Assembly (NCBI GenBank): GCA_013178285.1
Contig: JABLXD010000001.1
Span: 186,001-250,000 of the forward strand
Source of the DNA: Methanofastidiosum sp.
Lineage (GTDB): Archaea; Methanobacteriota_B; Thermococci; Methanofastidiosales; Methanofastidiosaceae
Direction: 5' to 3'
Length of the DNA: 64,000 nt
In this document: piece after piece, positions 1 to 64,000 of the stretch
Position numbering within the stretch: the stretch's first letter is position 1
Layout of the letters: each line of letters starts with the position of its first letter
Notes under the pieces: model-generated
Told to the model about the DNA's origin: nothing
Databases searched by the model: none
Seen by the model: the letters and a program-made list of their open reading frames with translations, nothing else
Program-made: the position numbers and the translations under genes

Positions 1-1
1 A

Positions 2-1084
2 AATCCGCCTATTGAAAAAGGTCACTTTGAAAACAAGGTAAAAATTGGGCCAGAGGATATATCGCTAGAAGAAAAGATCTCCTATGCATATGAGATAGAA
101 AAAGGGGCAAAGATAAACCCCCTTGTCAAGAATACTGTTTCTGCTTGTAGCGACTCAATAACAGAGCAGCTATATGTAAATTCAATTGGTAGCGAGATCT
201 ATCAAAAAACGGCTAGAGTATATCTAAAGTCAGTTGTTGCAAGTGGGAATGACTCACTCCAGATGGGCTACGAAGTCATGGGTGGCACAAGAGGCTACGA
301 GGTCTTAAAAGAGAAATCTTTGGAAGAGCTTGGAAGAGAGGCATGTGAAAAATCAATAAGGTTACTATCCGCAAAGAAAGTTTCTGGTGGAGAAAAAACT
401 GTTGTATTGGATCCCAAAATCCTAGGCGTTTTTATCCACGAAGCTTTAGGTCACGCTTGTGAAGCTGACATAGTGTTGCAAGGCGACTCAATCCTAGAAG
501 GAAAGCTAGGAGAAAAGATTGGGGCCGATGGAGTTAACATCTATGATGATCCGACATTTTTAGAGAAGAATGGTTCATACTTCTCTGATGATGAAGGTAT
601 TAAGGCAACGAAAACTTGCCTATTAGAAGATGGAGTATTAAAGTCATACCTGCACAACTTAGAGACAGCTTCTAGATTTAAAACAACACCAACAGGTAAC
701 GGCCGTGCTCAGGGGTTTTCTTCTAGGCCGCTAGTTAGGATGAGTAACGTCTACATGGGTAGCGGTGACCATAGCTTTGAAGAGCTTATCAACATTAAAG
801 ATGGGCTCTATGTAAAGGGCGGGAGAGGTGGCCAGGTAGACACTGCAAAGGGCCTATTCACATTCGGGTGCGAAGAGGTCTATGAGATAAAGAACGGAGA
901 GCTTGGACAGCTCTATAGAGACGTATCGCTATCCGGGAACACCTTAGAGATATTAAAAAACATCGAAGGTATTGGAAAGGACTTTGAGATGGGAAATCCT
1001 GGAAGCTGTGGAAAAGGTCAGTATGTGCCTGTTGACGATGGCGGCCCACATATAAGAACTAGGGCACTAGTTGGTGGGGAATAA
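2..1084 (+). CDS. tldD: TldD/PmbA family metalloprotease, 5' truncated
   Basis: The reading frame is open from the window edge to a TAA, so the N-terminus lies outside. The motif HEALGHACEAD (about 60 residues after the internal ATG at 263) is the HExxxH signature of TldD, the active metalloprotease half of the TldD/TldE pair, which degrades or trims unfolded peptides in the cytoplasm. The glycine-rich stretch YVKGGRGGQVDTAKG and the C-terminal GNPGSCGKGQ are also typical of the family. In archaea a TldE/PmbA partner usually adjoins it; none follows here, so it would have to be upstream. The 3' end converges on the next gene with only 16 bases between them. Confidence 0.88.
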   Translation, partial: NPPIEKGHFENKVKIGPEDISLEEKISYAYEIEKGAKINPLVKNTVSACSDSITEQLYVNSIGSEIYQKTARVYLKSVVASGNDSLQMGYEVMGGTRGYEVLKEKSLEELGREACEKSIRLLSAKKVSGGEKTVVLDPKILGVFIHEALGHACEADIVLQGDSILEGKLGEKIGADGVNIYDDPTFLEKNGSYFSDDEGIKATKTCLLEDGVLKSYLHNLETASRFKTTPTGNGRAQGFSSRPLVRMSNVYMGSGDHSFEELINIKDGLYVKGGRGGQVDTAKGLFTFGCEEVYEIKNGELGQLYRDVSLSGNTLEILKNIEGIGKDFEMGNPGSCGKGQYVPVDDGGPHIRTRALVGGE

Positions 1085-1100
1085 ATAGAAAAGAAAAATA

Positions 1101-2042
1101 TTATTTGTTTTTGTTTTTCTTAAGTATTTCTAGGATCTTCATTATAGGTATTGATCCTTTTGGGCCCCTATTGGAAGTGTAGTGAAAACCCATGTCAACT
1201 TTTCCAACATCCCATTTTTCATCTACCCTTGTTGTAAATCCGTTGTATAAGTCCAGGGTTATTGACTGGTCAGAGCCAGAATCAACACAGGGACTAGAGT
1301 ATCCAAGATAGTAATCTCCGAGCCTTCCTGTAATAAATTTAGGATCTGACGAGATTGAGGCTGTTTTAGTTGTATCGTCATAATCATCTCCAATATTGCC
1401 CCATGAGTTTGAATAAAGAATTTCTGATGGGTAGTTGTTATCAAAATAGAATCCGTCTAGGGTATTTCCAACTGAGATACAGTTTATCACCTTTGCTCCA
1501 CCATCTTCATTTATAAATCCAAAAAATCCATTATTTACGGAAGTACAGTTTATGTATGTACTGAAATCTTCATCACTGAATCCATTGCCACCGTTATTAT
1601 AAGAAAGACAGTTTTTTAGTGTACAGTTGCTGTTAGCTTCAAAACCGCTGTATTCATTAGCATAAGCAATGCAATTTTCAATTGTTCCATAATTATCAAT
1701 GACAAATCCATCGAGAGGTGCGTTTCTCAGAGTTATATTCTTGATAGTTACATATTCATGATCTGTATAGATGCCGTAACCTCCTGAAGAAGTTGCATCG
1801 ATTATTGTATTAAAAGGACTGTCGCCAATTATTGTAATATAGCTGGCAGGGATATTGATCTGGCTATTGACATAATAAGTTCCAGCATGGATATATATTG
1901 TATCTCCTGAGGCGGCCGCACCGACTATACTCACTATGTCATCATCTGGATAAATATGATGAGTTGCTGCAGAAACAGGAATCATAAAGACCAAAATAGA
2001 ACTTAAAAGAATCAATGCTAGTATAATTGAAATTTTCTTCAT
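1101..2042 (-). CDS. Secreted right-handed beta-helix repeat protein
   Basis: The 313-residue protein starts with a signal peptide (MKKISIILALILLSSI... ending near VSAA). It continues as a parallel beta-helix: short repeats such as YVTIKNITLRNA, TIENCIAYANEYSGF and TLKNCLSYNNGGNGF, each with the N-C/N-S turns of NosD/pectate-lyase-like proteins. The opening segment (DDIVSIVGAAASGDTIYIHAGTY) is the usual first coil. Such proteins bind or process polysaccharide or serve as surface adhesins; substrate cannot be read from sequence. No transmembrane anchor is seen, but the basic tail ends KKNKNK. It lies just downstream of another secreted protein on the same strand. Confidence 0.75.
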   Translation of the reverse strand: MKKISIILALILLSSILVFMIPVSAATHHIYPDDDIVSIVGAAASGDTIYIHAGTYYVNSQINIPASYITIIGDSPFNTIIDATSSGGYGIYTDHEYVTIKNITLRNAPLDGFVIDNYGTIENCIAYANEYSGFEANSNCTLKNCLSYNNGGNGFSDEDFSTYINCTSVNNGFFGFINEDGGAKVINCISVGNTLDGFYFDNNYPSEILYSNSWGNIGDDYDDTTKTASISSDPKFITGRLGDYYLGYSSPCVDSGSDQSITLDLYNGFTTRVDEKWDVGKVDMGFHYTSNRGPKGSIPIMKILEILKKNKNK

Positions 2043-2081
2043 GATGTAACCTATTTATTCTCATTTTTAAAATTATGTTAA

Positions 2082-3785
2082 TTAAATCTTCTTTCTCCTT
2101 CTGATAAATAAAAATCCTAGCGCACCACCTAAAACTGCAACTACTACCAGTATTGGAATCAATATCAGTGTAGGGCTAAAAGGTAAAGTCTGTTGTTGGA
2201 CTGGCTGAATCTTAGCGGAAGTTTCAGAAATCATGGCGTCAGTTGTTGCAACCATCGCTTTGTTTCCTACCTTCTCAAAGATGCGCCTTGCCTCATTGAA
2301 CTGCTCAAGTGCCTTATCGTAGTTACCATTGTTTAGCTCAGTGTTTGCATTGTTAAATAGCTCCATTGCCTGAGCATTTAATGCCTTGTATTCAACAGCC
2401 GTCATTATGTTTTTCTCACATCTCTTAACAGCTTCTGCATCCCCAAGCTTAGTGTATAGCTCCTTTGATTTTGCAAACTCCTTTATTGACTCATCAAACT
2501 GCGCCCTTAGAAGAAGTCTTTCTCCCTCAGCATAGTGCCTTCCTGCAAATATTGTGAGAAAATTATTTTTGTAAACAAAGACGTAGTTACTGCAAACTAT
2601 AACATCCTTGTACCCATCAGAATCTATATCAACTATAGATACAGTCTTTATAGGTCCATTGACATTTGTTTCAGAGAGCTTCTCACCATCGCTAGAGAAC
2701 ACGTAGAATGTCCCCTGGTCTATCTCCTGCTTTGATGATGACCACTTACCGGCGGCAACTAAGATTTCTGGCGAGCCATCGCCTGTGAAGTCATCTATTG
2801 TTACGTATCTAACATCTTTTCCAATAAATTGCGGGTCATTCCAAACTTTGTACCCCTTGCTATCAAATAGGTAAAGCCATCCGTCAACAGTACCAACTGC
2901 AATCTCCTTCTTTCCGTCCTTGTTGATATCGCCAACACCAAAAGAATAGATATAAGACTCAAGGATGTTTCGCCAGAGCTTCCCCTCTAGGCCAAAGACC
3001 TGAAGGTATTTGTAGGAGGCAGTTATGACTTCCATTTTCTGGTCATTATTAATATCACCAGAGTAGACCTGCTCAATTGGGTAGACATTTTCTACCTCCC
3101 ATAACTTCTTACCTGTTGGGTCGTAAAGGTAGATGTTTGGATCACGCTCTCCAGATGCTACAACATCAGGAAATATCCATGAGAGGTCAACTTTTACATT
3201 AAGCGGATATTCATCCCATGTTTCATATTCTTCTACAGCAAAGTCAGCTGTGTAAAGTTTCATGACATAAAATCTATAGAAGTCGTTTTCCTTCCTCCAC
3301 TGTGTACCGCTTATCGAATATACAGAGAATGTTGCGTCTTTGAAACCGACAACTATCTCTGGTACCCTATCTCCGTCAAGGTCTGATGCAACTAGAGAGT
3401 TAATCGGCTTTGTCAGAGGAAAGTAAAGATTCCATTTACTATTGCCATTGGAATCAAGAAGGTAGACAAATCCCTTGTCATTATAAAAAAGAACGTATCG
3501 ATCCGTACCCTTTCTTATGACTGATAGACTTCTTCCCGGTGAGTCAAAATCTTTAGACCAAAGTGTTATCCCGTCTAGGGTGTATGCCCTTATCTCGCCA
3601 GTATCTGTTGAAAGAACGACGTCATGCGTTCCATCCCCATCTATGTCGCCAAGAGCTGATGAAACTGTACCGTAGTCATGCCTGAAGTAGTACTTTATTG
3701 TAAATGGCTCTACCTCTGCGGCTACAGGAACAGTTAATAAAAATGATAAAGATACCAATATGCACAACAGTTGTTTCATATTCAT
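2082..3785 (-). CDS. Surface-anchored FG-GAP/VCBS beta-propeller protein
   Basis: The 567-residue protein has an N-terminal signal peptide, then repeated FG-GAP/VCBS blades with calcium-binding-like loops: DIDGDGTHDVV, DLDGDRVPEIV, DINNDQKMEVI, DINKDGKKEIA, DIDSDGYKDVI. After residue about 420 comes a helical, TPR-like segment (repeats around ERLLLRAQFDESIKEFAKSKE and NNGNYDKALEQFNEA). A final transmembrane helix (LILIPILVVVAVLGG) with an RRRKK stop-transfer tail anchors it facing outward. The propeller is integrin-alpha-like, suggesting an adhesion or scaffold role; the ligand is unknown. A TATA-like TTTATATAC lies about 30 bases upstream of the ATG. Confidence 0.78.
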   Translation of the reverse strand: MNMKQLLCILVSLSFLLTVPVAAEVEPFTIKYYFRHDYGTVSSALGDIDGDGTHDVVLSTDTGEIRAYTLDGITLWSKDFDSPGRSLSVIRKGTDRYVLFYNDKGFVYLLDSNGNSKWNLYFPLTKPINSLVASDLDGDRVPEIVVGFKDATFSVYSISGTQWRKENDFYRFYVMKLYTADFAVEEYETWDEYPLNVKVDLSWIFPDVVASGERDPNIYLYDPTGKKLWEVENVYPIEQVYSGDINNDQKMEVITASYKYLQVFGLEGKLWRNILESYIYSFGVGDINKDGKKEIAVGTVDGWLYLFDSKGYKVWNDPQFIGKDVRYVTIDDFTGDGSPEILVAAGKWSSSKQEIDQGTFYVFSSDGEKLSETNVNGPIKTVSIVDIDSDGYKDVIVCSNYVFVYKNNFLTIFAGRHYAEGERLLLRAQFDESIKEFAKSKELYTKLGDAEAVKRCEKNIMTAVEYKALNAQAMELFNNANTELNNGNYDKALEQFNEARRIFEKVGNKAMVATTDAMISETSAKIQPVQQQTLPFSPTLILIPILVVVAVLGGALGFLFIRRRKKI

Positions 3786-3823
3786 GAATACCGTTAATCA
3801 CTAATAGTATATAAAGTTATTGC

Positions 3824-4885
3824 TTAACGATAGTTAAAATAGTGGAAATCCATTCCCCGCTGCTGCATGAGCTTTGCCAAATCACCTGTTAGAAACAACG
3901 GCCTGTTCTTTAGGTCGCTTGGACTTTGGCACGAGTTTAAAAACATCGCTATTTTAAACTCCCTCTTTATTGTTTCAATCTTTTCTACCAATCCATCGAC
4001 ATTTTCTTCAACTGCTAGCTTTAGAAAAGGCAGTGCTATGCCACAAGCAGTAGCGCCTAGAGCTATGCACTTTGCAATGTCAAACCCAGTCCTTACACCG
4101 CCAGAGCCTATAACGGTCTTGATACCTGCGGCCTTGCACTCTGCTATTGAAAGTGGTGTTGGTATGCCCCAATTCCAGAGCTTCTTTACTGTCTCTTTGT
4201 GCTGTTTACTTCTGTAATACTCAACAGCGCTCCAGCTTGTGCCGCCGACGCCTGCAACGTCAACACCATCTAAAAATTTTAGAGTTTCTGCTGTTTCTTT
4301 TGAGATACCTGCACCAGTTTCTTTAACAATTAGGGGAAACTCTAAATTTTCTTTAAGTTTTTTTAGAGTTGAGATCCCGTCTTTAAAGAATAGATCTCCT
4401 TCAGGCTGGGATACCTCTTGGAGGCTATTTAAGTGAACGGCTAGCATGTCGGCCTTTATCTCTTCTACAGCATATTCTGCCTCTTTAATTCCGTACCCCT
4501 TAACAAACTGGGGTAATCCAATGTTACCAATCAGAAGGATGTCCTTAGCGTATTTTCTAATATCGTATGTATAAGTTAATGAGTGGTCTTCAATCATTGC
4601 CCTCTGGCTTCCAAGGCCCATGCCTATGCCAGTCTTTTGACATGCCTTTGCAAGGGCTTTGTTTATCTTGAAAGCCTCTTCAGTTCCACCGGTCATGGCA
4701 GAAATAAATAGTGGAAAAGAAAGGTTTTTCCCAAATAACTTTATGCCAGTTTCTATATCGTCGAAGTTTAGCTCAGGGAGAGCACTATGCACAAAGGAAA
4801 CATCTTCAAGGTAGTTGTACTTCGATTGGACATCTTCTTCAAGACATATTTTAATATGCTCGAACTTCCTTCTTTCCGTCGTCAC
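3824..4885 (-). CDS. fni: Type 2 isopentenyl-diphosphate delta-isomerase (FMN)
   Basis: This enzyme interconverts isopentenyl and dimethylallyl diphosphate, feeding archaeal isoprenoid lipid synthesis. The 353-residue length is normal. Family marks are the N-terminal RKFEHIKIC, the flavin-site segment FPLFISAMTGGT, the GSQRAMIED loop, VKETGAGIS and the C-terminal phosphate-binding GSGGVRTGFDIAKCIALGA. The start overlaps the end of the upstream thioredoxin/CcdA gene by 35 bases, so the two are probably cotranscribed. The ATG used puts RKxEHIxIC where the family normally has it. Confidence 0.95.
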   Translation of the reverse strand: MTTERRKFEHIKICLEEDVQSKYNYLEDVSFVHSALPELNFDDIETGIKLFGKNLSFPLFISAMTGGTEEAFKINKALAKACQKTGIGMGLGSQRAMIEDHSLTYTYDIRKYAKDILLIGNIGLPQFVKGYGIKEAEYAVEEIKADMLAVHLNSLQEVSQPEGDLFFKDGISTLKKLKENLEFPLIVKETGAGISKETAETLKFLDGVDVAGVGGTSWSAVEYYRSKQHKETVKKLWNWGIPTPLSIAECKAAGIKTVIGSGGVRTGFDIAKCIALGATACGIALPFLKLAVEENVDGLVEKIETIKREFKIAMFLNSCQSPSDLKNRPLFLTGDLAKLMQQRGMDFHYFNYR

Positions 4886-6350
4886 CTTTATCTACCTTCT
4901 TCCATTTACCGTAGGCAAACCCTACTATAAACATTGTTATTGCATATGAGAGTATTGTATATAAAATATACTCTGTAGTTACTGCTTCTACGACCTCAAA
5001 TCCCTGTAGTATAAGCCAGAAGGAGATTATAATGACTATGGCGCCGACGACAACCCAGCCAAAGAATCTAACTGTTGGATTCCATCTCATATCCCTTGCA
5101 ACATTCTTTGTAAAGGCTCCGACAACACCGATTGCTATGAAAGGAATAATAACGCCAAGTCCGTAAAATGCAACCTTTATGAAAGCTGATGCATTTGAAC
5201 CTGTTACTGCCTCGTCTATAAGTAGTGGAAGAATAATTGCTGCGCAAGGAAGTTTTATTACAGAAAATATCATGCCTAGAATGAAGACACCGATTAACCC
5301 GTAGGATAGGGCAAACTTATGGGTCATCTTCTGAGCAAAATGCTTTGTTGTTATAGGAAGCTCGACCAGGTCAAATCCGCTGTTCAATAGATTTAGACCA
5401 AGGACAAATGTGATTACAGCACCAAACAAAGATATTAAGTATTTGTAGGCATCAGGTATCGCTTGTCCTAATTTAAGGAACATGATTGCTACAATCACAT
5501 AAGACACAGTTATACCAAGCCCAAAGAATATGGACTTTAAGAGGATTGTAATAGATTTTTTGCTTGTACCTGCTGTGTAGGCTATAATAAATGAAAGAAC
5601 TGCCAAAAGACAGGGTGAGAAACTTGAAAAGAATCCTGCACCAAGTGCGCCCATCATAGTTATTGTTGAAACACTGCCCCCATTTGTAGGCTTTCCTGCA
5701 AGGCATCCCTCAATTGCACTCTGGATCTTTGGGTCGACTTGGTTTACACCCTCAAGCTTAGTTTTCCCGCAGACTATAACTGCAGGGACTATCTTAAATC
5801 CAGCTTCAGAGAACTCCTTGTAGCCTGCCGGAGTATAGACATCAACTTCAACGACATTTATGTTGTATCCCTTTTCTTCTATCAATGCATACATCTTAGC
5901 TTTAGAGGCCTTGCAGTACTCACACTGCTCTTCGTAGAAGAATCTAATTGTTTTACCATTGTCAGTTGGTGTTGTAGGTTGTGGCGTAACTGTAGTTGGA
6001 TTAAGTATTGAGTCAAACAAAGTTCTTAAAGATGCTTCATTAAACTGACTTAAACCCTCAAGCTTTGTTGTCCCGTTTACTGTAGCTGCAGGAGTTATGC
6101 TAAATCCTAGATCCTTAAACTCCTTATAACCGCTTGATGTGAACGTTTCAATTTCAACTATGTTTAGCTTTCCATTGTAGACGGTCTGATTTAATCTATC
6201 AAGAGTTGCCTTTGCCTCGGCACATTTTTCGCAACCCTCAGTTTTAAAGAATCTGATATCTATCGTGTCTGCAGAAGAAACTGCAAACGTTCCAAATAGA
6301 CTTAGTAAAAATAATGATAGTAATATTATATTAAGTACTCTTTTTTTCAT
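4851..6350 (-). CDS. Membrane thiol-redox protein: two thioredoxin-like domains fused to CcdA/DsbD-type membrane domain
   Basis: The 499-residue protein has an N-terminal hydrophobic signal/anchor, then two tandem glutaredoxin/thioredoxin-like domains with active sites CEKC (near residue 39) and CEYC (near 142). Each domain has the same downstream pattern (VVEVDVYTPAGYKEFSEAGF.IVPAVIV), showing internal duplication. The C-terminal half is a six-helix CcdA/DsbD transmembrane module with its conserved prolines and cysteines (SSFSPCLLAVLSF and VIKLPCAAIILP). CcdA carries electrons from cytoplasmic thioredoxin across the membrane; here the outward thioredoxin domains are on the same chain. The CcxA-like acceptor is unknown. 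It overlaps fni downstream. Confidence 0.85.
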   Translation of the reverse strand: MKKRVLNIILLSLFLLSLFGTFAVSSADTIDIRFFKTEGCEKCAEAKATLDRLNQTVYNGKLNIVEIETFTSSGYKEFKDLGFSITPAATVNGTTKLEGLSQFNEASLRTLFDSILNPTTVTPQPTTPTDNGKTIRFFYEEQCEYCKASKAKMYALIEEKGYNINVVEVDVYTPAGYKEFSEAGFKIVPAVIVCGKTKLEGVNQVDPKIQSAIEGCLAGKPTNGGSVSTITMMGALGAGFFSSFSPCLLAVLSFIIAYTAGTSKKSITILLKSIFFGLGITVSYVIVAIMFLKLGQAIPDAYKYLISLFGAVITFVLGLNLLNSGFDLVELPITTKHFAQKMTHKFALSYGLIGVFILGMIFSVIKLPCAAIILPLLIDEAVTGSNASAFIKVAFYGLGVIIPFIAIGVVGAFTKNVARDMRWNPTVRFFGWVVVGAIVIIISFWLILQGFEVVEAVTTEYILYTILSYAITMFIVGFAYGKWKKVDKGDDGKKEVRAY

Positions 6351-6471
6351 GGTTTGTACTCCCCCACGAGTAAAATCATGTTATAAAAATCCTATTTAAA
6401 GATAATGGTTATTGATTTATAGATGAAACTGCCTAATAATATTAAAAATTAAATAAAAATCACTTCTAGAA

Positions 6472-7431
6472 TCAATATAAGTGGCAGGCAACAAAGTGAT
6501 TCTTACCAGACTCAACAAGAGGGGGCTCTTTTGTTTCACATATCTTTCCTATTTTCTTAAAGCACCTTTCATGGAATCTGCATCCTGAAGGGGGATTAAT
6601 TGGGCTTGGAACATCACCTTGCAATATTATTTCTTTTTTTCTTAGCTTAGGATTAACAGTAGGAACTGCAGAAAGTAGTGCTTCTGTGTAGGGGTGGAGG
6701 GGGTTTTTAAAAAGTTCTTTTTTAGGCGCCATCTCTACAATTTTTCCAACATACATCACTGCAACTCTATCACAAATATGCTTTATTACGCTAAGATCAT
6801 GTGTAATAAATAGGTAAGTAAATCCAAACTCTTTTTGTAGATCCTGCATCAAATTTAGTATCTGCGCCTGGATAGATACATCCAAGGCTGAAACAGGTTC
6901 ATCTGCAACTACAAATTCAGGATTTACAGCAAGGGTTCTTGCCAGTCCAATTCTCTGTCTTTGACCTCCAGAAAACTCATGAGGGTACCTGTTTATCTGC
7001 TCAGGCGTTAATCCTACCTTTTCCATTATCTCTAAAACTTTTTTCTCCCTATCTGCCTTGGGGTAGAGGTTGTGGATGTCCATGGGCTCTGAGATAATGC
7101 TGCCAACTGTCATCCTAGGGTCTAATGATCCAAATGGATCCTGGTATACAATCCCCATCTTTCTCCTGTATGCCCTCATCTCTTCTCTTTTCAGGTGAGT
7201 TATGTCTTCGCCTCTAAAGATTATTTTGCCGCCGTCTGGCTCATAAATCTTCAGAATAGTTTTTCCGCATGTCGTCTTGCCGCACCCACTCTCCCCAACA
7301 AGGCCAAGAATTTCACCTTCCATTATCTTAAAAGAAACATTGTCAACGGCCTTGATGACATCTGGTTTCTTTAGAAACTCTGCCTTTGTGTTAAAGTACT
7401 TTTTCAGCTCAATAATCTCTAGGATTTCCAT
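6472..7431 (-). CDS. oppF: Oligopeptide/dipeptide ABC transporter ATP-binding protein (OppF/DppF type)
   Basis: Second ATPase of the peptide importer. Walker A is GESGCGKTT, the Q-loop VYQDPFGSL, the signature [14 protein letters not shown], Walker [13 protein letters not shown] and the switch histidine FITHDL. The C-terminal oligopeptide-transporter domain has the cysteine pattern GCRFHERC...C..KEPPL. A longer open frame exists, but the ATG at 7431 is preferred: it sits 5 bases after a GGAGG-type site and gives the usual N-terminus. This start lies 13 bases inside the upstream ATPase gene, so translation is coupled. It is the last gene of the opp operon. Confidence 0.92.
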
Positions 7432-8402
7432 GGAAGTTCCTCCAAATAGCACCTTGATAGATGGCCATTCTCTTTTCTTTCTAAAGGAGGCTCTTTTTGC
7501 CTGCAGATGTCCATAGCATAAGGGCACCTTGGTTGAAATTTGCACCCTGGTGGCAGATCTATGAGATCAGGAACATTACCTTCAATTATTTGTAGCCTTT
7601 TTTTATCGACATCGAGCCTTGGAATCGCATTGTTTAAGCCAACTGTATAGGGATGCAAGGGATTTTCAAATATGTTTTCTACGCTCCCCTGCTCAACTAT
7701 CTTACCCGCATACATCACTGCAACATTCTTGCACGTTTCTGCAACGACTCCAAGGTCGTGAGTTATAAGAAGAACTGCTGTAGAAAATTCATCTTTTAAG
7801 TCTTCAATCAATCTCAATATCTGCGCTTGGATTGTAACGTCCAAAGCTGTGGTAGGCTCGTCAGCTATCAATAGCTTAGGATTGCAGGAAAGCGCCATTG
7901 CAATCATTGCCCTCTGTCTCATCCCACCTGAGAGCTGGTGAGGATACTCCTTAAATCTCTTCTCAGCTTCAGGTATTCCAACTATCTTTAACATCTCTAT
8001 AGCTTTCCTTGTGGCTTGTTTTTTGTCTAGATCTTGGTGGAGCATTATGACCTCCATGAGCTCATGGCCTATAGTAAAAAGAGGGTCAAGAGAAGTCATT
8101 GGCTCTTGGAATATCATCGATATCTCCTTCCCCCTTATCTTCTGCATTTCCTTTTCAGTCTTTGTAATAAGATCCGCACCATCGAGAAAGATATTCCCTC
8201 CAACTATTTTTCCAGGAGGGTATGGGACCAGCCTTATTACTGAGAGAGCTGTTACAGACTTTCCGCATCCACTCTCCCCAACAAGGCCAAAAGACTCCTT
8301 TTTATCAATTGAAAAACTGACTCCGTCTACCGCCTTTACTACTCCGTCATCGGTGAAAAAATGAGTTTTAAGCTCAGATACCTCAAGAAGGGGTTTTGTC
8401 AT
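7419..8402 (-). CDS. oppD: Oligopeptide/dipeptide ABC transporter ATP-binding protein (OppD/DppD type)
   Basis: First ATPase of the importer, 327 residues. Walker [10 protein letters not shown]-loop [11 protein letters not shown], signature [15 protein letters not shown], Walker [13 protein letters not shown] and LITHDLGVV are all present. The C-terminal family domain has [16 protein letters not shown]. The start overlaps the stop of the preceding permease by four bases (ATGA), and its 3' end contains the ribosome binding site for the next gene. With the two permeases and lipoprotein it forms a complete system. Confidence 0.94.
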
Positions 8403-9304
8403 ATCTTACTCCCTCCTTTAAGTCTTGGATCTAGTGCGTCCCTTAATCCATCACCCAGCATATTAAGTGAGATAACTGAGAGTAAAATAGCAATACCTGG
8501 AAACGTGGCCGCCCACCAGGCACCCGTCACTAGGTATTTTCTCGCAATTGAGAGGGAAAGGCCCCATTCTGGAGAGGGTGGCTGTGCACCAACACCAAGG
8601 AACCCAAGGGCTGCTGCATCAAGTATTGCTGTTGCAAGCATGAGAGTTGAATAGACTATGAGTGGTGCTAGGGAGTTTGGCAGGACATGTTTGAAAACTA
8701 TCCTCCAGTTTGAAGCACCTAGGGCGTGTTCTGCTTCGATGTATTCCATCTCTTTAATTGATAGAACTGAGCTTCTAATTATTCTCGCCATTTGAGGTGC
8801 GTATACTATCCCAATTGCAAGCATGGCCTTATCTATGCCCCTTCCAAGAGTACCTGCAACTACAAGAGCTAGTAATAGGGCAGGGTAGGCAAAAAGGATG
8901 TCTGCTATCCTCATCAAAATACTATCTATCTTACCTCCTACATATCCCGCAACAAGGCCCAATCCTGTTCCAACTATTAAAGCAAATCCTAGTGCAACAA
9001 ACCCTACGCTAAGTGTTATCCTCCCGCCATAAAGCATCCTCGAAAGTATATCCCTGCCTAAATTATCTGTTCCGAGATAGTACCCTTCAAGCCCGTCGTC
9101 AGCCCAAAATCCTGGTTTTAGGCCACGGTCAAGGTCAACATCAGTAGGATTGTGTGGAGCAAATATAGGGGCGCCAAAACAAAGTATGAATATAACAATG
9201 AGCATCCCAAGACCAATCATGGCAGTCTTATTCTTCCTAAGCTGCTTGATTGTTATCTCGGCCCTTGTACGCTGCTTTGGTTTTATTGGTAATCCCTTCT
9301 CCAT
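8399..9304 (-). CDS. oppC: Oligopeptide/dipeptide ABC transporter permease (OppC/DppC type)
   Basis: Integral membrane subunit with an N-terminal OppC_N segment (LRKNKTAMIGLGMLIVIFI, then FAPHNPTDVDLD) and a BPD_transp_1 domain. The EAA loop that contacts the ATPases is EAEHALGASNWRIVFKHVLP. The gene can be read from further upstream (9349), but the ATG at 9304 follows GAGG by six bases and falls one base after the stop of the preceding permease, so I use it; an ATG at 9316 is the alternative. Partner of the adjacent OppB. Confidence 0.9.
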   Translation of the reverse strand: MEKGLPIKPKQRTRAEITIKQLRKNKTAMIGLGMLIVIFILCFGAPIFAPHNPTDVDLDRGLKPGFWADDGLEGYYLGTDNLGRDILSRMLYGGRITLSVGFVALGFALIVGTGLGLVAGYVGGKIDSILMRIADILFAYPALLLALVVAGTLGRGIDKAMLAIGIVYAPQMARIIRSSVLSIKEMEYIEAEHALGASNWRIVFKHVLPNSLAPLIVYSTLMLATAILDAAALGFLGVGAQPPSPEWGLSLSIARKYLVTGAWWAATFPGIAILLSVISLNMLGDGLRDALDPRLKGGSKI

Positions 9305-9305
9305 C

Positions 9306-10313
9306 TCATCCCTCATACTTAATTCTCGGATCAATATACACATAGACAATATCTGTAATTAGATTAACAATGACAAAAAGAGTTGCAAAGAATAAGGTGA
9401 ATCCCTGGACCACAGGGTAATCATAGGCAAGTATCGCATCAGTGATATACTTCCCAAGTCCAGGAAGTGTGAAGATAGTTTCTGTTAAGACCGCCCCTCC
9501 CATAAGTAATCCTATCTCCATCCCGATGACAGTAACTATGGGTATCAGGGCGTTTTTCACTGCATGCTTGTATACTACAGTTCTTTCTGAAAGACCCTTT
9601 GCCCTTTCAGTTCTAATAAAATCCTGTCTTAAAACTTCAAGCATTGATGAGCGGGTCATCCTTGCAACAGTTGCCATTGGTATTGTTGCAAGAGCAAATG
9701 CTGGAAGTATCAGATGTTCAATAGAGTCAACAAATGCAGGCCAATTCAATGTTAGGATGCTATCAAGGACATACATCCCAGTAATCCGTTGAAGCTCTAT
9801 ACCTATTGAAAGCCTACCCCCTACCGGAGTTAACCCTAACTGTATACTAAATATATAGATTAACATAAGCCCTAGCCAGAATACTGGCATGGACACACCA
9901 AAGAGAGCGCCTAGCATGACCCCATAATCCGCTATTGAATACTGCTTAACTGCAGATATAACGCCGGCAATAATGCCTATTATAGTGGCTATAATAATTG
10001 CAAAAAGAGTAAGCTCTAGGGTCATAGGTAGTCGTTCTATTATCTCGTTAGTAACAAGGTCACGGGACTCTATTGACCTTCCAAGATCTCCTTGTATAGC
10101 CATCCTGAGCCAATAGAAATATTGAACGTATATTGGATCATTAAGATGGTATTTCTCCCTTATGTTTTCTAAAACTTGAGGTGAAGCGTGCTCTCCGGCA
10201 AGATGAACTGCAGGGTCTCCCGGAGCAAGCCTAACTAAACTAAATGTGATTATGGACACTCCAAAAAGGACTATGACCAATAATCCCAATCTTTTTAGTA
10301 TATACTCCTTCAT
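9306..10313 (-). CDS. oppB: Oligopeptide/dipeptide ABC transporter permease (OppB/DppB type)
   Basis: 335-residue inner permease starting MKEYILKRLGLLVIVLFGVS, the family's usual N-terminal helix. GDLGRSI and VARMTRSSMLEVLRQDFIRTERAKGLSE (written here in pieces) carry the EAA-type coupling loop, and VLTETIFTLPGLGKYITDAI is a characteristic OppB/DppB motif. It follows the binding-protein gene after 36 bases. The operon order binding protein, B, C, D, F is the classic arrangement for di/oligopeptide or nickel importers; substrate is not decidable here. Confidence 0.93.
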   Translation of the reverse strand: MKEYILKRLGLLVIVLFGVSIITFSLVRLAPGDPAVHLAGEHASPQVLENIREKYHLNDPIYVQYFYWLRMAIQGDLGRSIESRDLVTNEIIERLPMTLELTLFAIIIATIIGIIAGVISAVKQYSIADYGVMLGALFGVSMPVFWLGLMLIYIFSIQLGLTPVGGRLSIGIELQRITGMYVLDSILTLNWPAFVDSIEHLILPAFALATIPMATVARMTRSSMLEVLRQDFIRTERAKGLSERTVVYKHAVKNALIPIVTVIGMEIGLLMGGAVLTETIFTLPGLGKYITDAILAYDYPVVQGFTLFFATLFVIVNLITDIVYVYIDPRIKYEG

Positions 10314-10349
10314 TTTTAATCTCCAAAAAAAAAGAAAATAAAAATTAAT

Positions 10350-12038
10350 TTATTTTTCTTTATATACTGGATAAAAGAACTTCCTATCTGTTGGGTGTAT
10401 CACGAAACCCTTTATGTTTGACCTAAAGGCTAAATTCTGGTCTGCATGTGCAATGAATACGTGTGTGGATTCGTCTACAATCATCTTGTTTGCAAGCTTG
10501 TAGAGTGTATCCCTCTGCTCTTGGTCGAATGTCAAGAGGGCATTGTTCAAAACTTTTTGTAGTGGCGCATTCCTCTTAAAGCCGTAGTTACCAGCACTGC
10601 CAACTGTGCAGACGTGGTCAGAGTATAGGACATTTAAGAAGTTGTCTGGGTCACCATTGTCGCCGGACCATCCGAGCATTATCATTGGTGCCTTCCCTGC
10701 TTCTGCATCCTGTAAGTATGTTCCCCAGTCTTCAGTGAATAGATTTACCTTTATTCCAACCTTTGAAAGGTCGCTCTGTATCGCCTCTGCTATTCCAGTT
10801 GGTTCTGGGAAGTATGGTCTTGAGGTTGAACCCATGTGCCAGAGTGTTACTTCAAATCCATTTTCATAACCTGCATCTTTCAATAATTGCTTTGCTTTAT
10901 CTGGGTTGTATGGGTATCCTACAATGTCGTAATTGTATCCGAGTAGCCCTGGTGGCATTCCTTGAACGGCAACAGTTGCTGCTCCATTGTAAAGATTCTT
11001 TACTATTGCTTCTTTATTAATTGCGTATTGGATAGCTTGCCTTACCCTGATATCTTTGAATGGTTCAAATTCTCCTGGAACTGCGACTTCTTCTCCATCG
11101 TCCCACTGGTAGTTACCATTCTTGTCGACATAGCCTTCCCCACAGTTTAGGGCAATGTAACCAACATTCATACCCGCCTGAGAAACAAGCTGCAAGTTTG
11201 GATTTTGTTTGATTATCTCAAGCTGTGATGGGTCTGGGTATTCCATTCCATCTACTTCACCTGCCTGTAAGGCCATAAGACGTGCAGAGGGGTCTGGTAT
11301 AACCCTGAATATTACCTGATCAAGGTATGCCCTTCCTCCCCAGTAGCCCTCGAATGCCTTCAAGGTGATGTGGTCATCCTTTACCCACTCGACAAATTCA
11401 AATGGTCCTGTACCAACTGGGTTTTTGAAGTAATCGTCTCCATATTGCTTTGCTGCTTTTTCACTTACTATATCAGCAGTGAACATTGCAAGGCTTGTCA
11501 TCATCGAAGAGTTTGGCTTAGTCATATGAATTGCAACTGTGTAGTCATCTATCTTCTCAACTTTTTCAATGTCGCTGAACATGTAACCCCAGTATGCCCA
11601 TTCCCCTTTGTCATGGTACCAGTTGTTTACATCATACTGTCTTGCAAAAGAGAATACGACGTCATCTGCGGTCATCTCTCCAAATCCTTTGTGGAATTGG
11701 ACGCCTTTTCTAAGCTTAAATGTAATTGTTTTCTTATCTTCTGAGATTGTCCACTCAGTAGCAAGAGCAGGTTTTATACTTGTAGTTCCCTCTTCATACA
11801 TGACGAGTCCCTCATGTATGTTGTCCATCCTCTGTATTGATTCACCATCTGTGACATCAGCTGGATCGAGTCTAACTGCATCACCACTGGAACCAAAGAC
11901 TAATGTACCCCCATATTTGGAAGTTGCGTCTGTTGTGCTTGGAGGGGTTGTTGTTCCCTGGTCAGCACAACCGCTAAAAACGGATGACAGCATTATCAAT
12001 GCTATCAAGAGTCCAAGTAGTTTACCTTCTTTTTTCAT
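10350..12038 (-). CDS. oppA: Peptide ABC transporter substrate-binding lipoprotein (SBP family 5)
   Basis: Extracytoplasmic solute receptor of the opp operon. The lipobox SSVFSGC near residue 27 marks a lipid-anchored or processed N-terminus, followed by a Thr/Pro linker and the family-5 fold, including the signature region around GTTSIKPALATEWTIS and KKTITFKLRKGVQFHKG. I start at the ATG at 12038 because AGGTGA lies five bases upstream; the longer frame would need a GTG inside that site. First gene of the operon; AT-rich sequence upstream carries its promoter. No evidence fixes the substrate as dipeptide, oligopeptide or nickel chelate. Confidence 0.92.
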   Translation of the reverse strand: MKKEGKLLGLLIALIMLSSVFSGCADQGTTTPPSTTDATSKYGGTLVFGSSGDAVRLDPADVTDGESIQRMDNIHEGLVMYEEGTTSIKPALATEWTISEDKKTITFKLRKGVQFHKGFGEMTADDVVFSFARQYDVNNWYHDKGEWAYWGYMFSDIEKVEKIDDYTVAIHMTKPNSSMMTSLAMFTADIVSEKAAKQYGDDYFKNPVGTGPFEFVEWVKDDHITLKAFEGYWGGRAYLDQVIFRVIPDPSARLMALQAGEVDGMEYPDPSQLEIIKQNPNLQLVSQAGMNVGYIALNCGEGYVDKNGNYQWDDGEEVAVPGEFEPFKDIRVRQAIQYAINKEAIVKNLYNGAATVAVQGMPPGLLGYNYDIVGYPYNPDKAKQLLKDAGYENGFEVTLWHMGSTSRPYFPEPTGIAEAIQSDLSKVGIKVNLFTEDWGTYLQDAEAGKAPMIMLGWSGDNGDPDNFLNVLYSDHVCTVGSAGNYGFKRNAPLQKVLNNALLTFDQEQRDTLYKLANKMIVDESTHVFIAHADQNLAFRSNIKGFVIHPTDRKFFYPVYKEK

Positions 12039-12163
12039 TAATTTCACCTTAGAAACTCACTCTTACTGAAAGATATTGTTCTATTTAACTTTTTCTATAT
12101 CTATTGAGAATATAGCAGTAAAAATTAATTGATTTAATAAAAAAGAAAGAGAATTATTAAGAT

Positions 12164-12390
12164 TAAAGTAATTTAAAAAATTCTTCTTTTGACATGTTTA
12201 AATCTTTTTTTTATAATTTTTAGTTAAAGTCCAGTTCCTATCTTTTCGCCAGGATGATTTGGTATAACTATGACTCTGCCGTCGCCATGTTTGTATACCA
12301 TATGACTCCCGGCAGTATGGCTGTAGAAAATCCTAACTTTTGGACTATTTTTGAAAGTTCTTTAGCAGATATTTTCGGCGTATTTGGCAA
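12164..12390 (-). pseudogene. hicA: Decayed hicA toxin gene
   Basis: Immediately after hicB (stop at 12394) the same strand reads as HicA once single-base frame changes are allowed: LPNTPKISAKELSKIVQKLGF, then in another frame YSHTAGSHMVYKHGDGR and VIVIPNHPGEKIGTGL. After a stop at 12224 the C-terminus reappears as DLNMSKEEFFKLL and stops at 12164. The catalytic-histidine region GSHMVYKH and the IPNHPGEKIGTGL motif are HicA hallmarks. At least one base is missing in the TTTTC run between GF and FYSH, and further shifts occur around the poly-A. The TTG start at 12390 is placed six to seven bases after GAGGT at the end of hicB. It cannot produce toxin as it stands, unless these are assembly errors. 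Confidence 0.75.
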
Positions 12391-12393
12391 ATA

Positions 12394-12606
12394 CTATACC
12401 TCTATTTCTTGAACTTTGACAAATTTAGGAGAATAATCGATTTGAGTTTCAACTTCAAGGTAAGCCTTTATTGCTTCTTTCGTTCTATCGATTAACTCCT
12501 CAATAGTCTTAGCTTGAGTATGACATCCAGGTAAATCTATAACCTCTGATACATAGTACCCATCTTCATCTTTTTCAATGAGGACATTATATTTTTTAGT
12601 CATCAA
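12394..12606 (-). CDS. hicB: HicB-like antitoxin (UPF0150 fold)
   Basis: 70-residue protein MMTKKYNVLIEKDEDGYYVS... with the HicB core: a partial RNase H-like fold with DEDGYYVSEVIDLPGCHTQAKTIEEL, here split as DEDGYYVSEVIDLPG and CHTQAKTIEELIDRTKEA. HicB neutralises the HicA mRNA interferase. No C-terminal DNA-binding domain is present, so it is a short HicB. The partner hicA directly downstream is broken, leaving an apparently orphan antitoxin. Confidence 0.85.
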   Translation of the reverse strand: MMTKKYNVLIEKDEDGYYVSEVIDLPGCHTQAKTIEELIDRTKEAIKAYLEVETQIDYSPKFVKVQEIEV

Positions 12607-12660
12607 TAAAGAAAATCCTCTCCATTATAAATAATTTAAGGTAAAATATCTCATGATAAT

Positions 12661-13182
12661 TTATGGAACTCTTGTTGTGAGATCCTTTATCTTCCCGCTT
12701 GTTTCCAATCCATCGTAGGTATATGAAATAGTCCCTGTATAAACTCCGCTCTGATTTGCCTTGAGATAAATGTTCAAAATAAACTTCTCACCAGCATCAA
12801 TATTTCCTATAAAAAATTTGTTTCCTTCTACAGTTATTGCAGGATCCACACTCTGTAGAGTAAAGTTTGAGTAGTAGTCGTTTGATATTATCACGGCGAC
12901 ATTTTTTGCTGTGCCCTTACCAAAGTTTTCAATAGAGAGGTAGATATGATTATTCCTATCAACTGTCTCTATGTCATAGGATATGGATGCAAGTAGATAG
13001 GGTGTGCCTGTTTGTGAGGTAGTATCTTGATTCTGTGAAGTTGAATCTGACGTTTGGGTAGTTGTTGATTGTTGAGACGTTGAGCCAGTTGGAACTGTCT
13101 TTTGCCCAACGCAGCAGCTAAAAATAGAAGCTACAGCTAACAATATTAATAGAGAACAAATTAATCTATACCCTTTTTTCAA
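12661..13182 (-). CDS. Lipoprotein with CARDB-like beta-sandwich domain
   Basis: 173 residues: lipoprotein signal (LLAVASIFSCCVGQ), a Ser/Thr/Gln-rich linker (about residues 28-60), then one Ig-like domain of the CARDB/COG1361 type (LASISYDIETVDRNN... to GTISYTYDGLETSGK). The domain is closely paralogous to the C-terminus of the neighbouring protein at 13204-14040: both have DYYSNFTL, VEGNKF.IG, SGVY.GTISYT and end in TTRVP. Probably a surface-anchored structural domain. Role unknown. It begins 21 bases after the upstream paralog ends, so the two form an operon. Confidence 0.65.
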   Translation of the reverse strand: MKKGYRLICSLLILLAVASIFSCCVGQKTVPTGSTSQQSTTTQTSDSTSQNQDTTSQTGTPYLLASISYDIETVDRNNHIYLSIENFGKGTAKNVAVIISNDYYSNFTLQSVDPAITVEGNKFFIGNIDAGEKFILNIYLKANQSGVYTGTISYTYDGLETSGKIKDLTTRVP

Positions 13183-13203
13183 TGAATTCGCCTCAAATAG
13201 ATA

Positions 13204-14040
13204 TTAAGGAACTCTTGTCGTGATATCCCTTATCGTAGCATATGTCTCAAGTGCATCGTGAGTGTATGAGATAGTTCCAGAATAAACGCCGCTCTGCTTT
13301 GCCTTTAAGTGAATTTGGAAATCAAGCACTTCACTTGGGTCAAGTTCCCCAATGTAGAATTTGTTTCCTTCAACTTTTACAACTGGCTCAGTGCTAACAA
13401 GTGTAAAATTAGAATAGTAGTCCTCTGATATCTCTACTATCACATTAGTCGCCTTTCCCTGACCGTAGTTTTGCATCTTGAGTTTAATATCACCGAGATT
13501 ATCAACTGTTTCTGTAGTATAAGATATGCTTGCAAGGACTAACGGAAGATCCCTTATGCTGACCCTTCCCTCGGCAGCTTGTTTTACTTCATTTTCAAAG
13601 CTAACGTTTGACCCATTGACAAGGTTAAAAACTTCTTCATAGGTCTTTTCACGCTCTGAGCCTGCAATGATTATGACTTTATCGGCGTGTCCGTAAGGGT
13701 CCGGCTTGATAAAAGCAAATTTTTGCCCTGGCTGCCTTATGAAGCTCATTTCAAGGGAGTCTAGATATTTACTTACTAAGGGCCCAGTTCCAAATGGGGC
13801 ATCTGGCCCACCAAGGATAACAACTAGTTTTACGCCTTTTATCTGAGCCATATCTTCAGGGGCTAGAAATTCTGGGAAAAGACCAAATCCCCTGAAATAG
13901 TCTTCTAAGATAGGTTTTGCTACGATATCTATATTGTTTGAGATTATATAGACGTCCTGCTGTGCTGAGATTGGTATTAAAGCCATGCTTAATACAATGA
14001 TAAAAGAAACTACTAAAGTAAAGAATTTTTTATTAATCAT
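13204..14040 (-). CDS. Secreted protein: S-layer/cell-wall-binding-like N-domain plus CARDB-like C-domain
   Basis: 278 residues with a signal peptide (to about ISAQQ). Residues about 30-150 form an alpha/beta domain reading YIISNNIDIVAKPILEDYF, VKLVVILGGPDAPFGTGPL and ADKVIIIAGSEREKTYE. This resembles archaeal S-layer/putative cell-wall-binding modules that alternate beta-strand and helix around G-G-P and G-S-E-R turns. The C-terminal 110 residues duplicate the CARDB-like domain of the next gene. A TATA-like TTATATATAA near 14060 sits where a promoter is expected. Function beyond surface location is unknown. Confidence 0.6.
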   Translation of the reverse strand: MINKKFFTLVVSFIIVLSMALIPISAQQDVYIISNNIDIVAKPILEDYFRGFGLFPEFLAPEDMAQIKGVKLVVILGGPDAPFGTGPLVSKYLDSLEMSFIRQPGQKFAFIKPDPYGHADKVIIIAGSEREKTYEEVFNLVNGSNVSFENEVKQAAEGRVSIRDLPLVLASISYTTETVDNLGDIKLKMQNYGQGKATNVIVEISEDYYSNFTLVSTEPVVKVEGNKFYIGELDPSEVLDFQIHLKAKQSGVYSGTISYTHDALETYATIRDITTRVP

Positions 14041-14192
14041 GAATAATAATTCTTTTCTTTATATATAAGTTTTATTAAAAAGTTGATGAAGAATTGTAAA
14101 AGTAGTAATTAGATAAGAAAAGGATATTTAGAACATATTTAATTGATTCAATCCTTATTTATACTTATTTTTAATTTAAATTTAAAATTATA

Positions 14193-14336
14193 ACTAAATA
14201 AAACTTTGTAAAACATTGGAGAGATTATTTTAAGAATTTAATTCTTAATTAACCTTTAATTTTATGATAAAATGACGTTTTACACAAAAATTATATATAA
14301 CGGACAAATGAAGATTTATTAGCCTAACAAGGAGGT
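14193..14336 (+). promoter_or_regulatory. Promoter of peptide-family copy 1: upstream element, GTTTTACAC box, TATA, strong RBS
   Basis: Contains the shared upstream element (AATAAAACTTTGTAAAACAT at 14197-14216, then TTATTTTAA), a GTTTTACAC-like box just before the TATA box TTATATATAA (14291-14300), and a full ribosome binding site AAGGAGGT (14329-14336), six bases before the ATG. The same order and spacing recur before the other three family members. The roughly 300-base gap before the gene otherwise holds only the divergent promoter of the minus-strand gene. Confidence 0.7.
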
Positions 14337-14342
14337 TAAACT

Positions 14343-14678
14343 ATGAAGAAAATTATGACCTTGTTTATTGCTGTTGCATTGATCGCATCTATGGGTATCG
14401 GCGCAATAGCCGGTGCAAACAAAGATACCTTCGCAAATGCAGTTAATGACGAGCAGGCCCAACTTGCACTTGAAAAAGCAGCTGTTGAGTTTGCAAATGG
14501 CAACGATGTCGAAGGCTTGGCTGCTGAAGACGATGCTACAAACAACTTTGGAAAGACTGAACTTGGATTCCACAAGCTTGCCGGAGCAGTTATTTCTGCA
14601 AGCTGGTGCATTGATACACCATCGCATCCAACATACAGAATGCACAAGCCATTGTGTACTATATGTACGCCTAACTAA
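14343..14678 (+). CDS. Small secreted cysteine-containing protein, family copy 1
   Basis: 111 residues: signal peptide to about IGAIAGA; a conserved acidic/Ala-rich helical segment (EQAQLALEKAAVEFANGND); the invariant ATNNFGKTELGF; and a C-terminal region AGAVISASWC, then a short variable loop and YRMHKPLCTICTPN. Three cysteines remain in the mature part: one after SASW and a terminal CxxC after HKP. I do not recognise a named family. Copy 4 at 17142 is almost identical except in the last 15 residues. The cysteines could form a disulfide or, with the His, a metal site. The perfect ribosome binding site implies abundant expression. Confidence 0.85.
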   Translation: MKKIMTLFIAVALIASMGIGAIAGANKDTFANAVNDEQAQLALEKAAVEFANGNDVEGLAAEDDATNNFGKTELGFHKLAGAVISASWCIDTPSHPTYRMHKPLCTICTPN

Positions 14679-14730
14679 ATATATTATATATTTTAATTAA
14701 TATTTTTTCTATTTTTAAGGTAATATTTGA

Positions 14731-14874
14731 TTTAAATAAAACAATATGAAACATCTTTTGCCTTATTTTTAATTTCTGGGGTTTATTTAGACTTTAATTT
14801 TATCTGAAATTGAAGGTTTAGACAACAACTATATATAAGGAACAAATAAAAATGTATTAGCTTAACAAGGAGGT
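14731..14874 (+). promoter_or_regulatory. Promoter of peptide-family copy 2
   Basis: Upstream element AAATAAAACAATATGAAACA (14734-14753) followed by CCTTATTTTTAA, a GGTTTAGACAACAAC box abutting the TATA box CTATATATAA (14829-14838), and AAGGAGGT (14867-14874). Spacing from upstream element to TATA is about 80 bases, as in the other copies. Confidence 0.7.
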
Positions 14875-14880
14875 TACGCT

Positions 14881-15261
14881 ATGAAGAAGATTATGACCTT
14901 GTTTATTGCAGTTGCTTTGATCGCATCCTTTGGTATCAGCGCAATAGCTGGTGCTGGAGAAGATGAATTTGCAAATGCAGTAATTAACGAAGAAGCTCAA
15001 TTGGCATTAGAAAAGGCTGCGATTGAGTTTGCTAACGGTAACGATGTTGAAGGTGTCGCAGCTGAGGAAGATGCAACAAACAACTTTGGTAAGACTCAGC
15101 TTGGATTCTTGAGGATTTCCGGTGCTGTAATATCTGCAAGCTGGTGCATTAACACACCGGCACACGCTTACTACAGAATGCACAAACCATACTGCTCAAA
15201 CTGTGGTCCAAGTGCAGGATTTACCCACGTAGGCATTGGAATATGTGTTGATGCTACATAA
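14881..15261 (+). CDS. Small secreted cysteine-containing protein, family copy 2 (extended tail)
   Basis: 126 residues with the same plan as copy 1: signal peptide, Ala/Glu helical segment, ATNNFGKTQLGF, GAVISASWC, and YRMHKPYCSNC. It differs in a C-terminal extension (GPSAGFTHVGIGICVDAT) that adds a fourth mature cysteine. The upstream half is conserved at the protein level but has many synonymous changes relative to copy 1, so it is under selection and not a fresh duplicate. Function unknown. Confidence 0.85.
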   Translation: MKKIMTLFIAVALIASFGISAIAGAGEDEFANAVINEEAQLALEKAAIEFANGNDVEGVAAEEDATNNFGKTQLGFLRISGAVISASWCINTPAHAYYRMHKPYCSNCGPSAGFTHVGIGICVDAT

Positions 15262-15300
15262 TTTTACTTTATTTTTTTATTATTCTATTTTTCTAAGTCA

Positions 15301-15440
15301 AGTGAAAGATTGTGAAACGTCTCTGGCCTTATTTTTATAATTTGAGTTATCAATAGTTTTTAATTGATGAAGAAAAAAAAAGGTTTACACCACAACTATA
15401 AATACTAGCTATACGCATTAAATACGGTGAAAAAAAGGGG
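15301..15440 (+). promoter_or_regulatory. Promoter of peptide-family copy 3 (most divergent)
   Basis: Keeps the upstream element core (GATTGTGAAACGTCTCTGGC, then CTTATTTTTATAA, 15308-15340), the GGTTTACACCACAAC box and the TATA box CTATAAATA (15397-15405). It lacks the AAGGAGGT site; only a G-run near 15436-15442 precedes the ATG, so translation is likely weaker than for the other copies. Confidence 0.6.
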
Positions 15441-15452
15441 GCTTAGAGATAG

Positions 15453-15794
15453 ATGAAAAGAATTTTGAGTTTAGGGATTTCGCTCATAATGATCTTTTCC
15501 ATTGCAATCATTGCTATTGCTGGATCCAATGAGGATGCATTTGCAGAGGCTGTCCTTAGCGAAAAGGCTGAGCTTTCACTTGAAAAGGCAGCTTTAGAGT
15601 TTGCCCAAGGAAATGATGTTGAAGGCTTAGCTTTAGAGAATAATGCTACAAACAACTTTGGGAAGACTCAGCTTGGGTTCTTGAGGATTTCTGGAGCTGT
15701 TATCACAGCTAGTTGGTGCCCAGGATTATACACACCTTACAGACCACACAAGCCATACTGCAGTATCTGTTACTCAGTACAAGTACTAGAATAA
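15453..15794 (+). CDS. Small secreted cysteine-containing protein, family copy 3 (divergent)
   Basis: 113 residues: signal peptide MKRILSLGISLIMIFSIAII, then the conserved LEKAALEFAQGNDVEGLA and NNATNNFGKTQLGF, then GAVITASWC and a loop with PYRPHKPYCSIC. The tail (YSVQVLE) differs from all others. The strict retention of NATNNFGKT.LGF and of W-C plus CxxC while the loop and tail vary suggests a conserved processing or folding scaffold with a variable functional end. Function unknown. Confidence 0.83.
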   Translation: MKRILSLGISLIMIFSIAIIAIAGSNEDAFAEAVLSEKAELSLEKAALEFAQGNDVEGLALENNATNNFGKTQLGFLRISGAVITASWCPGLYTPYRPHKPYCSICYSVQVLE

Positions 15795-15909
15795 ATTTAA
15801 AATTTAATTATTCTTTTTTTTGAAGATTGATTTTAGATCAATCCAACATTTTTCGCAATAGAAGGCAAAAGGATAAAAAAATATACGAAGTATTTATCAT
15901 GGTGTTTTT

Positions 15910-16953
15910 ATGAAGAAAATACTTACTTTTGTCCTTGTAATGGCAATTATGATTTCTATTTTACCTGGAATTTCTGCACCTATTCAGGTACAAATAATTC
16001 CAGAAGGAATACAGCCCGGAGCCTCCATAGTCAATGACTATTGTGTCCCGGATTATTATTCGATAGGAACATTTACATTGGCCCAACGTCAAATTGTTTC
16101 CGTTAATATACCCCCTACCGCATGCCCTCCTGTCAAACAAGGGCCTATTCTAGGGATGGCAACAATTGCAGCCCCAATAGGTCAACTCAACGATATAGGT
16201 CTCGAGGCCGATTTTTCAGTTATAGACATCCCACAATATCAATATACTTGCTATTACAAGAGCCCTTGCCCTTGCATAATCCCTGAAGGTCCGAATGGAA
16301 TAACGAATGGTGCTGGCCAAGTTGGGATATGCCCTCCCAGGGGACTCCAAATATGTGTGACTAGCCCCACCACCCCATGTTTATCTATCCGTATTTATGG
16401 GGATCAAGGCCCTATATCTGTTACTTTGCCGAATCAAGTTGGCCCTAATGAGTGGTGCACTTCCATACCTATAGCTCCAGATATTGTAAGAATTGAAATA
16501 CAAAATTGTGGGGATCCTCTAGAAGGGGAAGTAGTGATATGGGAATGCTGCTGTTACGACTGCTATAAACAAAAAGCACTTCCGACCACGCTCTACCCAA
16601 AGATAGACATAGAGACATTCTCAGTTGCAGGTGGTCCAACAGTTATCCAGAACGGGAAGGTTATCTCAAAATTCCAGATGACACCAGGAAGCCAACAGGT
16701 ATTACTACAAGTAGAAAACAGAGGATTCTTTACCCAAAACGATACAAGATTAAAGTTTGAAGGACTCCCAGAAGGGATAACAGTTGAGATAGCTCCAGAA
16801 ACGCAAAAGATAAACGCCCACAATATCGGTACCTATTCAGCCAATTTTACTGTAGGGCCAAACGTCCCTTCAGGTACATACCAAGTAACAATGGTGGCGT
16901 ACTCGCCCAACGGCATGTTTGACAAGATAACATTTGAGTTCGTTGTGCAATAA
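15910..16953 (+). CDS. Secreted beta-sandwich protein with NEW3-like C-terminal domain, copy 1
   Basis: 347 residues with a signal peptide (to about GISAP) and a Cys/Pro-rich N-terminal half, including clusters YKSPCPCIIP and WECCCYDCYKQ. The C-terminal 120 residues (from LYPKIDIETFSVAGG) form an alpha-galactosidase NEW3/COG1470-like Ig domain ending FEFVVQ. That domain is strongly paralogous to the C-terminus of the protein at 29742-30680 (shared QVENRGFFTQN, AHN.GTYSA.FTV, NVPSGTY). It sits inside the four-copy peptide cluster and may be a surface partner of it; that link is positional only. The start follows GGTG by five bases. Confidence 0.7.
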   Translation: MKKILTFVLVMAIMISILPGISAPIQVQIIPEGIQPGASIVNDYCVPDYYSIGTFTLAQRQIVSVNIPPTACPPVKQGPILGMATIAAPIGQLNDIGLEADFSVIDIPQYQYTCYYKSPCPCIIPEGPNGITNGAGQVGICPPRGLQICVTSPTTPCLSIRIYGDQGPISVTLPNQVGPNEWCTSIPIAPDIVRIEIQNCGDPLEGEVVIWECCCYDCYKQKALPTTLYPKIDIETFSVAGGPTVIQNGKVISKFQMTPGSQQVLLQVENRGFFTQNDTRLKFEGLPEGITVEIAPETQKINAHNIGTYSANFTVGPNVPSGTYQVTMVAYSPNGMFDKITFEFVVQ

Positions 16954-16990
16954 TTAATTTATTTTTTTATTCTTTTCTAAGCTCAAATTA

Positions 16991-17135
16991 ACCTAAATAA
17001 AACAATGTGAAACATTATTGGACTTATTTTAAGATTTTAGGATTGGATAAGCCTTATTTATACTTCTAATTAAAAGGTTTACACAACAATTATATATAAC
17101 GGACAAATCAAGATTTATTAGCCTAACAAGGAGGT
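16991..17135 (+). promoter_or_regulatory. Promoter of peptide-family copy 4
   Basis: Upstream element AAATAAAACAATGTGAAACA (16994-17013) and GACTTATTTTAAG, then AGGTTTACACAACAA abutting the TATA box TTATATATAA (17090-17099), and AAGGAGGT (17128-17135). From TATA to ATG it is nearly identical to copy 1, and both copies also share CCTTATTTATACTT further up (14152 and 17052), consistent with recent duplication of the whole transcription unit. Confidence 0.7.
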
Positions 17136-17141
17136 TAAACT

Positions 17142-17471
17142 ATGAAGAAAATTTTTACCTTGTTTATTGCAGTTGCATTAATCGCATCTATGGGTATCGG
17201 CGCAATAGCTGGTGCAAATGAAGACACGTTTGCAAATGCAGTTAATGACGAGCAGGCCCAACTTGCACTTGAAAAAGCAGCTGTTGAGTTTGCAAATGGC
17301 AACGATGTTGAAGGCTTGGCTGCTGAAGACGATGCTACAAACAACTTTGGAAAAACTGAACTTGGATTCCACAAGCTTGCCGGAGCAGTTATTTCAGCAA
17401 GCTGGTGCATTGATACACCATCACACAATCCATACAGAATGCACAAGCCAAACTGTGGTTCATGCCAATAA
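17142..17471 (+). CDS. Small secreted cysteine-containing protein, family copy 4
   Basis: 109 residues, almost identical to copy 1 through AGAVISASWCIDTPSH, then diverging to NPYRMHKPNCGSCQ. The nucleotide sequence is also nearly the same up to that point, so divergence is concentrated at the 3' end where the CxxC lies. Same signal peptide, helical segment and ATNNFGKTELGF. Function unknown. Confidence 0.85.
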   Translation: MKKIFTLFIAVALIASMGIGAIAGANEDTFANAVNDEQAQLALEKAAVEFANGNDVEGLAAEDDATNNFGKTELGFHKLAGAVISASWCIDTPSHNPYRMHKPNCGSCQ

Positions 17472-17555
17472 TTTGAATAAGTATATTTTTATTTATTCTT
17501 TAATTTTTATTGTTCTATTTTCTAAGCATATCAATAACAACCTTAAATATGAGGA

Positions 17556-17717
17556 TTATCCCTTTCTTTTGTATCCGAGGTTATTTAGATTCCCGATAAG
17601 ATACGCATCTAGTCTATCGAAGTGGACAAATAGAAAGGCGTTACGGATTTTTGGGTCTTTTCCCACCCTTGATTTGAAATACTTCTCAATTCAGGATTCT
17701 ATCTGTTCTTTGTTCAT
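17556..17717 (-). pseudogene. Possible short gene remnant with in-frame stop
   Basis: Within the 460-base gap between the last peptide gene and tRNA-Met, the minus strand reads MNKEQIES, a TGA at codon 9, then IEKYFKSRVGKDPKIRNAFL and FVHFDRLDAYLIGNLNNLGY to a TAA. The composition is protein-like and an ATTATAAAA lies about 28 bases upstream of the ATG. It could be the start of a larger degraded gene. I do not recognise the family with certainty. The plus-strand frame crossing this stretch is a shadow running on from the peptide gene. Nothing else is seen in the gap. Confidence 0.35.
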
Positions 17718-17936
17718 TAAAGGTTGGGTAGAGATTTTTATAATTTGTGTAATTTTAGAGAAGGTGGATTTTGGATGAAGATCTATAAAGAGTATATTGT
17801 GACTTTCAAATGAGTGAAAAATCGATATATTACTGAGCCTTATATAAGATTATTAAATTTATATAGTATAATAAAAAAATATAGCCCAAATAGCAAATCT
17901 TAAAAAGGTTGGGCCATAGTTCATTTAATCTCACCT

Positions 17937-18032
17937 GCCGGGGTGGCTTAGCCTGGTTATAGCGCACGGCTCATAAGCATGAAACAAGGCTGGGAAACCG
18001 TGAGGTCGCGGGTTCGGATCCCGCCCCCGGCA
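17937..18032 (+). tRNA. tRNA-Met (CAT), elongator type, with 21-base intron
   Basis: Acceptor GCCGGGG pairs with CCCCGGC; the T arm is GCGGG/CCCGC around TTCGGAT; discriminator A. The anticodon stem CACGG/CCGTG encloses loop CTCATAA with anticodon CAT at 17972-17974. An insert of 21 bases (17976-17996, boundary ambiguous by an A) follows position 37, the canonical archaeal intron site. The body matches archaeal elongator Met rather than initiator (which starts AGCGGG). The tRNA-splicing endonuclease is encoded at 32200-32706. Confidence 0.93.
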
Positions 18033-18077
18033 CCTTTTAATTCTATTCCAATTTACTTTGGCAGTAGAAAATACAAA

Positions 18078-18602
18078 CTAGTCCATGTCCAAACCTATTA
18101 TCAATAAAGGTATGGTAACGGACATCTTAGCATATCTTAATTCCCGTATAACTCTTTCGAAAAATGCTACATTTTCATCGATAGTTTTTGCAAAAATCTG
18201 AGTTGGGATTACAGATATTCCTAGGTCTATTTCATCTAATGAATAGGATATCTGAAATTTAAAAATGTCCGCATACCATCTCGCCATATTTCCAAATTGA
18301 ACTTCGATTTGAATTCTATCTTTTTTGTAATCTGCCTTTATTTTAGTCAAATCATCATTAGTAATTAAAGGTTCAATTTCCCAATTATAAAGTCTAAATC
18401 GTTCTTTGACATAATCATTTATCTTAGATTGATCAGTCGTGAAAATTAAGTTTTTTCTTCCTCTATGGCGATATTTTGGTTTATCTAGAATAAATACAGG
18501 GCAGTTTTCAAAGATAGAGATTACCATATTATAATAATCTATATATTTTGGGCTTTTCAAAACTTCTTCTGCAAATCTATGACTATAAAATTTAAGTTTC
18601 AC
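18078..18602 (-). CDS. BglII/BstYI-like type II restriction endonuclease
   Basis: 174 residues. The segment KADYKKDRIQIEVQFGN has Asp91, Glu100 and Gln102, the same D-x8-E-x-Q spacing as the BglII active site (Asp84, Glu93, Gln95, from memory), followed by ARWYADIFKFQISY, typical of that family. It should cleave a GATC-containing site such as RGATCY or AGATCT; the exact site cannot be read. It lies 58 bases after the methyltransferase stop on the same strand. Base composition is markedly more AT-rich than in the housekeeping genes, suggesting transfer. Confidence 0.8.
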   Translation of the reverse strand: MKLKFYSHRFAEEVLKSPKYIDYYNMVISIFENCPVFILDKPKYRHRGRKNLIFTTDQSKINDYVKERFRLYNWEIEPLITNDDLTKIKADYKKDRIQIEVQFGNMARWYADIFKFQISYSLDEIDLGISVIPTQIFAKTIDENVAFFERVIRELRYAKMSVTIPLLIIGLDMD

Positions 18603-18660
18603 GGAACTAGAAATATGATTTGATATATATAATTAACTCAAATAGTCTGTTAAATGTAAG

Positions 18661-19476
18661 TTATACTGTTACTTTAGCTTCTTTTTCATAGTTTTTATTT
18701 CTTATGGGCAATTTGTATTTGGCTGGAATATCTCCATCTAATCTAATTCTATCTAATATCATATTATAGTATATTTCATCTATCTCTGCAGATACATATT
18801 TTCTACCCAACTGTTTTGCCAATATAACCTCATTTCCAGATCCGCCAAAATGAACAAATATTAAATCATTTGGTAAAGTTGAAGCCAAAATTAGTTTTTC
18901 AACTAATCCTAAGGGTATTTGACAAGAATGAATAGTTTTATCTTTTGATACATTTTTTACTAAATCATAATATAACCATGAATATGGCATTCTTCCCGAA
19001 GATCCATTTGAAATATTTTGTAATATTCTTTTATCTTTTGGATTCTTATATGGCTCAGCAACTGTTTTCTTAAACCATTTATTATTTTTAGTTTTTCTAC
19101 AATGCAAAATACTTCGATGGGCTCTAGTAAATTTTTTTGGGGAGTGGCCTACATTTGTATTGTAGACCCATACATAATCCACTACTTCATGACAAACTTC
19201 ATCTAAATATTTTACTCTCAAGTTGGCATTTTGTTTGGGATAGTTAATAAAAAACATGTTCCCATCATCTTTTAGAACTCTAAAGGATTCTTGAGCAAGT
19301 TCAATATACCATTGTATGTACTCATTGAAATTACGAGTATAAGATTTATCATTATATTTGATGCCTACGTTGTAATCAGGATCACTATATATCATGTCCA
19401 CTGATTTATCAGGCATATTTTTTAAGACGTTCATTACGTCATTATGAAAAATTCTATTTTCATATTTAATTTTCAT
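18661..19476 (-). CDS. Type II DNA N6-adenine (or N4-cytosine) methyltransferase, beta class
   Basis: 271 residues. The catalytic motif IV is MIYSDPDYNVG (residues 28-38), a DPDY variant of DPPY. The AdoMet-binding motif I comes later as FVHFGGSGNEVILAKQLGRK with YVSAEID, giving the IV-before-I order of the beta class (HinfI-like). Motif I has G-G-S-G where F-x-G-S-G is usual. It overlaps the upstream endonuclease stop by 11 bases and precedes the BglII-like gene, so it is the protecting enzyme of the island. Confidence 0.85.
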   Translation of the reverse strand: MKIKYENRIFHNDVMNVLKNMPDKSVDMIYSDPDYNVGIKYNDKSYTRNFNEYIQWYIELAQESFRVLKDDGNMFFINYPKQNANLRVKYLDEVCHEVVDYVWVYNTNVGHSPKKFTRAHRSILHCRKTKNNKWFKKTVAEPYKNPKDKRILQNISNGSSGRMPYSWLYYDLVKNVSKDKTIHSCQIPLGLVEKLILASTLPNDLIFVHFGGSGNEVILAKQLGRKYVSAEIDEIYYNMILDRIRLDGDIPAKYKLPIRNKNYEKEAKVTV

Positions 19477-20278
19477 CTAACTCCCTTAATACCCTATATT
19501 CTCTTTTTTTAAGGACTTTAATAGAGGTAATATCTAAAGGATCTTTAAAGGTATAGTTATATAGTCTGACATAGGACCCATTGTCTTTTCTCTGGCGGAT
19601 TAAATAGCAAGCAGTTATTTCACTTATATCTAATTTATTTTTTTCTTTTAGTTCATGATAATATCTAAATGGTGTATACAATTGGTATATATTAAAGTTG
19701 TCAATCCATTCGTAAGAATTTTTTGTATTTTTACCTTCAAATACAGTTACCTTCCCATTCATTTCTATTGTTAAATCTATTTCTGTTTGTAGATTCTCAA
19801 ATTTCATAGGGATACTCTCTATGTTATAAGAGAAGTTAATTCCTCGTTTTCTTTCACTGTTATACATCTTTGGACTACAAGATACATCTTTATACAAAAA
19901 GTCATGCATTATTCTTTGATTAAAACAAAGTGATAAAACGCTACTCTCAGAAATAGAGTAATCATTTAGTATACTTGGAACATAAGCCCACTTTTCAATT
20001 TCGTTTTCTTTAATAGATTCAAATTTGTGATATATTTTAGAAATACCTTTAACAAACATATGTTTCCCAGACCCAATGTGGGCTATAAAATAGTCTTTAT
20101 CTAATAGTATTTTGGGTAATTTTGAGATATGATCTATTTTAGTCATGTCATAAGGATTAGTTTTAGAACCACTATCCATTACTATTTTTTTAATTAATTC
20201 ATTATCAAAAACATAATTATTATTTTTTTCACAATAGTCAAATATAAGTTCAATTATACCTCTCTTATTTATTGCCAT
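19466..20278 (-). CDS. Putative PD-(D/E)xK restriction endonuclease
   Basis: 270 residues. The segment TEIDLTIEMNGKVTVFEGKN provides Asp168 and Glu181-Gly-Lys183, a PD-(D/E)xK nuclease core. The N-terminus looks helical and DNA-binding (GIIELIFDYCEKNN...). The gene overlaps the methyltransferase, as restriction genes often do. I do not recognise the exact specificity family, so the function is inferred from core motif and context. Having this plus a BglII-like enzyme with one methyltransferase is unusual. Confidence 0.65.
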   Translation of the reverse strand: MAINKRGIIELIFDYCEKNNNYVFDNELIKKIVMDSGSKTNPYDMTKIDHISKLPKILLDKDYFIAHIGSGKHMFVKGISKIYHKFESIKENEIEKWAYVPSILNDYSISESSVLSLCFNQRIMHDFLYKDVSCSPKMYNSERKRGINFSYNIESIPMKFENLQTEIDLTIEMNGKVTVFEGKNTKNSYEWIDNFNIYQLYTPFRYYHELKEKNKLDISEITACYLIRQRKDNGSYVRLYNYTFKDPLDITSIKVLKKREYRVLRELDEN

Positions 20279-20377
20279 ATTATACCTCTATATTAATGAT
20301 ATTTTAATTTAAGAATATAATCTTTTCTTCTGTTTGGCTAAGACAATAGACTAATACAAATAAATCTTTAGTGTTTC

Positions 20378-20608
20378 ATGAAACTTTACATTGCCATATA
20401 CAATGGAGATGTGTTCAAAAATCAAAATGTAGATTATGAAGTATTTCCAGAAAAAGAAATTGAGGAATTAGAAAAGATCTATGATTCAATTTACGATTAT
20501 TTTGATAATCATTCAACAGTAGCATATATTCCTGCTCTAGAAGAGAATATAAAAAAATTAGAAGAAATTGTAGAAGCATTAAAATTTATTAATTCTATTG
20601 AGAAATGA
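20378..20608 (+). CDS. Small acidic hypothetical protein
   Basis: 76 residues, MKLYIAIYNGDVFKNQNVDY..., with a short beta-rich start and a long acidic helix (ENIKKLEEIVEALKFINSI). It diverges from the restriction island across a 100-base AT-rich promoter gap. I do not recognise a family. It could be a small accessory or controller protein of the restriction system, but no helix-turn-helix is visible. Confidence 0.5.
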   Translation: MKLYIAIYNGDVFKNQNVDYEVFPEKEIEELEKIYDSIYDYFDNHSTVAYIPALEENIKKLEEIVEALKFINSIEK

Positions 20609-20678
20609 TGTTTAATATATTTCAATAAATTCTTTTATCTTTTCAAACAATTCCAAGCTATCCATAGTAACCATTTCC

Positions 20679-21152
20679 CTATTTCTCAATCTTCACTTTA
20701 TAGACTCTCTTTATCTTAATATCCTTCTTTTTTAACCTGTGGAGTGAAACTTTCTTAATAGGGGCATGATCATCAAAATTTGCAGCCATCAAGCTTTTTT
20801 TCCCTTTGTTTAGTTTGTATGCAAGCCAGTAATGAGAGTCTTCCTCATCTTCTATCTTTGAGTGGACTATTGCCACATTCTGTGTTTTGCCAGCAGGTTT
20901 ATCTTTATCTAGCCACTCGACAATCACATCTACTTTGGGCTTTCTATGCACCTTTACTTTTTTGACCTTGGGGATACTTTTCAAAGCTTTAGCATATTTT
21001 ATAGGCTCCAATACCCCCTCATGTTTTATTATACCTGCTTTATGAGGAAGAATTCTCTTTTTAGTCCTAGCAATACGTTTTAAGTTTTCAATTGCTTGGA
21101 CCCCGCAATCCCAGTCATTTGTGTTGTTTGTTAATCTTCTTCTGCGGTTCAT
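20679..21152 (-). CDS. Papain-fold (C39-like) cysteine peptidase-like protein
   Basis: 157 residues and very basic. The order DWDCGVQAI, then EDSHYWLAYKL, then AANFDDHAP supplies Cys, His and Asp in the sequence expected for C39/papain-like peptidases; the glutamine of an oxyanion hole is not obvious. The start at ATG 21152 follows GGAGAG by four bases and is preferred over the frame's first ATG (21164). There is no signal peptide or membrane segment, so a role in exporting bacteriocin is unlikely from this alone. It may be a virus- or plasmid-derived gene, as it adjoins the restriction island. Confidence 0.5.
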   Translation of the reverse strand: MNRRRRLTNNTNDWDCGVQAIENLKRIARTKKRILPHKAGIIKHEGVLEPIKYAKALKSIPKVKKVKVHRKPKVDVIVEWLDKDKPAGKTQNVAIVHSKIEDEEDSHYWLAYKLNKGKKSLMAANFDDHAPIKKVSLHRLKKKDIKIKRVYKVKIEK

Positions 21153-21290
21153 AGTTCTCTCCATTAGTTTTGAGTAAAATAGGAATTAATAGTATTTATA
21201 TTTCACCCATACAAAAGATAAATCCCTTCTCTCCTTCTAGTTTGTTATGCCATCAAAAGCTTTAATACCAAATCAGATGAGTATCCTCTT

Positions 21291-21710
21291 ATGGAAATAG
21301 TGAAGGCCACAAAATCCCATGCCAAAGAGCTATCAGCCCTCCTAAAAGGGCTTGACACAGAAGAGTATTCTTTTTCTGAAGTAGAGAAGATTATGCCTCT
21401 AGTTGAAGAAGGCAACTACTATATTGCAATTGATGACGGCAAAATAGTTGGTGCTATAGGTTTACTAATGATTGAAGAGTCATGCGAGATAGATGCGCTG
21501 ATAACTTCACAGAAGGGCGTTGGTAAGGCCCTGATAGATTTCACTATCGATCTCTGCAGAAAAGAACATGTGAAAAAGCTCTGGTGCTGGAGCTTAAAGC
21601 GCTACAATGCAATCGGATTCTACGACAAGATGGGGTTTAAAGAGCAGTTCTTACTGGAAAAGCAGTGGTGCGGCGAGGACTGCTATATCTTTGGCAGGGT
21701 AATTGAATAA
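21291..21710 (+). CDS. GNAT family N-acetyltransferase
   Basis: 139 residues with the GNAT layout: KATKSHAKELSALLKGLD, the beta4 strand YYIAIDDGKIVGAIGLL, the acetyl-CoA loop (SQKGVGKALIDFTIDLC) and the C-terminal YNAIGFYDKMGFKE. The pyrophosphate loop is S-Q-K-G-V-G-K-A, a reduced R/Q-x-x-G-x-G/A. Substrate unknown. It converges with the PhzF gene. Confidence 0.85.
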   Translation: MEIVKATKSHAKELSALLKGLDTEEYSFSEVEKIMPLVEEGNYYIAIDDGKIVGAIGLLMIEESCEIDALITSQKGVGKALIDFTIDLCRKEHVKKLWCWSLKRYNAIGFYDKMGFKEQFLLEKQWCGEDCYIFGRVIE

Positions 21711-21714
21711 AAAG

Positions 21715-22620
21715 TTAAGGAAGGTAAATCTCTCCTTCTAAAACTGTAACGGCGGTACTTATTAATTTAGACGAAAAGTATCCATACTCATCCTTTGTTA
21801 CATTAATAGTTAATCTCCCAGGCCTTCCCATGATGTCGCCCTGCTCAGATTTTATATCAATCTCATTTCCGCTAAATTCAAGGATGCCACTTATTAGGAG
21901 ATATGCACCAAGAGGCCCCTGTGCAGAACCAGTCACTGGGTCTTCCTTAACGCCAAAAAGAGGGGCAAAGAACCTTGAATGCGCTTTAGAGTCTTTGTCA
22001 AATGTCTCAGTTGTAAAGAGCATTACACCTGGGAAGTTATACCTCTCGCAGAACTTCTCCAGCTTTGAGTAGTCATAGTCTATGTTTTTTAGTGTTTCAA
22101 GATTATTGACAGGGACGTAAAGGTAGTCAAGGTTTTTTTCTCTCATTATTGGGTAGTTCAAATCAAGATCATCTTCCTTTATCTTTAAGGCCTCAAAGAA
22201 CTCAAGTCTTTCAATCTCTTCTCTTGCAAGATTTATTTTAGGGGAATGCAAAATTATGTTTATCTTGCCATTTGATTTGATTACCTCAACTTTTATTACC
22301 CCTATCATCGTTTCAACTTTGAAGGAGTAATCCCCCTCGATATCCATCCCAAACTTTTCATCTTGGGCTAGGGCATGAAGGCTTGCAACAGTGGCGTGGC
22401 CACAGAAAAGGACCTCTTTCTTTGGGGTAAACCACCTTATTCTAAAGTCGGCTGTATCGCTATCCAAAATAAAGGCTGTTTCAGATAGGTTCATCTCATT
22501 TGCTATAGAAAGCATCTCTTTATCTGATAATCCATCTGCGAAAGGAACAACTCCCGCAGGGTTTCCTCCAAATGGTCTGTCTGTAAATGCATCAATCTGT
22601 TTTATTTTATAGTGTCTCAT
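21715..22620 (-). CDS. PhzF family isomerase/epimerase-like protein
   Basis: 301 residues starting MRHYKIKQIDAFTDRPFGGN, the family's classic N-terminus. NEMNLSETAFI contains the conserved Glu of the active site, FCGHATVASLHAL is the GHAT motif, and DPVTGSAQGPLGAYL is the C-domain G-S-A motif. PhzF enzymes isomerise dihydro-hydroxyanthranilate, but most archaeal members have unknown substrates. Cytoplasmic. It is a singleton convergent with the GNAT gene. Confidence 0.92.
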   Translation of the reverse strand: MRHYKIKQIDAFTDRPFGGNPAGVVPFADGLSDKEMLSIANEMNLSETAFILDSDTADFRIRWFTPKKEVLFCGHATVASLHALAQDEKFGMDIEGDYSFKVETMIGVIKVEVIKSNGKINIILHSPKINLAREEIERLEFFEALKIKEDDLDLNYPIMREKNLDYLYVPVNNLETLKNIDYDYSKLEKFCERYNFPGVMLFTTETFDKDSKAHSRFFAPLFGVKEDPVTGSAQGPLGAYLLISGILEFSGNEIDIKSEQGDIMGRPGRLTINVTKDEYGYFSSKLISTAVTVLEGEIYLP

Positions 22621-22652
22621 GAGTATATAATCGTAGCAAAAGAATAAAAATA

Positions 22653-23561
22653 TTAGTGTTTGAAATGGGGATACTTTCCTTCTGTATCGACTAAGATTGT
22701 TCCAAGAATCGCAAAACCGCCACCAATAAGGGTCAATAACGCAGGGAACTCACCGAGCCAAATCCAGGCGATAATTATTGATAGTATGGGGATCAAAGAA
22801 ATAAAACTTGCAGCTATTGACACATGCATCTTTGATATAACATAGCTCCAGAAGATATTACCTATTGCAAGTGGGAAAACACCTAAATAAACGACAGATA
22901 TTGTGGAAGTTATTGGGGCTGCTTTGATATCGGAGATAAGATTTGGTAGAAAGAACAGTAGAAATAAAGTTCCAGACCAGATTGCATATGTTGCAATATC
23001 CTGCGATGGATATTTTTTAAAAAAGGGTTTTTGAAATACATAATATACGCCATTTGAAATTGCCGCCAGAACTAAGAAGATCGCTCCTGGGGCTATTGTG
23101 AATCCCCCTCCAGTTTTAAAGGCTATGAGGGCAACGCCAAAAAAACTAATAAAGATGCCAATCCAGCCTATCTTTTCTAGTTTTTCTTTTAGAATAAAGG
23201 TGGCAAATATTGCAGTGAAGATTGGGCTTAAAGACCCGATCAGGCTTGCAGTTCCAGCTTTTATAGTTACTTCGCCAAATGAAACAAACAGCTGATTTAG
23301 AACGAGCCCCACAAAACCCAGTGCAATTATTGCCGGGATATCTTTCTTTTTTGGGAGAGGTGTTTTTTTTATTATAGCATAGATCAAAAGTATCGAAGAC
23401 GCAGATATAAATCTCAAGAGGATTAGATGCGGAGGGTGATAGAATTGAAGTGCGGCCCTGATTGCGGGATAAGAAGATGCACTTAAGATTAAATATATAG
23501 CCAAAGCTAGGGATGATCTTGATTCAAATTTTGAAAGCTGTATAAAATCAAATCTACCCAT
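22653..23561 (-). CDS. EamA/DMT family transporter, copy 1
   Basis: 302 residues with ten predicted membrane helices formed by two EamA repeats (for example SYPAIRAALQFYHPPHLILLRF and VYLGVFPLAIGNIFWSYVIS). Drug/metabolite exporters of this type efflux amino acids or small metabolites; the substrate is unknown. It is a paralog of the gene at 23626-24513 on the same strand (shared PLPKKKDIP.II.LGF, GEVT..AG.ASLI, WIGIFISFFGVALI), so the two arose by tandem duplication. Confidence 0.9.
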   Translation of the reverse strand: MGRFDFIQLSKFESRSSLALAIYLILSASSYPAIRAALQFYHPPHLILLRFISASSILLIYAIIKKTPLPKKKDIPAIIALGFVGLVLNQLFVSFGEVTIKAGTASLIGSLSPIFTAIFATFILKEKLEKIGWIGIFISFFGVALIAFKTGGGFTIAPGAIFLVLAAISNGVYYVFQKPFFKKYPSQDIATYAIWSGTLFLLFFLPNLISDIKAAPITSTISVVYLGVFPLAIGNIFWSYVISKMHVSIAASFISLIPILSIIIAWIWLGEFPALLTLIGGGFAILGTILVDTEGKYPHFKH

Positions 23562-23625
23562 TGATATCTCGCATTTTAAAAGAGTTAGTAAAAATATATA
23601 ACTTTAATGACCCGTTATTAGGAAT

Positions 23626-24513
23626 CTATCTTCCCTTAGTATTGACAAGCGTCACGCCAAGTATTGCAATTATTCCACCTATTATGGAAAGTGAGCCAGG
23701 TATCTCGCCAAGCCAAACCCAGGCAATCAGGATTGATAGAAATGGCGAAACAGCAAGGAAGCTTGTCGCAATTGAAGCTGGCATCCTGGCTAATGTATAA
23801 GTCCATGTTAAGTAGGATACGCCTGCTGGGAATATACCAAGGTATACAATTGCAAGTGTTGATTCAATTGGTGCTGTTTTAATTTCTGTGAAGAGGCCAG
23901 GGAGAAATACAAGTAAGAATAGTGTCCCACCCCATATTGTGTATGATGCGAAGTCTACCGATTTATAATCTTTAAGAAGTGGTTTTTGTAAGACAAATGC
24001 AAGGCTTGTTGAAAATGCGGCAATCAGGATCAATATAGCCCTTGGGTCAAAGCTAAATCCTCCGCCTTCACCTATGGAAATTAGGCCCACTCCAAAAAAG
24101 CTGATAAAGATTCCAATCCACCCAAGGTATTTCAGCTTCTCTTTGAGAAGCAGTGTTGCTAGCATCGCAGTAAAGATTGGGCCAGAGCCTATTATGAGGC
24201 TTGCAGCACCTGCGGTGACTGTGACCTCCCCATATGAAAGAAAAGAGTGGTATATTGTAATTGCAAAAAAACCAACAGCTATGATCATTGGCAGGTCTTT
24301 TTTCTTTGGTAAGTTAATCTTCTTATAAGATGCGTAAATAGCTAAGAATGCTGATGCAACTAGGAATCGAAGGAGCGCAAGATGCCCTGGCTCATAAGCT
24401 TTGAGTCCTGCCCTAATGCCTGCAAAGGCTGATGCCCAGAATATCAAAGTGATGAAAAGGGCAAGTGCAGTTTTACTGTCAATCTGCTTAAGTTTAGAAA
24501 AATCAATAGCCAT
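23626..24513 (-). CDS. EamA/DMT family transporter, copy 2
   Basis: 295 residues and ten helices, with the same signature positions as the downstream paralog (ASAFAGIRAGLKAYEPGHLA, GEVTVTAGAASLIIG, WIGIFISFFGVGLI, VYLGIFPAGVSYLTW). The start codon and about 30 bases of leader also appear in decayed form at 25107-25160, showing that the family once had a further tandem copy. Substrate unknown. Confidence 0.9.
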   Translation of the reverse strand: MAIDFSKLKQIDSKTALALFITLIFWASAFAGIRAGLKAYEPGHLALLRFLVASAFLAIYASYKKINLPKKKDLPMIIAVGFFAITIYHSFLSYGEVTVTAGAASLIIGSGPIFTAMLATLLLKEKLKYLGWIGIFISFFGVGLISIGEGGGFSFDPRAILILIAAFSTSLAFVLQKPLLKDYKSVDFASYTIWGGTLFLLVFLPGLFTEIKTAPIESTLAIVYLGIFPAGVSYLTWTYTLARMPASIATSFLAVSPFLSILIAWVWLGEIPGSLSIIGGIIAILGVTLVNTKGR

Positions 24514-24614
24514 CTTATCAGGTCTTCTTAATAGAAATAGCTAAGATATAACAAATATAAGTCTTACTAAGAAATTAAGAAATATAAAAATAGAACAGAG
24601 AAAAGAAAATTATT

Positions 24615-25055
24615 TTATGCTGATTCATTCCCAAATCCAAGTATCTTCATGAATTTAAACATTGGAAGGGAGTTTGAAGTTATTGTCACTGGATTTGAAA
24701 CTATATTTCCATTTATTTTTGCTGAAGTTGGAGGGCCAAAATCAAATTTAATAGTTCCTGGAGCTGTTGCTCTGTAAATCCATGTGAAAGTTTGCTCAAC
24801 TGGGAAAAGACCTTTTGAAAATGAGGTGGCAGGTCTTGATACTAAAACGGCATCGCCTTTGGGCTTATCTCCGTCTGCTATTATAGCCGGGTCTAGGCTT
24901 GAAGGATAGTTAGTTGTAACTGTTATCAATTCTCCAACTTTTACTGTTTCAGGAGCTGCAACAGCTGAAAACCTTATATCTGCCATCGTAGAAGCAACAC
25001 CAAATACACTTACTACGAATAGTAAGGATACCAATATAACAAATAATTTCTTCAT
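24615..25055 (-). CDS. Secreted chagasin-like/Ig-fold protein with conserved C-terminal tail, copy 1
   Basis: 146 residues from the ATG at 25055, chosen because GGTGAT lies five bases upstream and the remainder begins MKKLFVILVSLLFVVSVFG, a signal peptide. The middle is a beta-sandwich (ETVKVGELITVTTNYPSS, then FTWIYRATAPGTIKFDFG) resembling chagasin/I42 protease inhibitors. It ends LPMFKFMKILGFGNESA, a tail shared with two other proteins in this window (25503 and 55001). Inhibitor function is inferred only from fold resemblance. Confidence 0.65.
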   Translation of the reverse strand: MKKLFVILVSLLFVVSVFGVASTMADIRFSAVAAPETVKVGELITVTTNYPSSLDPAIIADGDKPKGDAVLVSRPATSFSKGLFPVEQTFTWIYRATAPGTIKFDFGPPTSAKINGNIVSNPVTITSNSLPMFKFMKILGFGNESA

Positions 25056-25106
25056 AATTATCACCATTGTATTTAATTAAAATAAATTCTCTAATATTTA
25101 AAGATA

Positions 25107-25160
25107 TGCTAAAGTTATAGAGAAATTAATAACCGTCTTATCAGGCCCTCTTAATGAGAA
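25107..25160 (-). pseudogene. Decayed 5' end of a third EamA transporter copy
   Basis: The minus strand reads ATTAAGAGGGCCTGATAAGA then CGGTTATTAATTTCTCT. This aligns with the leader and first codons of the transporter at 24513 (ATTAAGAAGACCTGATAAGA then TGGCTATTGATTTTTCT) at about 30 of 38 positions. The start codon is ACG instead of ATG, and similarity fades after roughly ten codons. It is a relic of a duplication that was mostly deleted, perhaps when the chagasin-like gene was inserted between. Confidence 0.5.
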
Positions 25161-25258
25161 GGCAAGAATTGTTATAACGTTTACAAGAATAAGAGTATAG
25201 TAAATCGTGCAGATTAATGTTAAATATTATAATTCCCAGATATTACTGGTGGGAAAAA

Positions 25259-25420
25259 ATGGCTCGAAAATATGATTCAAACAAGATTGTAGATTATCTG
25301 GTAGTTGCTATAGCGACATTTTTAGGATATACTATAGGTGGGTATTTCAGGAGCTCTTTGATAGGGGCTGTCGTTGGGAGTGTAGTTGGTCTTTATATTG
25401 CATCCAAATATATTCGATGA
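25259..25420 (+). CDS. Small membrane protein with glycine-zipper helices
   Basis: 53 residues from the ATG at 25259, which follows GGTGGG by five bases (an earlier ATG at 25217 has no such site). Sequence MARKYDSNKIVDYLVVAIAT... contains a helix followed by IGGYFRSSLIGAVVGSVVG, a glycine-zipper-like second helix. No family recognised; small size and opposite orientation to neighbours leave some doubt. Confidence 0.5.
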   Translation: MARKYDSNKIVDYLVVAIATFLGYTIGGYFRSSLIGAVVGSVVGLYIASKYIR

Positions 25421-25502
25421 ACTTGAATTAGATACCCTAAACTAGTTAAAATTAAAGATTTTACTAAAAATAATTGAAAAAGTAGTTAATAAAAAATTAA
25501 AT

Positions 25503-25916
25503 TTATTTATTCTTACCAAATCCAAGTATCTTCATGAAGGAGAACATTGGGTATTCCCTTGGGGTTACAGTTACGCCATAGTAGACTCTTTCATCTTCAA
25601 AACACCCAACATAAAACAATTTCTCGTAAGTACCTACTTTTAATGCTTTGTATGTAAAAAGATATCCACCAGGTATAATATCATACCCTTCGCATCCTGG
25701 TTGCGTACAAAATTGTTCAAGGGCCCCCTTTACTCCTCCATTATTTCCCCAACAACAACCATTTTGCATCAACTTGACTTGGAATGTATCCCCAACTTGG
25801 ACAGACTCTGGGCCAATAATTTCATATTTACATGGGTCCCCTGCCATTGCTGAAGCTACTCCAAAAACACTTACTACGAATAGTAAGCTTATTATTATAG
25901 CAAATATTTTCTTCAT
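25503..25916 (-). CDS. Secreted chagasin-like protein with conserved C-terminal tail, copy 2
   Basis: 137 residues from the ATG at 25916, six bases after GGTGA (the same leader as copy 1). After the signal peptide comes a cysteine-rich beta-sandwich (VQVGDTFQVKLMQNGCCWG, then TYKALKVGTYEKLFYVGCF). It matches the chagasin/I42 pattern of GDxFxVxLxxN and A-x-x-x-G-x-Y better than the other copies. It ends YPMFSFMKILGFGKNK. Likely a cell-surface or secreted inhibitor of cysteine peptidases, by analogy only. Confidence 0.65.
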   Translation of the reverse strand: MKKIFAIIISLLFVVSVFGVASAMAGDPCKYEIIGPESVQVGDTFQVKLMQNGCCWGNNGGVKGALEQFCTQPGCEGYDIIPGGYLFTYKALKVGTYEKLFYVGCFEDERVYYGVTVTPREYPMFSFMKILGFGKNK

Positions 25917-26041
25917 AGTTATCACCATTGTATTTACTAGACAGAGTTCCAGAGATATATAAACATTTGCCTAACTCCATCTTCGGCATTAGTCCTAAAA
26001 TAAGAGTTAAAATATTAAACTAGAAAAATAAATGTAGCTAA

Positions 26042-27208
26042 ATGACTGAATACCATGTATCCCAAATTAACAATTTTCTTATGAGAAAGCAGCACCTCTC
26101 AAGTGAATCTAAAATCCAAAATATCTCCGAAATTACAAAAGATATCTGGGGCCTCCATGCAACAAATTCGGGCACCCCTTATCTATCACTTTTTAACAGA
26201 ATGAACAATTTTAGCAAAGACTCCCTGGATAGAGAAATTATAGAGAAAAGGCTTGTTAAGATCAGGTGCATTAGGAAGACCGTCCACATTATCCCAAAGG
26301 AAAATGTATCTATCGCCTTTTCTGCAACTAAAGAAGTGATACAGATTAATTCAGAAAAATATTACAAATATATGGGTATAAGTGAAAATGAGTATGAAAA
26401 GATTTCAGAAGCTATTCTCTCTCTTCTAGGAAATAAAGGCATGAATGCAAGCGAAATAAAAAAAGGGCTCAATCTAGAAATTAACTTATCCCCAATAATA
26501 AACTACATGTGTGATGTTGGGATATTAGTTAGAGGGCTATCTAAGGGCGGGTGGAAGAGTAACGCCCACACATATTTTAGAATGGATGAGTACCTGCCTG
26601 ACATAAATCTAAATCAATACAGCCAAGAAGAATCAAGAAAAAGATTGGTGCAACAATATCTTTCCTCGTTTGGACCAGTGACTGTAACTGACGTCTCCTG
26701 GTGGGCAGGATTCCCAAAGACTGAAGTAAAGAGAATTGTTGATAGTTTAGACGGTATAGATTATGTTAATATTTCTGGCCTTGGGGAATACCTCATTTCT
26801 TCTAGTGATAAGGATCTATTAAAAAGTCTAAAAGAAAATACTAAGCCAGAAATTAATCTTTTGCCAAATCTCGATCCTTATATAATGGGGTACAAGGAGA
26901 GGGAAAGGTACCTTGACAAAGAACACTATAACTATATTTTTGATAGGTCTGGGAATGCAACGACAACAATTATTAATAATGGCAAAATAATCGGTGTTTG
27001 GGACTTTGAGGATAAGCCAAGCCCCGTAGTGAAAATATTTGTTTTTGAGGAGCATCCTAATATAACAGAGATTGAGAAGAAGGCAAAAGATATAGGAAAC
27101 TTTATATCTGATAAAAATGTCAGCGTTAAAATATGCAAAGATATGGCCCCGCTTGATAAGAGGACTGCAGGCAGTTTTATGGCGCCCCTAAAAGATATGG
27201 ACGGATGA
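26042..27208 (+). CDS. Winged-helix DNA-binding protein of the AlkZ/YcaQ-like family (HTH_42)
   Basis: 388 residues. KDIWGLHATNSGTPYLSLFN, RKTVHIIPKEN and the segment FGPVTVTDVSWWAGFPKTEV are hallmarks of the HTH_42 family that includes the interstrand-crosslink glycosylases AlkZ and YcaQ. Those enzymes use a Q-x-Q/Q-x-D motif near the middle. I do not see a clear copy, so glycosylase activity is uncertain. The C-terminal part (GVWDFEDKPSPVVKIFVFEE) is also family-typical. Next gene begins four bases later. Confidence 0.8.
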   Translation: MTEYHVSQINNFLMRKQHLSSESKIQNISEITKDIWGLHATNSGTPYLSLFNRMNNFSKDSLDREIIEKRLVKIRCIRKTVHIIPKENVSIAFSATKEVIQINSEKYYKYMGISENEYEKISEAILSLLGNKGMNASEIKKGLNLEINLSPIINYMCDVGILVRGLSKGGWKSNAHTYFRMDEYLPDINLNQYSQEESRKRLVQQYLSSFGPVTVTDVSWWAGFPKTEVKRIVDSLDGIDYVNISGLGEYLISSSDKDLLKSLKENTKPEINLLPNLDPYIMGYKERERYLDKEHYNYIFDRSGNATTTIINNGKIIGVWDFEDKPSPVVKIFVFEEHPNITEIEKKAKDIGNFISDKNVSVKICKDMAPLDKRTAGSFMAPLKDMDG

Positions 27209-27212
27209 GTAT

Positions 27213-28100
27213 ATGGGAAAGGTAGTCTACGAACATGTTGAAGTAGAAAAGATGCTTCACAGGCTTAACGTCTGGTTTCTGCCATTTAGGTGGGGATCCA
27301 ATGTCTACAGGGGCTGTGAGCATGACTGCATATATTGCAATGCTAGATACACACATGAATACCTTGGTATGCCTACAGGAGAGTTTTCTCACAAGATTAT
27401 AGTTAAAGATAATGCGGCTGAAGCCCTTGATAGAGAGTTCTCTAAAGAGAAGTGGAACAAGAACCTCACTGTCAATGTTTCTACTGTTTCTGACCCATAC
27501 CAGCCGGCAGAAAAAGAGTTTGGAAATACTAGAAAGGTATTAAAGGTATTCTTGAAGCACCACAATGCACTCCTAGTCACTACAAAATCAGATCTAGTTT
27601 TAAAGGATATTGACCTCTTAGAAGAGATTTCAAAAACAGGATTTCTTAATGTCTGCATGACTGTAACAACTCTTGATCAATCCCTAAGTGACAAAATAGA
27701 GCCTAGAGTCCCTTCAATTGAAAAGAGATTGGAAGCAATTAAACAATTAAAAGAGGCTGGGATCACTGTAGGTGTTACAGCGATACCTGTTCTCCCTTAC
27801 ATATCTGATGATGAAGAAACTTTAGAAGAGATGATAAAGACTTTCTCAGGATTAAATGTTGACTATGTAATAGTCGATGTTCTTAATTTCAAGGGTGAAA
27901 CAAGGCAACGGATGGTAAAGTTTTTAGAAGATTATGATCCCTCTCTAATCCCAAAGTATGAAGCACTTTACCAGACTGACTATTGTGACAAGGAATACTC
28001 AAAAGGTATTAGGAAAATTACAAATAAGCTTGTCAAAAAGTATGGTGTTGACCACTACGATAAGATGTTCTCATACAGAAAGAATAAAGAAGCCAAATGA
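27213..28100 (+). CDS. Radical SAM protein of the spore-photoproduct-lyase-like family
   Basis: 295 residues. YRGCEHDCIYCNARYTHEY is the CxxxCxxC cluster motif in the SPL-like context, followed by the TVSDPYQPAEKEF and TKSDLVLKDIDLLEEI strands of this TIM-barrel family. Archaeal members are often annotated as Rv2578c-like or SPL family, but their substrates are unknown. It directly follows the AlkZ-like gene, and both could act on nucleic acid damage; that pairing is inference. Confidence 0.85.
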   Translation: MGKVVYEHVEVEKMLHRLNVWFLPFRWGSNVYRGCEHDCIYCNARYTHEYLGMPTGEFSHKIIVKDNAAEALDREFSKEKWNKNLTVNVSTVSDPYQPAEKEFGNTRKVLKVFLKHHNALLVTTKSDLVLKDIDLLEEISKTGFLNVCMTVTTLDQSLSDKIEPRVPSIEKRLEAIKQLKEAGITVGVTAIPVLPYISDDEETLEEMIKTFSGLNVDYVIVDVLNFKGETRQRMVKFLEDYDPSLIPKYEALYQTDYCDKEYSKGIRKITNKLVKKYGVDHYDKMFSYRKNKEAK

Positions 28101-28112
28101 AAAATCGTTATT

Positions 28113-28667
28113 ATGGCGAAGATCTTAGGCATTATAGGAAGCCCCAGAAGGAACGGTAACACCCACATTCTAGTAAATAGAGTTTTAGAAGGGGCAAAGA
28201 GCGAAGGTGCAGAGACTGATTCTATTTTCTTAAATGATTTTACAATTAAGGAGTGTGATGGCTGTCATGCATGCTGGAAAGGATTAGAATGTGCTAAGAA
28301 AGATGATATGAACAACTTCTATCAAAAAATAATTGATTCTGACATACTTGTTTTTGGGACGCCTGTCTACTGGTACGGGCCAACGGCCGTAATGAAGGCG
28401 TTTATTGATAGATTTGTGTACTTCAACTGCCCGGAAAATAGGGGTAAAATAAGGGGTAAGCAAGCAGTTGCTTTGATCCCCTTTGAAGAGGAGGATGATA
28501 GGACTGCTTTAGCAACTGTAGAGATATTTGAAAAAAGTGTAGGTTACCTAGAAATGAATCTAACAGATTTATTGCTTGCTCCGGGAGTTGGTGAAAAAGG
28601 TGCTATACTAAAAAAGAGGATAATCCTTGAAAGGGCCTATAACATCGGGAAGATGGTATCCAGGTAG
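28113..28667 (+). CDS. Iron-sulfur flavoprotein / NADPH-dependent FMN reductase
   Basis: 184 residues with a flavodoxin-like fold: LGIIGSPRRNGNTHILVNRV binds FMN phosphate. KECDGCHACWKGLEC is the compact C-x2-C-x2-C-x5-C motif of archaeal Isf proteins, which hold a 4Fe-4S cluster. FGTPVYWYGPTAVMKAFIDR is the conserved flavin strand. Isf proteins pass electrons between ferredoxin and oxygen or CO2-derived acceptors in methanogens. It follows the radical SAM gene by 12 bases. Confidence 0.9.
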   Translation: MAKILGIIGSPRRNGNTHILVNRVLEGAKSEGAETDSIFLNDFTIKECDGCHACWKGLECAKKDDMNNFYQKIIDSDILVFGTPVYWYGPTAVMKAFIDRFVYFNCPENRGKIRGKQAVALIPFEEEDDRTALATVEIFEKSVGYLEMNLTDLLLAPGVGEKGAILKKRIILERAYNIGKMVSR

Positions 28668-28749
28668 CCTATAATTGGGGTTAATTTGGGAATAATCTCG
28701 GAAATCCCTTATATATTGACTGCTTATTCTTAATATTACGGCGATTATT

Positions 28750-29007
28750 ATGAAGAGAAATTACATAATAGGCCTTGCAGTCATTTTCTTGATTGCAATG
28801 GTGAGCATCGGTGCAGTCCTCTCATTTAGAGGGCCAACGCAAGACACGACAACATGCCCAAATGCAGGGGACTGTGTTGGGAACGGTAATTGCAACGGAG
28901 ACTGCGATGGTGACTGTGACCCAGCTAACTGCACAGGCACATGTCCAAACAATAACACTCAACAGCAACAGATAAGAAACTGCGGCAGAACATGCACTAG
29001 AAATTAA
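28750..29007 (+). CDS. Small membrane-anchored cysteine-rich protein
   Basis: 85 residues: one N-terminal signal/anchor helix (MKRNYIIGLAVIFLIAMVSI), then an outward Cys/Asn/Asp-rich repeat region (NAGDCVGNGNCNGDCDGDCD and onward) with ten cysteines, ending in CGRTCTRN. Spacing C-x4-C and C-x3-C recalls metal-binding or disulfide-rich coats. No family recognised. A TATA-like CTTATATATT near 28708 precedes it. Confidence 0.65.
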   Translation: MKRNYIIGLAVIFLIAMVSIGAVLSFRGPTQDTTTCPNAGDCVGNGNCNGDCDGDCDPANCTGTCPNNNTQQQQIRNCGRTCTRN

Positions 29008-29100
29008 ATAATATTTTCTTTTCTTTTATTACTAATTTTTACCATTTGGATGATAATCTAAAATCTTTTATATTCTCTCACCCTAAAGGTATTGAATATT

Positions 29101-29715
29101 ATGAGTGACTATAAGATACCTGGTTCTCTTTTGAATATAATATTTAAGAGCGTTGAAGAGCAGCTTGGCGAGAAGGGTTTAAGGATGCTTCTTACCCAGG
29201 CAAAGTTAAATGACTTTATAGAAAATCCGCCTCCTGATGATGACACGCCAACTCTTGACATGGATAGATTCAAAGGAGCTATGGGTGCTGTTATAGAACT
29301 ATTTGGTGAAAAGGCTGCAAGACCCCTTCTTATGAGGTGGGGAAAATTAACCTTTGACTATGCCCTTGAATCAAAGCCAACTCTTTTTGGACTTGCTGGG
29401 TTTGCAACTAAGTTCATGAATGATGAAGGGAAGGCTAGATTTATCCTAAAGAGAGTTCTAAAGGAAAGTGAAAATCTCTATGGCGTGCCCCATATAATGA
29501 CTGAAACTGATGATGCCTTTAACATTGAAATAAAGAACTGTTTCTACTGCGGGAATCATAAATCAAGCCAGTGTATATGCTGGTCTCCGGTCGGCTTTTG
29601 GAGAAGTATGATGAAGTGGGCGACTGGAAAAGACTACGATGTGCGTGAAGTAGAGTGCATGTCTATGGGTGCAGAGTCTTGTAAATATACAATACCTAAA
29701 AAAGCTATAGAATAA
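29101..29715 (+). CDS. V4R (4-vinyl reductase) domain protein
   Basis: 204 residues from the ATG at 29101; AAAGGT lies ten bases upstream, and the alternative TTG at 29092 is too close to it. The C-terminal V4R domain is shown by TETDDAFNIEIKNCFYCGNH and VREVECMSMGAESCKYTI, with clustered cysteines that may bind zinc. V4R domains bind small hydrocarbon or porphyrin-like ligands and often sense or aid tetrapyrrole reactions. No DNA-binding domain is present, so a stand-alone ligand-binding role is likely. Confidence 0.8.
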   Translation: MSDYKIPGSLLNIIFKSVEEQLGEKGLRMLLTQAKLNDFIENPPPDDDTPTLDMDRFKGAMGAVIELFGEKAARPLLMRWGKLTFDYALESKPTLFGLAGFATKFMNDEGKARFILKRVLKESENLYGVPHIMTETDDAFNIEIKNCFYCGNHKSSQCICWSPVGFWRSMMKWATGKDYDVREVECMSMGAESCKYTIPKKAIE

Positions 29716-29741
29716 AGATAAATTAAAAATAAAAAATAAAT

Positions 29742-30680
29742 TTATGGAACTACAAACTTAAACTGTATTACGTCGAACGTTCCAGTTGAAGAGTATGCTA
29801 CTATTGTGACGTCATAAGTTCCTGATGGCACATTGGGGTCTACGGTGAATATGGCAGAATATGTTCCAAGATTGTGTGCTTTGATCTTCTGGGCTTCTGG
29901 AGTAATATTTACTGTTACACCGTTGGGGAGTCCCATGAACTTTATCATGGCTTCATTTTGTGTGAAGAATCCTCTGTTTTCAACCTGGATGAATGTCTGC
30001 TGTGTTCCCGGAGAGATTTCAAATGACGATAAAATCTTTCCATCCCTTATTATAGTTGATCCGCCTGTTACTGTGAATTGTTCAATGTCAACTTTTGGGT
30101 ATAGTGGAGGCAGACTGCATGGACACTCTTCGTATATCTTGAAGTTGTATTGTAAGGAAGGTTCTCCAACGGCATCATCATCTTCCCAATATATTTTAAC
30201 GCCTATGGGGTATCCATAGTGGGGATTCCAATAGAAAGAAGCACATTCAGTTCCTTTAACTTCTCCTACATCAACAGGAAATTCAAATAGCTGCTCAACT
30301 TCTGGGTAAAGTAATCCTAAACGCACATCGGCATGGTCACCTGGGTTTCCAACTGATGTTCCGCACGCCTCTACTCTGTAATTGCACCCTTGCTTTATCG
30401 GAATCTCTCCCCACATATGAACTGCAGGATTATTATTTACGACTACAGAAACGGCATGCGTAAACTGCTGTGTACTTGAATCGGTTTCTTGCAGAGGTAT
30501 AACGCCACTACCTTCATACAAAAGTCTACTATTGGTACAGCCAGAAGTTCCACCCGGTGGTTGATATGTCAATATCTGTTCAAATGAAAGTTGTTGAACT
30601 GGAAATTGCGAGCTCACAGCAAAAACAAAAATAGAGCCTAGCATAACAAACATTAACACTATTGCTATCGTTTTTTTCAT
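29742..30680 (-). CDS. Secreted beta-sandwich protein with NEW3-like C-terminal domain, copy 2
   Basis: 312 residues with a signal peptide (MKKTIAIVLMFVMLGSIFV). The N-terminal half is a beta-rich domain (VPEHADVRLGLLYPEVEQLF region), and the C-terminal 120 residues are the NEW3-like Ig domain shared with 15910-16953: LYPKVDIEQFTVTGG, QVENRGFFTQN, AHNLGTYSAIFTV and FKFVVP. The N-terminal half is different from that of copy 1. Likely exposed on the surface. Ligand unknown. Confidence 0.7.
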   Translation of the reverse strand: MKKTIAIVLMFVMLGSIFVFAVSSQFPVQQLSFEQILTYQPPGGTSGCTNSRLLYEGSGVIPLQETDSSTQQFTHAVSVVVNNNPAVHMWGEIPIKQGCNYRVEACGTSVGNPGDHADVRLGLLYPEVEQLFEFPVDVGEVKGTECASFYWNPHYGYPIGVKIYWEDDDAVGEPSLQYNFKIYEECPCSLPPLYPKVDIEQFTVTGGSTIIRDGKILSSFEISPGTQQTFIQVENRGFFTQNEAMIKFMGLPNGVTVNITPEAQKIKAHNLGTYSAIFTVDPNVPSGTYDVTIVAYSSTGTFDVIQFKFVVP

Positions 30681-30817
30681 ATTTATCTCCCTGTTTAAAA
30701 CTAATTTAGATTATCCAATTAATTAAAATTTTTTAAGAATATAACTTTTTCGGTAATTGATTAATTAAAATGAGGGAATTGCCGAATAATAAAAGTATAA
30801 ATTATAAAATAAAAAAG

Positions 30818-31996
30818 TTACATGAACTTCCCAAGCTTCAATAGAAGTCCGGGATTCTTTGAAACTATTGCCTTAAGGACGCTTATTGTAGAAATTGTCT
30901 CAAGCTTTAGGTCTTTTAATGTTTCAGCAATTGCATCGAGATCCTTTTCAGATAGCGTCATAAAAGCTTCCTGTGCTTTAAGACACTTGTCAAGTTCGTC
31001 GTAGATGTCTGGCTTCCACATGTCGTTGTATTTCTTCAAGAAGTTGCCTGTGTAGTTCTCTTTGGCGATTGCTTCAGCTGCGAGCTCTCCTGCATGTTTT
31101 CCAGTTATTATGGCTGTATGAATACCTCCGCCTGTGAGCGGATTTACAAATCGTCCCGCATCTCCTGCTAGCAATAGATTGTCCATATATGGCTCTTTTA
31201 ATGGGCCGTTTACTGGGATTGCACCAGCGTTTACTTCAACTATCTTTGCTTTTTTGAACCTGGGTCTTTCGACAAACTTATCTAAGTAGTACTGAGCAGT
31301 TTGTTTTGCTTTTACTGGAAGAACTCCTAGCCCAACGTTTGCCTGATCATCTCCCTTTGGGAACACCCAAGAGTAACCACCAGGTGCATAGCAGTCTCCG
31401 AAGTAAAGCTCAATGCAAGGCTCAATTTCCATTGGCATCATTAAATACTGTATACCAGACTCAAGATACCTTAATGGAACAGTTGTATCCATCCCCAATG
31501 ATTTTGCAACGATTGAAGGTGGTCCATCTGCACCAATGATAATTTTGGCGTCAATTTGAATATCTTCGTTCATCTGTTTTGCTTTTACTGTAACTCCATT
31601 AGAATTTCTCTTTGCAGAAACAAATCTTGTTTTCATCAAAAAGTCTGCCCCATTTCTTGCAGCTTCCTTTGCAATGGCCTTGTCAAAGACTTCCCTATCG
31701 AGGATCATTCCACTCTTCCAGTATTTTACCCTCTCACCATCAAGTCTTATGACAGTTCCGTTTGGAGCAATAAGTTTAACAAATTCAATATTGGTAGAAA
31801 TATATCTATCGCTCTGTTTCATTTCAAGTTTCTCAAAGAGCCCCTGGGAAACTCCCTCAGCGCACTGTACAGGTCCACCGATTTCCTTCTTCTTTTCAAT
31901 AACAATTACGTCTGCACCTTTTGCCGCATACCTTGCAGCATTACTTCCTGCAGGACCTCCACCTACAACTAGAACGTCACATTTGTAGTTCTTCAT
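30818..31996 (-). CDS. Digeranylgeranylglycerophospholipid reductase (geranylgeranyl reductase family)
   Basis: 392-residue flavoenzyme that saturates the isoprenoid chains of archaeal membrane lipids. N-terminal FAD motif VLVVGGGPAGSNAARYAA; IGGPVQCAEGVSQGL holds the family's conserved Cys; IIGADGPPSIVAK and LLAGDAGRFVNPLTGGGIHT are the GD and second FAD motifs. The start overlaps the stop of the ferredoxin gene by four bases (ATGA), and ferredoxin is a likely electron donor for the reduction. Confidence 0.93.
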   Translation of the reverse strand: MKNYKCDVLVVGGGPAGSNAARYAAKGADVIVIEKKKEIGGPVQCAEGVSQGLFEKLEMKQSDRYISTNIEFVKLIAPNGTVIRLDGERVKYWKSGMILDREVFDKAIAKEAARNGADFLMKTRFVSAKRNSNGVTVKAKQMNEDIQIDAKIIIGADGPPSIVAKSLGMDTTVPLRYLESGIQYLMMPMEIEPCIELYFGDCYAPGGYSWVFPKGDDQANVGLGVLPVKAKQTAQYYLDKFVERPRFKKAKIVEVNAGAIPVNGPLKEPYMDNLLLAGDAGRFVNPLTGGGIHTAIITGKHAGELAAEAIAKENYTGNFLKKYNDMWKPDIYDELDKCLKAQEAFMTLSEKDLDAIAETLKDLKLETISTISVLKAIVSKNPGLLLKLGKFM

Positions 31997-32151
31997 TCAA
32001 TCGCCCCCACAGGACAGGACTTTACACAGATCTTACACTCTGTGCAGTTTTCATTAAAGATAATCTCATTTTCTGTCATATCAATGCCGTTATTTGGGCA
32101 TACAGAAGCACAACAAGTGCACAGAAGACATCGCTCCTTCATGACCTTCAA
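31993..32151 (-). CDS. 2x[4Fe-4S] ferredoxin
   Basis: A short gene encoding two complete clusters: CLLCTCCASVCP (C-x2-C-x2-C-x3-CP) and CTECKICVKSCP. The protein is 52 residues from TTG at 32151, which follows AGGTGA by five bases, the usual spacing here; ATG at 32142 gives 49 residues. The stop overlaps the reductase start by four bases (ATGA). Electron donor for isoprenoid-chain saturation by the downstream reductase is a reasonable inference, as this pair is widespread in methanogens. Confidence 0.9.
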   Translation of the reverse strand: MKVMKERCLLCTCCASVCPNNGIDMTENEIIFNENCTECKICVKSCPVGAIE

Positions 32152-32199
32152 ATAATTCACCTAAATGGTTTTCTTGAGTTTATGTTTTAAAATTTTTGG

Positions 32200-32706
32200 T
32201 TAAAAAGTCATCCTTTTCACATGGTAATAGGTAATATCATTGTCTGAATCAACAAAAGCGAATATCATATCTTTTTTTACAGAATGGGCAATTCTAACAT
32301 GGGCAGCAAGTATATTGGCATCTATCTTTTCCCCTTCCATGAAAACATCTATTATATAGTCGGCATGCTCCTCTTCTATTGATCCTCTGTAAATACGAAA
32401 AGCACACCCATACTTGAATGCTGTTTTTACGTGATAGCCTTTTTCTTTTAGGTCTTTAAAGACAACATACTTCCCGAAAATATTCCCTTCACTGCTTCCA
32501 AGCTTTAGTAGCTCTTCAAAAGATATCTCTTTATTATCAGATATTACTTTTACCAATCCCCTCTCAGATAAGTATAGTGCTTCGACAACTGTCAGGTACA
32601 ATTTTTTATCTATGAGCTCCCCAAATCCTCTTTTTCTGTGGATCTTACTTACAGCATCTTGGTCATCGATTATGGCCCTATTTTCAACGAGAGTGGCAGA
32701 AAACAT
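32200..32706 (-). CDS. endA: tRNA-splicing endonuclease
   Basis: 168 residues, the length of the homotetrameric or homodimeric type. The catalytic Tyr, His and Lys are in KYGCAFRIYRGS, EEHADYIIDV with RIAHSVKKDMIFA (His and Lys), and the C-terminal YYHVKR completes the core. It cuts bulge-helix-bulge introns, two of which occur in this window (tRNA-Met and tRNA-Trp). Divergently placed from rpo7. Confidence 0.9.
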   Translation of the reverse strand: MFSATLVENRAIIDDQDAVSKIHRKRGFGELIDKKLYLTVVEALYLSERGLVKVISDNKEISFEELLKLGSSEGNIFGKYVVFKDLKEKGYHVKTAFKYGCAFRIYRGSIEEEHADYIIDVFMEGEKIDANILAAHVRIAHSVKKDMIFAFVDSDNDITYYHVKRMTF

Positions 32707-32797
32707 AAAATAATTATGATTTTAGATGTTAAAAGCTTTTAGAAACACTTAAATATACTTGGACGAATTTCACCATATATTCTAAGGTGACTATATT

Positions 32798-33340
32798 ATG
32801 TTTAAAGTTGTACAAATCAGGGATACTGCAAGGGTCCCACCCAACAAATTTGGTGGCGAACTTGACCAATCCATAGCAGAAATCCTTCAGGGGCAGTATG
32901 AAGGAACATGGGATAAGGACCTTGGGTTTATCCTTGCTATCCACAACATCATTGAAATAGGGGACGGAAAGATTGTCCCAGGCGATGGAAGCGCCTACTA
33001 TGACACAGTATTCGAGGCTTTAACTTACCTACCAAAGCTATACGAAGTTGTTGAAGGGGAAGTAGAAGAAATAACTGAGTTTGGGGCTTTCGTAAGGCTT
33101 GGCCCAATAGATGGACTTGTCCACGTATCACAGCTTACAAACGATTTCATAAATTACGATAAGAAAAATAACACCCTATCAGGAAAGGAAAGTGGAAGAG
33201 TATTAAAGGCCGGAGACAAGATAAGGGGAAGAATTGTAACTTTATCTCTTAAAAGGGGCTCTGCAAAGATTGGACTTACCATGAGACAGCCTTACCTAGG
33301 GAAGTTTGAATGGATAGCTGAAGAAAAGAAAGAGGGATAA
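32798..33340 (+). CDS. rpo7: DNA-directed RNA polymerase subunit Rpo7 (RpoE')
   Basis: 180 residues: N-terminal RNP-like domain (MFKVVQIRDTARVPPNKFGG) and S1 domain (GEVEEITEFGAFVRLGPIDG, then LVHVSQL). It forms the polymerase stalk with Rpo4. It begins an operon with spt4, dephospho-CoA kinase, rps24e and rps27ae, the conserved archaeal order. Genes are one to nine bases apart or overlap. Confidence 0.95.
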   Translation: MFKVVQIRDTARVPPNKFGGELDQSIAEILQGQYEGTWDKDLGFILAIHNIIEIGDGKIVPGDGSAYYDTVFEALTYLPKLYEVVEGEVEEITEFGAFVRLGPIDGLVHVSQLTNDFINYDKKNNTLSGKESGRVLKAGDKIRGRIVTLSLKRGSAKIGLTMRQPYLGKFEWIAEEKKEG

Positions 33341-33341
33341 A

Positions 33342-33527
33342 ATGAGGGTAGCATGCCAGAAATGCCAGAGAATCCTAAATGAAAGCATGTGTCCAGTGTG
33401 CAAAGACGATAAGACTACTGACAACTGGAGCGGCATTGTTGTAATAATTGATCCTGAAAAATCAAAGATAGGTAGGGCCATTGGAGTCAATGTCCCTGGT
33501 GCCTATGCCCTAAAGGTTAGGGGATGA
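33342..33527 (+). CDS. spt4: Transcription elongation factor Spt4 (RpoE'')
   Basis: 61 residues with a zinc-ribbon (MRVACQKCQRIL, SMCPVCKD) and the C-terminal WSGIVVIIDPEKS of Spt4. It partners Spt5 to increase RNA polymerase processivity. Starts one base after rpo7's stop, following GAGGGA. Confidence 0.93.
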   Translation: MRVACQKCQRILNESMCPVCKDDKTTDNWSGIVVIIDPEKSKIGRAIGVNVPGAYALKVRG

Positions 33528-33536
33528 AGTAAAGAG

Positions 33537-34055
33537 ATGGCTCTTGTTCTCACAGAAAAACTAAGATTGGAACTAAAATCTCCCATGGGGCTTCTTATTG
33601 AAGGTGATGTTGAATCCGTTATGGGTAGACTTCTACCTATGATAGAAAATAAGAGGGTAATATCTGTTGGGGACGTTGTTTCTCAAAACCTTATTGATCG
33701 TGGAGTTTACCCTGAGCTAGTAATAGTTGATGGGAGGAACTTAAGGGCAGAAATAGGCGACGGTATAGATTGCGATGACACGACAACAGTTGAAAATCCC
33801 CAATCAGAGATAACAGGTGAGCTTTGGGTCGCAATTGAGCGATTTTTCAAGGACAAGACCAAAAGGTTTAAAAAAATATTGGTAGAGGGAGAAGAAGATT
33901 TGGCAGTTATGCCTGCAGTGCTCCACGGAGATGGAGATACTGTGGTACTTTATGGTCAGCCCGGCAAGGGTGTTGTGATTATTGAAGTAACAGAACAGAA
34001 AAAAAAGGAGATATCAGATTATTTAAATGAGATGGAGGGAGATCTATGGAATTAA
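33537..34055 (+). CDS. GTP-dependent dephospho-CoA kinase (DUF359)
   Basis: 172 residues. DUF359 signatures are VISVGDVVSQNLIDRGV, VIVDGRN, DDTTTVENPQSEITGELW, VEGEEDLAVMPAVLHGDGDT and VLYGQPGKGVVIIEV (given in parts). This family has been shown in Thermococcus to phosphorylate dephospho-CoA using GTP, completing CoA synthesis. In this window CoA and its derivatives are also needed by the MdcB/MdcG prosthetic-group pathway. Confidence 0.88.
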   Translation: MALVLTEKLRLELKSPMGLLIEGDVESVMGRLLPMIENKRVISVGDVVSQNLIDRGVYPELVIVDGRNLRAEIGDGIDCDDTTTVENPQSEITGELWVAIERFFKDKTKRFKKILVEGEEDLAVMPAVLHGDGDTVVLYGQPGKGVVIIEVTEQKKKEISDYLNEMEGDLWN

Positions 34056-34342
34056 AGATCGTAAATGAGAGAGAGAACCCACTATTCGGCAGGAAAGAAT
34101 TAGAAGTTAAAGTAATTCATGATGGTGGAACTCCTAAAGTGTCAGAAGTTAGGGATAAGTTGTCTGCTTTAAAGAGCTTCAAGATGGATTCCTTTGTAGT
34201 TAGATCAATTGAAACAGGCTACGGAAGGGAAGAATCTACTGCAAAGATATTTGTTTACGCTGACCCAAAAACTCTGATGAAAGTAGAACAAAAGCATATA
34301 TTGAAGAGAAACGGCTTGATTGAGGAAAAGGAGGAAAATTAA
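34046..34342 (+). CDS. rps24e: Small ribosomal subunit protein eS24
   Basis: 98 residues: [20 protein letters not shown] is the diagnostic N-terminus, with [20 protein letters not shown]. Overlaps the preceding gene by ten bases and the next by one (TAATG). Confidence 0.95.
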
Positions 34343-34491
34343 TGCCATCCTTGTACAGTGTAGAAGGGGACAAAGTAGTTAAAAAGAATCCCTACTGCCC
34401 AAGATGTGGTCCAGGAACATTCATGGCCGACCACAAAGACAGGTATGTATGTGGCAAGTGCGCATATACACAATCCAAAAAAATGAAATAA
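34342..34491 (+). CDS. rps27ae: Small ribosomal subunit protein eS31 (S27ae)
   Basis: A 49-residue zinc-ribbon protein: [36 protein letters not shown] and [10 protein letters not shown]. The CxxC pairs bind zinc. It shares the A of TAATG with rps24e's stop, and GAGG lies a few bases upstream. It ends the rpo7 operon. Confidence 0.93.
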
Positions 34492-34501
34492 AAATAGATA
34501 A

Positions 34502-34533
34502 TAACTATTGTTTAACAATAGTTAAACTTTTTT
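34502..34533 (+). terminator. Perfect 11-bp inverted repeat with T-run, probable terminator
   Basis: TAACTATTGTT (34502-34512), one T, then AACAATAGTTA (34514-34524) form a perfect hairpin; six Ts follow at 34528-34533. It lies ten bases after rps27ae's stop. A terminator role fits position and T-run, but it could also be an operator for the downstream sepF promoter, because perfect symmetry with one central base suits a dimeric regulator. Confidence 0.55.
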
Positions 34534-34633
34534 ATCTGCTGTTGTAAGCGAAAACTATAAAAAGGGTTAGTTACATATTAATAGTTAGCTTTAGTATTAA
34601 TGATTAATATGGGCTCCACAAGGAGATGGTATT

Positions 34634-35110
34634 ATGAGAAGACTCAATAAACTATTTGGTAGGGATGAAAGTCAAGACTACGGCGAGTACGATGAAAGCT
34701 ACTACCCTGATGAGTATTATCAAGATGAAGAGTACACGGAAGAGGAATCATGGGCAGAAGATGAAAAGTCGGAGTCACCAAGGGCTATCAGAGAAGTAGA
34801 ATCAATTCCTTATGAGGAAGAGGTACTCAAGAGAAACGATTTCATGGATTATGGGGTCGTTTATGTGAAATCATTAAAGCTCAGAGGGCTTGGTGATATA
34901 AGGGATATCTCAAAGCAACTCTCGGAAGGGCACATCCTGATAGTTGATATCGGTCTTTTGGCAGAAAGGGAACCACTTGAACTTAAAAGAGCCGTTGACC
35001 AGATCAAAGGTATTTTAAGGGGTATAGGTGGGGATATTGCTGGTATTAGTGAGCGAAAGATTTTAATAGCCCCTTCATCTGTCAAGATTGTAAGATCACA
35101 TGAACCATGA
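34634..35110 (+). CDS. sepF: Archaeal SepF-like cell division protein
   Basis: 158 residues: a short N-terminus that can serve as membrane-targeting helix (MRRLNKLFGRDESQ), an acidic linker (tyrosine/aspartate/glutamate-rich, about 15-60), and the DUF552/SepF domain (MDYGVVYVKSLKLRGLGDI, HILIVDIGLL, DQIKGILRGIGGDIAGISER). In FtsZ-containing archaea SepF tethers FtsZ to the membrane. AAGGAGAT precedes the start. Coupled by 11 bases to the zpr1 gene. Confidence 0.85.
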   Translation: MRRLNKLFGRDESQDYGEYDESYYPDEYYQDEEYTEEESWAEDEKSESPRAIREVESIPYEEEVLKRNDFMDYGVVYVKSLKLRGLGDIRDISKQLSEGHILIVDIGLLAEREPLELKRAVDQIKGILRGIGGDIAGISERKILIAPSSVKIVRSHEP

Positions 35111-35684
35111 GAACGTAGAGTGCGATTATTGTCCGTCGTGCAATAGGAAGACCCTTAGGGTAAATAATACTGTTATTTCTATTCCTTATTTTGGCGAAGT
35201 TCTAGATTTTACTATTCTTTGCAGTAATTGCGGTTACAAAAGGGCAGATATAATGCCTATAGAACTTAAAGAGCCATCAAGATACTCTTTAAATGTTGAA
35301 TCTGCCTGCGATGTGAGCATAAGGATTGTTAAATCAAGCACGTGCACCATTAGAATCCCAGAGCTTGGGATAATAGTTGAGCCTGGGCCCCTATCAGAAG
35401 GATACATAAGCAATGTAGAGGGCCTACTTTCCAGGATATCAAAAGTTATCAGCATGGGGATGAAGATGGGTCAAGACGAAGAGAAAAAGAAGGGCCAAGA
35501 ACTAATTGATAAGATAAACAAATTAATTGAAGGCCATGAAACTGTCTGCATTATCTTAGAAGATCCTCTGGGTTACAGTGCTATAGCCTCTGATAAAGCA
35601 ATAAAAGAATCCCTAACAGAAGAAGAATTAAAAGATTTAAAATTTGGGGATTCATGTTTTGAGATAGAAAAAGACATCACTTAA
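35100..35684 (+). CDS. ZPR1-type zinc finger protein
   Basis: 194 residues. The zinc site is CPSCNRKTLRVN...CSNCGYKRADI, followed by the ZPR1 beta-rich domain (IPELGIIVEPGPLSEGYISN, VEGLLSRI). Archaeal ZPR1 homologs are single-domain; eukaryotic ZPR1 binds elongation factor 1A, and the archaeal role is unproven. It overlaps sepF by 11 bases. Confidence 0.87.
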   Translation: MNHENVECDYCPSCNRKTLRVNNTVISIPYFGEVLDFTILCSNCGYKRADIMPIELKEPSRYSLNVESACDVSIRIVKSSTCTIRIPELGIIVEPGPLSEGYISNVEGLLSRISKVISMGMKMGQDEEKKKGQELIDKINKLIEGHETVCIILEDPLGYSAIASDKAIKESLTEEELKDLKFGDSCFEIEKDIT

Positions 35685-36565
35685 GATGGCCTCTGCCAGT
35701 TCCAGTGGACTATATTCCCTGACTCGTCCATTTCTATGTAGCAGATGTATCTTGTGACTGATTGATACTTCAAGTCGGCAGGCATATTTATTTTAAATGT
35801 TTTATTTACTTTTTCAATAGTTGCCTTCTCGTAATAGACTCTGACCATTTCAGGATTTGTTGTTCCACACTCAACAGGTAGATTCTTACTTGCATCGTTA
35901 TTGACAAACTCTAGGGCCAAATAAAGTGCATAGTCCTCATTTATTAGTTGATTTTGGTATGTGCTCTGAAGCTTATACATAGAGTTTCTTGCATCGACTA
36001 GTTGATCCCTTAACATGTCGTTTCTCTTGTTTAGACTATCATTTAGCTCTTTTAGGGTCTGATTCTCTTTTGTAAGTGCTTGTAACTGTTTTTCAAGGTC
36101 AAATATGTAGGATTCTTTCGTGCCTAGATTTGTATCTATTTGTCTATTGGCAACTGAAAGTGAAAATGAAGTTACTAGAACAACTGAAAGTAAAAGAGAC
36201 AGAACAACAGAAACTTTAAACCAGTTGATATCTGGTTTTAAATTAAAGTTTTTTCTTATTTTGTTGTCAATGTTCGTCGTTCTTTGCTTTTCAATCTCTA
36301 TGACCCTCTTTGATCCATCGTCTGTTGGCTCAGGTGCTGCACGTCTTCTTAGTACTCTGTCGTGTTTTTCTTTATAAGACTGGTAAAAAGTGTTAGAACG
36401 AATCTCTGGGATGTTATAACTTGAATTTCTGTCATTGCTAGCCGTTTGTTTGGGCATTGGACGTTTTACAGGTTCGCTATTGCCTGAAAATCGCTCTTGA
36501 ATGAGCTTTTTCTTTTCCTCTAAGCGCTTCAGCCTCCAAAAAATATCCAATTCTTCATCATTCAT
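35681..36565 (-). CDS. Single-pass membrane protein with long coiled coil
   Basis: 294 residues. A charged cytoplasmic N-terminus of about 115 residues (including a helical WRLKRLEEKKKLIQERF) precedes one membrane helix (VSVVLSLLLSVVLVTSFSL). It then has a predicted coiled coil (EKQLQALTKENQTLKELNDS and repeated leucines) and an outward C-terminal domain with an FNINMPAD..YICYIEMD beta pattern. Topology resembles FtsB/FtsL-type division or envelope scaffolds, but no family is recognised. It ends four bases inside the convergent zpr1 gene. Confidence 0.6.
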   Translation of the reverse strand: MNDEELDIFWRLKRLEEKKKLIQERFSGNSEPVKRPMPKQTASNDRNSSYNIPEIRSNTFYQSYKEKHDRVLRRRAAPEPTDDGSKRVIEIEKQRTTNIDNKIRKNFNLKPDINWFKVSVVLSLLLSVVLVTSFSLSVANRQIDTNLGTKESYIFDLEKQLQALTKENQTLKELNDSLNKRNDMLRDQLVDARNSMYKLQSTYQNQLINEDYALYLALEFVNNDASKNLPVECGTTNPEMVRVYYEKATIEKVNKTFKINMPADLKYQSVTRYICYIEMDESGNIVHWNWQRPS

Positions 36566-36621
36566 AGGTTATCGCCAGCGCATATATAACGGTGTATTCC
36601 CACTATATAAAGATTTATGTT

Positions 36622-37548
36622 TTAAATCTTAACATCAATTCCCAATTTCTCTATAATTTCTTTATATCTGTTCCTAACAGTTACCTCTGTGACCTTTGCT
36701 ACCTCTGAAACTGCCTTCTGGGTTCTTCTTTCGCCCTCCATAATGGCTGCAAGGTATATGGCTGCTGCACAGACTCCTGTTGGACCCCTTCCTGATGTAA
36801 GACCAACCTTTATTGCGCCTTCTAAGATATCCTGTGCTTTTCTCTGGACCTTTCCTGAAAGCCCTAGTTCAGTGGCAAATCTTGGGATATAGTCCACCGG
36901 GCTTGTTGGATAAAGTTTTATCTCAAGTTCTCTTGTTATAAATCTGTAACTTCTGCCTATCTCTTTCTTATCCACTCTGGAATGTTCTACAATTTCATCC
37001 AAAGTTCTGGGGACTTTATACTCACGGCAAGCAATGTATATACATGCAGATGTTACTGATTCTATTGATCTACCTCTAATAAGCCTCTTGTCGACTGCTT
37101 TTCGGTAAACCATCGCGGCTCCCTCCCTAATATTTCTAGGTAGGTGCAAGTGAGAAGAGAGTCTATCAAGTTCAGTTAAAGCGAAAGCTAAATTTCTATC
37201 TTTTGCATCGGCAACTTTAATTCTTTTGTGCCATTTTCTCATTCTATATATCTGGGCTCTCCTACCGGCACTGATATCCCTTCCATGGATATCCTTGTTC
37301 TTCCAGTCAATCATGGTGGAAAGACCCTTGTCATGGATAGTGTAGGTCATCGGGGCCCCTACTCTACCCCTTTTCTCTCCCTGTTCATGGTCGAAAGCTC
37401 TCCATTCGGGACCCGTGTCGATAATATCCTCAGAAATTACAAGACCGCATTCGTCACAAGTAACTTCAGCTCTAGAATAGTCCCGAATAAGTTTATGACT
37501 CCCACACTCTGGGCAAACATGAACTTTTTTCGTCTCGGTTTTCTCCAT
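36622..37548 (-). CDS. tfb: Transcription initiation factor B
   Basis: 308 residues: N-terminal zinc ribbon ([20 protein letters not shown], then DECG), B-finger [19 protein letters not shown], and two cyclin repeats ([20 protein letters not shown]; second from [20 protein letters not shown]). Required with TBP for archaeal transcription start. It lies in the same strand order as the DUF460 gene upstream. Confidence 0.97.
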
Positions 37549-37604
37549 AGCATATTAGGCAACCAAAACCTTTATATAGCTTTCGGTAGAATTAAAATTC
37601 CAAA

Positions 37605-39581
37605 TTAGGCCTTATAATCTGATTTTCTTTGTTCTTTATAGTCTTCAATGATTTTAAGAAGTTTATCTGACTCTCTTTGCTTTTTAAAAGCCAATAAAAG
37701 TTCTTTTTCCTTTTTATAGACTAAATCAAAGCTTTCTTTATCGAGTATAACGAACTTCGAAATAACGTCCATTTTTATATCTTTCGAATCGATTATTGGT
37801 ATTTGACCATCAATTAGCTCTTCTTGTGCTTGATGGGATACGTTTCCGGTAATAAGAACAGCCTTGATCTTTATTTCAGAAAGCATCTTTGCTGCTTCTG
37901 CTCCCCCGCCTGTGGCATCTTTTAGATAAACTACATCTTCTTCAGTTAAATCCTGATTTTTCACAAGATTTCTAATAGCATCGATAGAAAAAACGGGCAA
38001 TACCTTTCCAATTACAATGTCTTCAGATTCCATAAGAGGTTTTAATTCCTTAAGCCTCTTGTTTTCCTCGGCCAGTAAGTTAACTTTTGTTTTTAGAATA
38101 TCCACAGTTTTTCTCAAAGAAGTAATCTCAAAATTCTTAGTTTTTATTACATTGTCCTTCAGCGCTTCTTTTTTCTGATTGCTCAATATGTCAAAGAGTT
38201 TCCTCTCAAGGGAGATTATTGATGACTCCTTCTCCTGGAGTTTCTTTTTCAGATCAATATTTTCCAGTTGAAGCTTTTCAAAATCTTTTTTAAGTACATT
38301 TTGTTTTTCTTTGTAGTTTTCAATGATTTTCAATTGCTCTTGTATAATCTCGTCTGGATTTCTTTGCTCAGTTTTTATTTCGTCTTGTTTTTCCATCATG
38401 TCTTCTTTAACTTTATCAAAAGCCTCTTTGATTGGCATTCCCCTTATGACCTCGCCTATTATCCTTGAGCTATAAAGAGAAAGTTCTGGGGGTATTTTAG
38501 ATTTAATTTGGATAAATTTATTCTTATAGTGTAGATATGCTTTTAGAGCAGCTGAAAGAGCGTCTCTTTCGTGTGCATTTGTTGCTTCGTGATCCTTTGA
38601 CAGTTCGTTCTTTTCTTTAACAGGTATTGATAAAGAGGGGACATATAGTATAGATCCAAAAGAAGTACTAAGTTTTTCGATATATCCTGAAGGCGGATTA
38701 ACATCAGAACCAAATATTAAAGGATAGCCATATTTTCGTATCTCTTCTTTGACATCGGACATGGAATAATTTCTCTTTGAAATAATTGCAAGGACATTCC
38801 CTTCTAGGTCTAAAACTGAAAGACCTACTGTTGTTCCGGGATCAACTCCAACGATTACATACTTGTCCTTGATATTTGACCCTTCTACCTTTTTCTCAAG
38901 CTGTTCATACTCAATTGAGCTCTTTTTCAGTGGCCTAACATCTATCCTTATGTCGCCCCTGCTGCTTTTTATAGGAATATTCTCAAAATTTGAGTATACT
39001 CTAAAAGTGCCTTTTGAAAATCCCCCTTCTCTTTCTACAATGTCTAGATCAAAGTTGAATCCTTCGTTAGAGAGTTCCTTCTCAAGCTCCCTTACCCGAT
39101 ACTTAATGAGTGCAAAAGTTCTTCTCTGGTATCTTCCTTGAGAATATCCTCCCCTGCCGAGGCTTCTACCACTTGAAACAAGGATTTCAGTTTCATCTTC
39201 ATACAACTTTAATTTGTATCCGACGCCCTCAAATGGCAGTCTTGCAAGTGCATATGCCTCATCGAAAGGATTTTTTGGATTTAAATTAATTCTATGCCTT
39301 TTAGCTAATACAGGAAGCGATGTAAAATCGTCAAACTTACCAGTAACTTGGACGATTGTGACAAACTTTGAAAGCTTCTCTAAATCATTTCTAGAGAATT
39401 CTTCAGTAGAATCTATTCCCATGTATAGGGGAGAGTAGTTTTTTATTAGTTTCAAAAGTTTTAGCCTTGACCCGCTTTCCTTCAAAACAGGCAAAAATCT
39501 GTTTCCTTCCCTCGAAATTATGACCATTGCATAAATTCTTGGGTCACGGGAGATTATGTCGACTCCCAGGGATGTTTCCAT
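37605..39581 (-). CDS. DUF460 family protein: RNase H-like domain plus coiled coil
   Basis: 658 residues from the ATG at 39581, five bases after GGTG; the TTG four codons earlier lies inside that site. The N-terminal half (LGVDIISRDPRIYAMVIISR...) includes an RNase H/RuvC-like strand VIVGVDPGTTVGLSVLDLEG with HERDALSAALKAYLHYKN (Asp, Asp positions). A long coiled coil (about 400-520) and a C-terminal Toprim-like/Rossmann part (IKAVLITGNVSHQAQEELID) follow. The family is widespread and uncharacterised in euryarchaea. Nuclease activity is predicted but unproven. Confidence 0.8.
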   Translation of the reverse strand: METSLGVDIISRDPRIYAMVIISREGNRFLPVLKESGSRLKLLKLIKNYSPLYMGIDSTEEFSRNDLEKLSKFVTIVQVTGKFDDFTSLPVLAKRHRINLNPKNPFDEAYALARLPFEGVGYKLKLYEDETEILVSSGRSLGRGGYSQGRYQRRTFALIKYRVRELEKELSNEGFNFDLDIVEREGGFSKGTFRVYSNFENIPIKSSRGDIRIDVRPLKKSSIEYEQLEKKVEGSNIKDKYVIVGVDPGTTVGLSVLDLEGNVLAIISKRNYSMSDVKEEIRKYGYPLIFGSDVNPPSGYIEKLSTSFGSILYVPSLSIPVKEKNELSKDHEATNAHERDALSAALKAYLHYKNKFIQIKSKIPPELSLYSSRIIGEVIRGMPIKEAFDKVKEDMMEKQDEIKTEQRNPDEIIQEQLKIIENYKEKQNVLKKDFEKLQLENIDLKKKLQEKESSIISLERKLFDILSNQKKEALKDNVIKTKNFEITSLRKTVDILKTKVNLLAEENKRLKELKPLMESEDIVIGKVLPVFSIDAIRNLVKNQDLTEEDVVYLKDATGGGAEAAKMLSEIKIKAVLITGNVSHQAQEELIDGQIPIIDSKDIKMDVISKFVILDKESFDLVYKKEKELLLAFKKQRESDKLLKIIEDYKEQRKSDYKA

Positions 39582-39627
39582 GAATGCACCCAAAACTTTA
39601 TCTTTGTCTTAATATCCTTTTCTTTTG

Positions 39628-40320
39628 ATGTTTTATATAATTTTTGTAGAGCCAGAAACGCCCGGGAATATAGGGAGTGTCGCTAGGGTGATGAAAAATT
39701 TTGGTTTCTACAATCTTATTCTAGTTAATCCAGTTGCAATAGATGATGAAGCATACAAATTAGCCGTTCACGCGGAAGATATTCTAAGAACAGCTGTGAC
39801 TGTGCCATCTTTAGAAGAAGCTCTAAAACATGTAGATGTGTCAGTGGCTACAAGTGCGAATACTGGTGGTGGTGTGCTAAGAAACTATACCCCTGTAGAA
39901 AGTCTTGCAAAAAAATTACCTTCAGATTTTAAGGTTGGAATTGTTCTTGGCAGGGAAAGCAGCGGCCTTAGAAATGAAGAGGTCGAGATGTGTGATACAA
40001 TGACCACCATCCCGACAGATAAGAAGTATCCGACTATGAATGTTTCTCATGCACTTTCTATAATATTATATGAAATCTTCAAATCAAAATGCTCCATAAA
40101 AACAAATCCTCTGGAAGGTAAGGAAATAATTGAGAAAGATTTATTGATCGAGGATTTCAAGAAGATATTGGCACATATTGAAGAAAGGGAATACCGAAGG
40201 GATAACGCATTGACTGTATTTAAACATGTTTTAGCAAGGGGATTTAATACTCAAAGAGAAGTATACACGTTAAAAGGTATTTTTAGAAGGATTATTTTAA
40301 AGCTAGAGGGCGAACTTTAA
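39628..40320 (+). CDS. SpoU/TrmJ-like tRNA 2'-O-ribose methyltransferase
   Basis: 230 residues from the ATG at 39628 (a TTG one codon earlier is ignored). Motif 1 is VEPETPGNIGSVARVMKNFG, motif 2 VGIVLGRESSGLRNEE, motif 3 YPTMNVSHALSIILYEIF. This deep-knot SPOUT class methylates ribose at tRNA position 32 in TrmJ. The transcript appears leaderless or nearly so, as no binding site precedes. Confidence 0.9.
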   Translation: MFYIIFVEPETPGNIGSVARVMKNFGFYNLILVNPVAIDDEAYKLAVHAEDILRTAVTVPSLEEALKHVDVSVATSANTGGGVLRNYTPVESLAKKLPSDFKVGIVLGRESSGLRNEEVEMCDTMTTIPTDKKYPTMNVSHALSIILYEIFKSKCSIKTNPLEGKEIIEKDLLIEDFKKILAHIEEREYRRDNALTVFKHVLARGFNTQREVYTLKGIFRRIILKLEGEL

Positions 40321-40358
40321 GAACAACTAATTTAAACATCTTAATATATTTCTATTTA

Positions 40359-41315
40359 ATGTTTGAGGTATTCTATCTTGAAGGCGGAGTTCAGAAGGAA
40401 GTGGCTTCCCCAGAAAGACTAAGAAAGTTACTGGAAAGTGAAAAAAAATTATGGATTGACCTAGTTGACTGTACAAAGGAAGAAATTTTGAGTTTAGGAG
40501 ATATCTTGGACCTACACCCTGTAACAATAGACGACCTAATTGAGGAAGGCACCAGGGTAAAGATAGAGAGTTTTGAAAATTATGGTTTTATCGTGTTATA
40601 CAATCTATTCCTAGAAACAAGGATAAATAAATATGAATACGATATCGTAATTGGGAATAATTACATAATAACAAAAGATGCGAGAAGAGAAATCAAGATA
40701 TTGGAAAAAATAAAGAGTGACCAAAAGTCTCTTTCAAAAATACTCACTAAAGGCCCTGACTTTCTCTTGCATGTTATAATGGATCGAATAATTGATTCTT
40801 ATTTTTTGATAATGGATAGGCTTGATATAATCGTAGAAGAAACAGAAGATCAACTCTTCAATGGTGGAGAAAAAGAGTGCATAAAGAAGGTCATTGAACT
40901 TAAGAGGGATGTTTCTCTTTTCAAGAGAGTTGTTGTTTCGGTAAGAGAAGAACTCTTGGGCCTATTGAGAAAAGAGTCGATGTTTGTTTCTGAGGAAACT
41001 AAGATCTATTTCAGGGACAACTATGATAGTATCATAAGTATTTTTGACTCGCTTGATTCGATGAGGGATTCTCTAATTGGTATACAGGATACCTACTTGT
41101 CATTTACCTCAAACAAATTAAATGAGATAATGAAGGTATTGACTATAATTGCAACTATAATGATGCCTCTTACATTGATTACAGGGATATATGGTATGAA
41201 CTTTGAGTTTATGCCTGAATTAAGATCTCCTTACGGGTACTATGCCGTGCTTTTGCTTATGTTATCCTTAGGGCTCTCGATGGTTTACTATTTTAGAAAA
41301 AGAGGATGGATGTAA
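40359..41315 (+). CDS. corA: CorA family magnesium/divalent metal transporter
   Basis: 318 residues. A large cytoplasmic N-terminal domain precedes two C-terminal helices; the pore signature YGMNFEFMPE lies between them (GITGIYGMNFEF), and the basic tail is RKRGWM. Also has the alpha-helical stalk FTSNKLNEIMKVLTIIATIM. It is a homopentameric channel for Mg2+ or other divalent ions. Confidence 0.95.
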   Translation: MFEVFYLEGGVQKEVASPERLRKLLESEKKLWIDLVDCTKEEILSLGDILDLHPVTIDDLIEEGTRVKIESFENYGFIVLYNLFLETRINKYEYDIVIGNNYIITKDARREIKILEKIKSDQKSLSKILTKGPDFLLHVIMDRIIDSYFLIMDRLDIIVEETEDQLFNGGEKECIKKVIELKRDVSLFKRVVVSVREELLGLLRKESMFVSEETKIYFRDNYDSIISIFDSLDSMRDSLIGIQDTYLSFTSNKLNEIMKVLTIIATIMMPLTLITGIYGMNFEFMPELRSPYGYYAVLLLMLSLGLSMVYYFRKRGWM

Positions 41316-43124
41316 TCATAGTCTCTCCAAGATTATTAGTGCTCCTCCAATGTCTCCCCTCTCGTATAAATCTGCCATTTTAAGGAGTTCTTGTTTTATT
41401 CTTTGAAGCTCTTCGCCTTCCAAATATGAAATTCTTTGAGCCTTATTTCTAAGAATAATAGATGACCTTTCTAGGATTCTTTTTCCTTTTTCATCTGGTG
41501 CGCCTCTTGAAAGCTGCATAAGTTTATCAGAGGCCCCTAATAGTAGATTCATTGACGCCTGTCTATCGGTATCTAAAGAAATTGAAGCTTTTCTAATTTC
41601 ATTTGAAAGCTCAGTTAAAACTGGAGGTATCCTTGGCTGCTCTTGGGGTAGTGTTATCTGGCCGCTCTTTGTAGCGTCATATACGATAAACTGACCAAAT
41701 TTTTCAATTATTAATTCTTGGGGTATATTCATTCTTTGTAAGTTATTTATTTCCATTACGCCATACTTAGAATTTGAAGGGGGAGATTTTCCCATGCCCT
41801 CATTTGTTACTTCTCTCCACATACCGTTATCAGTTCTTCTATCAGTAAAAAGAGAGATACATGTAGCTATTGGCCCACCTTGTACATGAATTATGTCATC
41901 TTTGTCTGTATTTTTTATGATAAAGTTGTACATCCTATAAGCGTCATCAGAGAGATAAGGGCTTATTTTTAAATTTCTAAGCTGGACATCTAACAATGCA
42001 TTCATATTTTCTTTTAGAGGGGTCGATTGGATTACAATTGGGGATCCTCTTTGTATAGGGGGTGCCTCGCCGATAGGGTTTGGCCCATATTTTAATTGAG
42101 GGGCCTGTGGCCCACCTGCAGGAGCCCCAAAAGGCATTAATCTTAAAGTTGGTTCACCTGTATAGGATATCACTAAAAAAGCAATCAAAAATATGTAAAA
42201 CGTATTTTTATTTATCCTCTTTGAAGTTTCATAGGCGCCTACTGCCATTATAATTGCAAGTACCACAGGAGCATGCATAAAGAACCTAAATCCATACAAT
42301 ACGCCTATGAGGATTGTAGATGGGATAGTTGCAATTATCAAAATGTCCTTTGTATCCCTCCTTTTAGCAAGGAAGTAGACCCCTAAAAGTGAAAAAAGAA
42401 TTGTTAAAATCCCAAAAGTTGGCATGTTAGCAAAGGAAGACCAGTTTCCATGAATCCAGTCACGATTCAAAATTACATGAACTGCCCAGGGAATATAAAT
42501 TACCAACGATACAAGTATTATCTTCAAATTATATTTTAGGTAGTCTCGTTTCAATATACCAAATATACCTATGGCTAAAACTACTAAAAAGGAAGAGAAG
42601 TGTGTCCATAAAAATATTGAAAGAAGCGCTATTGAAAGGACCGTCTTTTTCTTGTATACTGCCCACATTGCTAACGGAAAGAGGGCAAATATTAGTGATG
42701 TTGGTGCAATTGAAATCTGCCACCACCAGTAGTTATACGAAGCAGATAGTATTACCACTGACAATAAACCTACCTTTTTTCCAAATAGATTTCTTGAAAC
42801 AAATAAGGTTGAAAGAAGGGAAACTGGGTAGATGAGTAGTCCATAAAACTTCTGGATTGTTACCCAACCCATCCCCAAGATGTTTGTGGCTGCAAAAAGT
42901 AAATGAAGGAAAGGAGGGTACAGATGCGGCCTACCAATTGGGGCAAACTCGTAGTAATCCCACAAAAAAGATTTTTCTTCAACAAACATCTTCGCTATCA
43001 TCAAATGATACGACCAATCCTTTTGGTCAGCGGGTAACTGGGAAATATTCAAAATAAGGAGTATAGTCTGGAATAAAATAACTGAAATTGCGGCGATATC
43101 AATAAGGGATAGGTCTTTTTTCAT
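41316..43124 (-). CDS. Polytopic membrane protein, GT-C glycosyltransferase-like
   Basis: 602 residues: about 10-11 membrane helices in the first 330, then a soluble domain. The first outward loop has ADQKDWSYHLMIAKMF, with an Asp where GT-C enzymes (PMT, ArnT, Stt3-like) place their metal ligand, and GRPHLYPPFLHLLFAA follows. The soluble part (about residues 380-600) ends in a helical bundle (ERSSIILRNKAQRISYLEGE). Probably transfers a sugar from a lipid-phosphate donor to surface molecules. Exact family uncertain. Convergent with corA. Confidence 0.6.
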   Translation of the reverse strand: MKKDLSLIDIAAISVILFQTILLILNISQLPADQKDWSYHLMIAKMFVEEKSFLWDYYEFAPIGRPHLYPPFLHLLFAATNILGMGWVTIQKFYGLLIYPVSLLSTLFVSRNLFGKKVGLLSVVILSASYNYWWWQISIAPTSLIFALFPLAMWAVYKKKTVLSIALLSIFLWTHFSSFLVVLAIGIFGILKRDYLKYNLKIILVSLVIYIPWAVHVILNRDWIHGNWSSFANMPTFGILTILFSLLGVYFLAKRRDTKDILIIATIPSTILIGVLYGFRFFMHAPVVLAIIMAVGAYETSKRINKNTFYIFLIAFLVISYTGEPTLRLMPFGAPAGGPQAPQLKYGPNPIGEAPPIQRGSPIVIQSTPLKENMNALLDVQLRNLKISPYLSDDAYRMYNFIIKNTDKDDIIHVQGGPIATCISLFTDRRTDNGMWREVTNEGMGKSPPSNSKYGVMEINNLQRMNIPQELIIEKFGQFIVYDATKSGQITLPQEQPRIPPVLTELSNEIRKASISLDTDRQASMNLLLGASDKLMQLSRGAPDEKGKRILERSSIILRNKAQRISYLEGEELQRIKQELLKMADLYERGDIGGALIILERL

Positions 43125-43216
43125 TTAAAATATTAGATTTGAATATATTAAATAGTTTTCGAATTTGTAACAATATCTATTTAAATTAAGATTTAGAAAT
43201 TTTTACTGGTGACTTT

Positions 43217-43528
43217 ATGAACTTCCTTTTCGATGAAGACAAGAAAAGAGGCGGCTATGAAGTTGAAACTTTAAAGGAGTCTATCAGAAGAATTAAACAT
43301 AATCTCGATATTATCTATAAGGAGATAGAGGAAATTGAAAGTAGGGTCTTTAATGAAAGTGATCTTTTTGAGGTAAGGCAAGATGATCGTGATGATTATG
43401 TCAAAAACGCTTTAAATAGGAAAAGACCTCCTCGCACGGAAATGGACGTATCTTTTGAAGCAGACGATAGCCCAAAATCGTATAATACGAATGATTTTGC
43501 CAGAAAGCTCGAAGAGTACGACGGATAG
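43217..43528 (+). CDS. Small coiled-coil hypothetical protein
   Basis: 103 residues, charged: MNFLFDEDKKRGGYEVETLK, a helical coil (SIRRIKHNLDIIYKEIEEIE), and an unstructured Asp/Arg-rich tail. No family recognised. GGTGAC lies upstream of the ATG. It precedes cdc48 on the same strand but is separated by more than 100 AT-rich bases containing a promoter. Confidence 0.6.
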   Translation: MNFLFDEDKKRGGYEVETLKESIRRIKHNLDIIYKEIEEIESRVFNESDLFEVRQDDRDDYVKNALNRKRPPRTEMDVSFEADDSPKSYNTNDFARKLEEYDG

Positions 43529-43646
43529 CTCAACTATTTTTTCTTAAAAATAATTTTTATCATTTTAAAACCGTAAGATTTATAAAGAGTTAGTTTAACT
43601 TTATATTAGCTTAACTTAATGTTAATTTATTTATATGGTGTTTAAA

Positions 43647-45746
43647 ATGAAAGAAAATAATGAAATGGAACTTGTTGTAGGGAGCGCAGAAAAGCTCGAT
43701 GTGGGAAAGGGTATTGTAAGGATTGACCCCGATGCAATGAGAAAGATGTATCTGAACTATGGCGAGATTGTAAAGATTAAGGGAGATAAGGTAACAGCTG
43801 CAAAGGCCTTGCCCGATACTGAAGAAGGTTCAGGTATAATAAGAATGGATAGTATTCTAAGGAAAAACTCCGGTGCATTGCTTGGTGACAGAGTCACTAT
43901 TTCTAGGGCAGAAGTTAAGGATGCCAAAGCAATAACTGTAGCCCCAATGCAGGCCGATATGCAGTTTTCAGGAGATTTATCAAGCTACTTTAAGGAAAAG
44001 TTTACAGACATTTCAATTGTTCAGAATAATGTTTTTGTTTTTGAGATTTTCAATAGGAGCCTTCCATTTGTCATTACAAAGACAAATCCGAGAGGTATCC
44101 TAAGAATTGTTCCATCAACAAAGATAACTATATCCCCCAAACCGGTGTCAGAAGCAGAAATATCAAAGATGCCTGATGTTACCTACGAAGATATAGGCGG
44201 GCTGAGGGATGAGATCCAAAAGATTAGAGAAATGATTGAGATGCCGATGAAGCATCCTGAAGTATTCTCAAAACTGGGTATAGACCCCCCCAAGGGAGTT
44301 TTACTGTACGGTCCTCCTGGTACAGGTAAAACTCTCCTTGCAAAGGCACTTGCAAATGAGATCAATGCATACTTCACCTCTATTAATGGGCCGGAGATAA
44401 TGAGCAAATACTACGGTGAATCTGAAGAGAATCTTAGGAAGGTCTTTGAAGATGCTGGAGAAAACTCACCGGCTATAATTTTCATAGATGAGATCGATGC
44501 AATTGCCCCAAAAAGGGAAGAGTCCAAAGGGGAAGTTGAAAGAAGGGTGGTTTCTCAGCTCTTGACTTTGATGGATGGATTAAAGACAAGAGGCAAGGTA
44601 GTTGTTATTGCTGCAACAAACTTGCCTGATACAATTGACCCTGCATTAAGAAGGCCGGGCAGATTTGATAGAGAAATTGAAATTGGTGTTCCCGATATCA
44701 ATGACAGAAAAGAAATTCTTCAGGTCCACACACGAGGTATGCCGATAAATGAGGACGTCGATATTTCTCACTATGCCTCAAAGACACACGGTTACAGCGG
44801 AGCAGATCTTGAAGCCCTATGTAAAGAAGCTGGAATGAAGGCTTTGAGGAGAGTTCTCCCAGATATCAGAGGAGACATTGAGATAACTCCTGATATTCTA
44901 AACAAGCTTGAAGTTAATAAAAATGACTTTGATCTAGCCTTTCTTGAGGTAGAGCCATCTGCAATGAGAGAAGCTTTAGTTGAAGTTCCGACAGTTAAGT
45001 GGAGTGATATTGGAGGTCTAAAAGAGGTAAAACAGAGATTACAAGAAGCGGTTGAATGGCCATTGAAATACCCGGAGGTCTTCAAAAAGATAAAAGTTGA
45101 AGGTCCAAAAGGTATACTCCTATACGGTCCACCGGGATGTGGAAAGACCCTACTTGCAAAGGCAGTTGCGACTGAGAGTGAGGCAAACTTCATAGCAGTG
45201 AGAGGCCCAGAGCTAATCTCCAAATGGGTCGGTGAGAGTGAGAAAGGGATAAGAAAGATCTTCAGCAAGGCAAGGCAAGTAGCCCCTGCTATAATATTCT
45301 TTGATGAAATAGACTCTATCGCGCCAAGGAGAGGACAAGAAACTGGTGCAAAAGTTACTGAAAGGATGGTAAATCAGCTGTTGACAGAGATGGATGGAGT
45401 TGAGTCGTTAGAGAGGGTAATAGTAATAGCAGCGACAAATAGACCGGACATCTTGGATGAAGCCCTAATGAGGCCTGGAAGATTTGACGTGATAGTAGAA
45501 ATACCTTTCCCAGACAAAGAGTCAAGGCTTGACATTCTAAAGATTCATACAAAGGAGATGCCATTAAAAGATGTGGATATAAACGATCTAGTAGATCCAA
45601 CAGAAGGATTTACAGGCGCCGATATAAAATCCCTTGTAAGGGAAGCCGGCCTTAACGCCATAAGAAAGAATCTTGACAAGACTGATTATGTCACTAAAGA
45701 AGATTTTAACGAAGCACTTCTTAAGGTAAAATCCTCTAAAAAATAA
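43647..45746 (+). CDS. cdc48: Cdc48/VAT-type AAA ATPase
   Basis: 699 residues from the ATG at 43647, six bases after GGTG. N-terminal double-psi barrel ([20 protein letters not shown]) and then two AAA modules: D1 Walker [14 protein letters not shown] with Walker [16 protein letters not shown], and D2 Walker [14 protein letters not shown] with Walker [19 protein letters not shown] arginines are in both ([11 protein letters not shown] and [11 protein letters not shown]). It unfolds and extracts proteins and feeds the proteasome. An 11-base T-run follows the stop. Confidence 0.97.
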
Positions 45747-45747
45747 T

Positions 45748-45760
45748 TTCTTTTTTTTTT
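45748..45760 (+). terminator. Poly-T terminator after cdc48
   Basis: TTTC followed by ten Ts (45751-45760) immediately after the cdc48 stop. Intrinsic termination in archaea often needs only a T-run. No hairpin is seen. Confidence 0.6.
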
Positions 45761-45797
45761 AGATAAATTAAAATACTATTAATTTAATATTTAAAGC

Positions 45798-46790
45798 ATG
45801 AGAGAGGCACTCTTTTACAAAAAAGAAGATGGGAATATTAGGTGCCTTTTGTGCCCACATGTATGTCTTATTGGCCCAAATGAGAGGGGTAAGTGTAGAG
45901 TCAGGATAAATTTAGATGGAAGATTGAATACCCTTGTATATGGAGAAAGTGAATCAGAAAAACACTATTTTCATGTAGACCCAATCGAGAAAAAACCCCT
46001 TTACCACTTTTATCCTGGTTCATACTCCCTTTCTTTTGGAACGCCTGGATGCAATCTATTCTGTGAAAACTGCCAAAATTACACCCTTTCCCAATCAAAT
46101 TCAGGAGATATAAAAGACCATTTTTTAAAACCTGAAAAAATAGTTGAGCTAGCTAAAGCCTATGACTGCAAATCTATTTCTTATACATATACTGAGCCAA
46201 CTATATTCTATGAATATCTGATAGATACTTCAAAAATTGCAAAAAAGGAAGGCATTAAAAATGTCTGGGTAACAAACGGTTTCATAAATCCAAATCCTTT
46301 GAAAGAAGCGCTCCCCTTTATTGATGCTATGAATATAGACCTCAAATCATTCTCAGAAGATTTCTATCAAAAGGTATGCGGGGGAAGATTAAGGCCTGTC
46401 CTAGAAACGATTAAAAAAGCATCAAAAGAAACCCATATTGAGATAACTAATTTATTGATTCCAACTTTGAATGACTCTGACGAAGAGATAACAAAAATTG
46501 TTGACTTTGTTTCAGGGTTAAGTAATGAGATCCCTTTGCACTTTTCTGCTTACAGGCCTATGTACAAAATGAATAAAGAACCTACACCGATAAATACCAT
46601 TTTTAGGGCAAAGGAAATAGCCGAAAAAAGATTAAAATATGTATATCTAGGGAATATTCCCACTAACAATGATACAATATGCCCTAATTGCAAGAGTACC
46701 GTTATAAAAAGAGATTACAAAGTAAAAATTAGCTTAATGGATGAAAAATGTCCAATCTGCAATACAAAAATCCCAATAATAATCAATTAA
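45798..46790 (+). CDS. AmmeMemoRadiSam-system radical SAM enzyme
   Basis: 330 residues. An N-terminal zinc-like motif CLLCPHVCLIGPNERGKCRV precedes the radical SAM cluster FGTPGCNLFCENCQNYTLSQ (CxxxCxxC). A C-terminal four-cysteine domain has CPNCKSTVIKRDYK and EKCPICNTK. The AmmeMemoRadiSam triad links this enzyme with an AMMECR1 and a Memo-like protein, often encoded elsewhere. The substrate is unknown. Confidence 0.87.
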   Translation: MREALFYKKEDGNIRCLLCPHVCLIGPNERGKCRVRINLDGRLNTLVYGESESEKHYFHVDPIEKKPLYHFYPGSYSLSFGTPGCNLFCENCQNYTLSQSNSGDIKDHFLKPEKIVELAKAYDCKSISYTYTEPTIFYEYLIDTSKIAKKEGIKNVWVTNGFINPNPLKEALPFIDAMNIDLKSFSEDFYQKVCGGRLRPVLETIKKASKETHIEITNLLIPTLNDSDEEITKIVDFVSGLSNEIPLHFSAYRPMYKMNKEPTPINTIFRAKEIAEKRLKYVYLGNIPTNNDTICPNCKSTVIKRDYKVKISLMDEKCPICNTKIPIIIN

Positions 46791-46892
46791 TAGACCAATT
46801 ATTAGGAATACCATAAACTTTTTAAACAGTTGTATTAATTGTTGATGGAGTGCCGCCTAAAACAAAAAATAAGGCGAAAAGGTGGTAATATT

Positions 46893-48443
46893 ATGGCCAT
46901 TGAAGGTATGCTAAAAGAACTAAAGGAAAAGAAAGACAAGTTAAAGATGGGAGGGGGAAAAGAAAAGCTCGAATCCCAACATGCAAAGGGGAAACTCTCT
47001 GCTAGGGAAAGGCTTGATATTCTCCTTGACAAGGGCAGCTTTGTTGAAATAAATGGACTGATGAAACATAGAGCAGTTGATTTCGGTCTTGATAAAACGG
47101 ATATACCTGGAGATGGCGTCATTACGGGTTTCGGTACAATTGAAGGCAGGCTTGTATACGTTTTTTCACAAGACTTCACTGTTATGGGTGGTTCTTTGGG
47201 AGAAGCTCACGCGTTCAAGATAAGTTATCTAATGGACCAGGCAATGAAAGTTGGAGCCCCGGTCATTGGGATAAATGATTCAGGTGGAGCAAGAATCCAA
47301 GAAGGTGTGGACTCACTTAAAGGATATGGCGAGATTTTCTACAGGAACACTATATCTTCTGGAGTAATCCCTCAGATAACAGCTATTATGGGCCCATGCG
47401 CAGGGGGGGCAGTTTACTCTCCAGCGATAGGGGATTTTGTCTTTATGACCGATACTACAAGTTACATGTTCATAACAGGACCGCAGGTTGTAAAAACTGT
47501 ATTGCACCAAGATGTTACATTTGAAGAGCTCGGCGGGGCTCATGTTCATGAAACAAACAGCGGGATGGCACACAGGGTTGGCAAGAATGATGAAGATACA
47601 TTGAATCTAATGAGAGGTCTTTTTAGCTATTTGCCATCAAACAATATGGAAGACCCTCCAGCAATTGACCCAACAGATGATCCGATGAGAGAAACATCTG
47701 AACTCTATTCAATTATCCCAGAGGATTCGAACAAGGGATACCATGCAAGCCAAGTTGTTAAAGCAGTCCTCGATAATAATGATTTCTTTGAGATACATCC
47801 CCTCTATGCACCAAATATAATTGTTGGATTTGGAAGGCTTGACGGGAAGGTAGTTGGCATTGTGGCAAATAATCCAAGTCATATTGCAGGTGTATTAGAT
47901 ATTAACTCATCAGACAAGGCTTCAAGATTTGTAAGATTCTGTGACGCTTTTAATATCCCAATACTTACTTTTGTCGATACCCCAGGATACATGCCAGGAT
48001 TAGACCAAGAGCATGGAGGAATTATAAGACACGGTGCAAAACTATTATATGCTTACTCTGAGGCGACAGTTCCTTTGATTACAGTTATCGTTAGAAAAGC
48101 TTATGGCGGGGCTTACATAGCCATGGCTTCAAAACACCTTAGGGCAGATGCAGTTTATGCACTTCCAACTGCAGAGATTGCAGTTATGGGGCCAAAGGGA
48201 GCATGTGAAATTGTCTTTAGAAAAGAAATCTCGGAAGCTAAAGATCCTGTTAAAAAAACTGATGAATTAAGTGAAGACTACAAACAAAAATTTGCAAATC
48301 CATACATGGCAGCCGCACGTGGATATGTAGATGATGTAGTTGATCCAAAAAATCTAAGGGCAGTCCTTATCAATTCACTCAGGGCATACCAATCAAAGAA
48401 AGAAGTGCTACCTAAGAAAAAACATGGTATAATTCCCTTTTAG
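46893..48443 (+). CDS. Acyl-CoA carboxyltransferase alpha/beta fused subunit (MmdA/PccB type)
   Basis: 516 residues from the ATG at 46893, seven bases after GGTGG. Two crotonase-type halves: the N-half oxyanion region GINDSGGARIQEGVDSLKGY with GPCAGGAVYSPAIGDF, and the C-half FVDTPGYMPGLDQEHGGIIR and VIVRKAYGGAYIAMASKHL. Moves CO2 between biotin and an acyl-CoA (methylmalonyl- or propionyl-CoA type, though acetyl-CoA cannot be excluded). First gene of an operon with OadG-like, biotin carrier and membrane pump subunits, so the reaction is likely decarboxylation coupled to Na+ export. Confidence 0.9.
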   Translation: MAIEGMLKELKEKKDKLKMGGGKEKLESQHAKGKLSARERLDILLDKGSFVEINGLMKHRAVDFGLDKTDIPGDGVITGFGTIEGRLVYVFSQDFTVMGGSLGEAHAFKISYLMDQAMKVGAPVIGINDSGGARIQEGVDSLKGYGEIFYRNTISSGVIPQITAIMGPCAGGAVYSPAIGDFVFMTDTTSYMFITGPQVVKTVLHQDVTFEELGGAHVHETNSGMAHRVGKNDEDTLNLMRGLFSYLPSNNMEDPPAIDPTDDPMRETSELYSIIPEDSNKGYHASQVVKAVLDNNDFFEIHPLYAPNIIVGFGRLDGKVVGIVANNPSHIAGVLDINSSDKASRFVRFCDAFNIPILTFVDTPGYMPGLDQEHGGIIRHGAKLLYAYSEATVPLITVIVRKAYGGAYIAMASKHLRADAVYALPTAEIAVMGPKGACEIVFRKEISEAKDPVKKTDELSEDYKQKFANPYMAAARGYVDDVVDPKNLRAVLINSLRAYQSKKEVLPKKKHGIIPF

Positions 48444-48452
48444 GTGAAGATA

Positions 48453-48794
48453 ATGGTAAACATGGAATACTTAACTTTGGGATTAACATTAGTTATAGTA
48501 GGTATGGCTATAACCTTTTTAGTTTTAATTATTTTATCTGGGGTAATCCATTTTTTTGGTAAATATTTAAACAATAGAGAGGACAAGAAAAATAAGAAAG
48601 CAGAAGAAAAACTTAAAGTTAATGAAACTCAAATTGAAGAAAAAATTGAAAAATCAAATGACAGTGAATTAACTGCTATGATAATGGCCGCTTATTTTCA
48701 CGTATACAAAGATGCAGTTTCATTGATTAATTTGCAGTCTAAGATAGATAACTGGAAATTATTGGGAAGACGAGAACAGATGGAGAGATTATAA
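48453..48794 (+). CDS. OadG/MmdD-like small membrane subunit of Na+-decarboxylase
   Basis: 113 residues from the ATG at 48453, five bases after AGGTGA (the GTG at 48444 is inside that site). One N-terminal helix (EYLTLGLTLVIVGMAITFLV) matches OadG/MmdD; a lysine-rich linker and a C-terminal helix (ELTAMIMAAYFHVYKDA) follow. In MmdD and OadG this subunit joins the carboxyltransferase to the membrane pump. Overlaps the biotin carrier start by one base. Confidence 0.8.
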   Translation: MVNMEYLTLGLTLVIVGMAITFLVLIILSGVIHFFGKYLNNREDKKNKKAEEKLKVNETQIEEKIEKSNDSELTAMIMAAYFHVYKDAVSLINLQSKIDNWKLLGRREQMERL

Positions 48795-49234
48795 TGGCAA
48801 AGTACAAAGTTAATGTAGACGGAAAAGAGTACGAAGTTGAAGTTGAAAATATTGGGGATGGGAACCTAGAGATTAAATTAGGCGATAAAAAATCAACGGT
48901 AAATATAGAAGAGTTATCAAGTGGAATAGCACGCCCTTCATCTCCAAAACCTGCTTACAAAGCTCCATCATACACTCCTAAAGCGGAGCCTGCTCCAGCC
49001 CCCGTGCAATCTTCAGGAAAAGGGGAGCCTATAAAGGCTGTAATGGCTGGCACTGTCCTATCTATTAAAAAGAAAGTTGGCGATAAAGTAGCAATTGGTG
49101 ACGTAGTGTTAATTTTAGAGGCGATGAAGATGGAAAACGAGATTTCCACACCCACTGAAGGAGTTATAGGTGCAATTCTAGTAAATCCCGGGCAGTCCAT
49201 CAACACTGGCGATACACTCTTCACAATAGGATAA
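48794..49234 (+). CDS. Biotin carboxyl carrier protein, copy 1 (MmdC-like)
   Basis: 146 residues: an N-terminal beta domain ([20 protein letters not shown]), a Pro/Ala linker ([20 protein letters not shown]) and a lipoyl-like domain with the biotinylation site [14 protein letters not shown] (the Lys of AMKM). Carries CO2 between the carboxyltransferase and the membrane subunit or biotin carboxylase. Starts on the last base of the preceding gene. Confidence 0.93.
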
Positions 49235-49242
49235 GTGGTAAT

Positions 49243-50379
49243 ATGGTCGACTTAATATCGTCCTTTATTGAAATATTTAAAACAACAAGTGGCATATTCA
49301 ATATATCTCTAGGTAATATTGCAATGATAATAGTGGGTCTTGTACTCATCTATCTCGCAATTTACAAGGGATTTGAGCCACTTTTATTAGTGCCAATTGG
49401 ATTTGGTGCAATACTTTCTAATATACCATTAACAGGCATTGCTGATCCAGACGCAATAGGGGGGGTACTTGGTATCTTTCTAAAGTATATGATTGCTAAT
49501 GAAATCGTGCCGTGTCTAATATTTATGGGTATAGGTGCTTTGACTGATTTTGGCCCTCTGCTTGCAAATCCAAAAACATTTTTATTGGGCGCTGCTGCAC
49601 AAATTGGAGTTTTTATAGCCTTAGTTGGGTCTATATTTTTGGGATTTACACCCCAACAAGCTGGATCCATAGGAATAATTGGTGGTGCAGACGGCCCAAC
49701 TACAATTTATGTCACAACAGTATTAGCACCTGAACTGCTTGGTGCGACTGCAGTGGCAGCATACTCCTATATGTCTTTAGTACCTTTAATATTACCTCCG
49801 GCCATAAAACTTACAACTACAAAAGCCGAAAGGAAAATACGAATGGTACAAATGAGAACAGTTTCAAAAAAAGAAAAAATTGCTTTCCCTATAATAGCTG
49901 CGATTGTAGCTGGAATGTTAGTTCCAAAGGCGATACCACTAGTGGGAATGCTTTTTGTAGGGAACTTATTCAGAGAAACTGGGGTAACACAAAGACTCGC
50001 TAAAGGTGCAAGTGAAGAGCTATTGAACATTGTAACAATTATCTTAGGCCTTTCAGTTGGTAGTACAATGGACGCTGCCAATTTCCTTAATATACAAACA
50101 ATTAAAATATTGGTCTTAGGGGTGGCTGCATTCTTTACTGCTGCATGTGGAGGCGTAATCGTTGCAAAAATCATGAATCTATTCCTTAAGGAAAAGATTA
50201 ATCCAATGATAGGTGCTGCAGGTGTTTCAGCAGTCCCAATGTCTGCAAGGGTAGTCCAAAAGATGGGATTGAAAGAAGACCCACAGAATCACCTTCTAAT
50301 GCATGCAATGGGGCCTAATGTCGCAGGGGTAATTGGCACAGCTGTTGCGGCTGGGGTTTTGATAGCTTCTCTAGCTTGA
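49243..50379 (+). CDS. Na+-pumping decarboxylase membrane subunit (MmdB/OadB/GcdB/MadB type)
   Basis: 378 residues and about nine helices. [20 protein letters not shown] with the conserved Asp-Gly-Pro, and [12 protein letters not shown] and [16 protein letters not shown] are the signatures of this family. It decarboxylates carboxybiotin and exports Na+. No other subunit of this type appears in the window, so it may serve both the acyl-CoA and the malonate decarboxylase. Ends six bases before the second carrier. Confidence 0.93.
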
Positions 50380-50384
50380 TTTTC

Positions 50385-50771
50385 ATGGATGAATTCAAAA
50401 TAAAAGTTGGCGATCAAGAACACCAGATTAAATTGAAAAAGGTAGCTGATGGCGAATATCAGGTATTATATGATGAATTCATCTATGAAGTTTCTATTTT
50501 AAAGAAGGTTCAAAAAAAGGAAAGAGATAGCCAGTATAGAAAGGAAAATGACATAATATACGTTGATTCTATGATAGGAGGTATTGTCCTCAAACTTTCA
50601 AAAAAAGCTGGGGAGAGGGTAATTAAAGGGGACCCTATAATGACATTAATTGCAATGAAGATGGAAACAGAAATACATGCCCCAGAGTCAGGACTGCTTT
50701 CGAGGATACCTGTATATGAGGGCATGATAGTTGAAAAGGGAGAACTTCTCTTTGTAATAGATACAAAATAA
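50385..50771 (+). CDS. Biotin carboxyl carrier protein, copy 2
   Basis: 128 residues from the ATG at 50385; the longer frame needs a TTG overlapping the previous stop. N-terminal beta domain (MDEFKIKVGDQEHQIKLKKV), a short charged linker, and the biotin site LIAMKMETEIHAPESG. Lacks the Pro/Ala linker of copy 1. A second carrier next to the membrane subunit is unusual and may belong to the malonate system (a MadF-like role). No obvious ribosome binding site, so coupling to the previous gene is likely. Confidence 0.88.
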   Translation: MDEFKIKVGDQEHQIKLKKVADGEYQVLYDEFIYEVSILKKVQKKERDSQYRKENDIIYVDSMIGGIVLKLSKKAGERVIKGDPIMTLIAMKMETEIHAPESGLLSRIPVYEGMIVEKGELLFVIDTK

Positions 50772-50790
50772 ATGGGAAAAGTTTATTAAT

Positions 50791-50928
50791 ATGGTAACTG
50801 AAGTCGTAATAGACGAAAATCAAGAAAAAACGGACAAATGTCGCTCAATTGAGATAGATGGCAATCCATCTGTTGAGGAAATTGTTGTGATACTTTCACT
50901 GTTTAATTTTAGTGGGGTGGATAAATGA
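50791..50928 (+). CDS. Small acyl-CoA carboxylase epsilon-like protein
   Basis: 45 residues (MVTEVVIDENQEKTDKCRSI, then EIDGNPSVEEIVVILSLFNF). The segment GNPSVEEIVVILSLF resembles the core of acyl-CoA carboxylase epsilon subunits (G-N/x-P-x-x-E-E-L-A-A-L), which stabilise the carboxyltransferase complex in actinobacteria. The stop overlaps the next start by four bases (ATGA), and GGGGTGG at its end serves as that gene's binding site. The family match is weak but the position fits. Confidence 0.55.
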   Translation: MVTEVVIDENQEKTDKCRSIEIDGNPSVEEIVVILSLFNFSGVDK

Positions 50929-52112
50929 AGCCATTAGAAGGAGTAAGAATATTGGATTTAAGCCATGTGCTTGCAATGCCATACTGTACCATGGTCTTGG
51001 GCGATCTTGGAGCAGAGGTAATAAAGATAGAAAAACCTGGTGCAGGCGACGATTCCAGGGAATTCGGACCATTCAAAAATGGAGAAAGTGCATATTTTAT
51101 CAGCATAAACAGGAATAAAAAGAGCGTAACGTTGAACTTGAAAGAAGAAAAGGGTAAAGAAATCTTAAGAGAATTGATTAAAGTTTCTGATGTAATAACA
51201 GAAAATTTTAGACCTGGAACGATGGAAAAACTTGGCTTCTCATATGAAGATGTTAAAAAAATCAATCCAAATATTATCTATGCTACAATATGTGGCTTTG
51301 GACAAGATTCAGTTTATCCTGGAAGGCCCGGTTATGATATCATCGCCCAGGCTTTTGGAGGATTGATGAGTATTACCGGATATCCAGATAATCCACCTAC
51401 AAGAGTTGGCTCTTCACTAGCAGATATAATCTCTGGTTTGTTCACAGCTATCGGGATACTTGCTTCACTTAGGACCAAAGAAAAGACAGGTAAGGGGGAA
51501 TATATCGATACTGCAATGGTTGATTGTATCTTAGCAGTATTGGAAAATGCCATGGTAAGGTATACCGTAACAGGAGAAATACCAAAGAGAATTGGTTCAA
51601 GACATCCAAGTCTTACACCTTTTGACGTTTTTGAAACAGAAGATGGCTACCTTGTTATAGGAATCGGAAACGATCACCTCTGGGAAATTTTCTGTAACAA
51701 AATTTCTGAATTTAGCCACTTGTTGTCTGATGAAAGATTTAAAACAAATGAATCAAGGTCAAAAAATGAACGTATCTTAAAACCAATAATCGAAGCTTGG
51801 ACAAAAAAGCATAAAACAAATGATCTTGTTGACATAATTTCTAAAGCTGGTGTGCCATGCGGTCCCGTTAACACAGTTGATATGGTTGTCAATGACCCAA
51901 ATACTACCCATAGAAAGATGCTATTTGAATTTGACCATCCAATTGCTGGCAAGATGAAGACTGCTAATAGTCCTCTGAATTTATCAAATACTCCTTGTAA
52001 AACTCATGTAAGGGCCCCAACTTTGGGAGAAAATACTGAAGAAGTATTGTCCAAGGTACTAGGATATCCAAAAGAGAAAATAGAAGAATTAAAGAATAAT
52101 AAAATAGTATAA
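50925..52112 (+). CDS. CaiB/BaiF family III CoA-transferase
   Basis: 395 residues. N-terminal MKPLEGVRILDLSHVLAMPY; GDLGAEVIKIEKPGAGDDSR; GLSYEDVKKINPNIIYATIC-like segment here FSYEDVKKINPNIIYATICG; FGGLMSITGYPDNPP; and the catalytic-Asp loop. It swaps CoA between carboxylic acids, so it could load propionate, succinate or malonate for the neighbouring decarboxylase. Starts inside the epsilon-like gene. Confidence 0.92.
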   Translation: MKPLEGVRILDLSHVLAMPYCTMVLGDLGAEVIKIEKPGAGDDSREFGPFKNGESAYFISINRNKKSVTLNLKEEKGKEILRELIKVSDVITENFRPGTMEKLGFSYEDVKKINPNIIYATICGFGQDSVYPGRPGYDIIAQAFGGLMSITGYPDNPPTRVGSSLADIISGLFTAIGILASLRTKEKTGKGEYIDTAMVDCILAVLENAMVRYTVTGEIPKRIGSRHPSLTPFDVFETEDGYLVIGIGNDHLWEIFCNKISEFSHLLSDERFKTNESRSKNERILKPIIEAWTKKHKTNDLVDIISKAGVPCGPVNTVDMVVNDPNTTHRKMLFEFDHPIAGKMKTANSPLNLSNTPCKTHVRAPTLGENTEEVLSKVLGYPKEKIEELKNNKIV

Positions 52113-52128
52113 TACGGGGGTAGATAGA

Positions 52129-52731
52129 ACGAAGAGGGAAGAGATAGAGAAAAAATTAAGAACTCTAGACGCTGCTTCTATCAACGATGCCTTAAGAAAA
52201 AGAGGCTCAGTTGATGAATCTATAAAGTCGATAAAGCTAGGCGACTTCCTTTGTGGTCCTGCCTACACAGCAAAATGCTGCCCTGGGGATATGCTTACGG
52301 CCCTAAAAGCCCTTGATGAGATTTCAGAAGGTCAAGTTTTAGTGATTGATGGTGGAGGTATCACTAAATTCTCTCTTTTTGGAGACCTTATGGCAATGCA
52401 GGCCAGACTTAAAAAATTAGCAGGGGTAGTCGTAGATGGGGCAATTAGGGATGTAAGGAGCATTAGGGGAGAAGGGATACCTGTATTCTGTCGCGGTATA
52501 GTGACAAAAGCTGGAACTGCTACAAGGCTAGGTGAAATTAATGTCCCTGTTGTCTGTGGAGGCGTTATAGTTAATCCTGGAGATTGGATAGTCGGTGATG
52601 ACGATGGAGTTGTCGTCATCCCAAAAGACAAAGTTGAAGTGATTATCCATGATGCTGAAGAAACTCTTAAAAGGGAGGCAATAATCAGGGAAGCTATAGA
52701 GCAAGGTAAATCAATTAGTAAACTGCTTTAA
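52129..52731 (+). CDS. RraA/HMG-aldolase-like protein with non-standard start
   Basis: The conserved family N-terminus (REEIEKKLRTLDAASINDAL, RKRG) is encoded upstream of the first ATG (52291). Between the in-frame TAG at 52105 and that ATG there is no ATG, GTG or TTG. The best candidate is ACG at 52129, seven bases after GGGGGT. From there the protein has 200 residues, the family's length. GGGITKFSLFGDLMAMQAR, LAGVVVDGAIRDV and NPGDWIVGDDDGVVVIPKD are RraA-like/4-hydroxy-4-methyl-2-oxoglutarate aldolase motifs with the metal and pyruvate-binding residues. Some homologs decarboxylate oxaloacetate, which would suit this operon. Start position uncertain. Confidence 0.7.
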   Translation, partial: TKREEIEKKLRTLDAASINDALRKRGSVDESIKSIKLGDFLCGPAYTAKCCPGDMLTALKALDEISEGQVLVIDGGGITKFSLFGDLMAMQARLKKLAGVVVDGAIRDVRSIRGEGIPVFCRGIVTKAGTATRLGEINVPVVCGGVIVNPGDWIVGDDDGVVVIPKDKVEVIIHDAEETLKREAIIREAIEQGKSISKLL

Positions 52732-52753
52732 ATTTTTTAATTTGGGTGCAAAG

Positions 52754-54058
52754 ATGTTCGAACGCTTGAGAGGTACGAGGGACTTTCTTCCAAATGAGAT
52801 GGCTGCAAGAAAGAAAGTTTTTTCATCGATAAAAAAAACTGTTGAGGAATTTGGTTTTTTTGAAACAGATACGCCAGCAATCGAACTATTTGAACTTTAT
52901 TCTATAAAAAGTGGTGAAGAGATCATTGAAGAGCTTTATGCCTTTCAAGACAAAGGTGGCAGGATGATCTCTTTGCGCCCGGAACTTACCCCTTCAATTG
53001 TCAGGGTATTAGTTTCAAGGGCTAAAGAGTTATCCTTTCCTGTGAAATGGTATTCTATACCAAGACTCTGGAGGTATGAAAGGCCACAGAGCGGTAGATT
53101 AAGAGAGTTCTATCAGCTTAACATTGACATTTTTGGATCAGAAGATCCAAGGTCAGACAGTGAAGTTATTTCTTGTGCTATTAAATTACTCTGTGACCTG
53201 GGATTTGATGAATCTGACATTGAGGTAAGGATATCAGATAGAAGAATGCTTCATGAATTTCTATTAAATCTTGGAATCGATAGTTACCAGGACGTTCTTA
53301 AAATTATAGACAAGAGGGAAAAGGTAAGTGAAAATGACTTTAATGAAATGCTTACCGAGATAGGAATGAGTGCTACACAAATAAAAGAAATAGAAGATTT
53401 TCTTAATTCTAAAGGTAACTTTTTAAAATCAATTGAAAACCTATCTAAAATCTACAAAGGAGAAGGCATCTCAAATGTTATTGAATCGCTGAGAAAGATT
53501 GCAGAAAATCTAAATGACAGGGGCTATGAAAAATTTACGACATTTGACCCATCGATTGTAAGAGGGCTTGACTACTATACGGGCATGGTATTTGAAGTCC
53601 ATGATAGGAAAAGAGAATTCAGGGCTCTATTTGGTGGAGGCCGATATGATAATCTAGCAGAGCTCTTTGGAGGAGAGCATATACCGGCCGTTGGATTTGG
53701 GATGGGTGATGCGGTATTAGAGCTCATGATGAGGCGAAAAAACATATGGCCTGAAGAAAAAGTTGAGATTGATGTTTTCATTGCGACTATTGGAAATGTA
53801 GAGAAGGAAGTTTCAAAGTTATTGACTAGTTTAAGAAATTCTGGGTTTAGAGTTGATTTTGACTTTATGAGCAGGAATTTATCAAATCAGATGAAATTTG
53901 CAAACAAGCTTGGTGCAAATTCTCTTTTGATAATAGGTGAAAGGGATCTAAAAGAGGGAAATTTAACTCTCCGTGACCTAAAATCTGGGGAAGAAAGTAA
54001 AATTTCCTTTGATAAATTTGTTTCTACGCCTTCAAAGTATTTAACGAAAGTTTTATAA
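52754..54058 (+). CDS. hisS: Histidyl-tRNA synthetase
   Basis: 434 residues from the ATG at 52754, which follows GGTG by five bases; the TTG four codons earlier is inside that site. Class II motif 2 is PRLWRYERPQSGRLREFYQL, the histidine-specific signature is IVRGLDYYTGMVFEV, motif 3 is ALFGGGRYDNLAELFGG..PAVGFGMG, and an anticodon-binding domain closes the chain. Cytoplasmic. Confidence 0.96.
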   Translation: MFERLRGTRDFLPNEMAARKKVFSSIKKTVEEFGFFETDTPAIELFELYSIKSGEEIIEELYAFQDKGGRMISLRPELTPSIVRVLVSRAKELSFPVKWYSIPRLWRYERPQSGRLREFYQLNIDIFGSEDPRSDSEVISCAIKLLCDLGFDESDIEVRISDRRMLHEFLLNLGIDSYQDVLKIIDKREKVSENDFNEMLTEIGMSATQIKEIEDFLNSKGNFLKSIENLSKIYKGEGISNVIESLRKIAENLNDRGYEKFTTFDPSIVRGLDYYTGMVFEVHDRKREFRALFGGGRYDNLAELFGGEHIPAVGFGMGDAVLELMMRRKNIWPEEKVEIDVFIATIGNVEKEVSKLLTSLRNSGFRVDFDFMSRNLSNQMKFANKLGANSLLIIGERDLKEGNLTLRDLKSGEESKISFDKFVSTPSKYLTKVL

Positions 54059-54083
54059 AATACTTAAAGGCTATCTTGATTAA

Positions 54084-54154
54084 GCCGGGGTTGTCGAGAG
54101 GCTCGGCCTCGGACTGCAGATCCGATTACGAGGGTTCAACTCCCTCCCCCGGCT
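54084..54154 (+). tRNA. tRNA-Cys (GCA)
   Basis: Acceptor GCCGGGG/CCCCGGC; anticodon arm TCGGA-CTGCAGA-TCCGA with anticodon GCA; T arm GAGGG-TTCAACT-CCCTC; discriminator T, as expected for Cys. No intron. Starts 25 bases after hisS. Confidence 0.92.
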
Positions 54155-54161
54155 TCGCAAA

Positions 54162-54305
54162 GGGGACATGGTGTAACCAGGCCATCATCATGGACTCCAG
54201 AATCCTTTCCAGATGAAAGAGATAACTGATGGCATTTGCCGATGAAGAAATTCTGGAGTTTGATGGGGAAATCCATGGATCAGGGTTCAAATCCCTGTGT
54301 CCCCA
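54162..54305 (+). tRNA. tRNA-Trp (CCA) with about 70-base intron
   Basis: Acceptor GGGGACA/TGTCCCC, discriminator A; anticodon arm ATGGA-CTCCAGA with anticodon CCA at 54197-54199, closed by TCCAT at 54272-54276 after an intron (about 54202-54271). T arm CAGGG-TTCAAAT-CCCTG. The intron lies after position 37/38, and TTTCC near its start can pair with GGAAA near its end, as in a bulge-helix-bulge. It contains box C/D-like elements (see the ncRNA entry). Confidence 0.93.
54202..54271 (+). ncRNA. Box C/D-like guide RNA within tRNA-Trp intron
   Basis: The intron carries AGATGAA (54211-54217, C box), CTGA (54226-54229, D'), CGATGAA (54240-54246, C'), and TTGA (54260-54263, D). Just upstream of the D-like box, TTCTGGAGT (54251-54259) is exactly complementary to ACTCCAGAA of the anticodon loop, the arrangement known from Haloferax and Methanococcus, where the intron guides 2'-O-methylation of C34 and U39 in its own tRNA. 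The D box is TTGA rather than CTGA, which slightly weakens the call. Confidence 0.7.
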
Positions 54306-54321
54306 CTTTAAGGTTGATTTT

Positions 54322-54765
54322 ATGAATACTTCAAATTTTACTTCAATATCCAAACTTGTTAGACCTGAAAATTTAAATCATCATGGGACCCTTTTTGCAG
54401 GTGTAACTTCAATGTGGTTTGTTGAGGCTGCTTTCATTGAAGCTGCAAGGGTATATGGAGATCCTACAAAAATTGTTTGTATAAAAGTTCATGGTATGAA
54501 ATTTATTAGACCTGGAAATAATGGAGATATTCTAGAGATTAAATCAGTTTTGGCGCATGTTGGAAAAACAAGCCTTACCATCTATACAAGGATATACAAA
54601 AGAAATACGGGAGATCAACATGTTGACGGGTTTGTTACAGTTGATGAAAATGGTAAATCCATGCCCCATGGGATTAAATATGAAAAGCCGACTGAAGGAG
54701 AAGGATTAACACTCTGGAATGAAGTAGAGAGATTAAAACATTCTGATACCCAGACTAAATTGTAA
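54322..54765 (+). CDS. Hotdog-fold acyl-CoA thioesterase
   Basis: 147 residues from the ATG at 54322; an earlier ATG in the frame lies inside tRNA-Trp. NLNHHGTLFAGVTSMWFVEA is the H-x-G-T-L-F-G-G-like motif of BACH/YciA thioesterases (here A in place of the second G). IKVHGMKFIRPGNNGDILEI and GKTSLTIYTRIYKRN follow. It hydrolyses acyl-CoA; acyl preference is unknown. Confidence 0.85.
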   Translation: MNTSNFTSISKLVRPENLNHHGTLFAGVTSMWFVEAAFIEAARVYGDPTKIVCIKVHGMKFIRPGNNGDILEIKSVLAHVGKTSLTIYTRIYKRNTGDQHVDGFVTVDENGKSMPHGIKYEKPTEGEGLTLWNEVERLKHSDTQTKL

Positions 54766-54774
54766 TATAATTAA

Positions 54775-54859
54775 GGAGGGGTTGCCGAGCTTGGCCAAAG
54801 GCGCAGGATTCAGGGTCCTGTCACGTAGGTGTTCGGGGGTTCGAATCCCCCTCCCTCCA
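54775..54859 (+). tRNA. tRNA-Leu (CAG)
   Basis: Acceptor GGAGGGG pairs with TCCCTCC through one G-T. Anticodon arm CAGGA-TTCAGGG-TCCTG with anticodon CAG at 54811-54813; long variable arm (TCACGTAGGTGTTC); T arm CGGGG-TTCGAAT-CCCCC-like. No intron. Starts ten bases after the thioesterase. Confidence 0.93.
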
Positions 54860-54880
54860 CTTCTTTTCGTTAAAATAGTA

Positions 54881-54994
54881 CTAGAAAAGGGAAAAATTTC
54901 CTTTATTACTTTCCCTATTTTTTTCCCTATTTTCCCTATTTTTTGCCATATCTTTATATATAGGGAAAATCTTCATATTATACACCTATAGGTG
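54881..54994 (+). promoter_or_regulatory. Repeat-rich promoter region of chagasin-like copy 3
   Basis: Near-tandem copies of TTTCCCTATTTT (within about 54910-54945) lie between the inversely oriented GGGAAAAATTTCC (54890-54901) and TAGGGAAAA (54961-54969). The TATA-like CTTTATATA is at 54951-54960, and CACCTATAGGTG (54983-54994), a perfect 12-base palindrome, contains the AGGTG ribosome binding site. Confidence 0.5.
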
Positions 54995-55000
54995 ATAATT

Positions 55001-55540
55001 ATGAAGAAAATATTAGCTATGACGATATCCTTACTATTTGTAGTAAGCGTTTTTGGTATTGCCTCAACGATGGCTGAATGTCAATTCGACGAAGGATACT
55101 ATAAAATCAGTAACAATACGCCCAAAGTTGGAGAAACATTTTCAATTACTCTAGAAAAAGCCGCTATGGGTAGTGTTAAAATCGAAGGTAAAACAGTCGA
55201 TCAAATAACTTTAGAAATTGTTGCAAATAAGAAACTCCCTTACCAAATAGGTACTGTTGAGTTAATAAATGTAGAATATTATAAAGCAGATGGCACATTA
55301 ATTTACAGCGGACTCGTATTACCAGATGCTCTGCCATCTCCAGATTTTCCACATTGGGGTGAACTTGCTCCAAAAAGTTGGGACGATGTTGCATCAATAA
55401 GATGGATATTCAGAGCAGTGAAGCCAGGCAAATTGACTTTAAATGGAGCATGTGGTGAAATAGAAACAGTCACAATCCTTTCCAAAGATCTGCCATTCAA
55501 ATTCTTTGCAAAACTATTTGGCTTTGGACAGAAAAAATAA
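55001..55540 (+). CDS. Secreted chagasin-like/Ig-fold protein with conserved C-terminal tail, copy 3
   Basis: 179 residues from the ATG at 55001, six bases after AGGTGA. Signal peptide MKKILAMTISLLFVVSVFGI is nearly the same as in the two copies near 25 kb. The middle domain (NNTPKVGETFSITLEKAAMG, IRWIFRAVKPGKLTLNGACG) is chagasin-like. It ends LPFKFFAKLFGFGQKK, a looser version of the shared FMKILGFG tail. Located next to tRNA-Leu, far from its paralogs. Confidence 0.65.
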   Translation: MKKILAMTISLLFVVSVFGIASTMAECQFDEGYYKISNNTPKVGETFSITLEKAAMGSVKIEGKTVDQITLEIVANKKLPYQIGTVELINVEYYKADGTLIYSGLVLPDALPSPDFPHWGELAPKSWDDVASIRWIFRAVKPGKLTLNGACGEIETVTILSKDLPFKFFAKLFGFGQKK

Positions 55541-55547
55541 ATATTTT

Positions 55548-55730
55548 TTATTCTTTTAATTTTCTTGATTCTTCCCTTCCTTTTGTTATCAAATATATTC
55601 CAGCGACTAATGATACTGCCAATATAACGATGTCCATAAATTCAAAATAAAGGGAGTTTGTAAATCTATAGTAGAGTACAGACAATCCTGATCCGATGCA
55701 AAGGCACCCTAAAAGTAGTTTGTAATTCAT
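55548..55730 (-). CDS. Small two-helix membrane protein
   Basis: 60 residues: MNYKLLLGCLCIGSGLSVLY, a second helix (MDIVILAVSLVAGIYLITKG) and a charged tail. No family recognised. It converges with the chagasin-like gene. Small size leaves some doubt, but the hydrophobic pattern is coherent and the tail is basic, as expected inside. Confidence 0.5.
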   Translation of the reverse strand: MNYKLLLGCLCIGSGLSVLYYRFTNSLYFEFMDIVILAVSLVAGIYLITKGREESRKLKE

Positions 55731-55801
55731 GATTTGATTATAACTAAACCACTTAAAATAGTTTCTATTGCCAAGTTCTTATTAGACGTATGATAAATAA
55801 T

Positions 55802-55818
55802 TATAACTATAAGTTATA
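55802..55818. promoter_or_regulatory. Inverted repeat upstream of the DsrE-like gene
   Basis: TATAACT (55802-55808), ATA, AGTTATA (55812-55818), followed by a TATA-like AATATATAAA (55830-55839) and the ATG at 55873. Candidate operator for a dimeric repressor. Such AT-rich palindromes also arise by chance. Confidence 0.35.
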
Positions 55819-55872
55819 TTAATACCAAAAAATATATAAACTAGAATATAATTTTATTATTGGGGTGAACAG

Positions 55873-56220
55873 ATGAAGAAGATAGCAATAGTTGCTTATA
55901 CAGATGAGATTGGAACTTTTATCGATGCACTGCAAAGTGGATTAGAAAAGAGAAAAAATGGTGATGATGTCAAACTAATCATTGAAGGAAATGCTACTCA
56001 TTATCTAAAGGACATATCAAAGTCCGATGAAAAATACAAAAAAATATTCGAAACTGCACGTAAGAATGGATTGATAGATTGTGTATGTGAAACATGTAGC
56101 AAAAAAACAAACACGATTGATTATGCGAAAAATCAGGGATTACATCTAAGCGGTGAGTCATACGGCCATCCAAGTCTATTCAATTATTCTAGAGTGGGTT
56201 ATGAAATAATCTATTTCTAA
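55873..56220 (+). CDS. DsrE-like family protein
   Basis: 115 residues: KKIAIVAYTDEIGTFIDALQ, KLIIEGNATHYLKDIS, and a cysteine pair IDCVCETCSKKTN, with GHPSLFNYSRVGYEI at the end. DsrE-like proteins relay sulfur or act as peroxiredoxin-like partners. The cysteine cluster would be the active thiol. GGGGTG lies seven bases before the start. Confidence 0.65.
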   Translation: MKKIAIVAYTDEIGTFIDALQSGLEKRKNGDDVKLIIEGNATHYLKDISKSDEKYKKIFETARKNGLIDCVCETCSKKTNTIDYAKNQGLHLSGESYGHPSLFNYSRVGYEIIYF

Positions 56221-56240
56221 AAATTAAAGATTTATAAAAT

Positions 56241-56933
56241 CTATTTTTTTAATATTCCTTCAACTTCAACTTTTGACATGCCTGGCCTAATATCATTAGA
56301 ATAAAGTATCTCTATCATTTTTCTATCAATTTCTGAATAATTTAAAGTTTGAGTCCAACCTTCATAAAATATACTGTCACGATACTTGAAGGAGTCCTTC
56401 ATAAGACCTAAAGACTGCGTTAGCTCTTCTCTTATCATGTGGGATCTTTCCTCTTGTAGAAGTGAATCATCAGTTGCAATGCAAATGTCACATTCATAAA
56501 TAACATTATTTCTCCATCTGCAGTTGAAGTACCCATAGTTCCCAGGTTTTGCATTACAGATAGAAAAGTCAGACAGTGGAACAAAGTTAATTTTTATATT
56601 TTCATTAGTATTCACAATAGTCAGGTATACTTTGTCACCAATAAGTTCGTTGATATCTGAGATCACCTGATTCACAGCTTCCATATCCTTTTCTCTTGGA
56701 TTTCCATTAATTTTTATTCTAATATCAGAATCCCATTTTCTAATAACCTGTAAATTGTTTCCATACTCAGTTCCGAGAGCTATTTCTGTAAAGTATTCAA
56801 TCTCCTTATCACTATAGATATAGGAATTTTGTGTCTGTTCAGGGATAGGTGTTGGCTCATCATAAGTTACGCAACAAACTGAGAATAAACCTAAAAGAAA
56901 TATAAATGAAAAAATTATTATCTTACTAATCAC
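56241..56933 (-). CDS. Lipoprotein, DUF2927-like predicted metallopeptidase fold
   Basis: About 230 residues from a GTG at 56933; the longer frame to 57095 overlaps the divergent gene and is unlikely. LLGLFSVCCVTYDE is a lipobox-like start. The C-terminal domain has SLLQEERSHMIREELTQSLG, LMKDSFKYRDSIFYEG and YSEIDRKMIEILY, typical of DUF2927, whose H/E-rich motif resembles zinc peptidases but lacks a clear HExxH here. A TATA-like TTATATAT lies about 25 bases upstream of the GTG, suggesting a leaderless start. Confidence 0.6.
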   Translation of the reverse strand: MISKIIIFSFIFLLGLFSVCCVTYDEPTPIPEQTQNSYIYSDKEIEYFTEIALGTEYGNNLQVIRKWDSDIRIKINGNPREKDMEAVNQVISDINELIGDKVYLTIVNTNENIKINFVPLSDFSICNAKPGNYGYFNCRWRNNVIYECDICIATDDSLLQEERSHMIREELTQSLGLMKDSFKYRDSIFYEGWTQTLNYSEIDRKMIEILYSNDIRPGMSKVEVEGILKK

Positions 56934-57033
56934 AATTAATAATAAGAAGTAGGATATATAATAATATGGTATTATACATCTAATTAAAAGCGATAAACTT
57001 AATAAACTAATTTCAGAATTAGGGTCGACTAAT

Positions 57034-57342
57034 ATGAATAACGATATACCCCGTGATGCAATAAAAAATTTACTTTTTGAGATTATATGCGCCATAGATT
57101 CGGCAGAATATCAGATATCAGTCAAAGAAGTAGAGGATCACATTGAATCAGGAAAAATTATGGAATTTCTGGGAAAACGCATAAGTATTGTACAATTGAC
57201 AGGTAACGAGTGTGAAGTAATAAATGAAGAATTGAAGAAGTTCCTGGGTGTTGCAAGGCCAAATGTAGAAAGTTACTGGGGCGTTAAAAATTCTGGATTG
57301 TGTTTTCTTGCTTCGCTTATAATAGAAGAATTCTGGAAGTAA
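57034..57342 (+). CDS. Hypothetical protein
   Basis: 102 residues, mostly helical and acidic: MNNDIPRDAIKNLLFEIICA, EVEDHIESGKIMEFLGKR, ISIVQLTGNECEVINEELKK, and IIEEFWK at the end. No family recognised. GGGTCG lies upstream. It converges with the small membrane gene at 57344. Confidence 0.6.
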   Translation: MNNDIPRDAIKNLLFEIICAIDSAEYQISVKEVEDHIESGKIMEFLGKRISIVQLTGNECEVINEELKKFLGVARPNVESYWGVKNSGLCFLASLIIEEFWK

Positions 57343-57343
57343 A

Positions 57344-57463
57344 TTATTTCTTTTTATTGCCCCTCTTTTTATAGTAGTACAATACCCCACCGAATATTAA
57401 TAGAGGAACTGATGCTCTAAAAAAAAGTGCGATTATTAGTGTTTGAAGTGGTGTAAATTCCAT
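57344..57463 (-). CDS. 39-residue single-helix membrane protein of the malonate operon
   Basis: MEFTPLQTLIIALFFRASVP followed by LLIFGGVLYYYKKRGNKKK: one membrane helix and a basic tail. GGAGGTATAGGTC precedes the ATG, with the GGAGG inside the end of mdcB, so translation is coupled. It could be a tiny OadG/MadG-like assembly subunit of a Na+-coupled decarboxylase or a transporter helper; no match is evident. It is the last gene of the operon. Confidence 0.7.
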   Translation of the reverse strand: MEFTPLQTLIIALFFRASVPLLIFGGVLYYYKKRGNKKK

Positions 57464-57466
57464 GAC

Positions 57467-58318
57467 CTATACCTCCCTTTCAATGAAGTAAAAGAATAAA
57501 GTTGCGCTCAGTAAATCGGCTGCACCGCCGGGGCTGATATTCCTTTTTAGAAACTCCATTTCGATATCTAAAATTTTTGACATCCCTGTTGTCGTTAAAA
57601 CTCCACCAACTTTAATTATCTCATCTGCTTTTTTCTGGATGTCATAGTATGTATCGATTCCATTTCGTGAAATTATATTTGTGTCTTCGGCTCTTGACAT
57701 TATGGCAATTAATGCGTGAAGGGAGGATTTATTTAGATCTTGAGTTTTCTCATATGCTTTTTTAAACTCAGGGAGCCCCAGCTCCATTACAGTTGGTAGG
57801 CCTTTTTCTACTTCCCCCCTAATTCCTGTAATCCCGTGTTTTACAAAAGTGTTTTCTCCTTTTGAAAGAGATTTTTTTCCTTTTTTTATTGAACCTAGTT
57901 CCTTCTCAGTTAAGCCAGCTGTTATCTTAGAAACTGAAGAAGAGACATTTTTTGGAGAGAGTCTTCTTTTATTTAATAAATATCCTGAGGATCCAAGTAT
58001 CAAATAAAAAAGAAATATAAGGCCTTTTTGAGTATTAACTCCATTTGTAACCTCAAACATCCTCTCTTCGACATCAAGACCGAGTTTTCTTAGAGGAGGG
58101 AGCATTTTACCTAAATCACCCTTATAGTTATAGCCAAAGTGAGACACTTCCTTAAAGCCCTGACTCAATACAGCTGTGCTTTTCAAGAAAAGTGTGAAGT
58201 CCATATCCCTATGTGCACCAGATGAAAACGGAGTTACAAGACCTGGTTTTGGGTGTGTCGATACTTCAAGGAGAATACTTCTAGTTGCCAGCTCCCCTAG
58301 TATGTCTACTTTTTTCAT
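57467..58318 (-). CDS. mdcB: Triphosphoribosyl-dephospho-CoA synthase
   Basis: 283 residues. EVSTHPKPGLVTPFSSGAHR, then DMDFTLFLKS is the CitG/MdcB signature, with the MSRAEDTNIISRNGID, YYD region later. Makes 2'-(5''-triphosphoribosyl)-3'-dephospho-CoA, the precursor of the malonate decarboxylase ACP prosthetic group. Start overlaps the MdcG stop by four bases (ATGA). Confidence 0.92.
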   Translation of the reverse strand: MKKVDILGELATRSILLEVSTHPKPGLVTPFSSGAHRDMDFTLFLKSTAVLSQGFKEVSHFGYNYKGDLGKMLPPLRKLGLDVEERMFEVTNGVNTQKGLIFLFYLILGSSGYLLNKRRLSPKNVSSSVSKITAGLTEKELGSIKKGKKSLSKGENTFVKHGITGIRGEVEKGLPTVMELGLPEFKKAYEKTQDLNKSSLHALIAIMSRAEDTNIISRNGIDTYYDIQKKADEIIKVGGVLTTTGMSKILDIEMEFLKRNISPGGAADLLSATLFFYFIEREV

Positions 58319-58962
58319 AGGTATGCCTCAATGCTCTTTCTATCTAATAATACAACGTCTCTTAATCCTTTCCCAAGCAGTGTATCGCTTTCTGATGCAT
58401 ACTCTTTAAGGTTTATGCCATATCCTGATTTAAGGTGAATTTCTACATCGATCTTAATTCCTAAACCAGATTCAATCTCATTGCATAAAGATAGAAGGGC
58501 GATTAATTCATCTTGATTGTAATTTTTTACGATTAGATCAAGATCTGATTTATTGTGAGTATAGAGCAATCCCGTAATAATTTCTAGTGAAGTTGAGCCC
58601 CATACACCTACCTTAAATTCACTCTTTATTTTAGATAATGCAGATAATGCAGGAGTTCTTGATTCAAATTTAAAGTTGGAAATTTCATATGGCGTTATTA
58701 GTTTTGTAATTTTATCTCCATAGACGTAAGTTGCATATCTAAGCCTTCTCCCATTTTCGGTATAAGGATGCACAAATCCGATAAAGACTTTCTCATTTTC
58801 AGAATAATAGTTTTCTCCTTGAATAGATTCTAGTTCATCGCGTCTTACTATTCCAGGTAAGGCATTCTGAAGTATAAGTTTCTTAAAATTCTCATTTTGA
58901 ACTAGCGACGTGTCGATTTCTCTCCAGTCTGAAAATACAAGATCGTGTCTCTGGAAAATCAT
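58315..58962 (-). CDS. mdcG: Phosphoribosyl-dephospho-CoA transferase (holo-ACP synthase)
   Basis: 215 residues: MIFQRHDLVFSDW... N-terminus, and the nucleotidyltransferase motif VGVWGSTSLEIITGLLYTHN with SDLDLIVK (residues 139-146). Attaches the prosthetic group made by MdcB to a serine of the ACP encoded at 61986. Eight bases after the ligase gene. Confidence 0.9.
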   Translation of the reverse strand: MIFQRHDLVFSDWREIDTSLVQNENFKKLILQNALPGIVRRDELESIQGENYYSENEKVFIGFVHPYTENGRRLRYATYVYGDKITKLITPYEISNFKFESRTPALSALSKIKSEFKVGVWGSTSLEIITGLLYTHNKSDLDLIVKNYNQDELIALLSLCNEIESGLGIKIDVEIHLKSGYGINLKEYASESDTLLGKGLRDVVLLDRKSIEAYL

Positions 58963-58970
58963 GATGAGAT

Positions 58971-60089
58971 TTACCTATCCTTTACCCAGCAAGGGTCTTT
59001 GACGCTTAAAGTTTGGTAGTCAAGCTGTGCTTGAACAAGTAGGTCAAACATTCTAGTCTTTACAGGCCCTTCGATGAGAATTGGATCATGATTTTCTTCA
59101 TATCCTTTTGGTATTATTGAAGGTAAAAGCTCTAAAACTGTTCTATCAGAGTTTAAGACTACATCTTCGGGAACTTTAGCTATTTTGGATTTTATTCTCA
59201 ATATGCTGCGGCATGCCCTTTCAATTGTTTGTTTGGCATTTAATGTTGTTTCTCTGACATAAATTTCATAATCGGGTTGAGTTCTAGCCCTCATGTAAGT
59301 AATAATTTTACCATTTTTGTCAAGTGCGTGTCCAGATTCAACAACAGGGAAACTGTCGCCTGTAGGAAGGCCACCAACAACTGCTTCTTTGAAATCACGG
59401 CCCACATCAGATCTTACAAATTCGATGTCCTCTCTTACTGGATTTCCATTCATTGCAATCCAGCCAAATTCCTGGGTACCGTATATATCATTGACTCTTG
59501 CACCTAAGATATCTTTTATAATGTCAACAGCTTCTAGATCTAATGGAGTACCAATACAGTTAACTATATCTACGTGGGGCAAATCTTCAGCGATATTTAA
59601 TTTTATGGCATCTTTTAAAGAAGCTTTCAAAAATGCAGATTCGCCGAATATTACATTTGGTTCTTTGTAATATAAATCCATTAAGAAAGAATCTCTAGAG
59701 GATTTTGTTAGAAATGTCCATGTAACACCCAACTCTTCCAATGCATTTCTTGTTATGGCATTTAGTAGGGGCGGGTAACAGAACATTGCTTTTTGGCCTT
59801 CTTTTACTCCTGCCATTTTTAATGCGTTTTTACCAACGTTTTTCCTATATTCTTTTTCGTTTGGTGTTATTCCAACAATATTCTGCCAAGCGGTAGTTCC
59901 AGTAGTAAAAGTAATGTATGCATAGTTTAAGGGGGTATGTACTTCTTCTATAATGTGAGCTGCAGTAGGGCCATTGATACCCTTATCAGCAAGTGTTCTA
60001 TGCTTCATTTCATCGAAAGAAGGAACTGTAGAAAAGGTTTCAACGCTATCTTTTAAATCTTCAAAATAGGTATTTGATTTTTTTACCAT
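58971..60089 (-). CDS. Adenylate-forming ligase, probable acetate:ACP ligase (MadH-like)
   Basis: 372 residues with ANL-superfamily motifs: the P-loop-like YITFTTGTTAWQN (about 59-70) and DIYGTQEFGWIAMNG (about 197-210). Shorter than phenylacetate-CoA ligases, and it lacks an obvious C-terminal lysine motif. In Malonomonas rubra the mad cluster contains MadH, an ACP-SH:acetate ligase that activates the carrier protein; position here between carboxyltransferase subunits and MdcG fits that role. Function inferred. Confidence 0.75.
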   Translation of the reverse strand: MVKKSNTYFEDLKDSVETFSTVPSFDEMKHRTLADKGINGPTAAHIIEEVHTPLNYAYITFTTGTTAWQNIVGITPNEKEYRKNVGKNALKMAGVKEGQKAMFCYPPLLNAITRNALEELGVTWTFLTKSSRDSFLMDLYYKEPNVIFGESAFLKASLKDAIKLNIAEDLPHVDIVNCIGTPLDLEAVDIIKDILGARVNDIYGTQEFGWIAMNGNPVREDIEFVRSDVGRDFKEAVVGGLPTGDSFPVVESGHALDKNGKIITYMRARTQPDYEIYVRETTLNAKQTIERACRSILRIKSKIAKVPEDVVLNSDRTVLELLPSIIPKGYEENHDPILIEGPVKTRMFDLLVQAQLDYQTLSVKDPCWVKDR

Positions 60090-60133
60090 TTTAATTCCTC
60101 AAAATATAAAAATTTAAAATAAAGGAAAATAAA

Positions 60134-61009
60134 TTATAAGAGCTCAGGGAGCATCTTTTCGTATTCTTCTTGCATCTTCTTGATGGCTTCCATTCTCTTC
60201 TTTCTGCCGCCTCTCTGTGCACCGACTTCTCCTCTGTGCCAAATTCCAAGTTGATCGTCTTTACCTTGCTTTCTGAGATCTCTAACTTCCTTTACTGTTT
60301 TAAGTATAGTAGCCCTCATATCCTCAGGTTTCTTAACCATTTCATCGATTCCACCGAGGTCGTAGAAAAACTCTGCTCCTGATGCAAATACTGGATTTGT
60401 CTTGACAAGTTCGTTTAGTCTTTCCAAAGGAATCTTTGTAATTACTGCGATACTTGTTGTAGGCATGACGTGGACAATTGTTCCGTAATCACGTGGAAGT
60501 GCAAGAATTCTGTCTGAAAGAAGTCCGTGGCATAAGAATCCACCGCTGACTGCCCTTCCTATAATCATTCCAATTACAGGATGACCTGCAAGTCTTGCAT
60601 CTTCAATTGCGAACTGATATGAAGCTGTTCCTTTTGTCATTCCGACAATTTCTTCTATTTTTCCTGGGCTGTTTCCTGGGGTATCGATTAAAAGGACAAT
60701 AGGTCTCTTCTTGTCTTTTGGTCTGTCTTTGTCTGCGTCGATTGTAGCATAAATTGCCTGAGAGAATTTGTAAGCTTCTTCCATTCCCAAGATCCCGCTG
60801 TAAACAACTCTAAATCTGGGATTTGGCCTTCTGGAATTGTTAGCAAGAACGGAACATACCTCTCCATCTAACATTGCCTGACCTACCATTACTGGTGGAG
60901 CAAGTTCTTTATCTAGATGAGTAGTTCCAATTACGTTTTCTTGGAAGGTATCTTTGTCAAATATCATCTGGATTGCTTCTTCAGTCTTTCCAATAAGTGA
61001 TGTTACCAT
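60134..61009 (-). CDS. Malonate decarboxylase carboxyltransferase subunit (MdcE/MadD type)
   Basis: 291 residues with a crotonase-like fold: RFRVVYSGILGMEEAYKFSQ, LLIDTPGNSPGKIEEIVG, GMIIGRAVSGGFLCHGLLSD, and VHVMPTTSIAVITKIPLERL. Pairs with the upstream MdcD/MadC subunit to move the carboxyl group from malonyl-S-ACP. Begins directly after its partner's stop. Confidence 0.9.
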   Translation of the reverse strand: MVTSLIGKTEEAIQMIFDKDTFQENVIGTTHLDKELAPPVMVGQAMLDGEVCSVLANNSRRPNPRFRVVYSGILGMEEAYKFSQAIYATIDADKDRPKDKKRPIVLLIDTPGNSPGKIEEIVGMTKGTASYQFAIEDARLAGHPVIGMIIGRAVSGGFLCHGLLSDRILALPRDYGTIVHVMPTTSIAVITKIPLERLNELVKTNPVFASGAEFFYDLGGIDEMVKKPEDMRATILKTVKEVRDLRKQGKDDQLGIWHRGEVGAQRGGRKKRMEAIKKMQEEYEKMLPELL

Positions 61010-61975
61010 TTAAATCCTCCTTGGCCTTCTTTTTACAACTGAAAGGAACTTATCTTGTGGCATCTCGGGTATTTGGTCAACGTTTTCATTTCCGTATATT
61101 TTCCATAGGTCTTTTGAATCCTTTATCTGTTTTTCAGCTGCAAGTTTTACTACTTCAAGATTCTCTTCAACAAGCTGTGGTGAACCAACTTTTCTTGTCT
61201 TTGAGATCTTGCTCATAGGTTCATCTACGATGTTTACAATTGTATCTCTAAAGGTACCAATTGTATCCTTTAATAGGTAGTCAACATCGCCGAGGATGTA
61301 TTTTGACCTTGCACCCATTGTTCTCCATATAAGGGCTCTGTCTGAAGCGTCAAATTCGTCTTTTCCTACTTCCTGCTGAATTACTTCTGGGCCAGTAAGT
61401 CCTATTCTCCCAAAGTCATTTGCTATTACAACGTCTGCACTTAAGCAGACGAATCCCTGGGCACCGTATGCACCTATTGTGCTACCGGTAATTGCAATGT
61501 AGGGTACTTTGTTTTGAAGTTCCCAAATAGTTTCCATTGATTCGGAGTGCATTAAAAGGCCAGCGTTTGCTTCGTGGAGTCTAACTCCTCCAGAGTCAAA
61601 AGAGACTATGCATATTGGCTTTCTGTCATCAGGTACTGTTCCGTATTTTTCCTTCATCTTTTCATATGTTCTTAGTGCAAGTTTCATTGTGTAGGCCATC
61701 TTAGCTCCGTTTACTTCACCAAGCGCCCCACCGACGAATTTTCCTTCTTGAGAGACTACAAATACTGGGTGTTTCTTTATTTTACCAACGCCAACAGTGA
61801 TTCCATCGTCAAATTCAACTGCCTCTCCGAGAACTAATAAATGTGGGCTTGTCATTTTGTCTCTTGGGCCAAGGAATTCCTTGAAAGTGCCTTTGTCTAC
61901 CATTCCGTAAGCTCTTTCCCTAGCTGTTGCTTGGTAAAAGCTCTTACCTTGAAGATCTTCCCAATTAATTTTCAT
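61010..61975 (-). CDS. Malonate decarboxylase carboxyltransferase subunit (MdcD/MadC type)
   Basis: 321 residues from the ATG at 61975, five bases after GGGTGA. SFYQATARERAYGMVDKGTF; SQEGKFVGGALGEVNGAKM; FDSGGVRLHEANAGLL; TGSTIGAYGAQGFVCLSAD are MdcD/MadC features with the oxyanion-hole glycines. Acts with MdcE/MadD on malonyl-ACP. Ten bases downstream of the ACP gene. Confidence 0.9.
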   Translation of the reverse strand: MKINWEDLQGKSFYQATARERAYGMVDKGTFKEFLGPRDKMTSPHLLVLGEAVEFDDGITVGVGKIKKHPVFVVSQEGKFVGGALGEVNGAKMAYTMKLALRTYEKMKEKYGTVPDDRKPICIVSFDSGGVRLHEANAGLLMHSESMETIWELQNKVPYIAITGSTIGAYGAQGFVCLSADVVIANDFGRIGLTGPEVIQQEVGKDEFDASDRALIWRTMGARSKYILGDVDYLLKDTIGTFRDTIVNIVDEPMSKISKTRKVGSPQLVEENLEVVKLAAEKQIKDSKDLWKIYGNENVDQIPEMPQDKFLSVVKRRPRRI

Positions 61976-61985
61976 AAAATCACCC

Positions 61986-62309
61986 TTATTGGAGTCCTCC
62001 TCCATTATCTACGGCCTGTTGGAGTCTTCTGATAACTACTGCTGGTGTAGCTGCGTTGTCATTTATGCTTACTTTGACCCCTGAGAGTCCAGTTTTATCG
62101 ATGAATTTCTTAACAACTGTTTCCCAGACGTCGTCAAATCCTACTACGGTAGTTAAAATGTGGAGTTTTATTTTTCCTTTTAGAGCATTTTCTTTTTCAA
62201 TCAAGACTTCAAGGTCTCCGCTGCCAACAACGCCAACGTGAGACCATTCTTCTATAATTGTTTTAGGGTTTTCAGGCTTAAATTCAAAATTTAGTTCAGT
62301 TAAAGCCAT
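61986..62309 (-). CDS. Malonate decarboxylase acyl carrier protein (MdcC/MadE)
   Basis: 107 residues. SHVGVVGSGDLEVLIEKEN contains Ser30, the likely attachment site of the phosphoribosyl-dephospho-CoA group, in the family's G-S-G-D-L-E-V context. Acetyl- and malonyl-groups are carried on it. Starts one base after the biotin carboxylase stop; order is alpha, biotin carboxylase, ACP. Confidence 0.9.
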   Translation of the reverse strand: MALTELNFEFKPENPKTIIEEWSHVGVVGSGDLEVLIEKENALKGKIKLHILTTVVGFDDVWETVVKKFIDKTGLSGVKVSINDNAATPAVVIRRLQQAVDNGGGLQ

Positions 62310-63671
62310 TTATTCCCCTCCGTTCTTTGACTTGTCCATATGTTTCTCTATGAAGTCGGTGTGGAAAACTCCTCCCCTGAATATCTGGTTTTTCATGACT
62401 TTTTTGTGGAATGGGATTGTTGTGTTAATACCCTCTACAATAAATTCATCAAGTGCTCTGTACATTCTGTCAATAGCTTCGTTTCTGTCTTCTCCCCATA
62501 CAATCAATTTTGCAATTAGAGAGTCGTAAAACGGTGGAATTTGGTATCCCTGGTAACATGCTGTGTCCACTCTGACAAAAGGCCCTCCAGGTAATATGAG
62601 TTTTTCAATGTCCCCTGGTGATGGAACGAATGTGTTTGGATCCTCTGCATTGATTCTGCATTCAATTGCATGTCCCATTAGTTTAACATCCTTCTGGGCA
62701 TATGGTAATTTCTCTCCGGCTGCAACCCTTATACCTGTTTTTACTATGTCTATATTTGAAATCATTTCAGTTACACAGTGCTCTACCTGAACCCTTGTAT
62801 TCATCTCCATGAAGTAGAAATCATTTTCTTTGTCGTTGAACAAAAATTCTACAGTTCCGGCACCTTCATATTGTGCAGCGAGTGCTGCCTTAACTGCGGC
62901 CTCTCCCATCTTCTTTCTAATTTCAGGAGATACTGCAGGTGATGGTCCTTCTTCAACAAGTTTCTGGTGTCTTCTTTGAATAGAACAGTCTCTTTCTCCA
63001 AGGTATATTGCATTACCGTACTGGTCAGCAATAATCTGAATTTCAACGTGCCTTGGCTGTTCTATATATTTTTCAATATAAACATCTGGATTTCCAAATG
63101 CAGCTTGGGCTTCGGCTTGACAAGATCTCAAGGCAGATTCTAATTCTTTCTCGGACTTGACAAGTCTCATTCCTTTTCCACCGCCGCCAGCTGAGGCTTT
63201 ACAGATGACGGGGCATCCAATCTTCTTAACTAGCTTATCGGCTTCTTCAATTGTTTTTATAATTCCATCAGAACCGGGTGTTACTGGTACACCACCTTTC
63301 TTCATGGTATCTTTAGCTGTTGCTTTGTCTCCCATTGCGTCTATTGATTCTGCACTGGGGCCTATGAATTTTATACCATTGGCTTTACAAAGCTTAGAAA
63401 ATCTAGAGTTTTCTGCAAGAAATCCGTAACCTGGGTGAATACCTTCTGCGCCCGTGACAATTGCAGCGTTAATAATATTCATCATGTTCAAGTAACTCTT
63501 AATTGATGGAGCAGGTCCAATATTAACTGCTTCATCAGCGAGTTTAACATGAAGTGCATCTTTATCAGCGTCAGAGTAAACAGCTACTGTTTTTATTCCC
63601 ATTTCCTTACATGCCCTGATTATCCTTACAGCAATTTCTCCTCTATTTGCAACAAGAACTTTCTTAAACAT
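62310..63671 (-). CDS. accC: Biotin carboxylase (AccC/PycA type)
   Basis: 453 residues from the ATG at 63671, six bases after [30 protein letters not shown]-grasp loop [58 protein letters not shown]-dependent carboxylation of biotin on a carrier protein. It lacks its own biotin domain, so it needs one of the carriers at 48794 or 50385. An unexpected member of a malonate decarboxylase operon, which normally runs decarboxylation without ATP. Confidence 0.95.
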
Positions 63672-63682
63672 ATTAATCCTCC

Positions 63683-64000
63683 TTACCAATTTCTAAATCT
63701 GACTGGTGGTTCGTACAAACCTCCAGACCATTCAACAAGTTCACTCATGCTCTTTGCAGCAAGTTTTGATCTTTTAGCATCATTAAATGATAGGTCTAAA
63801 TCTTCAGGAAGTGCAACAATTCCAGCTTTTCTTAATTTGTTAGTCTGCGAATCATCGGCTGCAAGTCCTAGTGGTGTGTATCCTGCTACGGCTTTGATTG
63901 CGTCCATTCTTTCCTTTAATGATTTACACTTGTGTATATATGCAATTCCTTCTTCTGTAACTATGTGTGTGATATCGTCACCGTAAATCATGATAGGGGG
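63683..64000 (-). CDS. Malonate decarboxylase alpha subunit (MdcA/MadA), C-terminal part
   Basis: The frame is open to the window edge, so only the last 106 residues are seen. [19 protein letters not shown], then [20 protein letters not shown] and [15 protein letters not shown] are MdcA C-terminal marks. The alpha subunit is an acetyl-S-ACP:malonate ACP-transferase that loads malonate and releases acetate. The stop is 11 bases before the biotin carboxylase start. Confidence 0.9.

What the first reader, a model, noticed from the sequence alone, without database searches (positions are those of the whole stretch)
14193..17471. Four-copy family of small secreted cysteine peptides, each behind the same promoter
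Four genes (14343, 14881, 15453, 17142) share a signal peptide, an Ala/Glu helix, an invariant ATNNFGKT.LGF block, and [ST]ASWC followed by HKP.C..C. The last 15-45 residues vary between copies, while the upstream part is conserved. Copies 1 and 4 are nearly identical except at the 3' end. This is the pattern of a conserved scaffold with a diversifying C-terminal end, as in toxins, bacteriocin-like peptides, pheromones or metal-binding secreted proteins. I recognise no family. No modification enzyme is adjacent.
Basis: partly seen in the sequence, partly recalled or inferred. Interest (0 to 1): 0.85.

Follow-up and report, generated by a model that had tools for sequence, protein, structure and literature searches.

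The report
Secreted archaeal peptides with hypervariable tails
A methane-producing archaeon carries four copies of a small secreted protein, unlike any catalogued family and found in only one genus, whose front part is nearly frozen while its last ~20 residues change very fast, the pattern expected of peptides used in competition, signalling or recognition between microbes.

Summary
Four tandem genes (14343, 14881, 15453, 17142) encode a Sec-type signal peptide, an acidic scaffold of exactly 62 residues and a short variable tail. They are the only copies in the 2.1-Mb genome. Each sits behind two promoter elements 81-82 bp apart that match nowhere else in the genome. Relatives occur in 9 of 10 Candidatus Methanofastidiosum species and nowhere else searched; no library names the family. 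The locus is syntenic, between a divergent secreted-protein gene and an intron-containing tRNA-Met. Variation is C-terminal: scaffold dN/dS is about 0.03-0.12 against 0.45-1.9 plus indels in the tail (p = 3e-7). In the close pair G006/G007, promoter, scaffold and 3' flank are nearly identical while the tail is replaced. One interpretation fails: cysteines do not define the family. Four species have YY-type tails, mostly without cysteine, so a shared metal site is unlikely. What persists is an aromatic start, an HKP motif and positive charge. Best reading: secreted pro-peptides, an acidic carrier with a rapidly diversifying cationic C-terminal effector, most likely antagonistic and analogous to halocin precursors. 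Signalling or surface recognition is not excluded. Function is inferred; no activity, processing or immunity gene was shown.

The parts
14196..14216 (+). upstream promoter element, copy 1 (AAATAAAACTTTGTAAAACAT)
   Evidence: only 4 hits in genome; 81 bp start-to-start from the TATA element
14277..14299 (+). proximal promoter element with TATA box, copy 1
14343..14678 (+). copy 1, 111 aa: signal peptide 1-25 (cut predicted after AGA), scaffold 26-87, tail WCIDTPSHPTYRMHKPLCTICTPN
14734..14754 (+). upstream promoter element, copy 2
14815..14837 (+). proximal promoter element, copy 2
14881..15261 (+). copy 2, 126 aa, longest tail of the four (39 aa)
15300..15320 (+). upstream promoter element, copy 3 (3 mismatches)
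15382..15404 (+). proximal promoter element, copy 3 (TATAAATA subtype shared with a G002 copy)
15453..15794 (+). copy 3, 113 aa, divergent signal peptide
16995..17015 (+). upstream promoter element, copy 4 (perfect)
17076..17098 (+). proximal promoter element, copy 4 (perfect)
17142..17471 (+). copy 4, 109 aa, near-identical to copy 1 outside the tail
15910..16953 (+). interleaved secreted Cys-rich protein, 347 aa, no family match; cargo, linkage unproven
13204..14040 (-). divergent secreted protein with weak DUF11/Ig-like C-terminal domain; orthologue beside the family wherever that side of the locus is assembled
17937..18034 (+). intron-containing tRNA-Met, conserved far border of the locus

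Best explanation
A genus-specific family of co-regulated secreted pro-peptides. Shown from sequence: an N-terminal Sec-type signal sequence, a conserved acidic scaffold of fixed length (62 aa) and a fast-evolving, cationic C-terminal tail of 15-59 aa that mostly keeps an aromatic start and an HKP core. Inferred: the signal peptide is removed on export (AGA|N); the acidic scaffold acts as carrier or pro-region, holding the tail soluble and/or binding a conserved partner; the tail is the active, specificity-giving part, possibly released by an extracellular protease. Rapid tail turnover with frozen flanks suggests an arms race, so the most likely use is antagonism towards related archaea or neighbouring microbes (archaeocin-like). 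Extra copies in one genome would widen the repertoire, with a dedicated regulator switching all copies together through the two-element promoter.
For: Regional dN/dS contrast: scaffold 0.03-0.12, tail 0.45-1.9 plus indels; pooled Fisher p = 3e-7 over three independent pairs. In the close pair G006/G007 promoter, scaffold and about 100 nt of 3' flank are almost identical while the tail is rewritten. HKP kept in 10 of 13 distinct tails in an otherwise unalignable region; scaffold pI 4.1-4.7 and tail pI 7.9-10.6 in 14/14. Private two-element promoter with 80-82 bp spacing in 13 of 14 members measured. Tail class (WC/YY) does not follow the species tree: G004 (WC) is sister to G005 (YY). Precedent: halocins C8 and H4 are secreted precursors that release an active C-terminal fragment (PMC12893001).
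Against: No immunity gene, processing protease or maturation enzyme was identified. Acidic body with basic tail is not rare by itself: 6 of 19 other secreted proteins sampled show it. Tail omega above 1 is not individually significant. No solved or named relative. The AlphaFold model of the mature protein is poor (pLDDT 55). Codon usage does not suggest exceptional expression.
Confidence: 0.38

Rival explanations
1. Surface recognition or decoy proteins: the scaffold docks on the cell surface (for example on the divergently encoded DUF11/Ig-like protein) and the tail is an exposed hypervariable epitope for adhesion, kin recognition or evasion of viruses or predators.
For: An orthologue of the 13204 protein sits beside the family in every locus where that side is assembled; genera without the family have only distant paralogues. 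The scaffold is far more conserved than a mere leader needs. The region beyond tRNA-Met is a defence hotspot.
Against: No anchor, transmembrane helix or class III (pilin-type) signal. Co-occurrence is within one genus, so not independent. No structural evidence of binding.
Confidence: 0.25
2. Peptide pheromones: the tail is cleaved and sensed, specificity diverging between species as in Rap-Phr type systems.
For: Small Sec-exported precursors with variable C-termini, several copies, and a private promoter. An oligopeptide ABC transporter lies nearby in the window.
Against: The transporter is present in only 3 of 10 Methanofastidiosum genomes and common in families that lack the peptide. No receptor gene co-varies at the locus.
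Confidence: 0.17
3. Relaxed constraint: the scaffold is the functional unit and the tail merely drifts.
For: Tail dN/dS values lie around 0.5-1.4 and lengths vary from 15 to 59 aa.
Against: HKP, aromatic start and positive charge are retained; no complete member lacks a tail; extensive tail change occurs at low scaffold dS (0.13-0.19).
Confidence: 0.12
4. Cysteine/histidine metal-binding or redox peptides (Cys-His-Cys-x-x-Cys site).
For: The four window copies and G004 share WC...HKPxC; a secreted DsbD/thioredoxin-like gene is syntenic.
Against: Cysteines absent in G001, G005a, G006, G007, G002b and G003 tails; the Dsb-like gene neighbours Cys-free versions too.
Confidence: 0.05

Closest known systems
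Halocin precursors (HalC8, HalH4, HmHapP)
   Same: secreted archaeal precursors; in HalC8 and HalH4 the active part is a C-terminal fragment released by proteolysis (PMC12893001)
   Different: no sequence relative of a known family was found here; halocin precursors are larger, not known as hypervariable tails on one frozen scaffold, and from a different archaeal class
Conotoxin and frog-skin antimicrobial peptide precursors
   Same: conserved signal and pro-region, hypervariable mature C-terminus, small multigene families (analogy from general knowledge; PMC7106915 seen in search)
   Different: animals; no homology; processing sites not shown here
VARTIG modules of Thermococcales (PMC8416519)
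   Same: hypervariable C-terminus in secreted archaeal proteins of the same GTDB class, at variable loci, with Ig-like neighbours
   Different: VARTIG proteins are large multi-Ig-domain proteins that vary by recombination; the paper found no counterpart outside Thermococcales
RiPP precursors
   Same: conserved N-part, variable C-terminal core
   Different: Sec-type signal peptide and no recognisable maturase at the locus

Membership tests
Halocin / archaeocin precursor | sequence match to a known named family | tested here: not met
   no Pfam match and no NCBIfam match above curated cut-offs
Halocin / archaeocin precursor | secreted precursor with N-terminal signal | tested here: met
   charged start, hydrophobic stretch and AGA cleavage motif in nearly all members; read by eye, no dedicated predictor
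Halocin / archaeocin precursor | antimicrobial activity of a released fragment | not testable with these tools
   needs bench assay
RiPP precursor | co-located maturation enzyme | tested here: not met
   neighbours examined; none recognised. Genome-wide maturases not searched
Peptide pheromone (Rap-Phr/Opp type) | re-import by a linked, conserved oligopeptide permease | tested here: not met
   this transporter's binding protein is in 3 of 10 genomes of the genus; unrelated permeases not excluded
Metal-binding CxxC peptide | conserved ligand residues across the family | tested here: not met
   Cys-free tails in several species
VARTIG | large multi-Ig protein with hypervariable C-terminal Ig domain | tested here: not met
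   105-146 aa proteins, no Ig domain match
Diversity-generating retroelement target | template repeat of the variable region elsewhere in the genome | tested here: not met
   tail search finds only the four genes; reverse transcriptase not searched

The most novel reading that the evidence does not exclude
A previously undescribed, regulon-controlled family of hypervariable secreted effector peptides in methanogenic archaea: one frozen scaffold displaying interchangeable tails, under an arms race, with self-protection built into the conserved acidic scaffold instead of a separate immunity gene.
Probability: 0.2. Interest if true: 0.82.

Novelty: new variant of a known kind. Interest (0 to 1): 0.56.

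Why it matters
Secreted peptide weapons or signals are little known in archaea and, as far as I know, not described for the Methanofastidiosum lineage, common in sludge digesters and sediments. A 62-residue constant scaffold with a natural set of about 13 different tails makes function directly testable by synthesising tails, and the private two-element promoter offers a handle on the regulator.

Tried and rejected
Cysteine/metal site: rejected family-wide. Viral, phage or plasmid origin: no hits in viral contigs, phages or plasmids. Protein G-like PDB hits with the 4-sequence profile (best E = 0.021) vanished with the 15-sequence profile: chance. PepSY, RadB and LA_3334 NCBIfam hits are far below cut-off. 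High expression by codon usage: not supported. Oligopeptide-transporter linkage: not conserved. AlphaFold of the mature peptide: pLDDT 55, not used for fold search. Fold search of the 13204 partner: the C-terminal part matches many Ig-like domains; best-ranked GH3 hits have rmsd of 16 or more and are uninformative. Absence of the family in G009 is probably an assembly gap: the syntenic neighbour is also missing there. Literature on Methanofastidiosum gave no mention of such proteins in titles or abstracts.

Full report
Observation. Four plus-strand genes at 14343-14678, 14881-15261, 15453-15794 and 17142-17471 encode 109-126 aa proteins. Over the first 87 residues they share a Sec-type signal peptide ending AIAG[AS], an Ala/Glu-rich segment, NNFGKTxLGF and GAVI[ST]AS; identity to copy 1 is 93, 77 and 63%. 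A whole-genome search returns these four and nothing else, and a tail-only search finds no silent cassettes.

Promoter. A proximal element (GGTTTACACMACAAYTATAWATA, including the TATA box) and an upstream element (AAATAAAACANTGTGAAACRT) precede every copy. With up to 3 mismatches each matches only four places in the 2.1-Mb genome, all here, and shuffles of the window give about none. Start-to-start spacing is 80-82 bp in 13 members across the genus. The G003 copy, the most divergent, lacks both elements. Most copies also carry a strong AAGGAGG ribosome-binding site. Copy 3 shares a promoter subtype with a G002 copy (74% against about 47% to the others) although their signal-peptide DNAs are dissimilar (52%), which suggests past recombination between copies.

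Distribution. Profile searches find relatives in 9 of 10 Candidatus Methanofastidiosum genomes and in none of the other 51 relatives, none of the 11 other order members and none of the other 105 phylum members searched; these sets overlap. The genus name comes from matching public contigs. The scan of about 85,000 species genomes finds only four Methanofastidiosum contigs, one titled Methanofastidiosia, one titled Euryarchaeota archaeon and one 'Firmicutes' MAG contig whose synteny is Methanofastidiosum-like, probably mis-binned. The tenth genome, G009, also lacks the syntenic neighbour, so the locus is probably unassembled there. No phage, plasmid or viral contig matches. No Pfam, NCBIfam, PHROG or PDB match stands.

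Locus. As far as the contigs reach, the family always lies between a divergent secreted protein (window 13204-14040; weak DUF11 match below cut-off, beta-sandwich-like C-terminal part in the model) and an intron-containing tRNA-Met. Copy number is 4 here and 1-2 elsewhere. Unrelated cargo genes are interleaved: a Cys-rich 347-aa secreted protein here and a 263-aa secreted protein in G002. Beyond the tRNA is a changeable defence region: a BglII-like restriction-modification set here, Dnd/Pbe-like genes in G006.

Where the variation is. The scaffold (residues 26-87) is exactly 62 aa in 13 of 14 members with a complete tail and 63 in the other. Mean pairwise identity is 0.70 for the scaffold and 0.21 for the tail. 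dN/dS is about 0.03-0.12 in the scaffold for all but one nearly identical pair and 0.45-1.9 in the tail wherever it could be estimated; three independent pairs pooled give 34:16 against 12:48 synonymous:nonsynonymous changes, p = 3e-7. The clearest case is G006 against G007 and its near-twin ADurb.Bin080: promoter, scaffold and 3' flank almost identical, tail YYWESSLNRAHKPRGSSST against YYWKQVTSPTPGWERTHKPRPKSD. Copies 1 and 4 repeat this within one genome. Tail sequences are short and hard to align, so omega above 1 is not proven for any pair.

What the tails keep. Cysteines are not a family feature: WC...C tails occur in this genome, G002 and G004; YY tails, mostly Cys-free, occur in G001, G005, G006 and G007. 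The WC/YY classes do not follow the species tree. Retained are an aromatic first residue in all but G003, HKP in 10 of 13 distinct tails, and positive net charge (+1 to +5) against an acidic scaffold (-5 to -10) in 14 of 14. A control shows that an acidic body with a basic tail is not rare in single proteins (6 of 19), so only its persistence through tail turnover counts as evidence.

Interpretation. A frozen scaffold with a fast-changing but still constrained cationic tail, exported through the general pathway and under a private promoter, fits a secreted pro-peptide whose tail gives specificity. I favour antagonism (archaeocin-like), by analogy with halocin precursors that release active C-terminal fragments (PMC12893001), at 0.38. 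Surface recognition with the neighbouring secreted protein (0.25) and signalling (0.17) remain open. Metal binding is disfavoured. No step after export is shown.

Novelty. No known family; the architecture is of a known general kind (conserved precursor, variable terminal peptide), hence 'new variant of a known kind'. VARTIG (PMC8416519) is the nearest archaeal hypervariable secreted system I found in the same class but is structurally different.

Noticed in passing
17807-17828: A 22-bp sequence, CAAATGAGTGAAAAATCGATAT, is identical in the window and in L021, L025, L026, L027, L028 and L031 (3 mismatches in L029, not found in L030), always between the peptide genes and tRNA-Met, with or without an intervening 293-aa gene; possibly a promoter or a recombination site.
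   Followed up: partly
18078-20278: Restriction-modification set (BglII-like endonuclease, N6/N4 methylase, DUF6996/6997 protein) just beyond tRNA-Met; the same side holds Dnd/Pbe-like defence genes in G006 and methylase-like genes in G001, G002 and G007: a defence hotspot.
   Followed up: partly
15910-16953: Secreted 347-aa protein, Cys-rich in its N-terminal part, with no relative in Pfam, NCBIfam or viral contigs, inserted between copies 3 and 4.
   Followed up: partly
6475-12047: Oligopeptide-type ABC transporter operon present at this spot in only 3 of 10 genomes of the genus.
   Followed up: yes
24618-25067 and 54992-55537: Small secreted proteins (the first with a weak BatD/DUF11-like match, relatives in G001) with similar signal peptides.
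   Followed up: no
L021: Contig titled Firmicutes bacterium ADurb.Bin080 carries the Methanofastidiosum locus with full synteny; likely mis-binned.
   Followed up: yes

Follow-up and report, generated by a model that had tools for sequence, protein, structure and literature searches.

The window, by which we mean the whole stretch of 64,000 nucleotides that was analysed (C1:186001-250000 of the genome here called G000), raises the question of why several predicted secreted proteins end in nearly the same short peptide. The initial annotation had pointed to three open reading frames with such tails, and all three were recovered with exact coordinates. On the minus strand, 24615-25067 encodes a predicted secreted Ig-like beta-sandwich protein of 150 amino acids, consisting of a Sec-type signal peptide, the body and a tag, and ending in ...LPMFKFMKILGFGNESA (tag PMFKFMKILGFGNESA, 16 codons, 24618..24665). 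On the same strand, a predicted secreted protein of 141 amino acids (25503-25928) ends in ...YPMFSFMKILGFGKNK, with the C-terminal tag PMFSFMKILGFGKNK (15 codons, 25506..25550). The third, a predicted secreted protein of 182 amino acids on the plus strand (54992-55540), ends in ...LPFKFFAKLFGFGQKK with the variant C-terminal tag PFKFFAKLFGFGQKK (15 codons, 55493..55537). The bodies of these three belong to one BLAST group. A fourth tailed protein had been overlooked: a predicted right-handed beta-helix-like secreted protein of 313 amino acids (1101-2042, minus strand), which ends in ...IPIMKILEILKKNKNK and carries its tag, PIMKILEILKKNKNK, in the KxN form. The tail has a proline about 15 residues before the C-terminus, followed by [MI]xx[FI][ML]KIL, GxG or KxN, and charged residues. 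All four proteins start with a Sec-type signal peptide, as judged by eye. The tail expression matches 4 of the 69 non-overlapping window reading frames of at least 90 amino acids, and all four are among the 14 that begin with a hydrophobic stretch and have no more than one transmembrane stretch after it.

Other exported proteins of the window end differently. A gene adjoining the tailed beta-helix gene encodes an FG-GAP repeat protein (2082-3785, minus strand) with a C-terminal transmembrane helix and an RRRKK end, which is a conventional anchor within the same genome as the tag. Three consecutive small secreted paralogues of 111, 126 and 113 amino acids (14343-15794, plus strand) have similar signal peptides and no tag. 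Two further secreted proteins (15910-16953, plus strand, and 29742-30680, minus strand) have in common a C-terminal stretch resembling GxFDxIxFxFVV, which differs from the tag and recurs at other loci of the genus.

The first three bodies had been labelled chagasin-like, a label that found no support. Pfam gave no inhibitor I42 (chagasin) model at E<=1 for the three proteins; the only matches were BatD, with 18.1 bits and under its cut-off of 24.1, and DUF6252, with 12.7 bits and likewise below cut-off. The AlphaFold2 model of the 24615 protein, made from an alignment of 11 rows (mean pLDDT 75.7), is a generic Ig-like beta-sandwich plus a separate helix at residues 135-142. This helix is formed by the tag and lies outside the sandwich, with local pLDDT blocks of 66 and 59 in the one protein modelled. 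VIA-align likened the sandwich to Ig-like domains with best Z scores of 7.6 and 7.4, the latter for intimin D00-D0. Foldseek gave no match to the sandwich under E 0.001 and VIA-align none with Z >=8, and since all Z scores are under 8 no family is claimed for it. Chagasin was not among the fold matches, an absence that excludes nothing.

The genome-wide search for the tail that the initial annotation had proposed revealed many signal-peptide proteins bearing it. A degenerate DNA pattern (P-h-x-x-h-h-charged-I-h) gave 27 matches in G000 compared with 8 for the reversed pattern, and the tail matches therefore exceed chance. Twenty of the 27 are located in reading frames with a signal peptide, by eye, and a proline 14, 15 or 16 residues before the stop; the signal peptide of one of them, L046, starts at an internal start codon, also by eye. 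The remaining seven comprise one match in a 30-residue reading frame and six without an in-frame reading frame, one of these six being the remnant of a broken propeller gene. In this TIGR04275-type remnant (L112, about 1820-1861; C1:78319-78360 of G000), the frame break lies just before the tag and the tag frame is only 25 codons long. At E<=0.01, a profile built from 49 tails matched G000 at 25 places, the L112 remnant included.

From ten genomes of the genus we gathered 67 tailed proteins, which are 77 pattern matches minus ten judged by eye to be noise; gene boundaries are mechanical reading-frame calls, and several of the genomes are incomplete drafts. A strong N-terminal hydrophobic stretch was found in 59 of the 67. 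Two of the other eight run off their DNA stretch, and most of the rest have a broken or in-frame upstream sequence resembling a signal peptide. Three tailed genes, L124 (TGA), L136 (TAA) and L128 (codon 3), are interrupted by an in-frame stop codon that lies within the signal peptide or immediately ahead of it, and are therefore broken copies, errors, or read through.

The tail is 14-16 residues long, with the consensus K-S-L-P-[MI]-x-[KQ]-[FI]-[ML]-K-I-L-[GK]-x-[GN]-[KQ] and a charged end. In 44 of the 67 proteins the proline is 15 residues away from the C-terminus, in 14 proteins the distance is 16 residues and in five it is 14, while distances of 13, 17, 19 and 26 were found once each. Isoleucine at +7 (58/67) and leucine at +8 (56/67) are well kept, where conservation of the proline and the hydrophobic positions is partly by construction because the collecting pattern fixes them. 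Lysine at +6 (54/67) and glycine or asparagine at +11 (64/67; 33 and 31, respectively) were left free by the pattern, yet are kept. At 100 degrees the hydrophobic moment averages 0.47; it is highest near 110 degrees, and the mean excess over composition shuffles is only 1.25 SD. Each tail has about 6-8 hydrophobic positions, interrupted by lysine, and is not long enough to span a membrane. The spacing I..IL.IL with its conserved N or G, and the many copies per genome that could assemble, would suit an oligomerisation helix, by which tags of different proteins pair to give mixed surface complexes. However, a stable coiled coil needs more than the roughly ten residues available here, and we regard this reading as improbable.

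A third form of the tail, PMDQI[ST]xIL followed by some 15-25 more residues, was found in L114 (1807-2895), L119 (2950-3480) and L173 (2668-3822), and two of these three proteins end near a stretch resembling CxxxPxAEGC. As the three run about 15-25 residues beyond the motif, an exact C-terminal position is not always needed.

A tail limited to one protein family would be ordinary conservation, and this was the outcome that the initial annotation had named as fatal to its idea. After removal of the first 35 and the last 24 residues, the 67 bodies fell into 13 groups by BLAST at E 1e-3, with 28, 9, 6, 5, 4, 4, 3, 2, 2, 1, 1, 1 and 1 members. They include the Ig-like sandwich, the beta-helix, three propeller types and others; Pfam and NCBIfam scans of representatives gave Beta_helix/pectin-lyase-like, SBBP/delta-60 repeat, TIGR04275 propeller and PQQ propeller models, several representatives being without a match. 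Tail subclass and body are not linked, as there are 25 G-type and three N-type tails in the group of 28 members, three and one in the TIGR04275 group, and two and four in the PQQ group. Because the bodies form 13 groups with differing domains, the tail is not the normal conservation of one family, and the original description of a conserved amphipathic tail behind a variable domain stands.

The tail is also better conserved than the proteins that carry it. In four pairs of the first three window proteins and their relatives in the genus, the last 20 residues are 90, 90, 90 and 70% identical, compared with 75, 76, 60 and 62% for the bodies; for the window beta-helix and a paralogue the values are 95 and 60%. 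Codons were compared over 12 tail positions in the 59 of 67 members that belong to the seven largest body groups, the other eight being left out. Pairs from different groups gave a pS of 0.74 and a pN of 0.41 (1,257 pairs), and those that also have the same tail subclass a pS of 0.77 and a pN of 0.27 (479 pairs). Since synonymous sites of the tail are near saturation while the residues are kept, selection acts on the peptide, and the tail is under purifying selection at the protein level. Saturation likewise mostly rules out recent copying of a DNA cassette. The proline codon is CCA in 54 of the 67 tails, and the codons for the proline and for glycine at +9 are shared above the level of the bodies, so some copying or shared descent of tail DNA is possible. 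That the tail as a whole reflects a single family of proteins with recent duplications, or a cassette copied between genes, could draw on this codon sharing and on the single body group holding 28 of the 67 members. It is already largely refuted by the 13 body groups and the synonymous saturation, and we give it hardly any credence.

The distribution of the tail follows the genus. A profile of 22 tails matched 10/10 genomes of the genus at E<=0.05, and when 61 genomes were scanned with it, none of the 51 from other genera did better than E 0.034. Among 115 genomes of the phylum, the 49-tail profile at E<=0.01 matched ten, all in the genus, and 0/105 outside; both profiles (A1 with 22 tails and A5 with 49) derive from tails found in this genus, and matches inside it are therefore partly the training set. 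A scan of a collection of 84,980 species with an exact DNA pattern, which covers the MKIL-G form, gave 12 stretches, all assignable to relatives of Methanofastidiosum: ten in Methanofastidiosum or Methanofastidiosia and two in Euryarchaeota archaeon Bin_39. One Bin_39 stretch (L139) encodes the same protein as a member of the genus, G005 (L083), and the second is taken to come from the same genome as L139. By these comparisons the tail is confined to the genus Methanofastidiosum. A virus origin was considered and rejected: among viral contigs the GxG-form pattern gave 0 stretches and the KxN-form pattern seven, of which three fall within 59-residue reading frames, about 50 residues before their end, and four in no in-frame reading frame.

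The tail could be a signal of the sortase or archaeosortase type, where it would be cleaved off and the protein joined to a lipid or other molecule. An enzyme of the right family is present: a small exosortase/archaeosortase-family protein, without any link to the tails, occurs in 9/10 genomes of the genus, and the two such proteins tested both pass the TIGR04178 cut-off. In G000 it is a protein of 165 residues (L165, 5561-6058, plus strand) with the cysteine, arginine and histidine typical of the family, and counterparts are found in G001-G005 and G007-G009. Its gene is located beside a MinD-like and a glycosyltransferase-like gene (names given by eye). A gene close by codes for a large exported protein, whose C-terminus is not tripartite in either G000 or G001. 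The enzyme family also occurs in G012 and G016, both of which are without the tag. The 14-16 residues of the tail leave no transmembrane helix after the motif, and there is no basic cytoplasmic cluster at the extreme C-terminus, where the net charge of the last seven residues ranges from -4 to +4 (negative in 19/67, neutral in 13/67). No CTERM model was found in NCBIfam at E<=1 for ten tailed proteins, nor in Pfam for 14. The known enzymes of this kind use a substrate signal made up of a motif, a transmembrane helix and a basic tail (PMC11980579). As the tail has neither such a helix nor a basic end, it was rejected as an archaeosortase substrate, and covalent sorting is very unlikely. The tag seems to behave like a C-terminal sorting or docking tag that falls outside the tripartite class.

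Sister families of the same order (f2, f3 and f4) have homologous bodies with differing C-terminal modules. A TIGR04275 propeller homologue of f3 (L177) has a transmembrane helix at the C-terminus. The TIGR04275 propeller L190 of f2 and the beta-helix proteins L205, L207, L208, L211, L213 and L216 of f2 and f4 instead have a common helical end domain of about 75 residues (alignment A4), across which none of five proteins scanned had a Pfam match at E<=0.01. This domain is present in 2-12 copies per genome in 9/9 f2/f4 genomes and occurs in 0/2 f3 genomes and 0/5 genomes of family f5 of the same class, and 6/10 genomes of the tag-bearing genus have one or two weak matches. It is like the tag in where it sits on beta-helix and TIGR04275 propeller bodies, and unlike it in being longer, showing no evident sequence likeness and having a largely complementary taxonomic range. 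The propellers of f4, of about 714 amino acids and by eye without a signal peptide, have no end module. For the Ig-like body, a profile matched only two sister genomes outside the genus (G011 and G013) at E<=0.01, both weakly, and the swap of end modules is therefore not visible for that body.

The initial annotation had offered a membrane anchor, a sorting tag or a docking peptide as possible roles. No single one of these is shown by the sequence, and the fact that sister families have a transmembrane anchor or helical domain in its stead favours surface retention in general. Taken together, the comparisons show a common, selected C-terminal peptide on unrelated proteins with Sec-type signal peptides, at the place where sister families put an anchor or helical module. 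That it is a genus-specific C-terminal surface-retention tag is the reading we prefer, at about even odds, and the route by which it would hold proteins at the surface has none of the features typical of known archaeal sorting tags.

An alternative in which the tag acts in transit, read by a chaperone or secretion component and having no part in the final location, would account for the co-occurrence of tag and signal peptide in nearly all members and for its presence whatever the body. Yet the tag is absent from 10 of the 14 window proteins with a hydrophobic N-terminus, and homologues with signal peptides in the sister families manage without it, which makes such an export or folding signal distinctly unlikely.

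Retention could also be direct, the amphipathic helix lying in the archaeal membrane, on its outer face, as a monotopic anchor without a protein receptor. The helical hydrophobic moment is consistent with this, as are the transmembrane helix of the f3 propeller homologue and the unrelated amphipathic ends of two other propellers, L186 of G003 (...GGIGEAISRFIQQIMSIFGR) and L175 of G018 (...VLLRSIMMRVESLLLSIL); L186 is a propeller of G003, a genome of the tag-bearing genus, and its amphipathic end is other than the tag. Against it, the residue identities at +6, +7 and +8 are stricter than lipid binding needs, the stretch is short with a lysine mid-way, and the f2/f4 domain that takes its place is long, helical and soluble-looking. 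We consider bare membrane binding rather unlikely, and because of these strict identities and an f2/f4 module that does not look membrane-inserting, we have a weak preference for docking on a protein.

In the docking reading, the tag would fold after export as a short amphipathic helix behind a proline-containing linker. It would remain unprocessed, since it offers no transmembrane helix for a sortase-type reaction, and would bind a common envelope partner non-covalently, this partner being more probably a protein, such as a receptor or scaffold, than bare lipid. Many different ectodomains may thereby be displayed together on the cell surface. Neither a receptor nor a linked partner gene came to light; the neighbours of the tail clusters are housekeeping genes that differ between loci, and the neighbourhoods of six tail-cluster stretches have no secretion gene in common. 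We tentatively propose, as a possibility still somewhat on the doubtful side, that an unprocessed helical tag of 15 residues plugs dozens of exported proteins with unrelated folds into one envelope receptor, and that relatives have given up this plug, on proteins of the same fold families, in favour of either a helical domain of 75 residues or a transmembrane anchor.

A full-text literature search found no paper on this tail or such a tag, which is no proof of absence as most subscription journals lie outside its coverage. Known archaeal sorting tags need a transmembrane segment and an archaeosortase, and this tag has no such segment. It marks about 25 places in one genome and occurs in all species sampled from this genus of uncultured methanogens. 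A surface proteome thereby becomes predictable from the sequence alone, and the tag provides a defined peptide for receptor finding. It may also offer a natural comparison of three interchangeable ways of holding proteins of the same fold family at the cell surface.

Among known systems, the PGF-CTERM/archaeosortase signals, as well as PEP-CTERM, MYXO-CTERM, GlyGly-CTERM and LPXTG, resemble the tag in being a short C-terminal signature shared by unrelated exported proteins of one genome that have an N-terminal signal peptide. The tag differs in that both the transmembrane helix and the basic cytoplasmic tail are missing, in its total length of about 15 residues and in being helix-forming. Type IX secretion C-terminal domains and dockerins are also common C-terminal modules on unrelated secreted bodies, but they are folded domains several times longer, and neither was matched in the Pfam and NCBIfam scans of tailed proteins. 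The encapsulation peptides of bacterial microcompartments act in the cytoplasm, whereas the proteins with the tag are exported ones, and neither a shell nor a scaffold was identified for them. In form they are similar, being short helical terminal peptides joined by a linker to unrelated proteins and plugging into a shared assembly, and the tag likewise appears as a short amphipathic helix that follows a linker and is borne by unrelated proteins, the helix being predicted with moderate confidence in the one protein modelled.
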